This document shows positions 1 to 64,000 of a stretch of DNA of 64,000 nucleotides, in pieces; position 1 is the stretch's first letter, and each line of letters opens with the position of its first letter. The stretch spans positions 1-64,000 of the forward strand of contig JAQGDQ010000554.1 in the NCBI GenBank assembly GCA_030141605.1, read 5' to 3'. The position numbers were made by a program, and so were the translations under genes. The DNA is from Tubiluchus corallicola. Its lineage: Eukaryota > Priapulida > Priapulimorpha > Priapulimorphida > Tubiluchidae. The notes beneath the pieces are model-generated. The model saw nothing but the letters and a program-made list of their open reading frames with translations, made no database searches and was not told where the DNA came from.

Positions 1-855
1 TCATTTAACATCCCTATCTGAATGCATACCAAAACCTGCACAAAATATGTCGTTAATTATTCATGATGTTCTTCAACAATTTAAAAATTCACGAAAACTT
101 GGAAAATATTTTGAGATACTCTAGAGAAAGCTGCGATGATTTTGCGACTATTTTTCAATATTTTGGAAACATTTCTTTCAGCGAAAATTCTGTGAAATGG
201 TAGTGAAGTGATCACAATATAAGCCTACTCGTGCGAATGACGCGCAACATTCGTCTTGTCGCATGAGTGTCACAGAAATTTACACAAATATGTTGTCCAA
301 ATACTGTGTGACATTTTTGCAACTTTCACCTAAGAAAAAAGCTCAAAATTTGCAGAAAAGTGACGAAAATTGTACAAAATTATTTAGATGTCACAACCTG
401 GGCAACAAGACATAGTTGAATGAAATTTTTGACTGTTGCACAGAGAATTTTTAGGGGTTGCATCCCCATGTAACCTTCAAAGTCAAATTAAACCTTCACT
501 ATAATATAAGCTTTTACAACTTAAAATCCTACTCTCATTATGAATATTCAGTTTATTTTATTATAAACCTACTATAAAATTTGTTTCTATTGATTTTTTT
601 CACTTTATTGTTAACAGTATTAATTTGAAGAACAGCTATTTTTCATTGTGTGCGACGAACGATGTAATGAGTATAGTCTCAAGGTCACCAAAGATAGGTA
701 AACACTAAACAAACAACAGTAACCAGAGACGCTTTCTGTACTATGTATGTCATTCTCGTGTTAACAATAACTATGCATTCTTAGTGTAATCATAATAATG
801 TGTTAAAAATCTTCAATGTCTGTTGGGGTTATATAGGCCTTTAAGTATATTTTAC
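1..855. other. ERGIC2 intron 3 (partial), no gene seen
   Basis: AT-rich sequence downstream of the splice donor that ends ERGIC2 coding exon 3 (donor on the minus strand at 855-850). I looked for the next ERGIC2 coding segment on the minus strand and found none, so the rest of the gene should lie beyond the left edge. No RNA gene or bounded repeat is apparent. Confidence 0.6.
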
Positions 856-3290
856 CTGGGTGGTAAACGGCTTGAAGTATGCATATATCCTGTTTTCCAC
901 AGCATCTTGTGCACTGCATGGTATTCATCCTTAATGTACGTATTAATGCTCTGTATCATATCCCAATACTGACGTTGATTACGAGACAGTTTAAAGTACG
1001 TGGGTTCCTCTTTGAGCGTGCCAAACTTGCTGGCACTTTGATGAGTCAGATCCAGAATGTCAGCTCCTATAACTACAAAAAACAATATGTCAGTAATTAA
1101 GTATAAGTAAGCAGCTGGAGAAATTAAGAGTGCACTCCTATAAGAACACGCATGCAACACTAAGTTAGAAAATCTAAAAAATTTTGTACTTCCACTAGAA
1201 TTCGAACCCAAGATCTTTAGCTTTCTGGGTAGCATTGCTAGGCATTACACCAGGAAGGCACTCGACTTTTCAGATTCGGAACATTACTGAGTATCTGACG
1301 CGGTATTCTGAAAGTGTCTAGCTGATTTGGCATGACTCAGACTCAGTCTTAGTTCTCAAACTTAAAAATTTATTTCAAAAAAACCTGTTAAATACTAAAA
1401 CCATGTCTCACTTCTTTTGTATTCACCATTGGAAACTTGTACCATCTTTAGTTTATGCATAATTATTCATTTGTTTTAGTTTTAGTAAAAACATGTACTT
1501 AACAGTATTACAGTTAATACATATATGGTAAGCACTTGGAAGTTTCAATAAGCACTGTGCCCAAAAACAAGCGAAATTTTGTAGGGCGATTAAAATTTGC
1601 CTTTCTTCAAGTCAATTGCCCATAACTTAATATATCAGAGCCCAAAAATCATTTGTTCTTCCGGCAAATTATCTTTCTCGCATTGTTGTTACATATTAAT
1701 GTTTTATAGTTATGATTTGAATCACTTTTGTAGAGAATGAATTGGGACAATGGGGTTGTAATGAAGCTAAATGTTCTGTAAAAAATTGTTCGCATTTTGC
1801 AGAAGCACTAACATGTTTGACAAATTAATAATCTGTGGTCTAAGCATATGCAAAAAAGGCCTAATAAATAATTTACTATCCTGGATAACAGCATTGAAGC
1901 CTGCATTCATTTGGATACAGTCATGTAGTAGTTACGAAAATATCAGTTATTAATGCAATTATTATTTTATTAATAAAAATTACTTGACACACACCTGCAC
2001 ATGGTGATGCCACTGTGATGTCTACATGAATTTCCAGCCTACTGGTGAAATCCTGGTCTACTTCGTATTCATAATGCATTTCAGTTTCAGTATAGTAACT
2101 AAACTCAGTAACAACCAATACGGCAATGATGATAAAACATAGAATAGTTACTGAAAAAAAAGCATATTCATTACTCACTTTTAGTCAGTCAGTTATAAAC
2201 CAAAGGCCTGATTAAAACCTTGAGAGGCCCTAAGCAATGAAAAGATTATGCTGCCCCATGTATGCGTAATTCAGAATAAAGACAATACTAAACCGTAAAA
2301 TGATATTCTATCTTTCAAAATGAAAAAAAGATTTATTTATAGTAAATGCTAATGCATCAGTTTGCACTTCATAAAAAAGTGATATTAGACTATTTTTATT
2401 TAGAAATGACTATATGCTCAGTAGCAAGAATCTCGACACTCATCCCTACTGTCATACTGTAAACAAACACAGAAACTGCCACACATATTCCATTATATTT
2501 TACTTTTGAGAAATTATTCGATTTAAAAAACTGTGTGGGTCCTTCTTCCCCGAAAGCATTAAGCACATGCTTACTTTAATTTTATTGGTTAATTCTGGGA
2601 TGTATAAATACTAGGTACTGAAGTACTGCAAGGTTTAAAAATTGCATTATATATTTAAAAAATAACACCTTGAAGCACCAACAAAAGAAATAAGACAAAA
2701 GACAGACAAAAAGACAAAGGCAACATTTATTTACCATCCATCATTTTAACAGACAACATTAGCACTAAAGGCTGTTTAGTGACTGACACTATTTGTCAAC
2801 ACTATAGGTAAGGATGCAATAGACAAATAATGAATGTCCAAACTCAAGACTGCATAGCTGCAGTCTAAAACCTAGACCACTTGGCCATTCAACCCAGGAC
2901 AGAGACTGAAACTGGGTATATTGAATCTAAAATTGAAGCCCTGGTCAATACAAGCTTGTTGACAATATTGTTTATCAAGAGAATTGCGCATTAGTTGACC
3001 ATCGCATACAAATATTATTCTAAGCAAGTAATAAACAGTATTTTGATTTGCTAAATTCGTTCATAGAACCACAACAAAGCTTATATTTGTTACTTCAGTG
3101 TGGTAATGGAATGAAGTAGTGTATATAGCTGTGTAATTGTTTCATTTACAAAGAAATCAATTAAATAACATGAGTGGTACTCACAGCCTCCCCCTGCAGG
3201 AGTAGTCTCTTGGTAACTATCTGGTACTTTAGGGAAGGCATCTAACTCTTTCACAGCTTTCAAAGTGGATTTCTTGTTTAATCTTCTCAT
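856..3290 (-). CDS. ERGIC2: ERGIC2, N-terminal part (3 coding exons, 3' end outside window)
   Basis: Cargo receptor-like protein cycling between ER, intermediate compartment and Golgi; the family works with ERGIC3 (family knowledge). Coding exons on the minus strand are 3290-3185, 2150-1995 and 1072-856. All have GT/AG borders and matching phases, giving residues 1-159 of an expected ~375. The start MRRLNKKSTLKAVKELDAFP matches the vertebrate ERGIC2 N-terminus almost residue for residue. A transmembrane helix follows at about residues 36-54 (ILCFIIIAVLVVTEFSYY), then the family segment MHYEYEVDQDFTSRLEIHVD and GADILDL. The third exon ends in LPPR, as in the vertebrate protein just before the lumenal domain. 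ATG 3290 is chosen because it aligns with the vertebrate start. The gene is divergent from TMEM117. The later lumenal domain and second transmembrane helix are not in the window. Confidence 0.95.
1188..1265 (-). repeat. tRNA-derived SINE head (tentative)
   Basis: Read on the minus strand, this stretch in ERGIC2 intron 2 has an A-box-like segment (TGGTGTAATGCCTAGCA) and, about 35 bases on, a near-consensus B box (GGTTCGAATTC). It ends in an A/T-rich tail. The spacing suits a tRNA-derived promoter. No complete acceptor stem is evident, so it is a SINE head or decayed tRNA copy rather than a functional tRNA. Confidence 0.4.
2831..2895 (-). repeat. tRNA-like fragment, probably SINE head
   Basis: On the minus strand the segment contains GGCCAAGTGGTCTAGG, a good match to the A box and D arm of class II (Leu/Ser) tRNAs. 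A hairpin around GACTGCAG follows. The B box is poor. It lies upstream of ERGIC2 exon 2, inside intron 1. Confidence 0.35.
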
Positions 3291-3386
3291 TGCAACTGTA
3301 CTAAGTCCTACACATATACATAAAATACCAACACAAGTTAACATGTATTATGATTATGATTGTCATAAAGTTCACAAACGTTTATT

Positions 3387-3803
3387 ATGAATGTACATGC
3401 CATTTCTCACTTATCATATGTTGCAAGACTTAGGATTCTGGGCTTTACAACTCTGAAGTACAGGCGCAAAAGACAAGATTTAATCCAAACATTTCGTATT
3501 CTTAAAGGTATAGAAACCATCAACAGTGAAATATTTTTCCATCGACAGACATATCATGGTACCAGAGGTCACTCCTACAAAATCAAGAAGAGAACAATTC
3601 CCCAAAAGTGGAGTAGAAGAAGATTCACATTCGCAAGGCGAGTAATTAATGAGTGGAACACGCTGCCTGACCATGTAGTTCAAGCCTCCAATCCTGCCCA
3701 GTTTAAGTCTCGTCTAGATAGATATTGGAAAAACAATGCTGAAAAATATATAGACCCCAGGTTGCCACAATGGCAACAAGAAACCCTGTGTTACACTTCA
3801 TGA
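3387..3803 (+). mobile_element. LINE fragment: C-terminal end of a reverse transcriptase ORF
   Basis: The translation resembles the C-terminus of CR1/L2/Jockey-type non-LTR reverse transcriptases: a TLKYRRKRQDLIQTFRILKG segment, then RGHSYKIKKR, then RRVINEWNTLPDHVVQAS and FKSRLDRYWKN before the stop. Only the last ~138 residues remain, which is typical of a 5'-truncated copy. The 3' tail may extend to the microsatellite-like ATTACTATT run near 4430-4455. Superfamily assignment is by motif only. Confidence 0.75.
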
Positions 3804-4479
3804 GCGCACTGTGGCCACCTATTATGTTCATTTTTTTATATTGATAAAGTAAACAAGGAAGAGTGGAGAGGTCCAAAAGCTATTTCCTCTTAACCTCTAT
3901 CCTTCGACAGTGACGGTAATGATTATGCTTTGCTTATGTACAGCAAACAAATTTACCATAAAATGGGTAAATATCAAACATGTAATTAGTCATTTAAAAA
4001 CCATTATTTGGTACATGCACATTAATTAATTAATTATATTATTATAATATTAGTAACAATTCTGAGAATGTAGCTGACCATGATAACTCATACTCATACT
4101 CATAGTCTTTTGCCACTCTAACCAATAATCACTTAACATTTTCCGCATACCGAACTATTCTAAAAATAATTCATATTATTGAATGTTGTACAGAATTATA
4201 AATCACGTATTTACTTACTTAGTTATGTATTTTGCTATTAAGTATTATTATAAACCGTGGCTTTGCACTCAGCGAATATGGGATAGCTTTAGAATCGTTG
4301 TTTCGTTTAACTGATTCCTTGGTGTACGCGACATCGGGCACTACTTGAAGAAGCAGTCTCTTTAGTTTCCTATGCGATAGATAACTCACTTTGATATTAT
4401 CAAATCGTGTATTTATGGAGGAAAATAAATTACTATTACTATATTATTACTATTATTATTGGGAATAGAGTTGCTGCTG

Positions 4480-4800
4480 CGCGGTAAAAATTGCACAGGA
4501 AAAAATGGCACAAATGGAAAATAGGTAAAAATTGTACACAAATTGCTTTGATACAGATAATTTCAATAATAACAAATTAACAGAAATAATTATGGTGCAA
4601 CATGTATCATAATTTATGTAGAAGCTACTTAATAATTATTAAGCTACCTTCGGATGAAGTGTTTTCATGATTGTAGACAAAAATGACACAAGTAAAAATG
4701 TCACACGAAAAATGGCACAGGAAAAAATGGTACGTGAAAAAATGGCACAAATGGAAAAGTAGGTAAAAATGGCTAAAATGGCACAGGAAAAGTTACAGGC
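4480..4800. repeat. Degenerate short tandem repeat around AAAATGGCACAGG
   Basis: At least eight imperfect copies of a word like AAAAATGGCACAGGAAAA or GGTAAAAATTGCACA occur in two blocks (4480-4545 and 4670-4795). Copies differ in length and are not phased, so this is a decayed minisatellite or internal part of an unidentified element. Confidence 0.45.
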
Positions 4801-6781
4801 TTAGTAAAATATGAGTTTAGGGTTAGGATGATTGTAATGGATAATTATTTTAGTTATGCCATTAGTTTACCTTTGCCAAGGAAGTCCTGCTTCAATACTG
4901 TTTGTTTCGTTGTTTTTATCTGTTAGAGCAGTAAACCTATTATGCAAAAATACCTAACTGCAATCAGATGTCCACGAAACTTTGTGGAGATGGCATAGAG
5001 TGCCAAAATGGAAATTTTTTGCCTGTTCTTTTATTCCAAATTTTTTCCCCCAAACACCGTGTACTAAAAACGTTTCCATAGATTACCACAGATCGACAGG
5101 ATGAAGTTTATAAGTAGGCTTTTTGCCCATAGTTGTCTCTCTTGATAAACCTCTGTTAATTGTTTTATCACAAGTTTTCTCTCTCGCATTGTATATGTGT
5201 GTTGCCTCTCTAAATGTATCTCTCAAGTAGAAGTGCCGCCTAGCGGCTGTTGTCATGGTATGGTGAGGAAGCAATGTCAGTGGTCAGATGTGCTGATTTA
5301 TAGTAAACAGGAATGGTGTTGCAGAGGCATTTCTCGAAGCTTTTCGCGGATGTGCTTAATATCCGTCTATTCTTTATTATCTCTGCCAGGACAAACAACT
5401 AGGAGTCTAAGAGTTAGTTTTAGGATTTATTTACGGAAATTCTGGTTTGCAGAACTGCGTAACGCTATCTATATAACTCTTGGTTATTAATGTGCATAGC
5501 TTTATAAGTTGACTTAGTATGTTGTAAGTGCATTAATTTTGTCAGTCTATTACTGTGGCCAAATGGTTAAAGGAATGCAGACAAACACCATGTGGAATGT
5601 TCGTGCTATTCTTACCTGTGCCATTTTAACCTTCATTACGGAGTTGCTACATAACATTTTTTCATTTTTCTTTTATTCTTCTTTACGTAGCTTTATTTCT
5701 AGTACTGTTATCGTTTATCTATGCACCGGCGTTTTCTTCGAATGTTGCTGTCAAAGAGTTTTCATATTGCTCCAAGTATTTTATATACAAAATAGAAAAA
5801 TGTTTTTGTCTTGAAAAATTTTGTAAGTATTTGTTATTATTTTGTTGTTTCGCGATTCGTTTTAGTTGCTGCAAAACGCACAAAATACGTATTATATAAT
5901 ATATTTTATACACGAATATAACATACCCTGTAAGATATAATTATTAATTTCATTCAATAGAATTACATGGCAAACACTACATAGTACATAAATATGCTTA
6001 TTATATCAACATCAGGTTTAACAATAGAAATGCTAAGCTTTGGTAATACTTTGCTAAGTATTGATGCAAAAAATGTAAGCGATCATAATTCAGAGTTTTT
6101 CAAGTTAGCTTGATAGTACCTTGACAGAGTACAATACTTCCTGATTATATACACCCATTATTATGACATAATATAAAAATTGATTAATGGTAGTTAATAA
6201 ATTCAGAACTGCTGAATCATATTGCAGTTGGAAGAAAGTGTTGCATAAGTGATGTATATGTTGTGGAGACGTTTATGTGAGGAAAATATTGAAACAGTTA
6301 ATGGGTTGGGTAGCCAGAGTCATCAGTAATATTTTAAATTCTGATATTCAAATAGGTAGTGGGCTGGGTAGCTAGAGTTATTAACAATATTTAAAATTCT
6401 GATGTGTGATGTCAGGCAAGCATGGAATAGCTCTTTTAGCAAGGCCTCTTGAGTTTGTACAGTGAAATTCCAGAATTAATTTCTGCGAATGACCTCATTT
6501 TTGACAATTGGTATGAAAAAATCGTCTTGATCAAATATAGATAAACTATTTGAAATCTTATAACAGTGAAGAAGATTATCCTTTCTCACATCTCAAGTGT
6601 AAAGCCGTAATAACCTCCCTTTGGCCGTGAGTTATGATGTGAACAGTACGAAAGACACCTCCTTCTGCACCTGTTGTAAGAGTGATGTAACTGCAGTGAC
6701 CAACTAGCTGCTGCATATTTAAGTTTGTGTCATGCTAGAGCATAATAACTTAATGTGATCTCGAAGCAACAGCTCGTTTAC

Positions 6782-7333
6782 TTAAGCCAGTGACATATTT
6801 GCTGAGTTTTCTACTTTAGTTATGTGTTTATTCCATTTTAACTCATTGGAGACCGAAACACTTAGATCCTTCACATCTGTTGGCTGCTGAATTTCTGAAC
6901 TGCACAGTTCATACTTGAGTTCTTGCTTTGGTCTTAAGCGAAGAACTGAAAACTTGGCCGGTTTAGGAGCTAATGTGTATGTAGCACACCACTGTTCCAC
7001 AGTGTGGAAGTCCAAAACATACTCAATATACTTGTGTATATATTTACTTGCACATTTTAATTTCATCAGTATATAGTGTTGAAATCGCATTTAGACATCA
7101 TAGAAGATCACTGGTGTAGTTTAAAAAAATATAGTTCCTTAAGGAATTCCACTAACCATGCATCTAGCTAAATAGCTAAATGGGTTTCCAGTAATGATAG
7201 CTCTCTGGAAATGATAAAAAAGAAAGTTCTTAAATTTATAGTTTAATAACTTTCCACTGATACCAGTAAACTCCAGCTTAAGCTTCATTGTGTTGGATGG
7301 AACTGAATCAAAATTAACAAATACATGTGCAGA
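6782..7333 (-). mobile_element. Decayed LINE reverse transcriptase fragment
   Basis: The minus strand encodes two shifted pieces of one reverse transcriptase. The upstream piece (about 7312-7142) reads FDSVPSNTMKLKLEFTGISG and further on YLARCMVSGIP, matching the FDSVPH..L..KL...GI and SGVPQGS regions. The downstream piece (7090-6782) carries KFSVLRLRPK and TDVKDLSVSVSNELKWNKH, matching the region after the catalytic core where KDLGV is typical. The catalytic YxDD lies in the broken part. Frameshifts make it a fossil. Confidence 0.75.
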
Positions 7334-7986
7334 ATTGTCAATATATCAATATGAACATTGGGATAATCGTATGCCTTTATCCAGTCATTGTAGCTATAGT
7401 CCTCCCAGGCAGTGACTTACGTTGATTAGTGCAAATGCGATTCTTGTCGATTAGAAAGGGGTGCACACACTGGAGATTAGATCGTCGACTATTTTTACCA
7501 TGACCAACATATATAATATTTGTCTCAAATCACTGACATTCTTTATCAAAGCTGAAATTGAGAAAAAACTCCTCAGTTTTGGTGACTTAAATTCACGATT
7601 GGCTCTGCGGGAGAAAAGGAGTTTCAAAGTAAGTCATTGTCTGAATATGCAGCAATTGAAATGAAACCATTTGTTGTTTTGGTTGCTCAAGAATGAAGAA
7701 ACTAAGAGAAAATCGTGTTCTTGGGTACTCGCGATTTTGTAACAAAATCGGCAAATACTCATAGGTGAATATCATCAAATGTTAACTTAATTTTGCAGAA
7801 GTGAACGGGGACAAAGAGAAAGTACAACATGACTGATTGACAGCCCAAACTGCCCAAGCATGTGTGTGATGCATATAAGAACATTGATACTGTTTGCTTT
7901 TAAAACCTTAATTGAACTTTGCTATTTTTGTTATTCATTATTCAAATTTTTGTTTTGCAGCATGTAGGTTTAAGATTGGACTCAGG

Positions 7987-10900
7987 ATGGACCTGACGTC
8001 AAGTAATAAAGAAAATGAAGAGGAAAACCCTCTTCAAACTCCTGATTCGAATGTGGAGTCTGTAACTGATCCTCCTGTGAGTTTATAGTGTTGTCTTGCA
8101 GAGAAATGTGTTAAGTGCTCCTGATATGTGTACTCGTAATAAAAAATTGATAATAAAATTTATTAGAGACATAGATTTGCAGTTAACTACATTTTAGATT
8201 AACAAGGCGTATTGTATTATGAAGACTTATCAAAACCTTCTGCTTTTTTGTTTGTGCTGTTGTTGTGTTTAGTTTTCTCAAGTTTAGTTGTTGTGTTTCA
8301 GGTGAGATTTAGAACGCCACCTTTGCGAACTTCCTCTCCGAGAACAAATAAAGTCCTGTCTGCAGGTGACTATGAAGCTGAAAAAATTGAGAAACAGCTG
8401 CAACGACAATCTGCAGCCGAACCGAAAGCTTTTGTGTCGTATCATGATGTGGTTGATGAGCTTGCTGCAAAGCTGGGTGTGGCAAAATCACCTCGAAGGG
8501 CTCTGATGAGCCAAAGCACAGACGAAGATGAGGAGGGTGAAGAATTAGGGAAGCCTGTACCATCTCCTATTACGTGCGCGAAAGCTACTGACGATAACTT
8601 GCATGCAAAACCAGGCGTGGAAACACTAGTCCAAAAACAAGGCATGCCTATCCATGGAACCATTCCTCTAATTGAGGACATGGAAAGTGGGCGAAAGAGT
8701 TTTGGTGAAGTCATCGATATTCCCTTGTCTCCTGAGGAGGATACCCTGCCGTCTCACGAAGAACCTGTTTTGCCCGATGCTGTTGATGTCATAGATGCGC
8801 AAGAATTCACTAAACTTCGAGAACCAGAAAATGTTAGTGAATCGTCCTACTACATGAAGAAAACTTTTCAGTATTATTTTCAGCACCCGTGGTTTCGATT
8901 GTTAGTCGCATATCTTGTTATATTTCTTAATTTTCTCATCTTTGCTGAAGATCCAGTGTCGCATAGTTATAGGGAGTGTGCTATACCAGTCGTTGGGCAT
9001 GGCTTTTCCTTTCTTTTTATGCAATATCCACCGAATGCGTGGTCCTGCTTGAAGGTATGATATCTTGGCTGAACGTAAAGGAATGGACACACCATTTATC
9101 ATGTTGGGTTCATTTTACTGCTATCATTTAAAGTTAGAAAGATATAACGAAGAAATCTGCAAGAAACTGTCTGTAAAGCATAAAGCTAATATGTACTACC
9201 GTTGTAAAGAAATTGTAAAGTGTGGTGGTAGTCACCATTCACTTGAAAATTATGACATAACTGTTGGACTTATTGACTTTTCTTAAGCGCATCGTGGCTT
9301 TCCGTAAGCATACTCTGCTTAAACTAATTCAAACTTCTGCAGCTTACTTTTATCTTTAGGCAAAAATATCACAAAATTAGTTATCTGATTTTTTGTGTAA
9401 GATTATTGTACTTTTGATGAAAATTGACAGTGCACTGCTTCCCTTTAGTTGAAGAATGACATCATTGACAGAAAAATGGGCGTTTAAAATGGGAGCTCCC
9501 AAGTGCGAAATGATCGCAACTTTAAAAAATTGTTTTACCAATTATGCGAGGCATTTATAACACTTTCATTACTAAATCCCTCTAACATTTTTTGCGAATG
9601 TTGAAATAAGCGTAACTAGCTAGAAGGCTTGACCTTTCCTTTAATAAGAATGATTTAAGTCATTGAGCTGTCTTATCAAGTATTTGACTTTAAGATTCTT
9701 TATGTGTGTCATCTGCAGGGCCGCAGCAACTGAGACGGATGTAAATAATTAATATAAATCGCTGTACCTTTTACAACTAACTAATGTACACCCAAACTGG
9801 CTTTCAAACATTGTTGGTTGTATCATTATTTGACTTAGGTTTCAAGTTTGCATCAGGATACTTAATGTTCATGCACTAAACCTGTAATTGAAGATGTTAG
9901 GGTTAAATTTTTTGTTAATTTACAAGGAGATATTGGTGCTGCCTCCAAAAATGCAAATATGAAGTTGTGTCAACGCAGAAAGTTCATTGCGCTAAATGCA
10001 AACTTATACACTGCCCTATATTTTTATGTAATTTTAATACATAAGCAGTTGAAGCTAAATTGTTGCAAATATGGACTGTTAAAATAGTATGCAAATTTAA
10101 TTAGACTATGACCTAAAGATTTTTTGTTATTTTTCACAGGTTGTACTTTGGCTTTCTGGTATTATCTGTGGCATGGTAGTTGGGAAGCTAGTTATTCACA
10201 AACAGGTGCTAAGTAAGTTTTTTATTTGTTTACACTTTATTTTCTAAAAATCTTTGTATTTCATCTAAGGAACCATTACACAAAAAATAAATAAATATTA
10301 TTAATGTAATGAAAGGTTATTATAAAATATTTTATCAAATGAATTTTGTTTATTGATGGTTCTTGACTTTGTTTGGAAAATTTTGTGTTGGATTCAAGAG
10401 CTATTTGGTTACAAATTATTTATTTAGAGTTTTTGTCAACTGCGTGAATTCGCTCACAGAAATGTTTATTTAACGCCTTGCAAGTTTTCACCTATTTTTA
10501 GTTGCCAATCTGCAACCTTTTAAGCATTATTAGCGTTTTACATCTAAAATTAAAACATTTTGAATTTTGCATATAGATCGGTTGCTGCGACTCAGCATGT
10601 TTCAAGGCGACAACGGATCATGGATGATAATGTTTTTGTTCACTGTTATCAGCATATTTGTTTTCACGCATGTTTACAACGCTTTTCTTCTTGCTGGTGC
10701 ACCAGACACCGATTCGTATCGCATCACGAGTGCCATGGGCATACCGTACGAGTACTTCATGAAAATGGCAGCTTGCGGTACGTGGTTAGGCGATTTTGTG
10801 ACGGCTTGGATGGTATGTATGAGCACATTGTGGTGATTGTATCACTACTCTTTACAAATGTTTATTAGTTACTTGGTGCTGGCCTCAAAAGTTCAAATAA

Positions 10901-13900
10901 TTATTTAACGTAACTCAAAAAGTCTTCTCGCGGTATTTTGCTGCATAACCTTTCGCTCGATTGCCTAGAATTTTGGTGTAAGCCGGGGGTGTGCAAATTA
11001 TCTGACTAGCCGGGCCACATTAAACTTTCCCGCAATTCCTGCGGGCCACGAGCAGTTTGATCAAGGAGCCAGGTACAGTAGGATCTAATAACGATTTTTT
11101 GCATGCGATCTGCGCACATCATTACTACTGCACTACTACACTCAAAAACTATTTTAGAAGTTATTAAATTTTATATTAAAAACCATATATTTCTACTTTC
11201 ACGACAGATAGTGGTAATTTCATTACAATGCATATTAGTAATGTGTATCACACAGTCTGTGTAGTACAGTGCATATTAATCTGTTTTGACTCGATGTTCT
11301 TCTTCAATCTTCCTCTTTTTTCTTATCCATGTTTCTGATCTATAAGAACACTACCCCTGGTGAAACGATGAAACAACCACTAGTGAAGCGTGTACCACTG
11401 AGCCTAAGCTGAAACTAAAATCTGGGAATCCCCCCTAAATTAGCGGTGACCACACTTTTTCAGCTTGCTGGCTACTTACAAATTGATCTGCCCAGTCATC
11501 TTCTTGGTCATAGTAGGTAGATCATTTTTACTTGTTTATTTTATATTTTTTATAATTTATTTTGCAAAAAAATAACCAAGTCAAAATGATCTACCTGTTG
11601 TGACCAAAAAGACAACCGGGCAGATCAACAGCCTCGATAATAAAAGCCTAGAGATTGGCTGGTTGGTCTTCCTGCCAGCCAATCAGATTGCTTTTCGCAT
11701 TTCTTGCACGTTCGAGTGTTTCAATGGCGGCTTCCATGATAGTGTGCTGTGTTCTATGATTACATCGCTTTTTTGTGTTCTAAGTGAGCAACGTGTAATT
11801 TCGTCATGTCCGACAGTGACATTAAGTGACAACCGTCTTGTAAGGGTTAATGCCATCCGTTCTAGTGGAAAAAACTACCCGCACTATCTTTCCAATCGTG
11901 GCGCGGACTTCAGCTGGATACACTCAATTCATCGCCCGGGCCGCACTTTCATTAGGTTGACAAATCTCTTCGCGGGCCGCACAAAATCTCTCGGCGGGCC
12001 GCACTTTGCACGCCCCTGGTGTAAGCCATTAAAGAAAAGTAAATAGCAAAAGTATAAAAGTAATATTTTCAAATTATAGAAACTGATTGGTGATGGGAAA
12101 ACTCATTCTTAAAATGAAAAGAATATCCAGCACCCACTCAAGCAAAGATATGGCTTTTATTCAGACACAAACATCTGCAATGTTTCGCCCAGGCATGGTC
12201 GTGTTCACACAACAACTTACCGAAATAAAAATACAGTGTATATTCCGAGATTATTAAGAGGCATTATTTAGAGAATGAATTGTGTTTGAGTAACATAAGT
12301 TCATTTTTTCTGTCATTTGGTTTTGTATCATACGATCTGTAAGTTTACAATTTAATACTTGTTTGCTTCCCCCAATGTTGACTTTTGTAATTTTATACAC
12401 CGTGTTTTTATTTAAGCGGATTGTTGCTTGGTCGAAACGTCGAGATGTTTGTGTCTAAATAAAAGCCATGGCTTTGCTAAAGCGGGTCCTGGTTGTTATT
12501 TTCATTTTAAGAATTTATTTTCCCCAGTCAGTTTCTCATATAATATTTTGTCTGAATATTATAATCATCGAGTTTGCTTGTAATTACAAAAATAAATTCT
12601 ATAACAGATTTGAGTTAAACAAACAGAAGTCCGTTGTGTTAAATTTTAATTTCTTCCATAAACCAGGTAGGACTTAATAAGTATTTGGTGGTTTTGCGTA
12701 AAATTTTGATGCCTGCTAATGTCGCTTCTGATAAGGTACAATTGCAAATTAATGGTAGTCTAAAGAAAGGCAGTGACGGCAATCAATGTATTTTGTTTAT
12801 TTTTTTATTGATTTTTTACTATAGTCAACATAATGTAATATAAATCTGATTTGAAAAAACATGCATTTGCTTTGAAATATTTTTAAGCATTGCTGTTGCT
12901 AGGTAACCGATTTGATGCTACAAGACAGACTGTATCCCCATTGGGCAATAGCTGTAAGAGCATTCTGGAAACGAGGACGGAATAGAATTGTCATCTTCTG
13001 GACCGTAAGTTTTTAGTTTACTTTTTTCGTATGTTCGATTTTGAGAACAGTATGGCGGACTGTTGAAAACATCTTGGAAATATTGTTGGTTGAGTTAAGT
13101 GTTTTCCTTTTAGGTGTGGACGCTCATGACAGCTGCTGTGTTACTAGTCATTATCCCAAACTGGATCAGCTGGGACTCTATGAATCGCGGACTTTTGCCT
13201 ACCAGTGAACTTAGCCGTGCTTTCCTTGCATCATTTATTCTAGTCTTGGATCTTCTCATTCTGATGCAGGTAACGAAATAACCCTGTTCTTAGTGGTCAC
13301 TTAGTAGTTGCATTATTTAACTTTGGTCGTAGAGCATACTGTGTGACAAATCAGCTATTTATCGCTCAGTAATGTAATAATAGCACAGCAAAAATTGTAA
13401 ATGTATACGCTTCAAAATCAACTTTTCATTCAACTCTGCATTAAAGGTTTTGCAAGATAATCTGCCTTATCTCTTACAGATGGCCTACTATTTGTCAAAC
13501 GATAATAAATGCTTCCATTTTTATTAATACATTATTTTTGTCATGTATTTTTTACTTTCTTTTGTTAGTTGTTCTTGCTTATATTTTTTAGGATTGGGAT
13601 TTTCCACACTTTGAGTCAATTAACCTTGACATTAAGCTTCCTGGCTTAAATGTGACAAGTATAGAGTTCAAAATACCTGCAATTTTGCGCAAGAAGTTTT
13701 GGATTGTTCACGTGTCTGGTATGTACTTCTATTTTCTAGTAATGGTGGGCACTTAGCGATTCGATTTTGAATGGAATTTGATTTGGTAATTTTGAACCAA
13801 ATTGAATTTTAGATTTTTGAATTCGAACCAAATTCGGACAAAAACCATACTTTAATAATGTATTATATATTTTGATATAAAAATGTAATTGTCTAATATT

Positions 13901-16900
13901 CAAGCATACTAAAGTGAATAAGTCAAATGACAACAAATAATTATGGTGATTATATGTAAACAAACACTTTATTAAGGCAACTGTACTCCTGAACTTACTA
14001 TGTATATTCTTGCAACTCTGGAGTGTATAATTAAGCTACCAGTACCCTTATGGCATACTATTGGCCTTTTGTTTTTTGCTACTTATACTGTATCCAAGTA
14101 CTGTTTTAAATTCGTTGTTGGTTTATTATGTTTATAATATTTGTTGCAAGCCTTATATTTAGCTAATTCACTACCAAAATTGAATTAAGTACAATACTTG
14201 CTTCGTAAAGCCATTTTTACTGACGATTACATTTCAGATGCTTTGGAAAATTGTTCTCTGGGAATGTGTGCATTGTGATAATTTGCACAGTTTGCTGTCC
14301 TTCACACAGTAGCACTGGCACACAGCTACTGAAAGACTTGTGCTATTGCGATTTCTGCATTGCTGTTATACAGCATAGTGATGCCATTATTTTGGTGAAA
14401 ATGAAAAATTTCCTTTATAACTACAGTCGGAAGTTGTGTTATTTTGCAGGAGCATTAGTTTAGAGAATTTATTTTTAGCTTTTTTCTGTGTAAACACAAA
14501 AATCTTTTGCTAATTAATAGGCGTGACTCGTGTGCACTAACTGAAAGCGGTTTGAACCCGACTGAAATGAGGAGAAATGCGTTTCTGAGTGGAAAATTTG
14601 AATCAAATGTTGGAACTCAAATGTTTGATTCCCAGTCCAAATTTCGTTTTTGTTTTTATTAAAGACATACTTAAATCTTACTAATTAACTTGCTCTCAGA
14701 GAGCTGTCACCTTTAAATTTTTATCTTTTTTACTTTGCGTATATGAAGGTTACTCTTGTTCAAGCTGAAAACACCACAGCTCAGTTTCGTATTTTACCTA
14801 TATACATTGAATAAGGATATGGTAGGCATTTTTGGCTAACATTTACTAGCATTTTGACTTGTTTCTAAGCTAATAAAACTTTTTAGAAGTTACTACTGGT
14901 CATCATTCCGCTTCCTTTTAGAACAAGGCTAGAAATGTTGCACAGTATATTACAGTTTTAGTCGATGTAATTTTTAGCTATGCGTATGTGTAGAATTCGT
15001 ATGCTTTGGATAGTAGCAATTCAACACAAAATTTCTGATTTTTACAGGAAAATGGCTGAACTATGGCATTATTGTGCTCGTCATGTGTCTGGATCTAAAC
15101 ATGTGGTTGAATCAAGTTCTTTATTATCCATACAAGTTTGGTCAGTACACCGATCCACACCATCGAATTCACACGGTTTCTGATCAGGTATTATGAAGAT
15201 TTAAAGTTTAATTTTTTATGTGCAAACCATGTTATGTTTTGCAATAACTTGCATTGAGAAACCAGTCAAACCACCCAGCATTTGAATTTAGGGGGCCATT
15301 TTGGTTTAATGAATTGCTATTGTCTTCTACATTCTCGATTGTACAATACAAATATCTAGACTTTATATTGAATTTTTGTTAAACATAGCGTCCAAACGAT
15401 GCCAGCGGTCACTCGACATAAGGGGCTACAATAAGAACATGATGTGAATATATATCCATATAATTAAATTGCTAATGGTAGAAGTTACCTGTTGATAACT
15501 GCTGAAGTGTTGTAGTTTTTAGGGAAACAATTTTCAGGGAGAGAGTTCTGTGTAGAAGAAGCTCAAAGAAAAAAGCTGGATTTATTAGGAATTGTTCTAC
15601 ATCTAGCAATGATTGTTCTACATATAGGAACCAATAATTATTTATTAGTAGAGATGACATGCACTCCGTAATCTGTATTGACGAGAATTTTCCCGGCATA
15701 GTGAAGTAGAAGTCAATAAGTTATTGAGAAGCCATGGTTTTCTTTAATCTGCACATATTTTCAGTTTGACTTTTGTAGTTTGAATGAGCATTATAAGTAA
15801 ATTGTGGCATTTCTAGTAGTTTGATCTAATGCAGTGAAAGTGTTATTACTCTTTTTTATATTACTTATCAAGGATAAGCTACAAATGGTGTAATGCTGTA
15901 TAGTGCTGTTGAAGCTTGAAATATTTTTGATATGTAGATATCTCTTGAAAGTGCGTCAGAGTGGGAATTGTCTTATGCATGGCGCAGCTCGCAGATAAAC
16001 AATGAAACAGATCGTCTGTATATTGATGACGATGGTCAAATGAATTCAAAATATTTAGGTAAGATAACAAATAAGCATGATAACACTCTTTCTGAAAATT
16101 TATGCATTCTTTACATGTATATGGACTTAGAATGTTTGCATTTTACGAAATTAAAAAACTTAAGTGAACAACAAACTTGAAATGTAAGCTGTTTAAGAGG
16201 AATGCATGCCGTTTTCTTAGTTCTATATGTATGTCTGTGTTTATTAAATGCTCTCAGCAAATTGTTGTCATTGTAACGATTTTAAAACCAATGTACTTCT
16301 GTACATAATTAGCTTTCTTTAGAACTTCAACAACTTACTGTCATTAACAAATCTATCTAGTTGCTATTTCTGTCAAGAATGAACAGCGAATTAAGTGAAG
16401 TATGGTTTATGTGATAGTATGTTTATGGGTAGGAGTCCATTTTGATTTGAGATTAATTAGGAAATCTGAGTTAAGCAGAGCTGTTTGTATTACAGTCAAG
16501 CTGCGTTATAATGTCCCTCTTTATAATGCCAACCTCGCTTAGCGCCAATGCTTTTGGTAAAACAAAATGTCTATATTTGTGTAGACATGCATTTATTAAT
16601 GCACCTTGTTGTAATGGCATACTTGCTATAAAGCCTTTTTATTCTGCAGTCCTAAAGCAGGTGGTGTAAAGAGATTTGGCTGTAAATCCTTTTCTTTTAA
16701 AGTAATAAATATTATTACTGAAGTAGAAATATTTTGGTAATAAAAAGATATTCCTGTGACAGTCCACTTTATAACAATCACATTTTAATGCTAATTTAAC
16801 ATTTCTTGTAAAAACTATAGCTTTTACAATTTCTGCTTTTGAAATTTAATAACTATGTATTTATCAACTAATAATTTTGAAATTTAGATAGCAAATACCT

Positions 16901-19900
16901 AAGTAAATATTCATTGATTATTTTATGCTCTAAATTAATTTAAATTAATATAATAGTTAGCAATTATGTTAGCATGAACAGGCTAATAATTCGCGAATAG
17001 ATTTTAATTAGTTTAATTTTTTACAAGTCAAATTGATTGAGCTATATGGAATTAAGAGTCATTCCACGAGAAAACCATGCAAAAGTCAAAAAATAGTGGA
17101 AGGTGACAAATCACCGATTTTGTTCATATTCACAGGGTTGAATGATCCCCTCAGATGTACCCCACAGCCAAAATATTAGATATCAAAAATGAGCCGTTTC
17201 GGAGATAGGCCGCCATTTTGATTTTTTTCGGATTTTGGCCATTTTGACGTAAAAAAATGACCTATATTTGTCACATCATTACACGCAGTAAATGAATGAT
17301 CCAGGACTAGTTGCTGGGTGGTATATATAGTAGGGGTATTGCCCTATTGCCACATTGAGTTTGATGAATTGAGATTCTCTTTCAGTAGGTATGATGAGCT
17401 CATGAAAGATGCGTGTCTGCTACAGTCTGAATGACACCCTGTTTTAAAATTCTCATAACTCCACTGGGGCGGGTATTTGAAGTATAATTAATATATGTTT
17501 ATTTACAGCTTGACCAGGCATACTTAGATCATTAATAAAATTTTGGCCAGCTCGTCCATAAATTGACGAGATTCGATCTTGAATGTGACCTAAATCGGAA
17601 AAAAATTAGTACGAATTATTCATAATTCTGAATAAAAAAAATGAAAATTTCAAAAAGAAACGATAAATTACAATTTCTGTCTCTCTGTCTCTCTCTGTCT
17701 CTCTTTGTCTCTCTCTGTCTCTGTCTCTCTGTGTCTCTCTGTGTCTCTCTGTGTCTCTCTCTGTCTCTCTGTGACTCTCTCTGTCTCTCTCTGTCTCTCT
17801 CTGTCTCTCTGTGTCTCTTTTGATAAGGAGGTTACCATAGCAACACATAGTAGCAGCTTACTGTATGTATTATCAATTATTAGCTTATTATTATTTACTA
17901 TAGTGCGACTTTTCATTGAATATTGGCGAATAAAAAATAGTCGTGGACGTAAAGAATTTGTTGTTGTCTTTTTGTTATTTTGAAAATTTGCGATTATAAG
18001 CATCGCTGAATATGGTAGTCGTGTATATGCGTATATCTTTACGAGACGGTGGAAACCTGGCGGTTAAATACAATATGAGCGAATGGCTTGAAACACACGT
18101 TGCACAGAGTCGGAATTAGTATGTAACGGCCGAGGCAGGGTCGTACTGGCCTTTGCTGCGTTTCTTAACCAGTTTTTTTGTTAATGCCCGTTGTTAGTAA
18201 GCAGAAGTCTGGTTGTCGAAGCTGCGAAAGTTGCCACACCAGGGTATTAGTAACTAAGTAACTATTAACTCGAATTGATTTGAGGAAAAATATCAGGGAC
18301 TGACAACTATTCGCCTGTTGAATACAAGACCACACAAAGCTGTGCACGTTTTATAAATTGGCTCGCAACATGTTATATTCGATGCTCGCTGCGGTTTCAA
18401 CACAATTTCACAAATAGTGCCTTGCCTCGCCTTGTCCGCCTTACTTTAGAATCTTGTTTAGCAAAGCTACACTAAACCCTTTTGACTGAAGTCTATTTTT
18501 CAGTCAAGACAGTGGGGCCCTCCCGAGGCCCCCGTATTGATCCACGGGCCATAGGTATATAGCCCGAGCACTTGTACACGAAACTGTTATTATGTACATG
18601 AAACTATTCCGTGTTTTATACAGATTATAGAAATCACTATGTTGTAATCGTCACAGGGGCCCTTCGAAGGGAATGCGGCCCCCTGATGAGGGGCCTGGTT
18701 GCTAGGAGTGCCCAGACATCTAAAGCCAGTCCATTACTACTATAAACATTGACGTTGCTGCACTTTGTATCGATTCTAATGGCAACACCGTCATCCAAAG
18801 GCGAATAGCTAAATATAGGTCAAGGTTGTGAAAATGGCAAAAAAGAGCAACTTTGGCTAAAAATTCTGGACTCTTGGGAGATCGCTGGCCAAAATTTTAT
18901 TTCATGCATTTGTAGGACTAGTCAAGCTGCAAATAAAAATATATTGATTAGTCCCCCAATACCCGCCCCAGTGGAGTTATGGGGATTTCAAAATGGCGTC
19001 TAAATTCAGCAGCAGCAGACACGTATCTTTTGCAATCTGATGACACCAACTGAAAAGGAGGTTCAATTTGGCAACGATAATGGTACGGTAGGGTAAGACC
19101 CCTACTATATATATCACCAATTAACTAGTGCTGGATCGCTCATCTACTGTCTGTAATAACGTGAGAAATAATGGGCAAATTTTTACTCCAAAATGGCCAA
19201 AATCCGAAAAAAATCAAAATGGCGGCTTTTCTCAGAAACGGCTCATTTCTGAAATCTAATATTATGGCTGTGGGGTACATCTGAGGGGACCATCAAACCC
19301 TGTGAATATGAACAAAATCGGTGATTTGTCACCTTCCACTATTTTGCTGATTTTCTCATGGAATGACTCTTAAGTGGTTTCAAATGATGGACTTGTAATC
19401 CAACCATCCATGGTTCAAATCCAGACTTCTGGGTTTTCGCTTTTTTTGGTTGAATTTAGTTTTAAAGTTTAAATCTTTTCATTTATTTCACTTTTAATGC
19501 ATATTGTTTCTTGGTTTTACAGACTTTTTACTTTCATTAAATTTTGCTGATTGTTTAGGTTATAGTCTGGCAGTCAAGTCAGTTGCTCTAATTCCTTCCA
19601 TTCTTGCCTTCCTGGGTTTCTTCATACTCATTGGAGTTTATGGCCGGATACACCCTGACTCTGACAACCGGTTTCGGAGAAACAGCCGCATGAAGATGTA
19701 TCGAAAAGACATTTCTAGAGGCGATGCTGTACCTCTAAATGATGTTTGCGATACTCCGGAAACGAAAAGATTAACCCCGATTGCAGAAGAAGATCACGGA
19801 AGCTATGATGGTGATACGGTGAATAAAAGAAAATTGCAGGAGGAGTTATTAGAAGAGTTAACTGACCAGGCAAAGGCAAAGGAGTCGGATCGTGAAGGCA

Positions 19901-19932
19901 AAGAGAGCGATGATACTACTGTGCAGAGTTGA
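7987..19932 (+). CDS. TMEM117: TMEM117, multipass transmembrane protein
   Basis: Coding exons: 7987-8076, 8302-9054, 10140-10212, 10577-10812, 12903-13004, 13114-13269, 13592-13718, 15048-15187, 15938-16058 and 19559-19932. All have GT/AG borders and consistent phases and give 723 residues. From residue 215 it follows vertebrate TMEM117 closely: MKKTFQYYFQHPW, LVIFLNFLIFAEDPVSHS, GDFVTAWMVTDLMLQD, RAFLASFILVLDLLILMQDW and LNMWLNQVLYYPY. Several hydrophobic helices run to about residue 620, followed by a charged, probably cytosolic tail. Vertebrate TMEM117 (about 514 residues) is a plasma-membrane protein linked to ER-stress-induced mitochondrial cell death (family knowledge); its molecular activity is unclear. 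The odd point is a 214-residue acidic, low-complexity N-terminal extension. Met215 aligns with the vertebrate initiator, so a shorter start is possible. The first coding exon is preceded by an acceptor (AG 7959-7960), implying an upstream leader exon. A possible poly(A) signal is AATAAA at 20791-20796. Confidence 0.96.
10984..12018. mobile_element. hAT-like non-autonomous DNA transposon
   Basis: The element lies in TMEM117 intron 4. Ends are CGGGGGTGTGCAAATTA on the left and, inverted, CAGGGGCGTGCAAAGTG on the right, a typical hAT terminus. Both are followed by GCGGGCC-type subterminal words. It is flanked by an exact 8-bp duplication GTGTAAGC (10976-10983 and 12019-12026), the hAT target-site length. 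The interior has an imperfect palindrome of about 55-base arms (11478-11531 and 11576-11632). An open frame at 11600-12046 shows no transposase motif. At 1,035 bases it cannot encode a full transposase. Confidence 0.85.
12096..12523. mobile_element. Foldback element with ~90-bp inverted arms
   Basis: Left arm 12096-12192 and right arm 12431-12523 are imperfect inverted copies. Shared blocks include CATTCTTAAAATGAA, GGCTTTTATTCAGACACAAA and CATCT..A.GTTTCG. Each arm therefore carries, outward-facing, the sequence GAAAC..., GATGTTTGTGTC and AATAAAAGCC. It sits in TMEM117 intron 4 just after the hAT element. No clear target-site duplication was found, so the superfamily is undecided. The GAAACGTCG-plus-AATAAA arrangement resembles terminal repeats of Penelope-like elements. 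Confidence 0.6.
16493..16682. mobile_element. Short TA-flanked MITE (pogo/Tigger-like ends)
   Basis: The ends CAGTCAAGCTGCGTTATAATG and, inverted, CAGCCAAATCTCTTTACACC are related imperfect inverted repeats starting with CAG. They are bounded by TA dinucleotides (16491-16492 and 16683-16684). The size of 190 bases and the CAG..CAA start fit pogo-type MITEs. It lies in TMEM117 intron 9. Confidence 0.5.
17056..19369. mobile_element. DNA element with ~520-bp terminal inverted repeats and TTAA flanks
   Basis: TMEM117 intron 9 holds a 2.3-kb element flanked by TTAA (17052-17055 and 19370-19373). Its ends mirror each other: GAGTCATTCCACGAGAAAA on the left and TTTTCTCATGGAATGACTC on the right. Similarity continues for roughly 520 bases, to about 17580 on the left and 18860 on the right. 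Shared blocks include CACCGATTTTGTTCATATTC and AACTCCACTGGGGCGGGTAT. The arms have diverged by substitutions and small gaps, so the insertion is not recent. A CTCTGT microsatellite (17680-17820) lies inside. No transposase is visible. TTAA duplication is characteristic of piggyBac-type elements, but the terminal bases are not the usual CCC. Confidence 0.85.
17680..17820. repeat. (CTCTGT/CTCTCTGT)n microsatellite
   Basis: About 140 bases of CTCTGTCTCT-type dinucleotide-derived repeat inside the TTAA-flanked element. Open frames on both strands here are repeat artefacts. Confidence 0.9.
19374..19430 (+). repeat. tRNA-like sequence, probable SINE head
   Basis: Directly after the right TTAA of the 17056-19369 element. 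It contains GATGGACTTGTAATCCA, which can fold as an anticodon arm, and GGTTCAAATCC, a good B box. A T-rich stretch follows. It lacks a convincing acceptor stem, so it is more likely a SINE or decayed tRNA than an active gene. Confidence 0.35.
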
Positions 19933-22110
19933 TATGTAGTGACCAAAGAATACAGTGGTATTACGTTAACCTTTATGTGTCACAAGTGCTACATTATTTA
20001 TCTATTTTTGTGCTGAACCTTTTATATGCTTTATTATGAAGTGTACTTGCAATATTTTTGGTACGTGTTCAATTATGTGATTTGCTATATGGAACACATG
20101 TCAATTGTTTTTTGTCCACTGTTTTTTTTTGATGTGTTCATTATTTTACAGTTTTTTGGTTATTTTGAAGCTACATGCAAGAAATTCTTCTAGTCACTTA
20201 CCTTGCAAATTATTTTTATCTTTGTGATATTACTACATGTTGCTTTTAGGCCTTCATGTGTAATAATATGATCATGCTTGTATGATACCCATTTTTACTT
20301 ACATTATACAGTGTAGTCCGGTAAACGTTTCTCCAAACTAACTCGTAATTCTTCATCCGGGTAAAGACATTTGTTTATCTTCACATCGCCATGTAGCTCG
20401 GTTTCTTTTATTTTCAAAGGGTTATAGGTTTCCCTTCAAGACTCGACCAACCACAGTAGACTGTTGTTTCTACACTGTTCCAGCAATGAGCAAAAATGGC
20501 CATTTTTGGAGGTTTTCACTTGTCATTCCTAGCAGGAATATGGTGTAGAAAGAATATCCAAGCAGCACTTGTTGGGTGGTTATGAGAAAAATTTATAGCT
20601 CTTTGAAAAGAAAAGAAACGGAGTGCCATGATGATGTTGGTCTCTTTTACAATTACCACTACCAGGATTCAGGGTTATGAGTTAGTTAAGGAAATGTTTT
20701 TTTGGAATGCCCCATATTTCATTACAGTACATCATGCAATTCAAGAATACCAGTCTTGCTGTTCAAAATGTGACTGGAGTATGTGTTTACAATAAAGAAT
20801 TTGCAGTTTCAATATGCATACGTATCAGAAGCATAATATAACCTCTTTAAATAGAACAAGTTTTTATATAATAGTTTTTTCTAAATACTGTGCTCAGTTA
20901 TTTACTAGTTTTAGAATGCTTCGATTCTGAAGTAATACATTTTATTTACTTTCATATGGGTCTCAAATTCTCTCTGCTTGAATTTTGAGTAAAATCACTT
21001 ACTTTATGCTGAATAATTAATCACGTTGAAAAATGAGACAAGTGATGCTGTAAAAAAGCTCTGTTTACTACTGTATGCACACAGGTACAAACCCTGGCAT
21101 CGGCAGATTTGTATTGTGTGTGGAAAGTATGACGTGAAAAATGATCATTGGTGCAACCCTAATCAAGATCATGGTAGAAAGTTTGTGCTGACTAGAATAG
21201 TAACCATACATAACTGTTAACTTTAGTAACAACTTAGTTATGTATGGCACATCGCACTAGCATTTAATTTCTTATAAATGTATTACATTTGTTAAGTTCA
21301 TCTACTGTGTGTTTTTTCATTGCTAAATTAACGCTTTATTGTGACTGAATTTTGCCATTTTTAATTGCACACGTCATTTACGCAAGACGTGTGAGTATCA
21401 CATTTTCTTTAATAATATTTATAATTTTTTGGTGATTGTATAAAATTGTGAATTTATTACAAAGGTATTGCATGACGTGGATGATTTTTTTAATTCAGTA
21501 CGGTGCTCATTTACTTGATATTATAAATAGTGTGTACAATACGTAATCTAGTCACTAACATTTTAGGTTGTACAATACAATTTTGTCCACCATTGCATTT
21601 ATTACATGCTGAATGTCATGGTTTTGACTATTTATTAAAAGCCAAAAAGGTAGTTACTAGCTATATTTTGATTATTGATTGTTATTTTTGCTGGTACACT
21701 TATAATTGTGGACATTTTTCTAAGGTCATATTAAGGAGATTTTTTGGAGATTATTGTACTGTGTGCAAATCTGTGTACTTTTCTCAGTTGTCTAATTGAA
21801 TATTAGAAGCAAGCATAATATGTGAGTATTTTCTGAGATTTTACTCTCTATATGACCTTCACGTCTGCTTACGACGTCTTGCTATCAACGCCACTTTGTC
21901 TGCAATTACAGTGGCGTTATGTAATAACACTCAGTTTAGTGATTTAACAGAAATGCTTGTTATTAAGCTGTTGTCTTTTTTGCAATAGTTGCCGTTTTTT
22001 CTTTATGTTTTATTCGTTATTTTGATAAATTATGTGTGGAATGCAAGCATGTTAGAAGATGTTGGTATTTAGAAACTGATTTCTTTTACAACATGTAGGC
22101 TAATGGTGCA

Positions 22111-22114
<4 letters not shown>

Positions 22115-22147
<33 letters not shown>
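22115..22147. repeat. (AT)n microsatellite
   Basis: Uninterrupted alternating AT of about 32 bases. Confidence 0.95.
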
Positions 22148-22149
<2 letters not shown>

Positions 22150-23481
22150 AATGTATGTGAGTTGTCCAATATATTAAAAAACTGAATTATTTTATAATAA
22201 TTATTAAGTTAATGTGTTCTATTTGTTCATGGAATGGTATATTTTTTCTAAACTAATGTTGGAAGATAATTCTGATGCTATGTACCTTTCTCCTATGACA
22301 CGTCTGAGAGCTCAGAATAGTCAGTTAATAGTGACAACCATAACAACAACAACAACAGTAATAATCAATAATGATGATGATGGAGGTGATTATGATGATG
22401 GTGATAATCTGTTAATTATAATTATTAATAGCTTTGCTTACAATGTTTTTTTAAAATATCACTGTCTACAACAATGACCAGAAACCTGTCAAGAAAGCAT
22501 AAATTTTTGGATTTTAGTCGCATCCAAGTGGAGGTGCAAAATTTTTCAGATTTCACATTAAATTTATGAGATTGTTATTGTATTTTTTTGGATGATCTGT
22601 CTTTTGTCAAGTTGTCTTTTAAAGTGGTCTGAACGTCTTGCAATTCTAACGTGTGCCCAATCGTGGCACCTTAACTGTTGCACTTACCAAGGAAAAAATG
22701 AGACTGCCAGAGCACCCCGAAGCACCTTGACCTAGGTAAACTTTGATTTTCTATCACTTTTGTTATATTTTGTGTAACAGTGTGTGCTTGCTTGACATTA
22801 CATCTAAAGCGACCAATATCATGCCAATTTGCTAATGTACCGAAAAGCATTGTGTAAATAAAACTGGATAAAATTGAATGAGGCGGGTGCCGAAACGAAA
22901 TTGTGTTTTGAAGATTTGATCCCTTGCTGAAGGAAGTCTGTATAAATTGCGTATAAATTTTGTTTTAATTCTCCATATTTTTACAAATTTTTAACCAATT
23001 TCTAGATTACATTAAGTTTAATTTCGCCTTTAGTGTTTTTAAGTAATGCAATTAAGGTCTAGAATAAATGTTTCATTAAGTTGGTGAGTTAAACTTTTCT
23101 TTATAACCTAATATTTGTAGTTACTTGCTGTACCATAAAAATGAATGATTACGTTCCATACCACGTAAATGTTATTAACACTCCTCTTGACTGAATCATC
23201 CAGCCACTTGATTGTAGATTGCAGATTTCAGACCCATCAATAAAAACATTGGTAATATTCGCACTGTAGATGCAGAATTAAACAGAGTTCTCTGAAAACA
23301 TTCGTAGAGAGTTAGATTCATTTTTTATTCTTTTTTATTTTATTTTCCCTTTTGTACATATCACACTTATAGTTATTACTAAATTAAAAATACAATTCAA
23401 GGAAAAGGTGGCGAAACATGCTCTGCTCTGAGCAAAAACTGTGTAACATGTTCAGTATTCATGTTCAAATATAACTTATCT

Positions 23482-23640
23482 GGGTTACACTTTCTCTAAC
23501 CGTGTTGTGCAGAAATGGAACAATCTAGACAGTGATATTGTTAATTTTGCCAATGCTGAGTCTTTCAAACAAAAGTACTGAGAGGAGCTGCGCCAAAGGC
23601 ATTTTTTATATGCTAGCACTCTTGTAACTTTTGAGGTAAG
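23482..23640 (+). mobile_element. LINE fragment, reverse transcriptase C-terminal remnant
   Basis: The plus strand reads GYTFSNRVVQKWNNLDSDIV and then NFANAESFKQKY, followed by an in-frame stop and EELRQRHFLYAST. This matches the F.NRVV..WN.LP..VV.A....FK..L motif at the end of CR1/L2-like reverse transcriptases. It is a short, inactive copy. Confidence 0.65.
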
Positions 23641-24674
23641 GATTTTGCATGCCACTTACTTGGTACTTACTCGACAGGTTTTACATTTTAGATAACAGTC
23701 ATGGAACTCTATCTGTTTTTGAATTTTCCCACTTTATTTACTGTGACTTATTAACATGGTGACAACGTCTTCTGACAGAGTATTCCAAATAACAATGATT
23801 CGATGAGATAACAGGAGTCTTATTATGTCAGTTTATTTTATCTTATTTATTATTATTATTATTATTTATATAATCTTATGATTGTACTACTTAAAGTTAC
23901 TAGCCAAACAGGACTATGACACTTGACAGGTACTACAACTAACCAAAGCGGCAGTGCAGTGTGCACAGAGGAATTCACGGAAAGTTAAGAGCTTATTTCT
24001 GCTATGGTCCTGAAAAATAAAAATCCCGTGCTGCCACCCTCTCAGTCCAGCAAATGTCAAGAAAATAAGTGACATCAAATCTACAATACATAGATCGCAG
24101 AACGTCAATCAGTTAGTGGGGGTCCACCTCGCAATGGCCTATCAGATGCTGTATTTTCGCTCTAATTGCTTTTCTATTGATGAGGCCTGGAACTTACTCC
24201 CAACCTCAAGGGTATTTGCACGTGAAGCACACAATAATATACAGAGAATCTGTGTGTTCATGATTGTTTTTACTTATTAAATTCATTAGATAGCAGTGAA
24301 AGAGAGTATAGAATGGTGAAGTGTTGTTCTTAGGGCACATGTATCGTGGATGCTCGGTACCCAGAAGGGTTAGAAGTCCAGCTCATTTGTTTCCCCAATC
24401 CAAAAATATGCACTTAGACAAGTATCACCAATGGATCGAAGCATGCGGGAGCCACAAGAACAACTCAACCCATTCAAAATTAATAAACATCCTGCTCTCT
24501 GCTCAAAGTTTCCTAATGTTTTACTGTTACTACTGGCTACATGTAGAAATGTGGCGTGCTAATGCTACTAATGAAGCCACACATTTTTTATTCAAAATTA
24601 AATACATTGTCCATCATTCCAAATTATGTTTCAATTGGAATTTATATTTTTTTCAGATTACTAAAGCTATTTTA

Positions 24675-26579
24675 ATGGATGAAGGTGCAAGTGTGTGCTG
24701 GGTGCCAGACTCCTTACTATTACATATCTTCAAGAACTTACAAGCTAAGCATCTTCTTAATGCTGGTCAAGTGTGTAAGCGTTGGTATATTGTTAGCCTA
24801 GACGAACTGTTATGGAAAGATCTATTCTACAGAAATTTCCACATAAGTCGCAATGTTGGCATGGCACCAGGAAAGTTTTCCTGGTACAGCGAATACAAGC
24901 GTTTATATTACCGTACACCTTTAATTCAGACCGAGGTGTTGAAAGCTCATACAGATCAAGTACTTCACGTATCATTTTCACGTAATGGCAAATATTTTGC
25001 CACGAGTTCTAAAGATGGTTTTGTGAAATTGTGGAATGCGGTCACCCCCAGTACAGTTAAGTACAGCCAAGACATGAAAACGTTCTGCTGGAAGTATACA
25101 CAGTTTTCCCAGTTTAACGAAAGTGACACAAAACTACTTGTATCAGGCGTCTACTTTGGTTCACATAGCACTTCAGGAGAAATAGCTGTTTTTAGCATCG
25201 AAGAGGGTGAGTTAGTTTTGCAGTGCAGAGTCATTAATAGACCGTATGACATATTTGGTACGTGGTATAATGACGAGTATTTATTTTCTGGTAATTTACA
25301 CTGGATGGGACATCTCGTTTCATGCTCTGCATTGTGGATAAACAGGGCTTCCCAAGTAACAGAGTCAGAGTGGGAGTGTGTTGTAAAACGAGTTTATAAA
25401 TTTTGTAATGTGAATGCTAGTTCTATCAGGACAGTAATGGTTGCCACCCCTTCCCAGTTCTCTACTTCGGATGTTGACGTAACTGAAGAAGATCTGACAG
25501 AGCAGGCAACAGCCGAAAAGGCATGTTCTAATAAAGTGAGACTCAAAGAAACAAGGGTGTTCGTAAATGGGATGTATCGAACGCGGCTTGTCCCAGAAGA
25601 TGTCAGTACAAATAATTCGTTGAGAGAAAGTCGATCCACTAGTCAGCTGAGTGCCAAAATTGAATATGATGAACATTATAGGAATGCAGAAAGTCGTCTG
25701 TCCTACACTTTGGATGAAGAAGAAGAAAGTACTGCTCTAACGAGTGATGCCGCTGCCACTTTTTCTACAGCTGAATCTTCTTCTTCTCTACAAACAGGAA
25801 GCATCGATTTTGAATCAGAAGATGACCTTGATGAACCACCATTTAGGCGATTCTCTGGTGAGCTGCAGCTGCTCGATCAACGGGATAAACTACTAATTTT
25901 TACAACCGGTTCTAAGACTTATACGCCCCACCAGATAGGAATAAAGGTCATCCAAAATCTGGCCATGGAGAAAACGCATGCTGCAAGACCCCCAAGACTA
26001 ACAGATCTAGGCGTTCGGATGCTACCTAATGATGGAGAAGAACATGGAGGACATCACTTGCCAGGTAACTTTGACCTGGAAAATTTAGAACAATCTTTTG
26101 ATGATATTGATTACTTGATCGATCTAAATGGCCATATTATTGGAATGGGTCTTTCTCCAGATAACCGTTTTCTTTATGTAAATGTAAGGCCATGGCCGGA
26201 AGGATGCGAGATAGAGAATCCTTTGGATCCGCCCCCAATTGCACAAGAAATTGACATCCGCGTTATCGACTTGTTGACAATGCGGCAGGTTGGTACGATG
26301 CACAGATGTCATAAAGCGTATACGCCAAATAATGAATGCTTCTTCATCTTTCTTGATGTGTGCAAGGAGTATGTTGCTAGTGGAGCAGAAAATAAGAATG
26401 GGCACTTGTGGGACAGGCATTATGGCACGTGCATTGCAAAGTATCCTCATCAAGACGTAGTTAACTGTGTGGCATTCAACCCCGTGGACAATGAAATGTT
26501 AGTTACTGCTAGTGATGATAACACAGTCAAAGTCTGGCTGTCTCGACATCATGTGGCAAAGTTGAAGCGAAAGTCTTAA
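24675..26579 (+). CDS. FBXW5: FBXW5, F-box/WD repeat protein 5
   Basis: Substrate receptor for SCF and CUL4-DDB1 ubiquitin ligases; the vertebrate protein acts on targets such as SASS6 and EPS8 (family knowledge). The 634-residue product starts MDEGASVCWVPDSLLLHIFK, matching the vertebrate start MDEG. The F-box is at about residues 8-55 (PDSLLLHIF...VCKRW...DELLWKDLFYR). WD repeats follow: LKAHTDQVLHVSFSRNGKYF...KLW near residue 90, and a C-terminal block HGHIIGMGLSPDNRF-like (NGHIIGMGLSPDNRFLYVN), YTPNNECFFIFLD, HLWDRHYGTCIAKY and VTASDDNTVKVW. It is longer than the vertebrate protein (566) because of an acidic/Ser-rich insert around residues 260-400. The whole CDS is one exon. An acceptor (AG 24655-24656) 18 bases before the ATG implies an untranslated leader exon, so the open frame further upstream is intronic. 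Confidence 0.97.
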   Translation: MDEGASVCWVPDSLLLHIFKNLQAKHLLNAGQVCKRWYIVSLDELLWKDLFYRNFHISRNVGMAPGKFSWYSEYKRLYYRTPLIQTEVLKAHTDQVLHVSFSRNGKYFATSSKDGFVKLWNAVTPSTVKYSQDMKTFCWKYTQFSQFNESDTKLLVSGVYFGSHSTSGEIAVFSIEEGELVLQCRVINRPYDIFGTWYNDEYLFSGNLHWMGHLVSCSALWINRASQVTESEWECVVKRVYKFCNVNASSIRTVMVATPSQFSTSDVDVTEEDLTEQATAEKACSNKVRLKETRVFVNGMYRTRLVPEDVSTNNSLRESRSTSQLSAKIEYDEHYRNAESRLSYTLDEEEESTALTSDAAATFSTAESSSSLQTGSIDFESEDDLDEPPFRRFSGELQLLDQRDKLLIFTTGSKTYTPHQIGIKVIQNLAMEKTHAARPPRLTDLGVRMLPNDGEEHGGHHLPGNFDLENLEQSFDDIDYLIDLNGHIIGMGLSPDNRFLYVNVRPWPEGCEIENPLDPPPIAQEIDIRVIDLLTMRQVGTMHRCHKAYTPNNECFFIFLDVCKEYVASGAENKNGHLWDRHYGTCIAKYPHQDVVNCVAFNPVDNEMLVTASDDNTVKVWLSRHHVAKLKRKS

Positions 26580-26767
26580 TAGAATGTTTGTAATTGTGCT
26601 AGCAGCCTTTGCTATTTTGCTACTTTTGCTTGGACAAAACTGTCACTAGTGCAGTCTTATTTATGCGCTATTATAGTTGTTGTAATCTTCCATTTCATTT
26701 TTATAATGTGATAAGGTGAATCAGAAATGCCACAGATGGCTATTGAAGAGATGTGTTTGACGACTAA

Positions 26768-26805
26768 AATAAATTACCTTGTTCTTTGTTGCAGTGTGGA
26801 ATAAA
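26768..26805 (+). terminator. FBXW5 polyadenylation signals
   Basis: Two AATAAA hexamers (26768-26773 and 26800-26805) lie about 190-225 bases after the FBXW5 stop codon. They are the first good candidates downstream. Confidence 0.6.
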
Positions 26806-29100
26806 AATAAGCCCAAACATCCGAAACAGTTATTCATTATAATGAGCATATAACATTATCCTAGAATAATGTGGTTCAGTTTTTTTGCACCTACTTTTCT
26901 GGTGACTTTAAGATGAGACTTGCATGTCAATGGAGACTTGCATGTTTATCTGGAGACAATTACGTTATTTCTTTCACGATTTTAATAGCATTTTTAGCTG
27001 CACTTCAAGTCAAGTTTACTTTATTTCAGGAAGGGTCTTTTCAAATACTTATACATAGATCTGTCAATAACTCAGGATCAATAATTAAAGAATTTTAAGC
27101 TGTTTGGTCTGCTCCATCTATTTGTATTTAGGATGGCAAGTCCTGGTGTAATATATCAACGTGTAATATGTATTTGAATCTGGGTCTGTTACCGTTAAGT
27201 TTTATTATCAATATTGACTTACGTCTTGCAGTTTTAGCAAAAAGTATGAACACGAGTTGTTGCTTTTCTGTTTTATTAACTACTATGTTATGTGTACTAT
27301 GAAATTTTATTATTGTCGATGTCAGTGGTGAAGTGTACAAAGTATTTTAAGCATGCATTAAACACAGTGTGTTTTAGTTTTCTTTAAATTGAGCAAGCAA
27401 AATTATAAGCTTAGGAGTAGACTACTGTGCAGAAGTTGAATCTTGTCAACTGTGGTTTGTTACGTATTAATAGTTTTAAAACTGCCAGTACAGCCTTTTT
27501 TGAAAACCATTGAGTTTGTTGATGTCACTTCAAAGCTTAAGGTTGTGAAGATTGTAACAGCTTTGCACCATCAAGGCTCAATAGTGATTATGGTTTTTAG
27601 TTTGGTTGCTCTACCTCTCTTGTTTATCATTGTTTTTAACCCTTTGTGGTAATAAACTTGTTTTATGCAAAAGATATTTGTTGTTTTTGAGCATTGTAAA
27701 TTTTGCACTGCTTCATTAATGATTGATTACTTTATTACAAAATTATGTTCCAGTGGGGTATTGTAAGAAAAGTTTATATGAACAAATTATTCTATTAACT
27801 ATGAACACGCATAATATAACAACAGTCAAAGTATAAATTAATGTCATAAAACCATAAATCCTGGTTGCTGTTAAATTTCTAAGATGGCAAAGATGGACTT
27901 TACAAACCTAAAGAGCATGTGTGACTTGTTTTATGTACAAATACATGTAAACTGCTTTTAAGCCGTGTACTCTGTTTAAAACTTCATTAATTGAATCTTA
28001 GTGAACTGTGTATCTGTTTACCTGCAGTACTGGTAAAAATAATAAATTCCAATCACATTGGTGAAACACTAACAACAAAACATCTGTTATTATTATTATT
28101 ATTACTCCTGCTATTATTATTATTATTTTTATTATTAGTAGTATTAATATTGTTGTTATTATTACTACTGCTATAATAAAAATTATTATTAAAACAACTA
28201 AATTACTCTGATTTACTCAACTACGATACCAAATGCTAAAGTAGCAGAAGTCAAAAAGTTTGTTTACTACAAAAAAGGGTAGGGCTATTGCTTAAGCGTG
28301 CTTGCGTGAAATGTGTTCTTCTACTGCTAAAGAATTTAGAGTAACTTCTGACTTAGTAACTTAAGGGTAATTAAGGGTATGGATATCGCTAAATATCAGT
28401 TCGTTGAAACTTTTATCGTTGCTTGCACTTTATTTTGCTTTAGTGAATAAAGAAAGCCTTACCAAGTAGGAACTTTCTCATTAATTTCTACTCTAGTTAG
28501 CATGATGCTGAAAACTTGTGTGTTTATGAAAATAATTTTTATTATTTGCTTTCTATGCCATAAACGAGTTTGTGTAATTTGTTTAGTGATTTCTTATGTG
28601 CTTTATTAATTTATGGGTTAGTCTGTGTTGTTATTTTGTGTTTGTTGCGTTTGGGTTATTAACATATACTAGTTACTACATAAAACTTTTAAAAGTACAT
28701 TACGTGATTAGCTCTAAATGCCTATGTCTTAGGCCTACGTGCGTTACGATGCTTATTTGTGTTTGACTGTATTATCATAATGATAATGTTCATTGCATTA
28801 TTTGCTCTGCCATTAATTGCTTATTGTCTTTGCTGATTATGGTGTTTGGCTCATTGAGTTATTATTGGCTGATTTCCATATGTTTATTAGAGTAATATTT
28901 TATGCTTATTCAACTTGTTTATTGCAAGTTACTGACTTAGTGGCTTTCTCTGTTTGTTAAGTGCTTGTTACTTATTATGTTTGTCTATTTTATTGTATAT
29001 CATTTTTTACTTTATATTTTTAAATTTCAATTTTTCAATTAAATTCAGTTTTACTTTCTTAACATGAGTTAAAATATTAATTGTTATGTAAGAATTTCAA
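26806..29100. other. Intergenic stretch between FBXW5 and ACAD10
   Basis: AT-rich DNA without recognisable genes. It contains a TTA/ATT-rich simple repeat (28082-28200). The last few hundred bases are unusually TTA/TTG-rich. I see no RNA gene or transposon ends. Confidence 0.5.
28082..28200. repeat. (TTA/ATT)n-rich simple repeat
   Basis: Imperfect TTATTA and TTATTG triplet repeat of about 115 bases. Confidence 0.8.
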
Positions 29101-29141
29101 CGTAACTAAGAAGTAGGGGTGAACATTGAACGACTGTATAT

Positions 29142-29150
29142 TATATAAAG
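29142..29150 (+). promoter_or_regulatory. Possible TATA box of ACAD10
   Basis: TATATAAAG lies 120 bases before the ACAD10 ATG. If used, transcription would start near 29175, giving a leader of about 95 bases without introns. Chance occurrence is quite possible in such AT-rich DNA. Confidence 0.3.
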
Positions 29151-29269
29151 GAGAGTGCTCTAGTTACATAGATCTAATTACTAGTGCTTTTGTAAATTAG
29201 TAACATTGTTAAAAAGCCACCAGTAGATTTGTCAGTACAACGATTTCGCTCTGATTGTTGTTTCTAGCC

Positions 29270-32200
29270 ATGCTAAGACTCTCATTACTGACGTCGCGTT
29301 CAGTTTCCTGCTTTGTAAATTACACAGAACAGCTGATGTCCTACAGTTTTCCCAGAGCAAATGTCTGCATGCAGCAGATTCGCGCCATGTCAACTTCAAA
29401 AAATGACCATCGGTCAAAGTACAAGGCGGTGATATTTGACATGGGAGGAGTGATGCTTCCTCAGCCTCAACGGTATTTTAAAGGTACATGTATCGTCATC
29501 ATCATTCAGGCTGAGTTCGACTTTTGGTGATACATTTTTATTTATATAAAACATGGTGATATAATTAAAAGGTTAATGATGTTTACAGCATAAATTACAA
29601 GAACTATTAAAGTGAATTTCTCTTTACTGTTGTGCATAATGAACTTACATTAATGTGATCACAATGATTTTTTATAATTTGGCAGAATTTGAGGAAAGAC
29701 ATGGACTTCCAAATGGCTTTATAGAAATGGTCATCATGGCTAAAGGTGACGGAGGGTCTTTCCGACAACTCGAAAGAGGGGAAATTAATTTACAGGAATT
29801 CATGCCATTATTCGACAAGGAATGTTCGGAAATGGTAAGTCTAGGATACCTGGCTGAATGTAGTATCTGGTTTGGTATGCTTGAAGAACTTGTTTCTCTT
29901 TAAATTGCCTGGTTTGCATATCACCTTTTGTCTCTCAAGAAAATAAAACATGGTTAAACAATTTAGCATCCGTTATTGAAAATATCAATACATCAAAAAT
30001 TATAGCAGATTCATGGGTGGTAAAGTTTTATTCTTTCTTACAAAAAACAAAAAACAGATATTTCAAAGTCCGTTATCACGGTTTTCATCATCAGTGTTAC
30101 GTAGGCAATATTGCAAGCCTAGAAATGGTAGATAGAAGAAAAAGCCCTAACAAAAATACAGAAAAAGTGCCCTCCCTACTACCAGCATCATCGCCCCAAT
30201 GACCCCAAAAATCCCAACGACCAATTACATTAATCGAAGAGCATTATACACATAAATAATAATTTAACTGATATATCTAACCGTGTTTTTTGTTTTTTTT
30301 TGTAAGAAAGAATAAAAGTTTACCATCCATGAATCCATCTATGATTTTTGTCGTGTTGAAAAAGTGTCTCTTTAATTAATACAGACTTGTTTTCGTTATT
30401 GTAATTTACACACGCGTGTTATTGAAGAAAAACTGCAGCATTCAGTGAATTTACCGTTGTTTGATTGCATTTATTTCACACCTGTTTTCTTTCATTTCAT
30501 TTATAACTTGGTTTGCAAGTATTAAAAAAAGCTAAATATTTTTGCCTAGTACTTTGGACATAGTTGACAAGTTTCATGTGCATTGCTGTACTAACATAGT
30601 TACAGTTTAGATTTAGATTTATTTATTCATCCATTTAGTACAATACAACAAAATACAAGTTACATAATTACAAATTCACAATGCATTGCAGTACTATGAG
30701 CGTCGCAGAAGAAATTAACTTATGAGCTACGCTCATCATGGATAAGACATAAACAACAATAAAAAATACGTTAAATGGAGCGAAGATAAGCTCACAATTG
30801 ATGCAGCAGCTGGATTCTGGCTATGTCTATCGTATAAATACTTTGAATGGTTTTGGACTGGGTTAGTATCCAGGCATGTGTTTATACATTGCAAAGATAG
30901 TTGCAAATACATTGGGTGGGGCTTAATAGACTCACAATGGATGGAAATGTTTTCAATTGTTGTCATCCATTTCTATTAGTCGAATGAATCTATTAGCCAA
31001 CAGATGTAATATTACTAGTATAGAAGTATGAGTCATTACTGCTCACTTTAGTGCTGAAGTGTATGCTCTACTCAAAGTTAAGCCAATGTTATTAGTTGCT
31101 CTGTGATGTTTATGCTTGTAAAGTCACAAAAAATAATGGCAATTTATTGTCGATGCATCGCCATAACAGCAACAGTTAACTGACTAACCGTTTTGTGAAA
31201 AGTAGCAAGAGCTGCAAAAGGAAACAGCTAACAACGAGGTTAATTGCAGCAGATGAGTGGGTGAGAGATTCAAAAGCAAAACTGCTGTGCTGATGTATTA
31301 ATGCATGACAAACGAAACTGTACTTAATAAGATTGTTTCTACTTAAATGTTAGTGTATAAAGGTGACGTAAAAGTAGTAAAAGCTCTTTCGTAATGCACA
31401 ATTCTTATTTTATTTTATTCACTTATTTATTTTAAGTATGTGAAGGAAAAATATTGAGTCAATAATTTGGAGCCATTTGCATCAATTGTTGACAGGTTTT
31501 ATATACATTTGAATAGGAGTGGCTTGTACAAACGTTTTTGAGTCAATTACGCGACATTATATGAACCGTGAGTCCGTAAATGGCACCTGCTGTAGCAAAA
31601 TTGATTGTGAGTTATATAGAAAAACAAAATTTTTCTTTGTAACTATACAAGTGGAAGGTGGATGAGCATGTAGATAGAAAAAAATTTACATTGATAGTCA
31701 TTTCTTTCCTTGTTTACAGTTTGGCAAGGAGGTAAACGTTTCTGTTGTGATGGCCCAATTGGAAGAAAACAGACATCGAGAGCCTCGTCCTGAGATGGTC
31801 GACGCTGTACAGTGCATACGAGCTCAGGGACTGAAAACTGCCTTACTTACTAATAATTGGTTCTATAAAGACAGAGAAGCTTATATACCAATAGACCAGA
31901 GTTTATTTGATGTGGTGAGTAAGGAAAGTGTGTACTGTGTACTAATGTAGGGTACATAATAATGATCTCCAGATTATACTGGGCCGTTCTGTCCACAGGA
32001 GGTTGGCTAGGTATTGTGATTTTCTTGGCTATCATATTGAAGGCTTTAAAATGGCACCTGCTATGTTTATGTAAAGCACGCAAAATTAATTGTGTCCATC
32101 CATGTTGCCTGTGTGGTCTTGCACCTCAGGTGGTGGTGGTGGTATAGTTGTACTTTAGTAAACATCACAGAAATCATTTTCCTTCAGGACGTTTGCAAGA

Positions 32201-35200
32201 ACTTGTAGAATGGCCTTCATGGTTTACATGTTCAATTATGCCCTTGTCTCATCGTGAAAGAGAGATTTTGTTGAAATCATAATTTTACACTCCTTCAGTG
32301 GTTCATTGTTGAACACCTAACCCGGGTAACTAACAATTAGATTTAGCAAATTAGTCCTGTACACATATTTTTCAGCTGTTGTAATGAGTACTGTGACTTT
32401 GATAAAATTGCTTGCAGTGAATTACACACAAGCTATTGTCCTTATTAGCATAATTACATTTCTAGGTTGTACAGTCTTGCTTAGTTGGTGTGTGCAAACC
32501 TAATCCACAGATTTACCATCACACACTAGATCTACTAGATGTTAAGCCATCTGAGGCTGTATTTTTGGATGACATTGGTCAAAACTTGAAACCAGCTGCA
32601 CAATTGGGCATACATACAATAAAAGTAATGTCAGTTTCTACTGTTTAGTTCAGTTGCATTTTTTGAGTAGATGTCACCATACTAAAAGTTGAAGGAATTA
32701 TCCCAGCATATTAATGAAATGAGTAATAATCTACTATATTTTTTTCATACGAAATTTTTATCGAGAGAAATTAGGTGATGTGGTTCTTTTAAGTTATGAT
32801 GGGCAAAAATTTGTGACTTTTAAGTATTACACGTGTTTTGATGATAAATGCAAATTGAAGAAACTAAATTTTTATATATATAAATTATCTGTTCATTTCA
32901 TATTTATAATAATTTTTAAAATTGTGAGATTTTTCTCTAATTATTGCTTTCAGGTTGAGATTTGCTTAATTTCAAATGTTTACACTAAATTCCTTTAAAG
33001 AGTAGGTGTCTGGATAAATTGGTCAGTGCATGAATGAATGAATCAATCAATCAACAGCTGAACAAATGAGCGAACATATATACGTATCTGTATGCGAATT
33101 TTGCAGTATATTGATACTTATTTAATGATTTTAAGAACAACTATTCTTTTGATGTGCTTCATGCCTTCCTTGTTAAAAAAATGTAAGAAGTGCTTATTGA
33201 TCTTTACAAGGTTTTATGTTTTCAAATTTGTAGAAATATAGCTGCAGTTTGTGTAGACTGTACACATTTGCTGACATCAGCTTTGTTGTTTCATGCTATC
33301 CATAGTGTGAATCATTTTGTTGAAGCACTTAGAATTTTTTTGCCTATCATTTTATGCATATTACTTTATTTTTAAAGACTCAATGTGTTTAACATGGTTA
33401 TACATCTTAATTGTTTAGGTGCTTAATCCGACTCAAGCATTGTCTGCTTTATCGGAATTACTTGATTTTTCACTGAGCGGTTATTTTCGTGATACAGTGG
33501 CAATTAGACGACACCATCAGATTGATTTAGATAAACTTTTGTCCTATCTGCGAAATGTTCATCACATGTCAACAGATGGTATAGTATACTTTTGTAGACC
33601 CTTGTTTCATTGTGAAGACATATTTTGCTGAAGTTCTAATTTTACACTCCTTTAATGGCAAAATGTTGTTAGCACAGCAATTGTTTGCTTAAGAATGCAA
33701 AAATAGAGTTTGTTCGATTTTGAAGAGAAGACGCTTGCCAAACTTTTTTGAGAAGATTTTCAAAACTATTTTAAGAAATGCAATCAAATTATGTGGCCTT
33801 AACCCAATGATAGATTTTCATATATGGAGCTGTGGTCGAGTCAGAATTAATAACATAAAGATTTATTTGAAATCAGTAATTTATTGAAGGAGGAATTACT
33901 AGTATAAGAATTCAGACCTGTTCTTCCACATGAGTTGGTAGGCCAATTGGGGGAGCATCTTCTTTGTAAGTGGGAGGTTAATCATTCGAATCTTGGTCGA
34001 TTTGCAATTTTTAGTACCTTCCTCCATTTAGTTAATTAAGTGAAGTATTACATAGTATTGGTGGACATTTTAAAAACCTAAAGCTTTGTGTTGAAAGTTC
34101 ACTGTTTCTGAGTGTTTTTGGTTGAGTGACAAATTATCTTTTTTTTAATCAAAGGCCTAGTACCCAAATGAAATACAGCAAAAAGTCCCATTAACTGACT
34201 TTAGTAACTAATACTGTTACTGTTGGATTTCAGTTTCTGCTTTAGATAAAGCTATATCTTGCATTATGTTTAATCTGTTTTATATGTGAATTTTAATCTT
34301 GTCTTGAAGAGCAAAAATCTGATCTTTCAGTCCTAATTTCATAAATTTTGGTTGTCATACTTGTAGTTATATCTACCACTTTCTTGGTTTTTATAGATAT
34401 AATTAGATATGGATTAGATATAATCTAGCATAAGTGTATGTATTTCGTTCTTTTTTCCATTCAAGTTTGTTCTTAGAATAATTACGTTGTGGATGATTTG
34501 TCAATAAGGTTTTGGCAGTTTTGATTTTTAATAATTGAGTGATTTAGTCAGATTTTTACTCATTTATTTGATGCAGGACCTGTAAATTTACGGCAGTTTG
34601 CTCACGGTCAGTCTAATCCTACATATCTACTATCTTGTGGTGGGAAGAACTATGTGCTAAGGAAGAAACCGGTATGCTTTTTAGCCACTAATTTACAAAC
34701 AAGATCAGCATTAGATTTGCTAGTTATAAATTTCAATGGCTAAGGGCTCAGTTGTTTTTCTATATAGTTCTATTTTGTTCTGTTTGGCGGCCATTAATAT
34801 TTAATCATAATAGCCTAGCATATTTTCAAAATTTATTCACCATTCTGTTCATAGAAATTTCCGGCATTTCATAGAAATAGCTACAACTATGCTAATTAGC
34901 CATTTTATGTTATAGGTGTTACTAATTTATTTTTGTCGAAGATAATGCATACGATTATGTTATTTAGCCATTTTCTGTTACATATGTTACAAAGTTATTT
35001 TTGCCAAATATACCCAGATTTCTTTCCTTTCTAGCCAGGAAAGCTGTTGCCATCAGCTCATGCAATAGAAAGAGAGTTTCGCATCATGACAGCCGTGGGA
35101 AATCAGGGTGTGCCAGTGCCAAAATGCCATTTTCTCTGTGAAGATAATACGTATGTCCATTTCTTATGTTGATACTTTGTTGTACATCCATTTTTAATGA

Positions 35201-38200
35201 TGGCACCAACCAACAATTAGTTAAATTTGAAGCCGAACTTGTAAATAATGTGAAATGTAAAAAGTTGGAACAGCCAGTTTAAACAAGGGATGTTCTGCAT
35301 TCAAGGCAGATGCCATGATCACTAGACTATCATGTCCTCTGCAATAATGACAGCCCAAACTCATCTCTTATAGCTGGCCAACCAATTCAGCATTTCTAAT
35401 GTTAAGTTGTTTATGCTAGAGCGATTCTAACTATTCAGATTGTTTTTTAATTTTGGTTAATTTTGAGTGCAAAAGTCATGCCTGGTGAGCACATTTCAAA
35501 TCCAGGCTGTGTTCCATTTTTTCATATTTTGTGTTTCAAGTTTAGCTTCATCATTAACTGTGTTTGTACCATCATTAATAATTACCTGGATATTAAATTT
35601 ATAAATTATTAATTAATCAATTTTTAATGTCCACAGGTTAGTCAAAATGACTAGCACAATGGTTTTTTAATCATACTTAAATATGTGCTCAATGAAAATG
35701 TACGTCTGCATATATGGTGGTTTATATTCAGTGTGATAGGCACACCATTCTATCTTATGGACTACGTTCCTGGCCGATTGTTCAAGGATCCATTTCTTCC
35801 TGACATGACACCAGAGGAACGTGGCGCCATCTATTCCGCAGTGTGCGACGTTCTGGCCATGATTCATCGGGTAGACATTCAGCGAGCGGGTCTAGAAGAT
35901 TTTGGCAAATCGGGTATGCAGGTGGTTATGTATTTTGTTTTTCTGTTAAGTTAAGTTACTGGTGTTTTACTATGTGAAATATGACAGCATTTGTGGTATG
36001 AAGCGCTATTTGGAAAAAGGTAGTGTGCAGTGAAGACTGCTTCTGCCTCAATTTATAAAATAACTCTATTTAGCTATAATATTGCAATATTTACCTATCA
36101 AGTGAAAGGACGGGTAAAATCATGCAGGTTGCTGCTATATACAGCTACGAATATCTTCTATTTCTTGCATGGATTAGCATCCTGAATGGTCATTTTATCT
36201 TTCGTAGTTGTATTTGGTTTAATGAGAACTACTTGAAATGCTGCTCAACTTTTTTTAATAAAAACTACTTGAAATGTTGCTCAACTTTTTTTCATGAGAA
36301 TTACTTGAAATGTTGCTCAATTTTTTTAATGAGAACTACTTGAAATGTTGCTCAACTTTTCTTCAAGAGAACTACTTGAAATGTTGCTCAACTTTTTTAA
36401 TGAGAACTACTTGAAATGTTGCTCAACTTTTTTAATGAAAACTACTTGAAATGTTGCTCAACTTTTTTAATGAGAACTACTTGAAATGTTGCTCAACTTT
36501 TTTAATGAGAACTACTTGAAATGTTGCTTAACTTTTCTTCAAGAGAACTACTTGAAATATTGCTCAACTTTTTTTAATGAGAACTACTTGAAATGTTGCT
36601 CAACTTTTTTTCATGAGAACTACTTGAAATGTTGCTCAACTTTTTTGATGAAAACTACTTGAAATGTTGCTCGACTTTTTAATGAAAACTACTTGAAATG
36701 TTGCTCAACTTTCTTTTTAATGAAAACTACTTGAAATGTTGCTCGACTTTTTAATGAAAACTACTTGAAATGTTGCTCAACTTTTTTAATGAAAACTACT
36801 TGAAATGTTGCTCGACTTTTAATGAAAACTACTTGAAATGTTGCTGAACTTTTTTAACGAGAACTACTCGAAATGTTGCTCAACTTTTTTATGTTAGATT
36901 ATAATTTAATTTATTATATTACAGATTACTTCTAATTGGAAATGGCTACAGAAGTGGTCGAAACATTTTTGGATTTTTAGTAAAATGATGTTATTTGAAT
37001 AGGAACCGGAGTTCATTAACAGATTAACCATCAAGTATAGCTACAAAACATAAATGTGAATGTTACTACTATCACCAAGTTTATAATGTACACATTTATC
37101 TGTGGTATTGTTATTAAATACCATAAATACCATAATACCATATTGTTATTAAGTACAATGACAGTGACAATGTACTCTTACAGTTACAGTTATTGTTTGT
37201 CTAGGTTCTTACTGGACTCGGCAGTTAAACACCTGGACACGACAGTTTGAAGCAAGCAAAACACATGAGGTGCCGGAAATGAATGACCTCATTTCCTGGC
37301 TGAGGTCAAATCTTCCAGAAAAGGAAGCCCGTGGAGTTGTGCATGGCGATTTCAGGTACGGCTTCAAATTTTGCAGGCTTTGTTTAATAGTGAATCTGAT
37401 TATCTGGATTTTATTTCTGAATAATCTGATTTTTGGTCAATCTGTACAAGATTTTGCTCGACGAGTTTTGTTTGGCATCTCAGCTAGTTCAGGAGATAAA
37501 ATCTTTTATAGATTTAAAACATATTTTCATTTAGGACAAAAAATTCATCAACGACAGCCATGTGCAGTAACTGGAAATGACAAAATTGTATTGTATTGTA
37601 TTGTATTGTATTGTATTACATTACATTATATTATGTTTATATTAAATAAATTTCTGACAATCCAGCCCGCTTGACTTGTATAATCAACTTAGAGAGCTGT
37701 CTGAATTCTCAAGGGTTGTTACATAAGTATATGGATAGGTTTACTGAAAAGCAAGTTGTAATCTACAGAATTGCTTTGTAGAAGAACTAAAAACAAAATT
37801 AAGATGTCATTAAAGAAATTTGCGTCAATTTATTAGATCGCATTAAGCGAAATTTAGCTACAGTAATGCGTGAAATAAAATTGTAGATCAATGTGAGATC
37901 ACAATTAAAAATAGGCAAAAATTAAACAATGGATTGAAAAGAAAAAGCTCACTTTTATCTATCTATTAGCTAGTATCAGGTCTCTACCATTAATAATATA
38001 TTAATTATTACAGTCGTCAAGCGTTAGTGTTACTTAAAGCTAAATACATCATCTTGAAATTTTGGTGTGTTGCCTACATGCTGTCTTATTGCACGTAGAG
38101 CTTGCATAAGCAGCAACTCTATATAAAACCTGTAAATTTAACCTCCCATGGTAACCATTAGGCACAGTCATTTTAACAGTAAGTCTAAGTGGTTTGAAAT

Positions 38201-41200
38201 AAGTTTAGATAACATTGCACGTAGGTAAAAAAATAATCAGAGCATTTGTAGCGCACACTTCGCTACTCTAATTAAGCAAAAGCATAAATAATAACACGTA
38301 TTTTTGGCAAGTCAGTGACATATTTTGGTGCACGTTGGAATAGTGAAACAGGGATTTTTTTTCCTTTTACCAGGTGCCACAAGCATTTTAAATTATTAAG
38401 AATTTTCTTTTTCAGTTAGATATGTTTTTTCAAACCTGCAAGCTTATTGCAAAGTAACATAACTTTGAATGGAAGGTTTTTATGCAAACTTTAAAATTTT
38501 CTTTTCTTCCCCTCTAAACAACATAATTACATATATTTACATACTAGGTAAACAATATTACTATGGTACTTTAGTGCAATCTTTTTACATTGCTGTCTTC
38601 TGTTAAATCTCTGAAACCATTTAGTATTACCACAGATTGGACAATCTTATCTTCCACCCATCTAAACCGGAAGTTGTGGCAGTTTTAGACTGGGAACTAT
38701 CGACTTTGGGCGATCCGCTTGCTGATCTTGTCAATTGTTGCATTGTGTACCATTCCACTCCAGATTCCCCGCTTCTTATTGGTAGGTAACAAAATTGCTG
38801 TCATTTTGTGTTTGTACATATTATCTTAGAACTCAATGTAAGTTATTGTTCTTGTTTCTTCTAGAAACGTTTCCAGACAAGAACGTAATGTCAGTCTTTT
38901 GTATGTTATTTTATTTGCTTATACATTTTTATATATAATATGTTTTTTGTTTGTCTAATTATCAGCTACTAATTATTTTTGATGAGCAAGCAATTCGTAG
39001 CATGTTCTTCTACCATTTATCTTAATGTTTTGCAAGATTAGAATATGGAAAACTCCAGTACACTGTGATTGTCAGAAGCAGGTAGTTTTTCATTTTGATT
39101 ATTAACAGAATAAACCATTGTGGTTACCTAGTTTGTTGTGGCTAAGTGAAGAATGAACGTTTGGAAAGTTTAAGAATTGGTGAAAAACCAGGTATTTTTC
39201 GAAGCCGTTTCACCGATTCACATTTCTTATTTGGTATTAGTCAAATGGCTGGAGCCGAGGTTAAGGTTTTTTCATCCTAGTCTTTTGTTTAATAATATTG
39301 CAGAACTTCTGTAATTAATTAACAATTCTAAGAAGAGGCTTTCGGTGTAGTGTGGCATTGATGCATTGGCTAGGCAGTGAAAACTGGAAGGCATTTGGTC
39401 TGAGTGAGTGGCTAGTACAACAATTTCAAAAAAATTTACTTCACAGCAAAGTACACCGCTACCAGGAAATGGTATCATTCCAGTTAGTAAAGTAAAAGAA
39501 AAGAAGAGCAAATTTGTCATTAACCTGTAATTAAGCAAAATATGTAATTAATCACTCTGAGATTATTTTTTACAGGTTTTGGCGACGCAAACTTACCTGA
39601 GTTGGGAATACCGTCCGAAAGTGAGTTCTTGGACATGTATTGCAGGCGAATGGGTTTACCGCCAATAGAAACTTGGAACTTCTGCCTGGCTAACCTGTTC
39701 TTCAGATTTGCAGCTATAACACAGGGCATTTACAAACGTGCTTTGCAAGGTACATAATGAATGTTGTACACTTATTCAAATCTTTCTGTATTTTTTTTAA
39801 ATTGTTTTTGTTCTCTTTCTGCTTGTTCTCATTTTTACAATTTCATTAGTATATGTTTGAGGAATATATTAAATCGAGGGTGTTTGTTCATCTGCATCTT
39901 ACATACTGTGAATTTTTTATGTTTGAAATATTAATAATGCTGTATAACTGTGTATATGGCTTATGAAAATAGGCAGTAACACAATTGTTTCTGGATGTCT
40001 TGTCAAATGTGCATCATATCATTAGGATCATTCACGTATATATCATCTTTATTCGCATATGAATTCAAGAATTACGTGGTACACGTGAAAATTTAAAACT
40101 ACAAAAAGTGTTTACAACAAAAACATGTGCACTCAATAAAAAAAAATAAAAAATACGTTTAGAGAAGAACATATATTGATCTGTTGATTTTTTGTACGGT
40201 TTGCATGCTTTGAGCCACTTCCCAGCATTTATTAATAGAGGCTACTATTGGTTCTAAATGGATGTGGCGGGACTGGAACATGACTATTTACTAATAATAA
40301 TTCTATAAAATGAAATACTTGACCTCCAAGAGATGTCTTATGTAAACATACACATTCCAAAATGCACACAGCCTTCATTGAGAGGTAATAGCCAGTGATA
40401 TCACAAAATAACCGGCAGTCATCTGTTAATTTACTAACCGTGCCCAGTGCTGACTAACTTTCATAGCAAACACACTCTGTCACAAATTAGCTTCTCCTCT
40501 GCGGAATTGCTTTCCGAATAGTAGTGTTTACTATTTACAGTTAAGTCAGCAGAATGTTTGAAATTTCTTTCAAGTATAAGTTGATTTGAGTTTAATGTGT
40601 TTTGAATGACAACCCAAGTTTCGTATTTGTGCTGTCTTAAGTGCTACCATGTTCAGAAGCTCTTTCACACAGTAGATGGTGTTATTTGTTTGCTTTGTAC
40701 TTTGAACTTCTAATGTTGTCTCATCACAGTCTGGGCAAAAACTGAATAGCTCATGCCGGTGCCCTGGTGTTGTTATGCTGTATTTATTGTGCTGATAGCA
40801 TAGAAGTTAAGGTGGTTGGGTATAAATTTGTGTGAATCTATGCAGATTTATGTATGTGTTGAAACATTTACATTGTATGTACACTTACATACTTACATAC
40901 TAAACTTTTATATTACCATCATATCGTTTGGATCATTCACGTATATATCATCTTTATTAGCACATGAATTCAAGAATTACGTGATACAGTTCTTTTGTTT
41001 CGAGACTTACAAAGATGCCTATATTTAGTTTTACTGATAAATATTCGTTATCCACTATTGTGTGATACTTTGCTATAGTAGTTAATTTATTTCCACTACT
41101 GCAGTGCAAAGTTGAAGGTCTTTCCTGTAATTGAGTTGCGCATTTTGGTTAGGAACTTAGGATAACCCTTGCTTATGTACAAAGGTTCTGTCTGGGTATA

Positions 41201-44200
41201 ACCAACGTAAATACTAGGTAAACAATTGAGCCCGGCCTTGCAGGTCAGTTTTAGTGTTGGGTTAAAGCTCTTATAATTGTGAGTGACTGTGAATAACTGA
41301 GTGCAGCTTATAAATTCAGGGAATTGTTTCATAAGGCTAATTTCAGAAAGGTTCTAAAATTGAGTACGTTTTTGTTGTTAGTTTTTGCTGGTTTACACTA
41401 TAACCTGCAGTGTGTTATTAATTTCAATATATATACATAAGTGATTAAAACAACACAGCTATTATAGTTGGTCTACTTGATCTTTAACTAAATGAATTCC
41501 TTTTTTACTATTTCTGCATTTACGTTCAACCAAAAGAACCGATGCAACATTTTAACATTTTTGCTCAAGTCCTTCCTTATTCTGACTGAGAATTACCTTG
41601 GTTCGGTTTTTTAGTAAACATATTTTGTATGGTAACTGTGAAACATTTGCAGTGGCCACTGGTCAGCTCTCATATAGACTAATAGAGGACCTAAATGTCA
41701 GAAACGAAGTTTGAAGTACATATAACTACAGTAAGTAATTTAAACTAACATTCTCGCTGAAAAATAACCGAATACTGATTTTTTTTAAATTATTCCATTT
41801 CAGGTCAGGCTAGTGGTGCAAATGCTGAATTTTTAGGACTTTTGTCATCCCAACTTGCTCAGAAAGGTTTAGAATTTTCACAGAAGCGAAGTTTTTCGAC
41901 GGTGTCACTATCAAATACAGCTAGCCAGTCAGCTACAACAATGTCAGCAGGTAAAGACCTAGAGAAGCATTTCAAAAATTTGCCATCATTTACGTCTTAA
42001 ATTCAAAACGAGTGGCGCTTCCATGACTTGGTTCACTGTACACTTTAGAGAGTTTGCATAGCTGCTAGTAGTGCACTGTGAGTCTTCCAAGCTAGATAAG
42101 AAAGCCCTGGGATGTTTTACACGGATAGCTGATTTATGATAATTTGTAGCTATATTTTTTCTCATACATTACTAATTGACCTACATTGTTATGACGCTTA
42201 TTTAGTATATTACAAAGAAAAGTATCGTGAAGTTCAAAGATGCTGTTTTAGGTTGATTATGTCGCACACAGATTACCTGTGACCTATAGTAAAGTTGTGT
42301 ACATATGTATTCCTTTGTGGTCATTCTTTTCTAAGCAGAGTAAGCTGTCAACACACTGTTACTAATAAAATTTATTGACTGCTCTTATGCTTGGTCACAA
42401 ATTTTTTTCACTAAATGACCACCAAATTCAACTCATTTCAATCCCACGACAAGTACCACATTACACAAAATTTAATCAAAATCGAACAATTTTTTTTTAT
42501 TTTATGCAGAACTGCAAAAAACACAAAGGTCTTGTTGAAATACTCACATATCATTACTTTCCCACTATAATTTACTTTCTTTTAGAATGCATAACACACT
42601 CGCTTGAACTTGGTTGATTATGTCATCAACAGCAAGACAATCAATAATTTTGTGGAATTGTTCATGCAGTGTGAAAGTATATATGCAGCATTGATTAGTC
42701 TTGTTATTTATAAAAGTGTTAGTCTTACAAGTAATTGTTGTAGTATTTGTGGTTGGAACACGTTTTCGCTGAAGGGAAGTTGTATGCCTTATTGCAAGAA
42801 AATATCATTTACGAAACAAAACGAAATGTATTATTAAAATATAGTCTACTGACAGGTAAAAATTAAGTGTGTATTAAGTCTCTATATTTGCACAGGTCAT
42901 GTTCCATCTACTATCGAAGCCTTGTCACCGAAAGCACAGAACTATTACCAGCGAGTAAAAGATTTTATTCAAAAAAATGTAGTACCACTGGAACGCGAGT
43001 GGGCAGAATTTCACCAGCCAGGAAACAAAGATCGGTGGACGGACTATCCTCGATTAAAACAACTTAGGGTATGCAGTTAGTAATGTACATTATCAACTGT
43101 GAATAGTCTGCTTATTGTGGTGGTTCTAACCATCCCTATCATTGTATTTGTAATATGAGCTAATCTTCCACTGCTTGTTACAGGCCAGTGCAAAGTCTGA
43201 AGGATTATGGAACATGTTTATACCCCTTGAGTCAGATCCTGAACAGAAGTATGGTTGTGGCCTCACTAATGCAGAGTACGCACATATATGCGAGTTAATG
43301 GGACAATACTTTGGTGCACCTATCGTAAGTATGTCTGTCAGTCTTTCAGTTGAACCAGATGTATATCCTCTATGTTTTTTTATAGTTGTAAAATATAAAC
43401 ATTTTCAAGTTTAATTTTCACAGATGAATTATCAAGTTTCTTTTTAACAACTGTCCAAACAAATGGGAACGAAGTTTACTAGACGTAACTTAAGCATCTC
43501 TTTGAAGTTACAAGTTTTATTACAGTTTATCTGACAGGTTTATCAAAAGAGATGATTAAAAAAATGTTTTTTTAAGTGAGTTTGCTCTAATCTGTATGCT
43601 GGTAAGCAGCCATGCTTCCAGATGTATTGAGATCATTTTCTGATGGATCCACTATAGTCTTGTCCCTAGAATATTTTAACTACTCAGTTATAATATACGA
43701 TATATTTAGTTCACACAGTATAACTACACCAAGTTACATGGTAAATAGAAGCAGAAATTTATTTATTTGTGCTGAAAAGCCTAAAAATGCTGCTTTTATA
43801 TGCACAACACATTTGCAAAACTTTATGAATTTGCAGGTTGTTAGACAGGAGCAGTTTTGTTTACTCTTTATTTTTTTATCACCCTGCAAATTTATGTGAA
43901 TCAGTTAAACAGTATAATAATTATAATTGTGCCAGACCAAACAGAGTTATCAGAAATTGATATGTAGGACTTTGTGGTGAAATTATTGTGATCTCATTGC
44001 TTAAATAGGAATGATAGCTATTTCAATATCAGGTAGCTTACCAAACATAGAAATAAGTTGTGTTGATATTTATAGGAATACGTGGTGCTCATATTGAGGT
44101 TGTCTGAACCGCTTTCCGTAAAAGTTGACTTTTAATACCCGCTAATGGTGATACAGCAGGAGTAGTAAAACTGACTTAGTTACTCGATGGATGGTGTTAG

Positions 44201-47200
44201 TGTTCTTAGCCATGCACAGTGGACTGAAAGAAGAGAAAATTTTGATTATCAATGATTTAGAACAAATGCAATTTTACTATAGCTTAGCTTTAGGTGATGA
44301 GTCTCAGTAAACTGTGCCTTTTTAAATATGAAGTAAAATAAATTACAATATCAAGTACTAAACTACCTTAGAGTGCAAATCAATGAGTTAATGAGTTTTC
44401 ATACCCACTTACCTTGATGTGTCATTTAGAACATCATTCAGCATTGTCATTGATCCGTTTTTTTCGTACAAATTTCGAACACAGAGTAATCCTATTGCGA
44501 TGTCACACTATTGAAAACTAATAAAAGAGCTTATAACATGAATAGTTACAACAAGGATGAGAACAGCATCATGGCAGAACGGACGTTGTTATAGAGGTAC
44601 TTTGCAAGTAAATCAAAAATTGATGCTCATTGTTTTTCTTGCCAAGGTATTCAACTGTCAGCCACCTGATTCAGGCAACATTGAGGTGTTGGTAAAATAT
44701 GGAACAGAAGAACAGAAGGAACGTTGGTTAAAACCAATGCTCAACGGCGAGATCAGATCATGTTTCGGCATGACAGAACCAAATGTGGCTTCATCTGATG
44801 CCACTAATATTCGTTCATCAATCGTTCGTGATGGCAACCAATATGTGGTCAACGGAACCAAGTGGTGGACGTCCAGTAAGTAGTAGGATAGCTGTTTGTA
44901 TTTTTTACATTAATCCTCACAGATTGGATAAGGGAGTAGTAATGTGCAGCGGAAGTGGAATCGATGTTTTTTGCAACGCTGCATTGCCATTAGGCCTATG
45001 TTGCCATGTCTGACTAAAGCATATCCATTGTGTGGGAATAGTTGCTCGTCTGACAACACTGATCTACTGCCTGTGTTTCTTGTTTTCTGTTAAATGATTT
45101 ACACATATGGTGTCACTGGTTAATCAGCTAAACTATTTGCCTGTATGGCTGCTTTGGAGCCAAATTTAATAGAGCTTTGCAGCTCAGAGTATGAAAGTTT
45201 GAATATTGTTAAATTTGAAATTCGAAGTAAGTAATACCATACCAGGGCTGGCTGTAAAAACACGTTGTTTGCATAAAGTTTCGTTTTCTTGCTTTATTTT
45301 GCTGGTTTTAATTTGTTTTCTTGTGATTATCATTATTTTCTGTTTGCGTTACCAACATTAAATTTTATTTTGCAATTCTGATCTTGCATACATTATTGAT
45401 ATGTAGATGCTCTTCACCCGGATTGTAAACTATGCATTTTCATGGGCAAAACTGATCCAAAAGCTGCTCGACATGTGCAGCAGAGTATGATTCTTGTTCC
45501 CATGGATACGCCAGGTGTGAAGATCAAGCGCTCACTTTACCTATTTGGGTATGATGATGCACCAGGTACTGCTGCTTATAAAGAGTTATTAAAATTTACT
45601 TTCATATTTTGTATGTGCAATCAGTATATACATATTTACCATACATATAATAATTGTGTTGAAACTGTGTTAAAATTAACTTTAATTATTATTACTGACA
45701 GCAAAATAGACTTATCATTATTTGTTTATGCATTGCTAACTAAAATATACAGTTTACGTTTTCTTACCTAATATTAGCAGCAAAAGCTTTCCCACACTAG
45801 ATGTTAGTGTAGTTAAAAAGTGTTAACACTCATTCTGGCATTTTTCATTCAACCACAAAATCAAAAATGATCCATCTAAGTAAATAATCTTATATGGTTA
45901 AAAATACAAAAACTCTTGCACTGCAGTGTAGTGGGATACACATGTCACATTAGACAGATGTTACAGCCTTAACCCACTCTTGCAGAGGGCCATGCTGAGG
46001 TTGAATTTAAAGATGTTCGAGTGCCTGTGAGTAATCTACTATTAGGAGAAGGAAGAGGATTTGAAATTGCTCAAGGTCGCCTAGGACCTGGTCGGATTCA
46101 CCATTGCATGCGACTCATTGGGCAAGCGGAGCGAGCTCTGCATTTGATGATCAAAAGGGTATAAACATATTAAGGGACTTCTTTAACGTGGCATAAAATG
46201 AACGGTTATGTCATAATTAAATGTCTTTAAAGGCCTGTATAACCCCAGCAGTCATTGAAGTTTTTTCAATGCATTACATGATTACATAAAAAATTCAGTT
46301 ATTATTAAACAAAAGAGATTTATAAATTTAGTAACTTAGCCTTTTCTGGTGAATTTTGAACACGTGCATTGTGTTCCTTTGTCTTTATAAAAACAAAAAT
46401 TGACGTTTGACCCAATTTTTTGGCGCATCATACTACTTTGAAGCATCATAGCATAGGTTTAACTAAGCCGATTTGTGGACAGTTTTGGTTTGCAAGCACG
46501 CATATAGTGAGTAGTTGCTATTACTTTATGAAGCTTTTCTTTTTACTTTAGGGAATTTTAATCTTGATCTTTTTCTTTTTGTTTTCTAGAGCTTAGAAAG
46601 GGAGACGTTTGGGAAGAAATTAGCTGAGCATGGCACAATTCAAGCCGATATTGCTAAGAGTCGAATTGAGATTGAACAGACCCGCCTACTTGTGCTAAAA
46701 GCTGCTCATATGATGGACACAGTCGGAAACAAGAAAGCAATGTCAGAAATTGCTATGATCAAGGTTGCTGCACCTAATATGGCTCTGAGGGTGCTGGATA
46801 GATCCATTCAGGTATAGTAATAAAATCTCTTAGGAGCAGCATTTTGAACTTTAAAAATTTGTTATAAGGTGCCATCCACATATAACAATATCTAGTTTAG
46901 GGTAGGTAGCACGATACGTGACAAGGTAGATAGGTGATTTAGCCATGATATCATTATATGACTTGACACTTTGATACGGAATAAGGAATACTGGTTGTAA
47001 ACGGTTGTGAGGAGGAGGAATCTACAGAATGTGTCGATGAGAATGAGTTGGGGCTGCTACCACCGATGCCAGTATAATCCACTGATATTTTCTCATTAAT
47101 TAACACAAATGATGTTGTTGACTGTCTTTGGAGGAGGAAGAATAAAATGTACAAAGAGCTACATGGGTGTGATATCGATATCAGGTAAGGGGTAGGTAGG

Positions 47201-47642
47201 TGGTTGGGTATATGATAGTGCCATTATAACACAAGGTAGGTAAGTCCTCGAAATCGGCCGAAAAGTTGATATCGTTATGTGGATGGCCCCTAGCTGGTAT
47301 GTTAGTGATGGCTATGTGGTCTCAAGGGTCTTGCAGATTCAGCTTATGTTTGTGTGAATTATCTCACAGCCAATTTCCAAAGTTTAGCAAAACAGACTTT
47401 ATTTAATTGGATAAGTGAGCATGTAACCCCAGGAAATGATAAAGTTAATGGAAACATCTAACACAGGAAAATGCTTTTATTTGATTTAGGCTCATGGCGC
47501 AGCCGGAGTAAGTCAAGACTACCCATTAGCGTTTCTTTGGACCTGGGCACGGGCACTGCGATTAGCAGATGGCCCAGACGAGGTGCACCGAAGAGCAATT
47601 GCACGTATAGAAATTGGTAGATACATGAAATCGATGCTTTAA
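29270..47642 (+). CDS. ACAD10: ACAD10, HAD-APH-acyl-CoA dehydrogenase fusion
   Basis: Coding exons: 29270-29483, 29686-29834, 31720-31914, 32466-32624, 33419-33578, 34577-34671, 35035-35150, 35732-35913, 37205-37355, 38636-38781, 39576-39749, 41804-41950, 42896-43068, 43184-43324, 44647-44875, 45407-45565, 45986-46158, 46590-46811 and 47490-47642. All phases agree; 1,045 residues (human ACAD10 1,059). The N-terminus is basic and hydroxylated, like a mitochondrial presequence. A HAD-like domain spans about residues 50-275, with FDMGGV (57-61 DMGGV) and FLDDIGQN. The APH kinase-like domain spans about 290-540, with VVHGDFRLDNL and [12 protein letters not shown] keeping catalytic and Mg-binding Asp. 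The dehydrogenase spans about 640-1045, with [14 protein letters not shown] and [16 protein letters not shown]. Asp1022 ([10 protein letters not shown]) sits where classical enzymes have the catalytic Glu, as in ACAD10/11 relatives. Mammalian ACAD10/11 are reported to process 4-hydroxy acids through phosphorylation and dehydrogenase steps (family knowledge). A poly(A) signal candidate is at 48171. Confidence 0.97.
30910..31592. mobile_element. Pogo/Tigger-like element, copy 1 (decayed)
   Basis: A degraded relative of the element at 59850-60796, here in ACAD10 intron 2. Left end CATTGGGTGGGGCTTAATAG aligns with CAGTAGGCGCCGCTTAATAG of copy 2. Interior blocks are shared, such as GTATAGAAGTATGAGTCAT and GTGAAGGAAAAATATTGAGT. 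The right end GGCACCTGCTG aligns with GGCACCTACCT. TA dinucleotides flank both ends (30908-30909 and 31593-31594). No transposase frame remains. Confidence 0.7.
33932..34005 (+). repeat. tRNA-like sequence, probable SINE head
   Basis: In ACAD10 intron 5. GGTAGGCCAATTGGGGGAGC resembles an A box and D arm, CTTTGTAAG an anticodon loop, and ATTCGAATCTTGG a B box. The rest is degenerate; no closed acceptor stem was found. Confidence 0.35.
35281..35345 (-). repeat. tRNA-like sequence, probable SINE head
   Basis: In ACAD10 intron 7, minus strand. GATAGTCTAGTGATCATGG resembles an A box, followed by a perfect 5-bp anticodon-like stem TCTGC/GCAGA around the loop CTTGAAT. The B box is weak. Probably a SINE or decayed tRNA. 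Confidence 0.35.
36221..36892. repeat. Minisatellite, ~19 copies of a 33-38 bp unit
   Basis: ACAD10 intron 8 contains about 19 head-to-tail copies of a unit reading GAGAACTACTTGAAATG then TTGCTCAACTTTTTTAAT. Units differ mainly in T-run length and in AAAACT versus GAGAACT or CTCGACT versus CTCAACT. There are no unique spacers. The variants are partly grouped (CTCGACT units alternate near the right end), as expected from unit-wise amplification. Confidence 0.95.
37586..37630. repeat. (ATTGT)n / (ATTAC)n microsatellite
   Basis: About seven copies of the pentamer TTGTA passing into TTACA, in ACAD10 intron 9. Confidence 0.85.
40013..40987. repeat. ~73-bp direct repeats flanking an 830-bp segment
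   Basis: Copies at about 40013-40085 and 40914-40987 share GGATCATTCACGTATATATC and CATGAATTCAAGAATTACGTG-like sequence with few differences. They sit in ACAD10 intron 11, in the same orientation, and enclose a segment with a coding-like minus-strand reading frame (40567-40800). The repeats could be short LTR-like ends, a duplicated flank or two copies of one SINE. Confidence 0.6.
40580..40800 (-). pseudogene. Unrecognised coding-like fragment with Cys/His pattern
   Basis: The minus strand keeps an open frame of about 75 codons beginning near [19 protein letters not shown], followed by [13 protein letters not shown] and ending KSTYT before a stop. The C-x2-H and C-x2-C spacing suggests a zinc-binding piece, and composition looks more coding-like than the surrounding intron. 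I do not recognise the family. A stop lies just upstream, but AG at the start could be a splice acceptor. It may be a transposon gene remnant, given the flanking direct repeats. Confidence 0.3.
46868..47290. mobile_element. MITE with Harbinger-like ends
   Basis: In ACAD10 intron 18. The left end GGTGCCATCCACATATAACA and, inverted, right end GGGGCCATCCACATAACGAT form terminal inverted repeats of about 25 bases. Flanks are TAA (46865-46867) and TAG (47291-47293), near the TWA trinucleotide used by PIF/Harbinger elements. No coding capacity. Confidence 0.65.
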
Positions 47643-48170
47643 GATGTGACAATGACAAATTTGCATAATGGTAGCAGCTAATGTGTACAAGGATTATGGC
47701 TCTAAGTTTCTCAGAAAATGATGAAAATCACGTTCATGAATGAACTCTAGATCAGATAACATGGTGTGGTTGAAAAGTGGGCCTTATTTGATAAGTTTTT
47801 AATTAGAAAAATGATGAAATGATATAAAATGTCACTGATATATGGGGTTATGGGCACATTTAAATCAACTCTCCCGCAGTGTTTGTCTGTCATAAGAAAG
47901 GGTTATTTATATCCAACTGATTAAATGCATTTGAGATGGATACTGGTAGTTTTTGTGGGCTGATAAGGGCCATTTTTATCAATGTTTAAGATACATCAAG
48001 ATTTTTTATCATCCTTTAACTGATTCAGCCATCAGTTATATGTATAGTAAATGCATAGAGCTAATAATGTTCAAAATTTCAATGCCACATTGAGATTCAA
48101 TTTTGTAGTGTCAGCTAGTCACTAATGTTATAAGCTCATGTATCCAATATGACCCAATATTTTATTGGTT

Positions 48171-48176
48171 AATAAA
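48171..48176 (+). terminator. Candidate ACAD10 polyadenylation signal
   Basis: AATAAA about 530 bases after the ACAD10 stop; it is the first clear hexamer on this strand. Confidence 0.45.
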
Positions 48177-48326
48177 ATGTTGATGAAATGTTACTACTGT
48201 AGAGAGTAAAATTTTTCTTTATAATTATACTTGGGAAGAGCAAAATAATGGGATAGGCTGAAAAGATATCTATTTTTATTTATGGTTGATAAAGAAATAA
48301 TTGTTGTCTGTAAATACGAGTCAAAT

Positions 48327-48332
48327 TTTATT
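48327..48332 (-). terminator. Candidate UreF polyadenylation signal
   Basis: AATAAA on the minus strand about 215 bases after the UreF stop. No usable signal exists between the C19orf53 stop and the UreF start, so this site would serve both reading frames if they share one RNA. Confidence 0.5.
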
Positions 48333-48545
48333 GATCATTAAACATATTTGTTTCTGAAGGTTATACAGCTGTCTTCTTTCTTATTACAAAACAGAACTGA
48401 CATCAGTGAAAAATATAGAAATTAGATTACACGTAGATTTGTGTCAACAGATTCAGCAAATTCTCTTAAAGAAAACTGTAGTGAAAGAATACCTCCCTGC
48501 TTTAATTTGTGACTAAAACTTTTTAATGTCAAAGCAAGAACAAGT

Positions 48546-49259
48546 TCAAGAGTAAAAAAGTCTAGCAAACAAAGTATCATGCATATTCTGAACAATATCA
48601 ACAATGGGACAACTAATATGAGCATTTTCAACAGATGATTCGGCATTTCGAGCAATGATACCAGGAATTAGCTGCTGAAGACTGAATAACAGCCTCTGTG
48701 CCTGAAAGCAGCCTATGTGACCTAGGCGCACAGCACCTGACGAAATGGTGCGCAGTACGCCAAACATAAACACGTTCAACACAGCTGACATTTCAAGCTT
48801 TAAATGAGCACAAATGCATCCCAGAACAACAGGGTAGTGTCCAAACATTTTATTGTCATCTATCAGTTCCTGGAGATCGGCAATAAATGAGACGTGAAAG
48901 ATTTCTCTGCTTGTGTTCACCAGAGCTCGACCCTGCCTGACACTCGCCCTGTTTGCAACATGGTTGGTGACACTGGCTTGGTACAAAGCATCAAGTTCCA
49001 TCAGTCGGTCTTCAGACGACGCATTTTTGTAGGCGTCTTGAAGAAACGGCATGCTCAATGAGCCGGCGTTTTCAAGACACGATATAGCAAACTTCTTGAA
49101 ATCCTCGTCACTGTTGTCAACGATGTGCAACTTCACAGCGGCTTCATACCCGATGCTGTGACTGAAACTTCCGGTTGGAAATGCACTGTCAGACAACTGC
49201 AGCAAAAGTAATTCTGCCGACACTGTGTTGTCCGATTCTGTTGAGCAGGCCTTTGCCAT
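48546..49259 (-). CDS. ureF: Urease accessory protein UreF
   Basis: UreF joins UreD/UreH and UreG in the complex that loads nickel into apo-urease in the cytosol (family knowledge). The 237-residue product has the family signature LLQLSDSAFPTGSFSHSIGY at residues 18-37, then an all-helical pattern. Later motifs include NRASVRQGRAL, FGHYPVVLGC and SGAVRLGHIG, and it ends HDTLFARLFYS, like plant UreF proteins. Length is normal, so it looks complete and intact. It is a single exon. ATG 49259 is in a strong context (ATACCATGG) and an in-frame TAA lies eight codons upstream, fixing the start. It begins 14 bases after the C19orf53 stop on the same strand, suggesting a shared transcript. Animal-type codon composition and linkage to intron-bearing animal genes argue against bacterial contamination. 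Confidence 0.95.
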   Translation of the reverse strand: MAKACSTESDNTVSAELLLLQLSDSAFPTGSFSHSIGYEAAVKLHIVDNSDEDFKKFAISCLENAGSLSMPFLQDAYKNASSEDRLMELDALYQASVTNHVANRASVRQGRALVNTSREIFHVSFIADLQELIDDNKMFGHYPVVLGCICAHLKLEMSAVLNVFMFGVLRTISSGAVRLGHIGCFQAQRLLFSLQQLIPGIIARNAESSVENAHISCPIVDIVQNMHDTLFARLFYS

Positions 49260-49273
49260 GGTATCTGACGATA

Positions 49274-52200
49274 TCAGGACTTATCCGATGAGGTGGCACC
49301 GCCTTTATCTGAACTACCCGAATGACCAACTACTTTAAAAGCTTTTGATTCGGCACCAGCTCTGACTAACAACTCGGACTCTATGTTTTTGTTTATAGCT
49401 TTTTGCAAATTCTGGAAAATAAGTACAAACAGTAATAAGAAAATATAAATAATGCACTTACAATGATTAAAACTTCATTTTAGGTGATATCAGTACTAAA
49501 AATTTGAAAATCACTTTCACAATGCAGAAATCATTTGATAACAATAATTAAACTTAATAGACTGTAAATCCTATTTAAGTTTAATAGGATGAAAAGCTAT
49601 GTAGGTTTGTTACATACATTTTTTGTACAAGATATTGTTTAGATCAATATTTAAAAGCCAAGCTTCAGATTTTTTGTTATTTCTGAGGTTTCCAATCACT
49701 TGTGCTTGAAAGTTCTAGTACACCACATATACTTCAGTGAAACTGATTAGCTAAACAGAATAGCAAAATGAGGAATACAATTGAAATGAAAAATACATGT
49801 ATATATAAAAAGCAGTGCAAAAAGAGTTTGAATGAATTATATAAACAACCTTACTTTTTTCAGTGTTTCAGATTGAACTTTTTTAGCCTTTTTTGGAGCA
49901 ATATATTTTGCACCTATAAAAAAGAATAATACTACAGTTTGTGTAAGCTACAATGGAAATTGTGGACCCCATAAATTTCTTTGAATTTCAGCATTTTGTG
50001 TATTTCATGTGGGCTTGACCAGCAGTTTGTCCAACGCACTCAAGTTCACATTCGCAACAAAAAATTAAGGGTTATGTGGAAGTTTGCAATTAAGACTCAG
50101 TACAAGTTTATCTCATTTGGGATGCACAGAACAAGTCTGACTTGTTATTTTTACCATTATCAAAAGCATAGTGGCTATTACCATTGCGGCTACGTCAATG
50201 TCGCACTGAGCATTTTGTAGGTTTGGAGATTCTTGTGGACTTGTTAGTCACCGCCATAATTTTTTAAAATGAATAAATCCTTTTCAGAATTAGAACCAAG
50301 GAAAAAAGAAAGAAAGCACAAAGCATTTCAAACTACTACTGTAATTCTGTTCTAAGTGGACAAAAGAAAAAGAAAAATCGTAATGCATTACTAAATTAAT
50401 TTTCTAGGTGAGTTTTTCATTTATATTATTAGCACAAAAAGGATGTCATACGAAAAAGGATACAAGCAATCGCACAGAAAAAACTGTAGCACAGCAGATT
50501 AAAATACAAAGGAGAAACATAGATGCATAAAATCCCTAAGTAGTCGTAGTCACAAAACAGAGTGGGACACAACAGAAACTAACGAAACGTTTAATATAGG
50601 CGGTGGTTTATACGTACAAAAAGTTAACTGGTTACATAGAAGATAAACAGAATGCAACCATGGAGTTCAGAGTGAATAACAAAAGATAAAAACTGCACAA
50701 AGTGATTAATCAGAAGAAATGAGTAAACACACTAGGCTACAGGCAATAGCCAAAAGATCATGGCATCAAGTTAACAAATTACTTGAAAAAGTTGACTATG
50801 GATAATGTAAAAAGTTAACTAAATTTAAGCGGTCCACCTAACACAGACTACGCTAGCAATTTCAGGCATTAGTTAAATCTTATCAGTATTCATAGTTAAG
50901 TTTAACTCAAGTTTGTCCACTTTCTAAGACGTTAGCTGCATTCAAAGTGCTAGTAACGCCTGATTGTTTTCAGTGGATGCCTTAAACTTAATTAAGTTTA
51001 AATAATATCTATAGATGACGGGTTTTAAAAATAATTTGTTAACTTAATATCGCAGGAGTTTTGAACTTTTGGCTCTACCCATATTGTGTTCATACCTTTC
51101 TTCTAATTAATTACTTTAGACAGTTTTGTTTTCTCCTTCAGGGTAGCTTGTATTGCATCCGTCCTCTCTGTTGATTAATCATTTCATAGAGTTTTATTCT
51201 TTTGCCATTCACTCTCCACTCCATGGGCTGTATTCTGTTTATCTTCTACCTAAACTTTGGAACTTTTTCTTGTATACAAGGCATGTCCCTGTTAGACAGT
51301 TTCTGTCATGTTCCACTCTGATTTGTGACTGCTGCTACTAACTGCACATTTGTGCACTTTTCCTCCGTGTCTTTATTTGCAGTACTTCTGCATTTTTTCT
51401 GCATTCTTGTATCCTTTTTAGTGAGATATCATTTTTACATATTAATAATATATAAACAGAAAACTTCCACAAAAGATTATTTAACGGCTCTAGTAATTTC
51501 TTGTGATTTTCTCTGAACTTTTTGTCCTCGTTTGTTCACCTCAACTACAGTGATACTAGGGATGCACCAACGATTTTTTTCTCCGAATATCAGTATAAAA
51601 ATCCGGTCCGGCGAACTTCGGTTATAATCACTGAACGTTCAGTGAACCTTCAGTATACCGAAGTTACTTTTTTAACAGCTATCACATTCCGTAAAAATTA
51701 TATTAAAAGAACCGAAAATTTACCTACAATGCTTAGAAAAATTTATCCGAAAAAAGCTGATAGTAAACAGCAGTCATGGCCCTACTGCCGACATTTGCTT
51801 TCTGTATGATAACTAGAAGAATGCAATGCACCATCAGCACACAATTCGTGTCAATTCAGACGTAGCGTGGCAGTGCAGTAATTGTTTATACACGACGTAT
51901 TGGCTTTTCCACTTCGAAATCAATCAATGAGAACTCGAGCTAGTAAACAATTATACTATTGCAGTTTTGCCAAAATATAGTTTTTATTGATTACACAAAA
52001 TAGTTTGAATACCTTTTGAAAGAATTAGGGCTGCTTATAAAATATTTAATACTTTAATACATAACATTAAACAAACAGATTTACTAATCAAAACAATTTT
52101 TCACAACTTACCAATCATCACTAACTTAAAATGATAAAACATTACAGAGTTTATAATTCATTTAAGCTTTGGTTTGGTGGCACCTGGTTTTGGTTCGGAT

Positions 52201-53720
52201 GGTGAAAATGTGCCGTCGGTGCACCATTAAGTGATACTTTGAAGGCAGTGACTAGAGGTACAGATCCGTATCCAGAACTGCAACAACTAAAAATACGGAT
52301 CCATGTCTAAAAAGCATTCACTAGAAAATACGGAGGATCCGTACTGGGAACCATATTGACGAGAAATACGGTTCGCCATCAGAGAGGGGCAATATATCAT
52401 TTTCTTGTTTATCCGCAACCTCAAAATCCACAATTGTAAATATCCGCATCCGCTAGACCCGCAGATTGAGTGAAATTGAATATCCTCATAGATATCTATA
52501 TTACGTAATCCCTAGATAGGACACGCGGTGAATGCACGCAACACTCCGTCATATTACGGTGAGCGACACATCACCTGAGCAGTGATAAATCACAACTCAA
52601 ACTAAGGAAAATTACAGTTAGTAGGTTATCACATTCACAACACTCTATAGAAAAAAAATACTGGCTGGTAGGTCATCATATTACAACACTCTAAGAAATT
52701 CATAACACACTAAGATTTAAACTCTTGCTAACTGGCCTACTACACATCAAAATACTAAAGTTTTTTGTAACAAATAAACAAAATAAAGCAAACAAACTAT
52801 TAATTGGTAGCTTCTGCAACACCAGCAAAATGGTACCGAAGAAAAACGGTATGGTTACAGGCTGTATAATGCCATATCACCATTTTCATGAAGTAGGCAT
52901 GTACTTTTCAACGATGTGCAGGGCACATGGTCAAACCCCGTATGTCATAAAAATTGTCAAAATCCGTATGTCTTGTAAATGTCACAAAGCGCGGATCCGT
53001 ATTTGTTGCAAAAATAGCTACGAAGACGGATCCGTATCGCAGGAAAGACAAGTACGGATCCGTACCTCTAGCCACTGCCTACTTTGAAATGTTGCACATG
53101 TTCTTTCTTTTTTCTTTGTCTTTTAATTGTGGGATTTTTTTGTTCATTGTTTATTTATTTACTTTATCATATTTATTATTTTCAAAATAGGGTTTTAAAT
53201 GAGGTGACAAAAGACACAGAAGTGCCCAAAATTACTTTCAAATATAATTATTGCTGCTGCCATAATTTGATTATTGTCGCCTGTGCCTCGGTGTTCGGTT
53301 GCAGTGGCTAACTCAAAATTTTAGTTTTTCGTGCATTGTCGGCTTTTCCTGCAATATCGGGAAAGGGCATGTGGCAGAAAGATGTGTGTGAAAGGCTGAG
53401 TGGGGAACGGCACACAGGTTTTTGATGATTGTCTTCATTTCAGGTTATTTGCTATCAATTTGATTTTGGATTAGCTCGTTGTATAATAGCTGGAATAGTA
53501 AATAATTTGTTCCAAGGTCATTTGTTCTTGTGGTCGATCTGATGTTGAATTCGATCCGTTCAAACCACCGTTTCAAAATTTCTGCTACGTTGAGAGCTAT
53601 AGCAGTTACCATTATTAATGTCTCACCTTTCTTTGGACCTAAGACTTTTTTGTGAACAGATGACTTCTTTTTGCTGCCTTCCGGCGGTTTAATTTTCGTC
53701 TTCAATTTACCTTGTGGCAT
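49274..53720 (-). CDS. C19orf53: C19orf53 / UPF0390 homologue (small basic protein)
   Basis: Three coding exons on the minus strand: 53720-53627, 49913-49855 and 49411-49274. GT/AG borders and phases agree; 96 residues (human 99). It begins MPQGKLKTKIKPP, is Lys-rich, and has KYIAPKKAKKVQSETLKKNL followed by QKAINKNIESELLVRAG. This matches the human segment with [20 protein letters not shown] and RKKIEHDVVMKA. The human protein (Leydig cell tumour 10 kDa homologue) is a nuclear/nucleolar candidate of unclear role (family knowledge). Intron 1 is 3.7 kb and carries two nested DNA transposons; intron 2 is 443 bases. The stop (TGA 49276-49274) is only 14 bases before the UreF ATG, with no room for its own 3' UTR or poly(A) signal. 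The identification rests on a short but well-aligned sequence. Confidence 0.88.
51557..52229. mobile_element. hAT-like non-autonomous element
   Basis: In C19orf53 intron 1. Ends TAGGGATGCACCAACG and, inverted, TAATGGTGCACCGACG are imperfect inverted repeats of a common hAT type. An exact 8-bp duplication AGTGATAC flanks it (51549-51556 and 52230-52237). At 673 bases, no transposase is present. Confidence 0.85.
52244..53079. mobile_element. DNA transposon with 9-bp target duplication (Mutator-like?)
   Basis: In C19orf53 intron 1, 836 bases long. Ends GGCAGTGACTAGAGGTACAG and, inverted, GGCAGTGGCTAGAGGTACGG are inverted repeats; subterminal ATCCGTA words recur throughout. An exact 9-bp duplication TACTTTGAA flanks it (52235-52243 and 53080-53088). 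Nine bases fits Mutator-like elements best. The interior has many copies of the word ACGGATCCGT or close variants in both orientations. Confidence 0.85.
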
Positions 53721-53981
53721 AGTCTGCTTGGGTTTGTCAAAGACAGCGAATTCTTAACAGACCTTAGTAGGTCTAATCTAAAACTAGTAAAAGCTTTTAG
53801 AACTCAAAGTCAAAATAAAGCGAGCCTAATGATCTTGCAAATTTCATTCAACAGGTAAACGGAAAGATGAACAATCAGTATTAACAAAAATGAAAGCCTA
53901 ATTTGTTGTTAACAATAGCAATGTTAGTTTTGAAATGTTTAATTAGTAATACTAAATTTTGTAAAGTTCAGTAATACTGTG

Positions 53982-54896
53982 TGTTGGGAGCCGAGTGGAC
54001 CACTGAGCCAAGTAGACCAATTGGTCTACTTGGGCTAGCCCAAGTAGGACACTAGAGACAGGTCGCGAATTGAGTCGTTAAGTGTACTGACCCCGTCCGT
54101 TGTGCTTGTTTATGTAATAATAATAATTAAAAACGTTAGTACGCGTTGAATAATTTATTATACATCTAATAAAATAAAAGAATTTTATTCTGAGCTGGTA
54201 GAACGGACAATATTAAATTTGGTTTCGATATTAATGTTGTTGAAGTGAAAAAAACCCACTTTTTTGCGAATTCAACATTTGTTTAAGGTATATCATTTTG
54301 GATTTTCTCTCACTTCACAAACAGGTGATCCGTTTCACTACCTCTTGGGCAAATAATTGTTTTCTTATAAGTAAACGTTCTAGCGATCTATGTGTCCTAC
54401 ATGGGCTAGCGAGCCATGTAGGACAGTGCCCTACATGTTACAATACTACTGATAATATTAAAACTAATTATCCTTGCTTTTCTTAAATGTTAAAAATTAC
54501 TTTTTGGTGTTGTGAAGGCTTAGCAGCATCTGTCTCATTTTTAAATTTGCAATTATTTCTGTAATAACTGTGTGCAGAATTTCTCTCTTTAAAGCATTAG
54601 ATACTAGGTTTAATGTTATGATATATTAATGGAGTTAATCATAATGATGAAATTATTGTAAGAAATGCATTTGTAAATTGCCAAGGAATATCCATGTCTA
54701 AAAGAAATTTTGTTTTATGCTTTATTATGTCATAACAATACTTATAAACAATGGTAATATAAACTGGAAACAAGTTTTGCCAGAGCAAGTTTCTCGACAA
54801 AAATCGTTAGTGTCCTACTTGGGCTGCCCATGTAGGACACTACTTTTAGCGCATCAAGTGGTCTACTTGGCGCAGTGGTCCACTCGGCTCCCAACA
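53982..54896. mobile_element. Palindrome-rich element with long inverted termini
   Basis: The ends TGTTGGGAGCCGAGTGGACC and, inverted, TGTTGGGAGCCGAGTGGACC are identical for 20 or more bases. Further inside, words based on GTCTACTTGG and GTCCTACTTGGGC recur in both orientations. Flanks share CTGTG (53977-53981 and 54897-54901), a possible 5-bp target duplication. Three ~30-bp palindromes built from GTCCTAC(T/A)TGGGC and its complement lie at 54024-54050, 54393-54425 and 54810-54840. No coding capacity was recognised. Confidence 0.8.
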
Positions 54897-55032
54897 CTGT
54901 GGCAGTGTAACACATGCCCGTGTGAATGTGTGTGCTGCCATCTAGGTCTTGTTAGTTTAAATTACTAACTTGAGTCATGTATCAGAGACTATAATATCCG
55001 CCGTTGGAATAATAAAAACAATAATAGCAACA

Positions 55033-55036
<4 letters not shown>

Positions 55037-55117
<81 letters not shown>
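55037..55117. repeat. (AAT)n microsatellite
   Basis: About 27 AAT triplets, followed by a short GAGAAGGAGAAGG tract. Confidence 0.95.
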
Positions 55118-55118
<1 letters not shown>

Positions 55119-55497
55119 GAGAAGAAGGAGAAGGAGAAGAAATAATAACATATTATTATTTAAGTGATATACATTATAATCCTAAAATGCTTTAATTACA
55201 ACCAAATTAAAGATAAGTTTGAGGATAATTAAGACAGTTTACGATAAGATCGTACGTCAATTAAAGTTAAAAAATTAATTCTGAAAAAGTTACCGCCTTT
55301 ACTATAAATCCTGTAAAAATACTATAGTTAAAGGGCACCAGCATTCAGTTGAGAATTAAGTAATAATAATATTCTGTTGTTTATTTTGCTTATACTATAG
55401 TGTAATAAGTGCAGTTTTACTATACTAAGCTTAAGGCTGATCCTGAGTCAAATACGTGCTTACATATATGTAATGATCAAATCTAAGGAACGTTGGG

Positions 55498-55905
55498 CCT
55501 GCAAAAATACATGTGTGACTGTCAGATCCTGGAAAACCGTTTCTGCCATCATGATTTTATTAGATTAGTTAACCATTGTACCGCTCTGTTTGCATTCATA
55601 CTTTTATAAACTGCATTCGTTTCTGAAAACTTAATGTTAAAATTGTTTATATGGAGTGAACTGTTTCTTCCTAACTGTTTAATTTATTATAACACACTAC
55701 CTGCAAAAATATTTGTGTGACTGCCAGATCCTGGAAAACCGTTTGTGCCATCATGATATTGCATCAAATTTTATTACATTAATTAACTATTGTACCATTC
55801 TGCCTGCATTCATAGTTTTGTAAACTGCATTCGTTTCTGAAAACTTAATGTTAAAATTGTTAATATGGAAAGAGGCTGTTTCTTCCTGATGGCTTTAATT
55901 AATTA
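55498..55905. repeat. Tandem duplication, two ~202-bp copies
   Basis: Copies start at 55498 and 55700 with CCTGCAAAAAT and share CAGATCCTGGAAAACCGTTT, GCCATCATGAT and CATTCGTTTCTGAAAACTTA. They differ by scattered substitutions and a small insertion. Confidence 0.85.
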
Positions 55906-57579
55906 TTTTATAACAGAGTAAGTTTTTTCTATAGTTTTATTTTAAAATTCTTCGAATTTTCCTTGTGAAGTTTTACTTTATTTAGCTTTGCAAATCGTCA
56001 TTTTATTATTTTTAGCTTTTTCTGTTCAGTGTTCAAATACGTATTTAGGTGGATTTTATGATATTTGCAAGAAGAAATAAACTTAAACTTAACTTGAACG
56101 CCTGAATTGTCAAGAGAAAATGGATTAATTTGATTTGATTTTGGCAAGACTGGAGCATAACTCATTATGAAAGCTAACCTTCTAAGATGATCCACGATCA
56201 CTAAGCTAGCAGAGGTATCTAAATATTTTAGCCATATTTAGACAGATAGGTACTCAATCAAACGATTCTGGCAGCGGTTAAAGTATTAAACTCAGGCACT
56301 TACAAGTCCTTCTTTGACCAGTCTTAGCCATGGCTTACTTCAGTTGCACTTACGAATTTTGCGGGTTATTCGAAAGGAAAGCTAATTGTGCTAACTATGT
56401 TATGTAGTAATTTGGTACATTAATTTGTTAAACTAATACCAGTAACATTTTCACTCCTGGCTCATTTGAGCAGCTAACGTATCGAAATATCATAATGCTG
56501 ACCATAAACGGTTCTGGCGCGGTACAGGTAAGTTATTGGTTTTGGCTTGCCTGTACTGGGTCATAATGTCAGTAATGGCACCGAAATGGCTCATAATGGC
56601 AATGTTTACTGGATAGTACATTATGTAATACTATTGTTTAAACTGTGCTAATTGTGGTAATATGATGTCATCTTAATGATCAAGTGATCGAAAAGCACCT
56701 GCCTATTGTTACTTCTGGAGCTATTACTTAATCTTCTAACATAGAAGCTTGATCATTGAACAGCACTGTTCGATGAACAACACGCGTTCATTGAACAATA
56801 TACGTCATAATTAAACATTAAATGAAAAACACAATTATGTATCGTATTGTAAAAACAAATGCTGGAAGCAAATTATTATCATTTGGTATGGAGACAGTGT
56901 TAAATTATTTTGATCAATGCTATTCGATTGACCCAACATACCCACACCACAATTACAAAGATTATCAAGTTTTTTGATGATGAAAATGGGAAAAATTATC
57001 GAAAAAAATTCCGCAAAACAGAGATTGAAAAAAGTGAGTCATGTCTTTTCAACCTCTTTACTGTGTTTTTGATTATCATCATGTCTGATGATAGTAGAAT
57101 GGTATGGAACTGTAGCAGGCAGATTATAGGTGATCGAATTTTGCTGATTGTTTAGTTGCAGTTTATATATTCATATACAAATTTTATATGTATTCATACA
57201 TAATTTTCAAGTTATGTAATTGCACATATAATTAAAAATTATAGTTGATATGCACAGTATACAAGAACTCTACCTTTAAAACCACAGTGAAATGTGCTTA
57301 AATTGAATAAAAATGTTTCCCAGAACGGTAATTGGGCATTGATTCTGCTGTTGACAGTTGATGGATATAAGTGAGCACCAAGTTATGAATAACTTCTGCA
57401 TTTATGATTTAATCACATTGTGCATTCATGACTTAACTGCAACTTGTTCATTTGTCGCTTTTATTATTTAACTGCATTGCATTTTGTTCATTTGCTACAC
57501 TTAAGATCTAATCCAACTAATCATGTACTCTGCAGTCCTTTATACTAAAAACGATCAAAATGACTGCAAAGAATCAGAC

Positions 57580-58490
57580 ATTTGGGGGATAAATTTGGGC
57601 TTCCGGTATTTGGCAATATTATGGTATTAGGGGAATTAAAAGAGGTAGGTCTGAATAAAATTTATGATAAATATTTGGGTGAAAGTAAAAAGCATGGGAT
57701 GTGCATATAGTGAAAGCTATAGCTGAAACGGGATTAAAAATGTGGCATGAAAAGTTAAGTAAATGTTCGACAGTAGAAAGATATAGAGATTGCAAAAGTT
57801 GTACATCATTTGAACCCTGGATGAACGATACATGGGGTCAGGAATTGTTTGTCAAAGCTATGGTTGGTGAATTGGAAGTATTGGGAAATCCCTTGTATGC
57901 TTGGAAAGTAGATTGTCGCATAGAAAAAAACACTTTACCACGTAAATGTGGTAAAGATATTGAAACTGCAGAACACGTAACATTGAGTTGTAAATTTTAC
58001 ACACAGATGAGAAACAAAGTCCTTTGGCAAGGAGTAACTGATGAAGAATGCTTGAGATGGCTGTTATTTGGAGAGGGAAAATTTTATGCAGTCTGCCTAC
58101 TGAAGGACATAATGGTCAAAAGAAGAAGCATTGTGAATGTATAACTTTAAAGCTGGAAAGATAGAGTAATATATATTTAGCTGTGCGTAACGGCGGTATG
58201 ACATTTATAAACCCAAATTTGTTTTGCATTGGAGCAAGCATATGTGTGCGCCTTAGCGTTTTTGAGTAGAAAATTAGCCTAGTAGTACCATATACATTGC
58301 TACTCGCCCTGATATAAAAGGGATTTTGGCACTGGACGGATGGACTATTCCTGTTATATAGGGTTGGTTGACTTGATGACCTACTGGTCTTTTGCCATCC
58401 CATCTCTACACACTTTACATAGTTTGTTGTTGTGTTATGAATATTGTATTGGAGATAAATAAATGTTTGAAATGAATTGAATTAAATTGA
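57580..58490 (+). mobile_element. LINE 3' fragment with C-terminal zinc-knuckle region
   Basis: An upstream frame (GLPVFGNIMVLGELKEVGLN...) and, after a frameshift near 57700, a frame of about 145 codons form one decayed C-terminus. Motifs are LPRKCGKDIETAEHVTLSCK and YTQMRNKV, matching the C-x2-C...E..EH.L..C domain after the reverse transcriptase in several LINE clades. The likely 3' end is marked by AATAAA and GAATTGAATTAAATTGAAT near 58455-58490. Confidence 0.65.
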
Positions 58491-58579
58491 ATATCGGACA
58501 GCATGAAGTTATTATTGATTTCAATATCGAGAAAATGTTTACATCTATGACGCACTCAAAGTAGTGTTACATTTTTACT

Positions 58580-58760
58580 TCTAGAGGGCGAAGCAAGCGG
58601 GGCCTTGACGTCACTGTTTACAAAATGAAAAGCCATTTTTGTGTTTTTTGGACATTTAAATTCTTTGAAAGATTAGTTGCTTGGCGGTAGTAATTTTTGA
58701 TACGGACTTTTGAAAGTGAACGTATGCTTGTAAGCTAGAACGAGTCTGTGGTGAGTTTTT
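58580..58760 (+). promoter_or_regulatory. Possible afadin promoter and leader exon
   Basis: A patch of locally higher G+C (AGAGGGCGAAGCAAGCGGGG) contains a perfect CRE, TGACGTCA, at 58606-58613. About 140 bases on, a good splice donor occurs (CTGTG then GTGAGT at 58752-58757). An upstream leader exon is expected, because the afadin coding exon is preceded by an acceptor at 62143-62144. The link is inference from position only. Confidence 0.25.
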
Positions 58761-59849
58761 TGAAGCACTCTAGTCGAATAGTAGCTAATCAACTGCTTTC
58801 CTTGAATACAACGAATTTTTGAAAACGGCTGCACTAGAATATCTTTTTTAATGAGCGTAATACATACATCGATTATTGATAAAACCCTAGAACAGCAAAT
58901 TAGCAATTGGTTAGGTAGTCAGCTGCCCTTATGTTAATGGTTATTTTTAAATATAGTGCAAAAACTTTGCTTGTTATAATTTATATATAAATATATAAAA
59001 AATTATAAAGCTTTATTTGCTGTATATGTATATACATGCATAGAGCAAAGATAGAACATTTTGAGTAAATTGAGTTCATTTGTTTATTTAATTTCAGTTT
59101 GAAAATAACCAGAGATGTAAACTTGTCAGTTCATTTGAGTTATTCCCATGTTCTGTCTGCTACATTTTTTGAAATTACCATCTAACATCAGAGTTTCAGA
59201 AAAGAATGGCGAAAATATCTTAAGTGATGTAAACTTTATGCACAAAATGTAAATTTTTTCATGTTTAGTGAGACTTGAAAAATTGTTGTTCCTCATTTTT
59301 ATCAAGTCCTCTAGATTTGAAGTTTTAGGTTAAAATGTATTTTAGATCATTTTATTTAGTTTTTAAGTAAATTTTTATTTTATTGACAGTTATTTCAGCG
59401 ATAATAACAAGACACTCCCACATTATATAACCTTGTCGAAAACTAAAATTTAGTCTGTATGACTAAAGAGAGTATCAAGTGACTAAAGTGTTGGTGAATA
59501 AATGTCTTCATATCCTAGCTGGGCTTTACACTGGCTTTACGCTGGCTTTATACTGGTGTAACACAAAAAATGGCTAAAAAAATGGCTATGGCTACAATTT
59601 TGGCTAAAAAATTGGGAAAGGGAACGGCCTTTGGGCTAATAAAGTTGAACATGCAGACAACTGAATTAAAATACTTTAGTCAAAATGATACAAGCCTTTA
59701 GGTAATTATAAAGGACAAATTTATACAGAAGTCGTTTAAAATAGGCAACGTTAATTTTTTAAATATTTATTTAATATGTTATTTATTTGTAACTTGTAAT
59801 ATTCGTGTTAGGAGTTTACACACACATGCATATAAGTTTTAACTATATA

Positions 59850-60796
59850 CAGTAGGCGCCGCTTAATAGACTCACTTTGGTGCCGACGTGTTTTGACCCA
59901 ATTAACCGACTGAACCTATTAACTGATGGGTGTAGTATTACAGGTATAGAAGTATGAGTCATCAGCTTACTATGCACAGCAAATGTTTTTAATGAATTTT
60001 AGAAACGAGTAATGCCTAAATCCCTTTGTGCAGTTAAAAATTAGAGTAATATTTTAAAATATTAATTTATAAAAGTGAATTAGCAATAAATTAAAAAGTA
60101 TACTTTTCTAAATCATGGACTTTTGTTAGCCTGTTTATTTGCAAAAATTACAAAAGTCCTTTAAAGTCGGCTGCTTCATTTTCTTGCAAAGAGGTTGGCC
60201 CACAAAGTTCTTGTAATTATAAAAACGTTGAAAATCTGTTGCTGTGCGTGACTAAAACAGTTCTGAATCATCTGCTCACTTACATTGCTCTTATTTGTTG
60301 TATCATGTTTACTCTTGTAAGTCACAAGGAATACCGGCTGACTACTGTACCTGCATCTTTGACTGTCAATTCATTAAGCCTGAAAGTGTGATTTGCAACG
60401 AGAGCATCAAAAGCAAACTGCTAGGCAAATGATTTAATGTTTAGCTTCCAGAAATTCTTTGGGTAACAGTGGGCGAGCGGGTAACAGATTCAAAGCAAAA
60501 CCGCTATGCTAGCGTATTAGTGCATGATTGTTTCTGTATGTTTTATGTACTTAACATGATTGTTTCTGTATACATAGTGCACAGAAGGGAAGTAAAGATG
60601 ACATAAAAGTAGGAAAGGCTCTTTGGGCACATACAAAAGTCTTATTTTAAGTACGTGAAGGAAAAATATTGAGTCAATTTTGCAGAGTTATTTGAGTCAA
60701 TTAACGATAGTGTTTATGTGTATTTGAAAAGAAGCGGACCATTCCAGGTATTTTTGAGTCTATTAAGCGACTGGGTCTATTAGGCGGCACCTACCT
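59850..60796. mobile_element. Pogo/Tigger-like element, copy 2
   Basis: The ends CAGTAGGCGCCGCTTAATAG and, inverted, AGGTAGGTGCCGCCTAATAG are inverted repeats flanked by TA (59848-59849 and 60797-60798). The element is 947 bases and related along its length to the copy at 30910-31592. No transposase frame. Confidence 0.8.
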
Positions 60797-62165
60797 TATT
60801 TATGTAATGTTCTCTTATACCCAAATTTCATGCTGATAATTGGAAAACATTCAACACAATATATTAATTAGAATCAAATATATGAGTAAAGGTGTACACA
60901 AATATCAAAAGATTTATTTGAGTAGCCAAATGTATTAAAATTTGAAATTATAGTATTTTTGCATACTTTGCTGCAATACACTAGCTGGTTTATAGGCTGT
61001 TAAACTGAGTATATATTTGCACATTGGGTAATTTGTAGCTTTTCTGCTGATTCATGTTGGCAAACAGCACAAATGAAAATATTTGTTATCAATAGACACT
61101 TTTTGAATTACATTAATATTGCCCTTTAAATTCATTCAAGGTGTGTATTACTGAATTTTTGAATTACACACCATAAAAATGGTAAAAACAAGAACTGAAA
61201 TTTTTAAGATTAGCAGGGCTAATTGAATTGGATATGCTGTCTGCTGCAGACTTATGCGATATATTTTAGAGGCGAATAATTTTTTTTAAATTTTTTCAGT
61301 GACTTCACTGGCTACTCAGTCAAGAGGTGTCTTCCAGATTTTATTAACTTCCAATTGATTGTGATGGCATAGTTCAGGGTTAAAAAATTACCATGTCTGG
61401 ATACTCAGGACAATCAGTTTTTTCACTGATAAGAAGAGTTTTAAGTGTTAATTTTAAGTCGGGTAGACTGTCAGCCCTGAGCAAATAATATTGCTATAAA
61501 CAAAGGCAATAATGATATTAAGACTGAGTTATTTTAAAAATTATGGCTATGCATACCACTTTTAATTGCTGTGTTAAAAGATAAGAAAGTCAGTAGAAAC
61601 ATTATACTGCATGTGTGATATTGCAGGCACACAAACTGCAAAGTTAGGTGCTGAATGTTGATTGTATACATTAATTTATAGAGTTTCTGTGATCACCTTG
61701 ATATTTGGTAAAAGCCTAACAAGTTTTATTGTCACAATAAAATGGTAGCATGAGCACCAGAGAAAAGGGAAGGTCAATAAAATTAAAGTCAAGTACATTT
61801 TCGTTACAAAACATTAAAATAAATGAGAAATGGTGACTAAAATTAAGAAAAACTGATGAAATCAATTCATAAATTTTGTTCATTTTTTATTTTATTTTTA
61901 GCTAATTTCATCCCGATGTTGTTAATATTTATGCCTCACTTTTGATGATAAAAAAACAGCACGAGATAAATGGCAATTGCTTAGAATATAACTAGCAATA
62001 TTCAACCAATACAACGATGTTAAAATGATAGATATCATTGAGAACAGTGTAAACAAGTTTTTTAAATTTTATTTGCTTCTATGTTCTTAGCATCTTCTTT
62101 ATTTTGATAAAATGTTGCTGAGTTGTCTTTTTTCTGTTTATAGATGATGCAATACTAGCAGCATT

Positions 62166-64000
62166 ATGGTTGTGAAGACTGCAGGAGGAATCATGGAGAA
62201 TAATGAGCTAGAGGAACTCAAACAGCTCATAAACCTTTGGAATGCAAACAGATATGACATGTTTGAAATTAGCGCTCCGGATGAGACCGGTGAATTCCAT
62301 GGTGTCATGAGGTTCTATTTCCAGGAGCATGGAGCAAAAGTGGCCACCAAATGCATTCGAGTTGGCAGTACAGCCACCACCAATGATGTCATAGCTACAC
62401 TTATTGAAAAATTCCGTCCAGATATGCGAATGTTAGATCTGCCTGAGTACTCGCTGTATGAAGTCCACGTGAATGGAGAAGAGAGAAAGTTGGGACCATT
62501 GGAGCAACCTCTTTTTGTTCAGCTGAATTGGGGAGTTGATGATAGAGAAGGCAGATTTTTGTTGAAGACAGAAGGTGATGTGAAAATACCTGCCAGGGAA
62601 CAAACAGATTTGAACAGAAAGTTGTCAAAACGAGAATCAAAGAAGAAAAAGAAACGTGAAAAAGAAGCAGAGAAGAAGAATGAAAAAGACGACGGGCATG
62701 TAGCTGAAAAGCTATATTCTGAGTTGCCAGAAACTAGCTTCACACGAAGTATTTCTAACCCAGAAGCAGTGATGCGTCGTCGTCGACAACAAAAGCTTGA
62801 AAAAAAGTTGCAAGAGTACCGTAGTCAGGATGGGGGCCCTGACACTGGTGGTACATTGAAGATTTATGGTGAATGCTTAGACCCAAAAGTGCCTTATAAA
62901 ACATTACTGTTGTCTATTACTGATCGAGCTTATGGCATAGTGAGACAAACCCTTGATAAATATGGATTTGAGAAAGAAGATGCTGATAATTATTGTTTGT
63001 ATGAGGTACATATACCACAAGATGGTGAATTTCATGGAACCACGTCAAAAGAGAAAGTGTTAGATGATGATGAAGCCCCTCTTGCTATTTTAATGCATCC
63101 ATCCCCTACTAGGGATCAAATTATTTTTCAGATAAGAAAACGGCCTGCCGATCACCCCCCTAGAAGGCGGAGGAAGCAGCAGAAGCCAACAGTCCATGCT
63201 GATGCTACTGATAGTGCACGACTGGATTCACCACAGAATCCAAAGAATACTTTACCATTTTTGCTGCAACTGAATCCTGATGGCTCTGATATAGTAGGCT
63301 CTGTTCCTGTAAGACATAAGCTTTATCCTAATGTAACTGAAGTTGGAAGTGAACGTCCCAATACTAGCGAACAGTGCTTGCAGTTGTTTGGCCCAGATAT
63401 CCATCCTCGGCATTGTTTAATTGCATGTACTGGAGGCATAGTAACAGTGACTCCATCTAATCCGGATGCAGAGACTTGGATAAATAACCAGCGCATTCAA
63501 GAAACAACAATGTTACAAGACGAAATGGTTGTGCGATTTGGTCGTATGCACACTTTTCTTTTTTGCGATTCTTCTTCAAGAGAAGTGTCTGAGGATCAGG
63601 GAGAAGCAGGTAATAAAACAACGTCCGAGCAGCCAAACTATGAGACAACCTTTGATGTAGATGGCCACATCCAAACATCTGTTTCTAGTACACAGTTAAA
63701 TCGTATGGCAGATATGTCAGATGTTATGCGGAATCCTTCTTTGAGAATAGAAGTACTTCCAGCAACACTGGAATTTAGAGAAAATGCAGAAAGTCAACTT
63801 TTGACCCACATAATTGCTCATGCAGATGTGCATCAGTTGCAGTTTAAATTAGCGCCAACCTACACGCTATATATGGCTATACGTTATCGAGCCTCACGTC
63901 AGTACCGTCCTGATGCATCACCTATGGAACGTGCACAAAGGCTAACAGCTTTTGCAAACAGAATTGCTAACATTATTGGAGAAACTGTCCAAGCTGTACA
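62166..64000 (+). CDS. AFDN: Afadin (MLLT4/Canoe), N-terminal part, runs off window
   Basis: Adaptor linking nectin-type adhesion and Ras/Rap1 signalling to actin at cell junctions (family knowledge). The open frame runs from ATG 62166 to the window end, giving 611 complete codons. RA domain 1 is at about residues 44-134 (FHGVMRFYFQ, TKCIRVGSTATT, FRPDMRML, YSLYEVHV). A basic KKKKREKEAEKK stretch and SFTRSISNPEAVMRRRRQQK follow. RA domain 2 is at about 228-326 (GGTLKIYGECL, PYKTLLLS, VLDDDEAPL). An FHA domain is at about 388-467 (TEVGSE, LQLFGPDIHPRHC, VTVTP, ETTMLQ, VRFG). The start of the DIL domain is near 560-611 (LAPTYTLYMAIRYRASRQYR). All this lies in one uninterrupted exon, whereas vertebrate afadin is split here. 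An acceptor at 62143-62144 implies a leader exon. The PDZ and C-terminal regions are outside the window. Confidence 0.97.
   Translation, partial: MVVKTAGGIMENNELEELKQLINLWNANRYDMFEISAPDETGEFHGVMRFYFQEHGAKVATKCIRVGSTATTNDVIATLIEKFRPDMRMLDLPEYSLYEVHVNGEERKLGPLEQPLFVQLNWGVDDREGRFLLKTEGDVKIPAREQTDLNRKLSKRESKKKKKREKEAEKKNEKDDGHVAEKLYSELPETSFTRSISNPEAVMRRRRQQKLEKKLQEYRSQDGGPDTGGTLKIYGECLDPKVPYKTLLLSITDRAYGIVRQTLDKYGFEKEDADNYCLYEVHIPQDGEFHGTTSKEKVLDDDEAPLAILMHPSPTRDQIIFQIRKRPADHPPRRRRKQQKPTVHADATDSARLDSPQNPKNTLPFLLQLNPDGSDIVGSVPVRHKLYPNVTEVGSERPNTSEQCLQLFGPDIHPRHCLIACTGGIVTVTPSNPDAETWINNQRIQETTMLQDEMVVRFGRMHTFLFCDSSSREVSEDQGEAGNKTTSEQPNYETTFDVDGHIQTSVSSTQLNRMADMSDVMRNPSLRIEVLPATLEFRENAESQLLTHIIAHADVHQLQFKLAPTYTLYMAIRYRASRQYRPDASPMERAQRLTAFANRIANIIGETVQAV

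What the first reader, a model, noticed from the sequence alone, without database searches (positions are those of the whole stretch)
48546..49913. C19orf53 and UreF form an operon-like pair with a 14-base gap
On the minus strand the C19orf53 stop (49276-49274) is followed after only 14 bases by the UreF ATG (49259). No poly(A) signal, terminator or promoter fits between them; the next minus-strand poly(A) signal is downstream of UreF. The spacer reads TATCGTCAGATACC. Its CAG (AG at 49266-49265) could be a trans-splice or alternative cis-splice acceptor placing UreF five bases from its 5' end. The upstream pyrimidine tract is weak, so read-through dicistronic translation remains possible. The UreF ATG context is strong and an in-frame stop upstream rules out a simple fusion. 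Such tight pairs are known from SL trans-splicing animals such as tunicates and nematodes.
Basis: partly seen in the sequence, partly recalled or inferred. Interest (0 to 1): 0.75.

Follow-up and report, generated by a model that had tools for sequence, protein, structure and literature searches.

The report
Two unrelated genes, probably one mRNA
In an invertebrate animal genome, the only gene for a urease-assembly protein (UreF) starts 14 bases after the stop codon of a ribosome-assembly gene (C19orf53), and since there is no start codon between the two start sites, both proteins could be made from one messenger RNA, an arrangement known from flies and green algae but not yet shown here by any RNA data.

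Summary
On the minus strand a three-exon C19orf53 (DUF2462) gene ends at 49274 and a single-exon, full-length UreF (237 aa) starts at 49259, 14 nt later. Both look real and single-copy, and the genome also holds urease, UreD and UreG. Hox genes make the animal a protostome, probably lophotrochozoan, not a tunicate or nematode. The trans-splicing reading is weak: the proposed acceptor at 49264 has no pyrimidine tract (56% of window YAGs score as well), and an upstream mRNA ending there would have almost no 3' UTR. New here: the spliced C19orf53 coding sequence contains no ATG in any frame except its initiator, so the next AUG is UreF's, in a strong context. That fits a dicistronic mRNA read by leaky scanning, as reported for Drosophila stoned and Snapin and for green algal bicistrons. 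The absence follows from the protein sequence, so it is permissive, not proof of selection. The main rival is an internal promoter: TATAAA at 49397 plus an initiator at 49367 (2% by synonymous recoding). No RNA or relatives were available, so the transcript structure is inferred.

The parts
53627..53720 (-). C19orf53 (DUF2462) coding exon 1, ATG at 53720, followed by a GT donor; start context GCAGACTATGCC
49855..49913 (-). C19orf53 exon 2, no ATG in any frame
49274..49411 (-). C19orf53 exon 3 with stop TGA (49276-49274), no ATG in any frame
49260..49273 (-). 14-nt intercistronic spacer TATCGTCAGATACC; its CAG ends at 49265 and is a poor splice acceptor
48546..49259 (-). UreF, single exon, 237 aa, start context ATACCATGG (A-3, G+4)
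   Evidence: only UreF in the genome
49392..49397 (-). TATAAA inside exon 3: candidate internal promoter for UreF
   Evidence: 30 nt before the initiator; synonymous null P=0.02
49363..49369 (-). Initiator-like TTAGTCA, A+1 at 49367
48849..48854 (-). AATAAA inside the UreF ORF, a possible poly(A) signal for a C19orf53-only mRNA
   Evidence: P=0.38 by synonymous recoding
48522..48527 (-). ATTAAA, first candidate poly(A) signal after the UreF stop
48327..48332 (-). AATAAA, candidate poly(A) signal downstream of UreF

Best explanation
C19orf53 and UreF are transcribed from the C19orf53 promoter into one spliced, capped, dicistronic mRNA polyadenylated after UreF (near 48.5-48.3 kb). Most ribosomes translate C19orf53. 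A fraction scan past its start codon (A-3, C+4, so not optimal) and, meeting no other AUG over 305 nt, start at the UreF AUG (A-3, G+4). Shown from sequence: gene structures, spacing, absence of intervening AUGs, start contexts, poly(A) hexamer positions. Inferred: the shared transcript, leaky scanning, and the relative amounts of the proteins.
For: The gap is 14 nt, with no in-frame fusion. The spliced message has ATG only at positions 0 (C19orf53) and 305 (UreF); none of 1,319 overlapping 288-nt windows in UreF, FBXW5-like and afadin-like coding sequence is ATG-free. No AATAAA or ATTAAA is placed so as to end an mRNA between the genes. The UreF start context is strong. UreF is intact, matched nearly end to end to solved UreF, and the only copy found in a genome with urease, UreD and UreG, so it must be expressed if the pathway works. 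Precedent: Wall et al. 2005 (title, cited in PMC4528330) on absence of in-frame AUGs in the first cistron of two Drosophila dicistronic transcripts; PMC11892635 reports underrepresented start codons before ORF 2 and in vivo tests in green algae, and used a 14-nt inter-ORF; FlyBase lists 159 dicistronic pairs (PMC4528330).
Against: No RNA data and no relative. The lack of ATGs follows from the protein: with its sequence fixed, 94% of synonymous recodings are ATG-free, and 12% after residue shuffling, so it is not evidence of selection. The C19orf53 start has A at -3, which limits leakage. A TATA+Inr pair in exon 3 offers a simpler route. The internal AATAAA could end C19orf53 mRNAs inside UreF.
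Confidence: 0.48

Rival explanations
1. UreF is nested in the 3' part of C19orf53 but has its own promoter in the last C19orf53 exon (TATAAA 49397, start near 49367), giving a monocistronic UreF mRNA with an AUG-free leader of about 108 nt; C19orf53 mRNAs either run through UreF as 3' UTR or stop at the AATAAA at 48854.
For: TATAAA plus YYANWY at exactly 30 nt; expected in 2.0% of synonymous recodings of exon 3 and about 4.4% of 152-nt windows. The leader would contain no ATG.
Against: One motif pair found after the fact; 22-25 such pairs occur per strand in the window. No TATAWA lies within about 280 nt upstream of the C19orf53 start, so TATA use in this genome is untested.
Confidence: 0.27
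2. Alternative cis-splicing: an upstream leader exon (C19orf53 exon 1 5' region or another) is joined to 49411 or 49264, so that UreF is the first ORF of an alternative mRNA.
For: Exon 3 has a good acceptor at 49411 and no ATG, so any non-coding leader joined there makes UreF the first ORF.
Against: No such leader exon identified; the acceptor at 49264 is poor.
Confidence: 0.12
3. Termination-reinitiation on the same dicistronic mRNA rather than leaky scanning.
For: Stop and start are 14 nt apart, with no competing AUG near.
Against: A 96-codon first ORF and a 14-nt gap are unfavourable for reinitiation (general knowledge).
Confidence: 0.07
4. SL trans-spliced operon: the pre-mRNA is cut between the genes and UreF receives a spliced leader at 49264.
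For: A CAG five bases before the UreF ATG; tight spacing as in tunicate operons (distance cut-offs of 84 and 60 bp used in PMC7986045).
Against: No pyrimidine tract. Cutting at 49264 leaves C19orf53 with at most 9 nt of 3' UTR and no AATAAA or ATTAAA in place. Protostome Hox set. The bdelloid SL pattern is absent. No SL family in the 5S array.
Confidence: 0.06

Closest known systems
Drosophila stoned (stnA/stnB) and Snapin dicistronic loci (Wall et al. 2005, as described in PMC11892635 and cited in PMC4528330)
   Same: First cistron lacks internal AUGs; second cistron has its own start; two separate ORFs
   Different: There the dicistronic mRNA and leaky scanning were tested; here both are inferred. 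Different genes and phylum.
Green algal bicistronic loci (PMC11892635)
   Same: Short inter-ORF (14 nt in one locus used there), few or no AUGs before ORF 2, good ORF 2 context
   Different: Algae favour weak ORF 1 contexts; here ORF 1 has A at -3. Organism unrelated.
SL trans-spliced operons of tunicates and nematodes (PMC7986045)
   Same: Tight same-strand pair
   Different: Animal is a protostome with lophotrochozoan-like Hox genes, no SL found, poor acceptor, no room for the upstream 3' end

Membership tests
Animal dicistronic locus (stoned/Snapin type) | Two complete non-overlapping ORFs of separate families on one strand with a short gap | tested here: met
   14-nt gap, DUF2462 and UreF
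Animal dicistronic locus (stoned/Snapin type) | No internal AUG in the first cistron | tested here: met
   none in any frame over 305 nt (explained by the protein sequence)
Animal dicistronic locus (stoned/Snapin type) | Weak or diverged context at the first start codon | tested here: inconclusive
   A at -3, C at +4; no species consensus available
Animal dicistronic locus (stoned/Snapin type) | A single mRNA spanning both ORFs | not testable with these tools
   no RNA data; no retrocopy of the mRNA in the genome
SL trans-spliced operon | Functional splice acceptor directly before the downstream gene | tested here: inconclusive
   CAG present, but pyrimidine content at background
SL trans-spliced operon | SL RNA genes in the genome | tested here: inconclusive
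   bdelloid SL absent, none in a 5S array; an unknown SL cannot be excluded
SL trans-spliced operon | Poly(A) signal of the upstream gene before the trans-splice site | tested here: not met
   no AATAAA or ATTAAA in exon 3 or the spacer

The most novel reading that the evidence does not exclude
A lineage-specific obligate dicistron in a lophotrochozoan that puts the nickel-urease assembly factor UreF under the transcription and start-codon leakiness of a ribosome-biogenesis gene, so that urease maturation is tied to growth; the AUG-free coding sequence of C19orf53 made it a permissive host for a downstream ORF.
Probability: 0.25. Interest if true: 0.55.

Novelty: new member of a known kind. 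Interest (0 to 1): 0.4.

Why it matters
I found no paper describing dicistronic nuclear genes in lophotrochozoans, though only two narrow searches touched this. If confirmed, this would add a clean case in which the first cistron has no AUG besides its start, and would show how a single-copy accessory gene can be expressed with no promoter of its own. Gene predictors that allow one ORF per transcript would miss or split such a pair.

Tried and rejected
HGT or contamination of UreF: the locus is joined to afadin-like, ACAD10-like and TMEM117-like genes on one contig (names from my reading of the ORFs); no prokaryotic genome gave a close relative (which detects close relatives only); the UreG and UreD matches are split into exons. 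Recent retrocopy: no intron-bearing parent UreF was found. Fossil evidence from a processed copy of the joint mRNA: none. COX1 for taxonomy: not in the assembly; 18S gave only a 3' fragment (an Rfam genome search failed). The DUF2462 genome search missed even the known gene, whose exons are short, and is uninformative. Selection against AUGs in C19orf53: not supported, the protein sequence alone explains it.

Full report
What is there. On the minus strand, C19orf53 has coding exons 53720-53627, 49913-49855 and 49411-49274, with GT-AG introns and a continuous 96-aa product. It matches DUF2462 (E 3.7e-17) and the human Leydig cell tumor 10 kDa protein homologue, solved in seven PDB entries (from general knowledge these are pre-60S ribosome structures, so a ribosome-assembly role is the likely one). 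Its last residues (GGATSSDKS) resemble the human end (AAATSSKTPS, recalled), so the stop at 49274 is probably the natural end of the protein. After 14 nt (TATCGTCAGATACC) UreF begins at 49259 and runs uninterrupted for 237 aa. It covers the UreF family (E 2.4e-30) and aligns over nearly its full length to solved UreF.

The organism. G000 is a 343.5-Mb animal genome. Its Hox homeodomains include one with a UbdA-like peptide (KENQALKEMKEQ, L011) and two posterior genes that resemble Post1 (L016) and Post2 (L017). This points to a protostome, probably a lophotrochozoan; the phylum is not settled and the assignments rest on my knowledge of Hox signatures. The genome holds one urease (an intronless 860-aa ORF), a UreD exon, a UreG in four exons and this one UreF. 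UreF is therefore the single-copy member of an apparently complete pathway and is unlikely to be a pseudogene.

Trans-splicing. The CAG at 49267-49265 has 50% pyrimidine and 30% T in the 20 nt before it; the two real acceptors of C19orf53 have 70-75% and 60-65%. In the window 56% of all YAGs are as good or better by pyrimidine content. If the RNA were cut there, C19orf53 would keep at most 9 nt of 3' UTR, and no AATAAA or ATTAAA lies in exon 3 or the spacer. A bdelloid rotifer SL, recalled from memory, was not found with two mismatches. A 5S rRNA array, a common home of SL genes, shows only 5S matches in Rfam. PMC7986045 names platyhelminths, rotifers, tunicates and nematodes among SL users; its text does not mention molluscs, annelids or Lophotrochozoa. 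An SL of unknown sequence remains possible.

Leaky scanning. In the spliced message ATG occurs at position 0 (C19orf53) and next at 305 (UreF). UreF starts in a strong context (A-3, G+4); C19orf53 has A-3 but C+4. Coding stretches of the same length from three other window genes average 7-8.6 ATGs, and none of 1,319 overlapping windows has zero. But this is a property of the Lys-rich, Met-poor protein: 94% of synonymous recodings and 12% of residue shuffles are also ATG-free. It makes leaky scanning possible; it does not show selection for it. In Drosophila the absence of in-frame AUGs in the first cistron decides translation of the second (title of Wall et al. 2005, cited in PMC4528330), and in green algae removing or adding AUGs before ORF 2 changes its output in vivo (PMC11892635). 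FlyBase counts 159 dicistronic pairs, many with monocistronic isoforms too (PMC4528330).

Internal promoter. TATAAA at 49397 lies 30 nt before an initiator-like TTAGTCA (A+1 at 49367), 108 nt upstream of the UreF ATG. A TATAWA with an initiator 28-33 nt on appears in 2.0% of synonymous recodings of exon 3 and 4.2-4.5% of 152-nt windows. That is suggestive but was found after looking, so it stays a rival. A mixed state (dicistronic plus monocistronic UreF) is plausible.

Poly(A). An AATAAA in that ORF has P=0.38 by chance. ATTAAA at 48527 and AATAAA at 48332 follow UreF.

Verdict. A real, tight, same-strand pair of intact unrelated genes. The most likely reading is a dicistronic mRNA with leaky scanning, with an internal promoter next. 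It is a new example of a known kind, and its transcript structure is unproven.

Noticed in passing
L002 / G000:C2178:86.2-88.9 kb: The only urease gene found is a single uninterrupted 860-aa ORF (plant-like fused form) next to an SLC7-like amino acid transporter, while UreG and UreD matches are split into exons; two of four urease-pathway genes are single-exon.
   Followed up: partly
window 24312-26576 and 62148-63998, L045 2-4312: FBXW5-like and afadin-like genes have very long open exons, suggesting marked intron loss in this lineage.
   Followed up: no
L006 1198-1880: Only the 3' part (683 nt) of an 18S rRNA gene is found, joined abruptly to other sequence; a dispersed rDNA fragment or assembly join.
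   Followed up: partly
L054 (G000:C779:38400-48300): 5S rRNA array with repeat units of about 407, 622, 953 and 1130 nt that reverses strand near its end, as in a palindromic array or assembly fold-back.
   Followed up: no
L008-L017: Hox genes are spread over several contigs; C1217 carries three genes within about 66 kb and C1190 two anterior-class ones.
   Followed up: no
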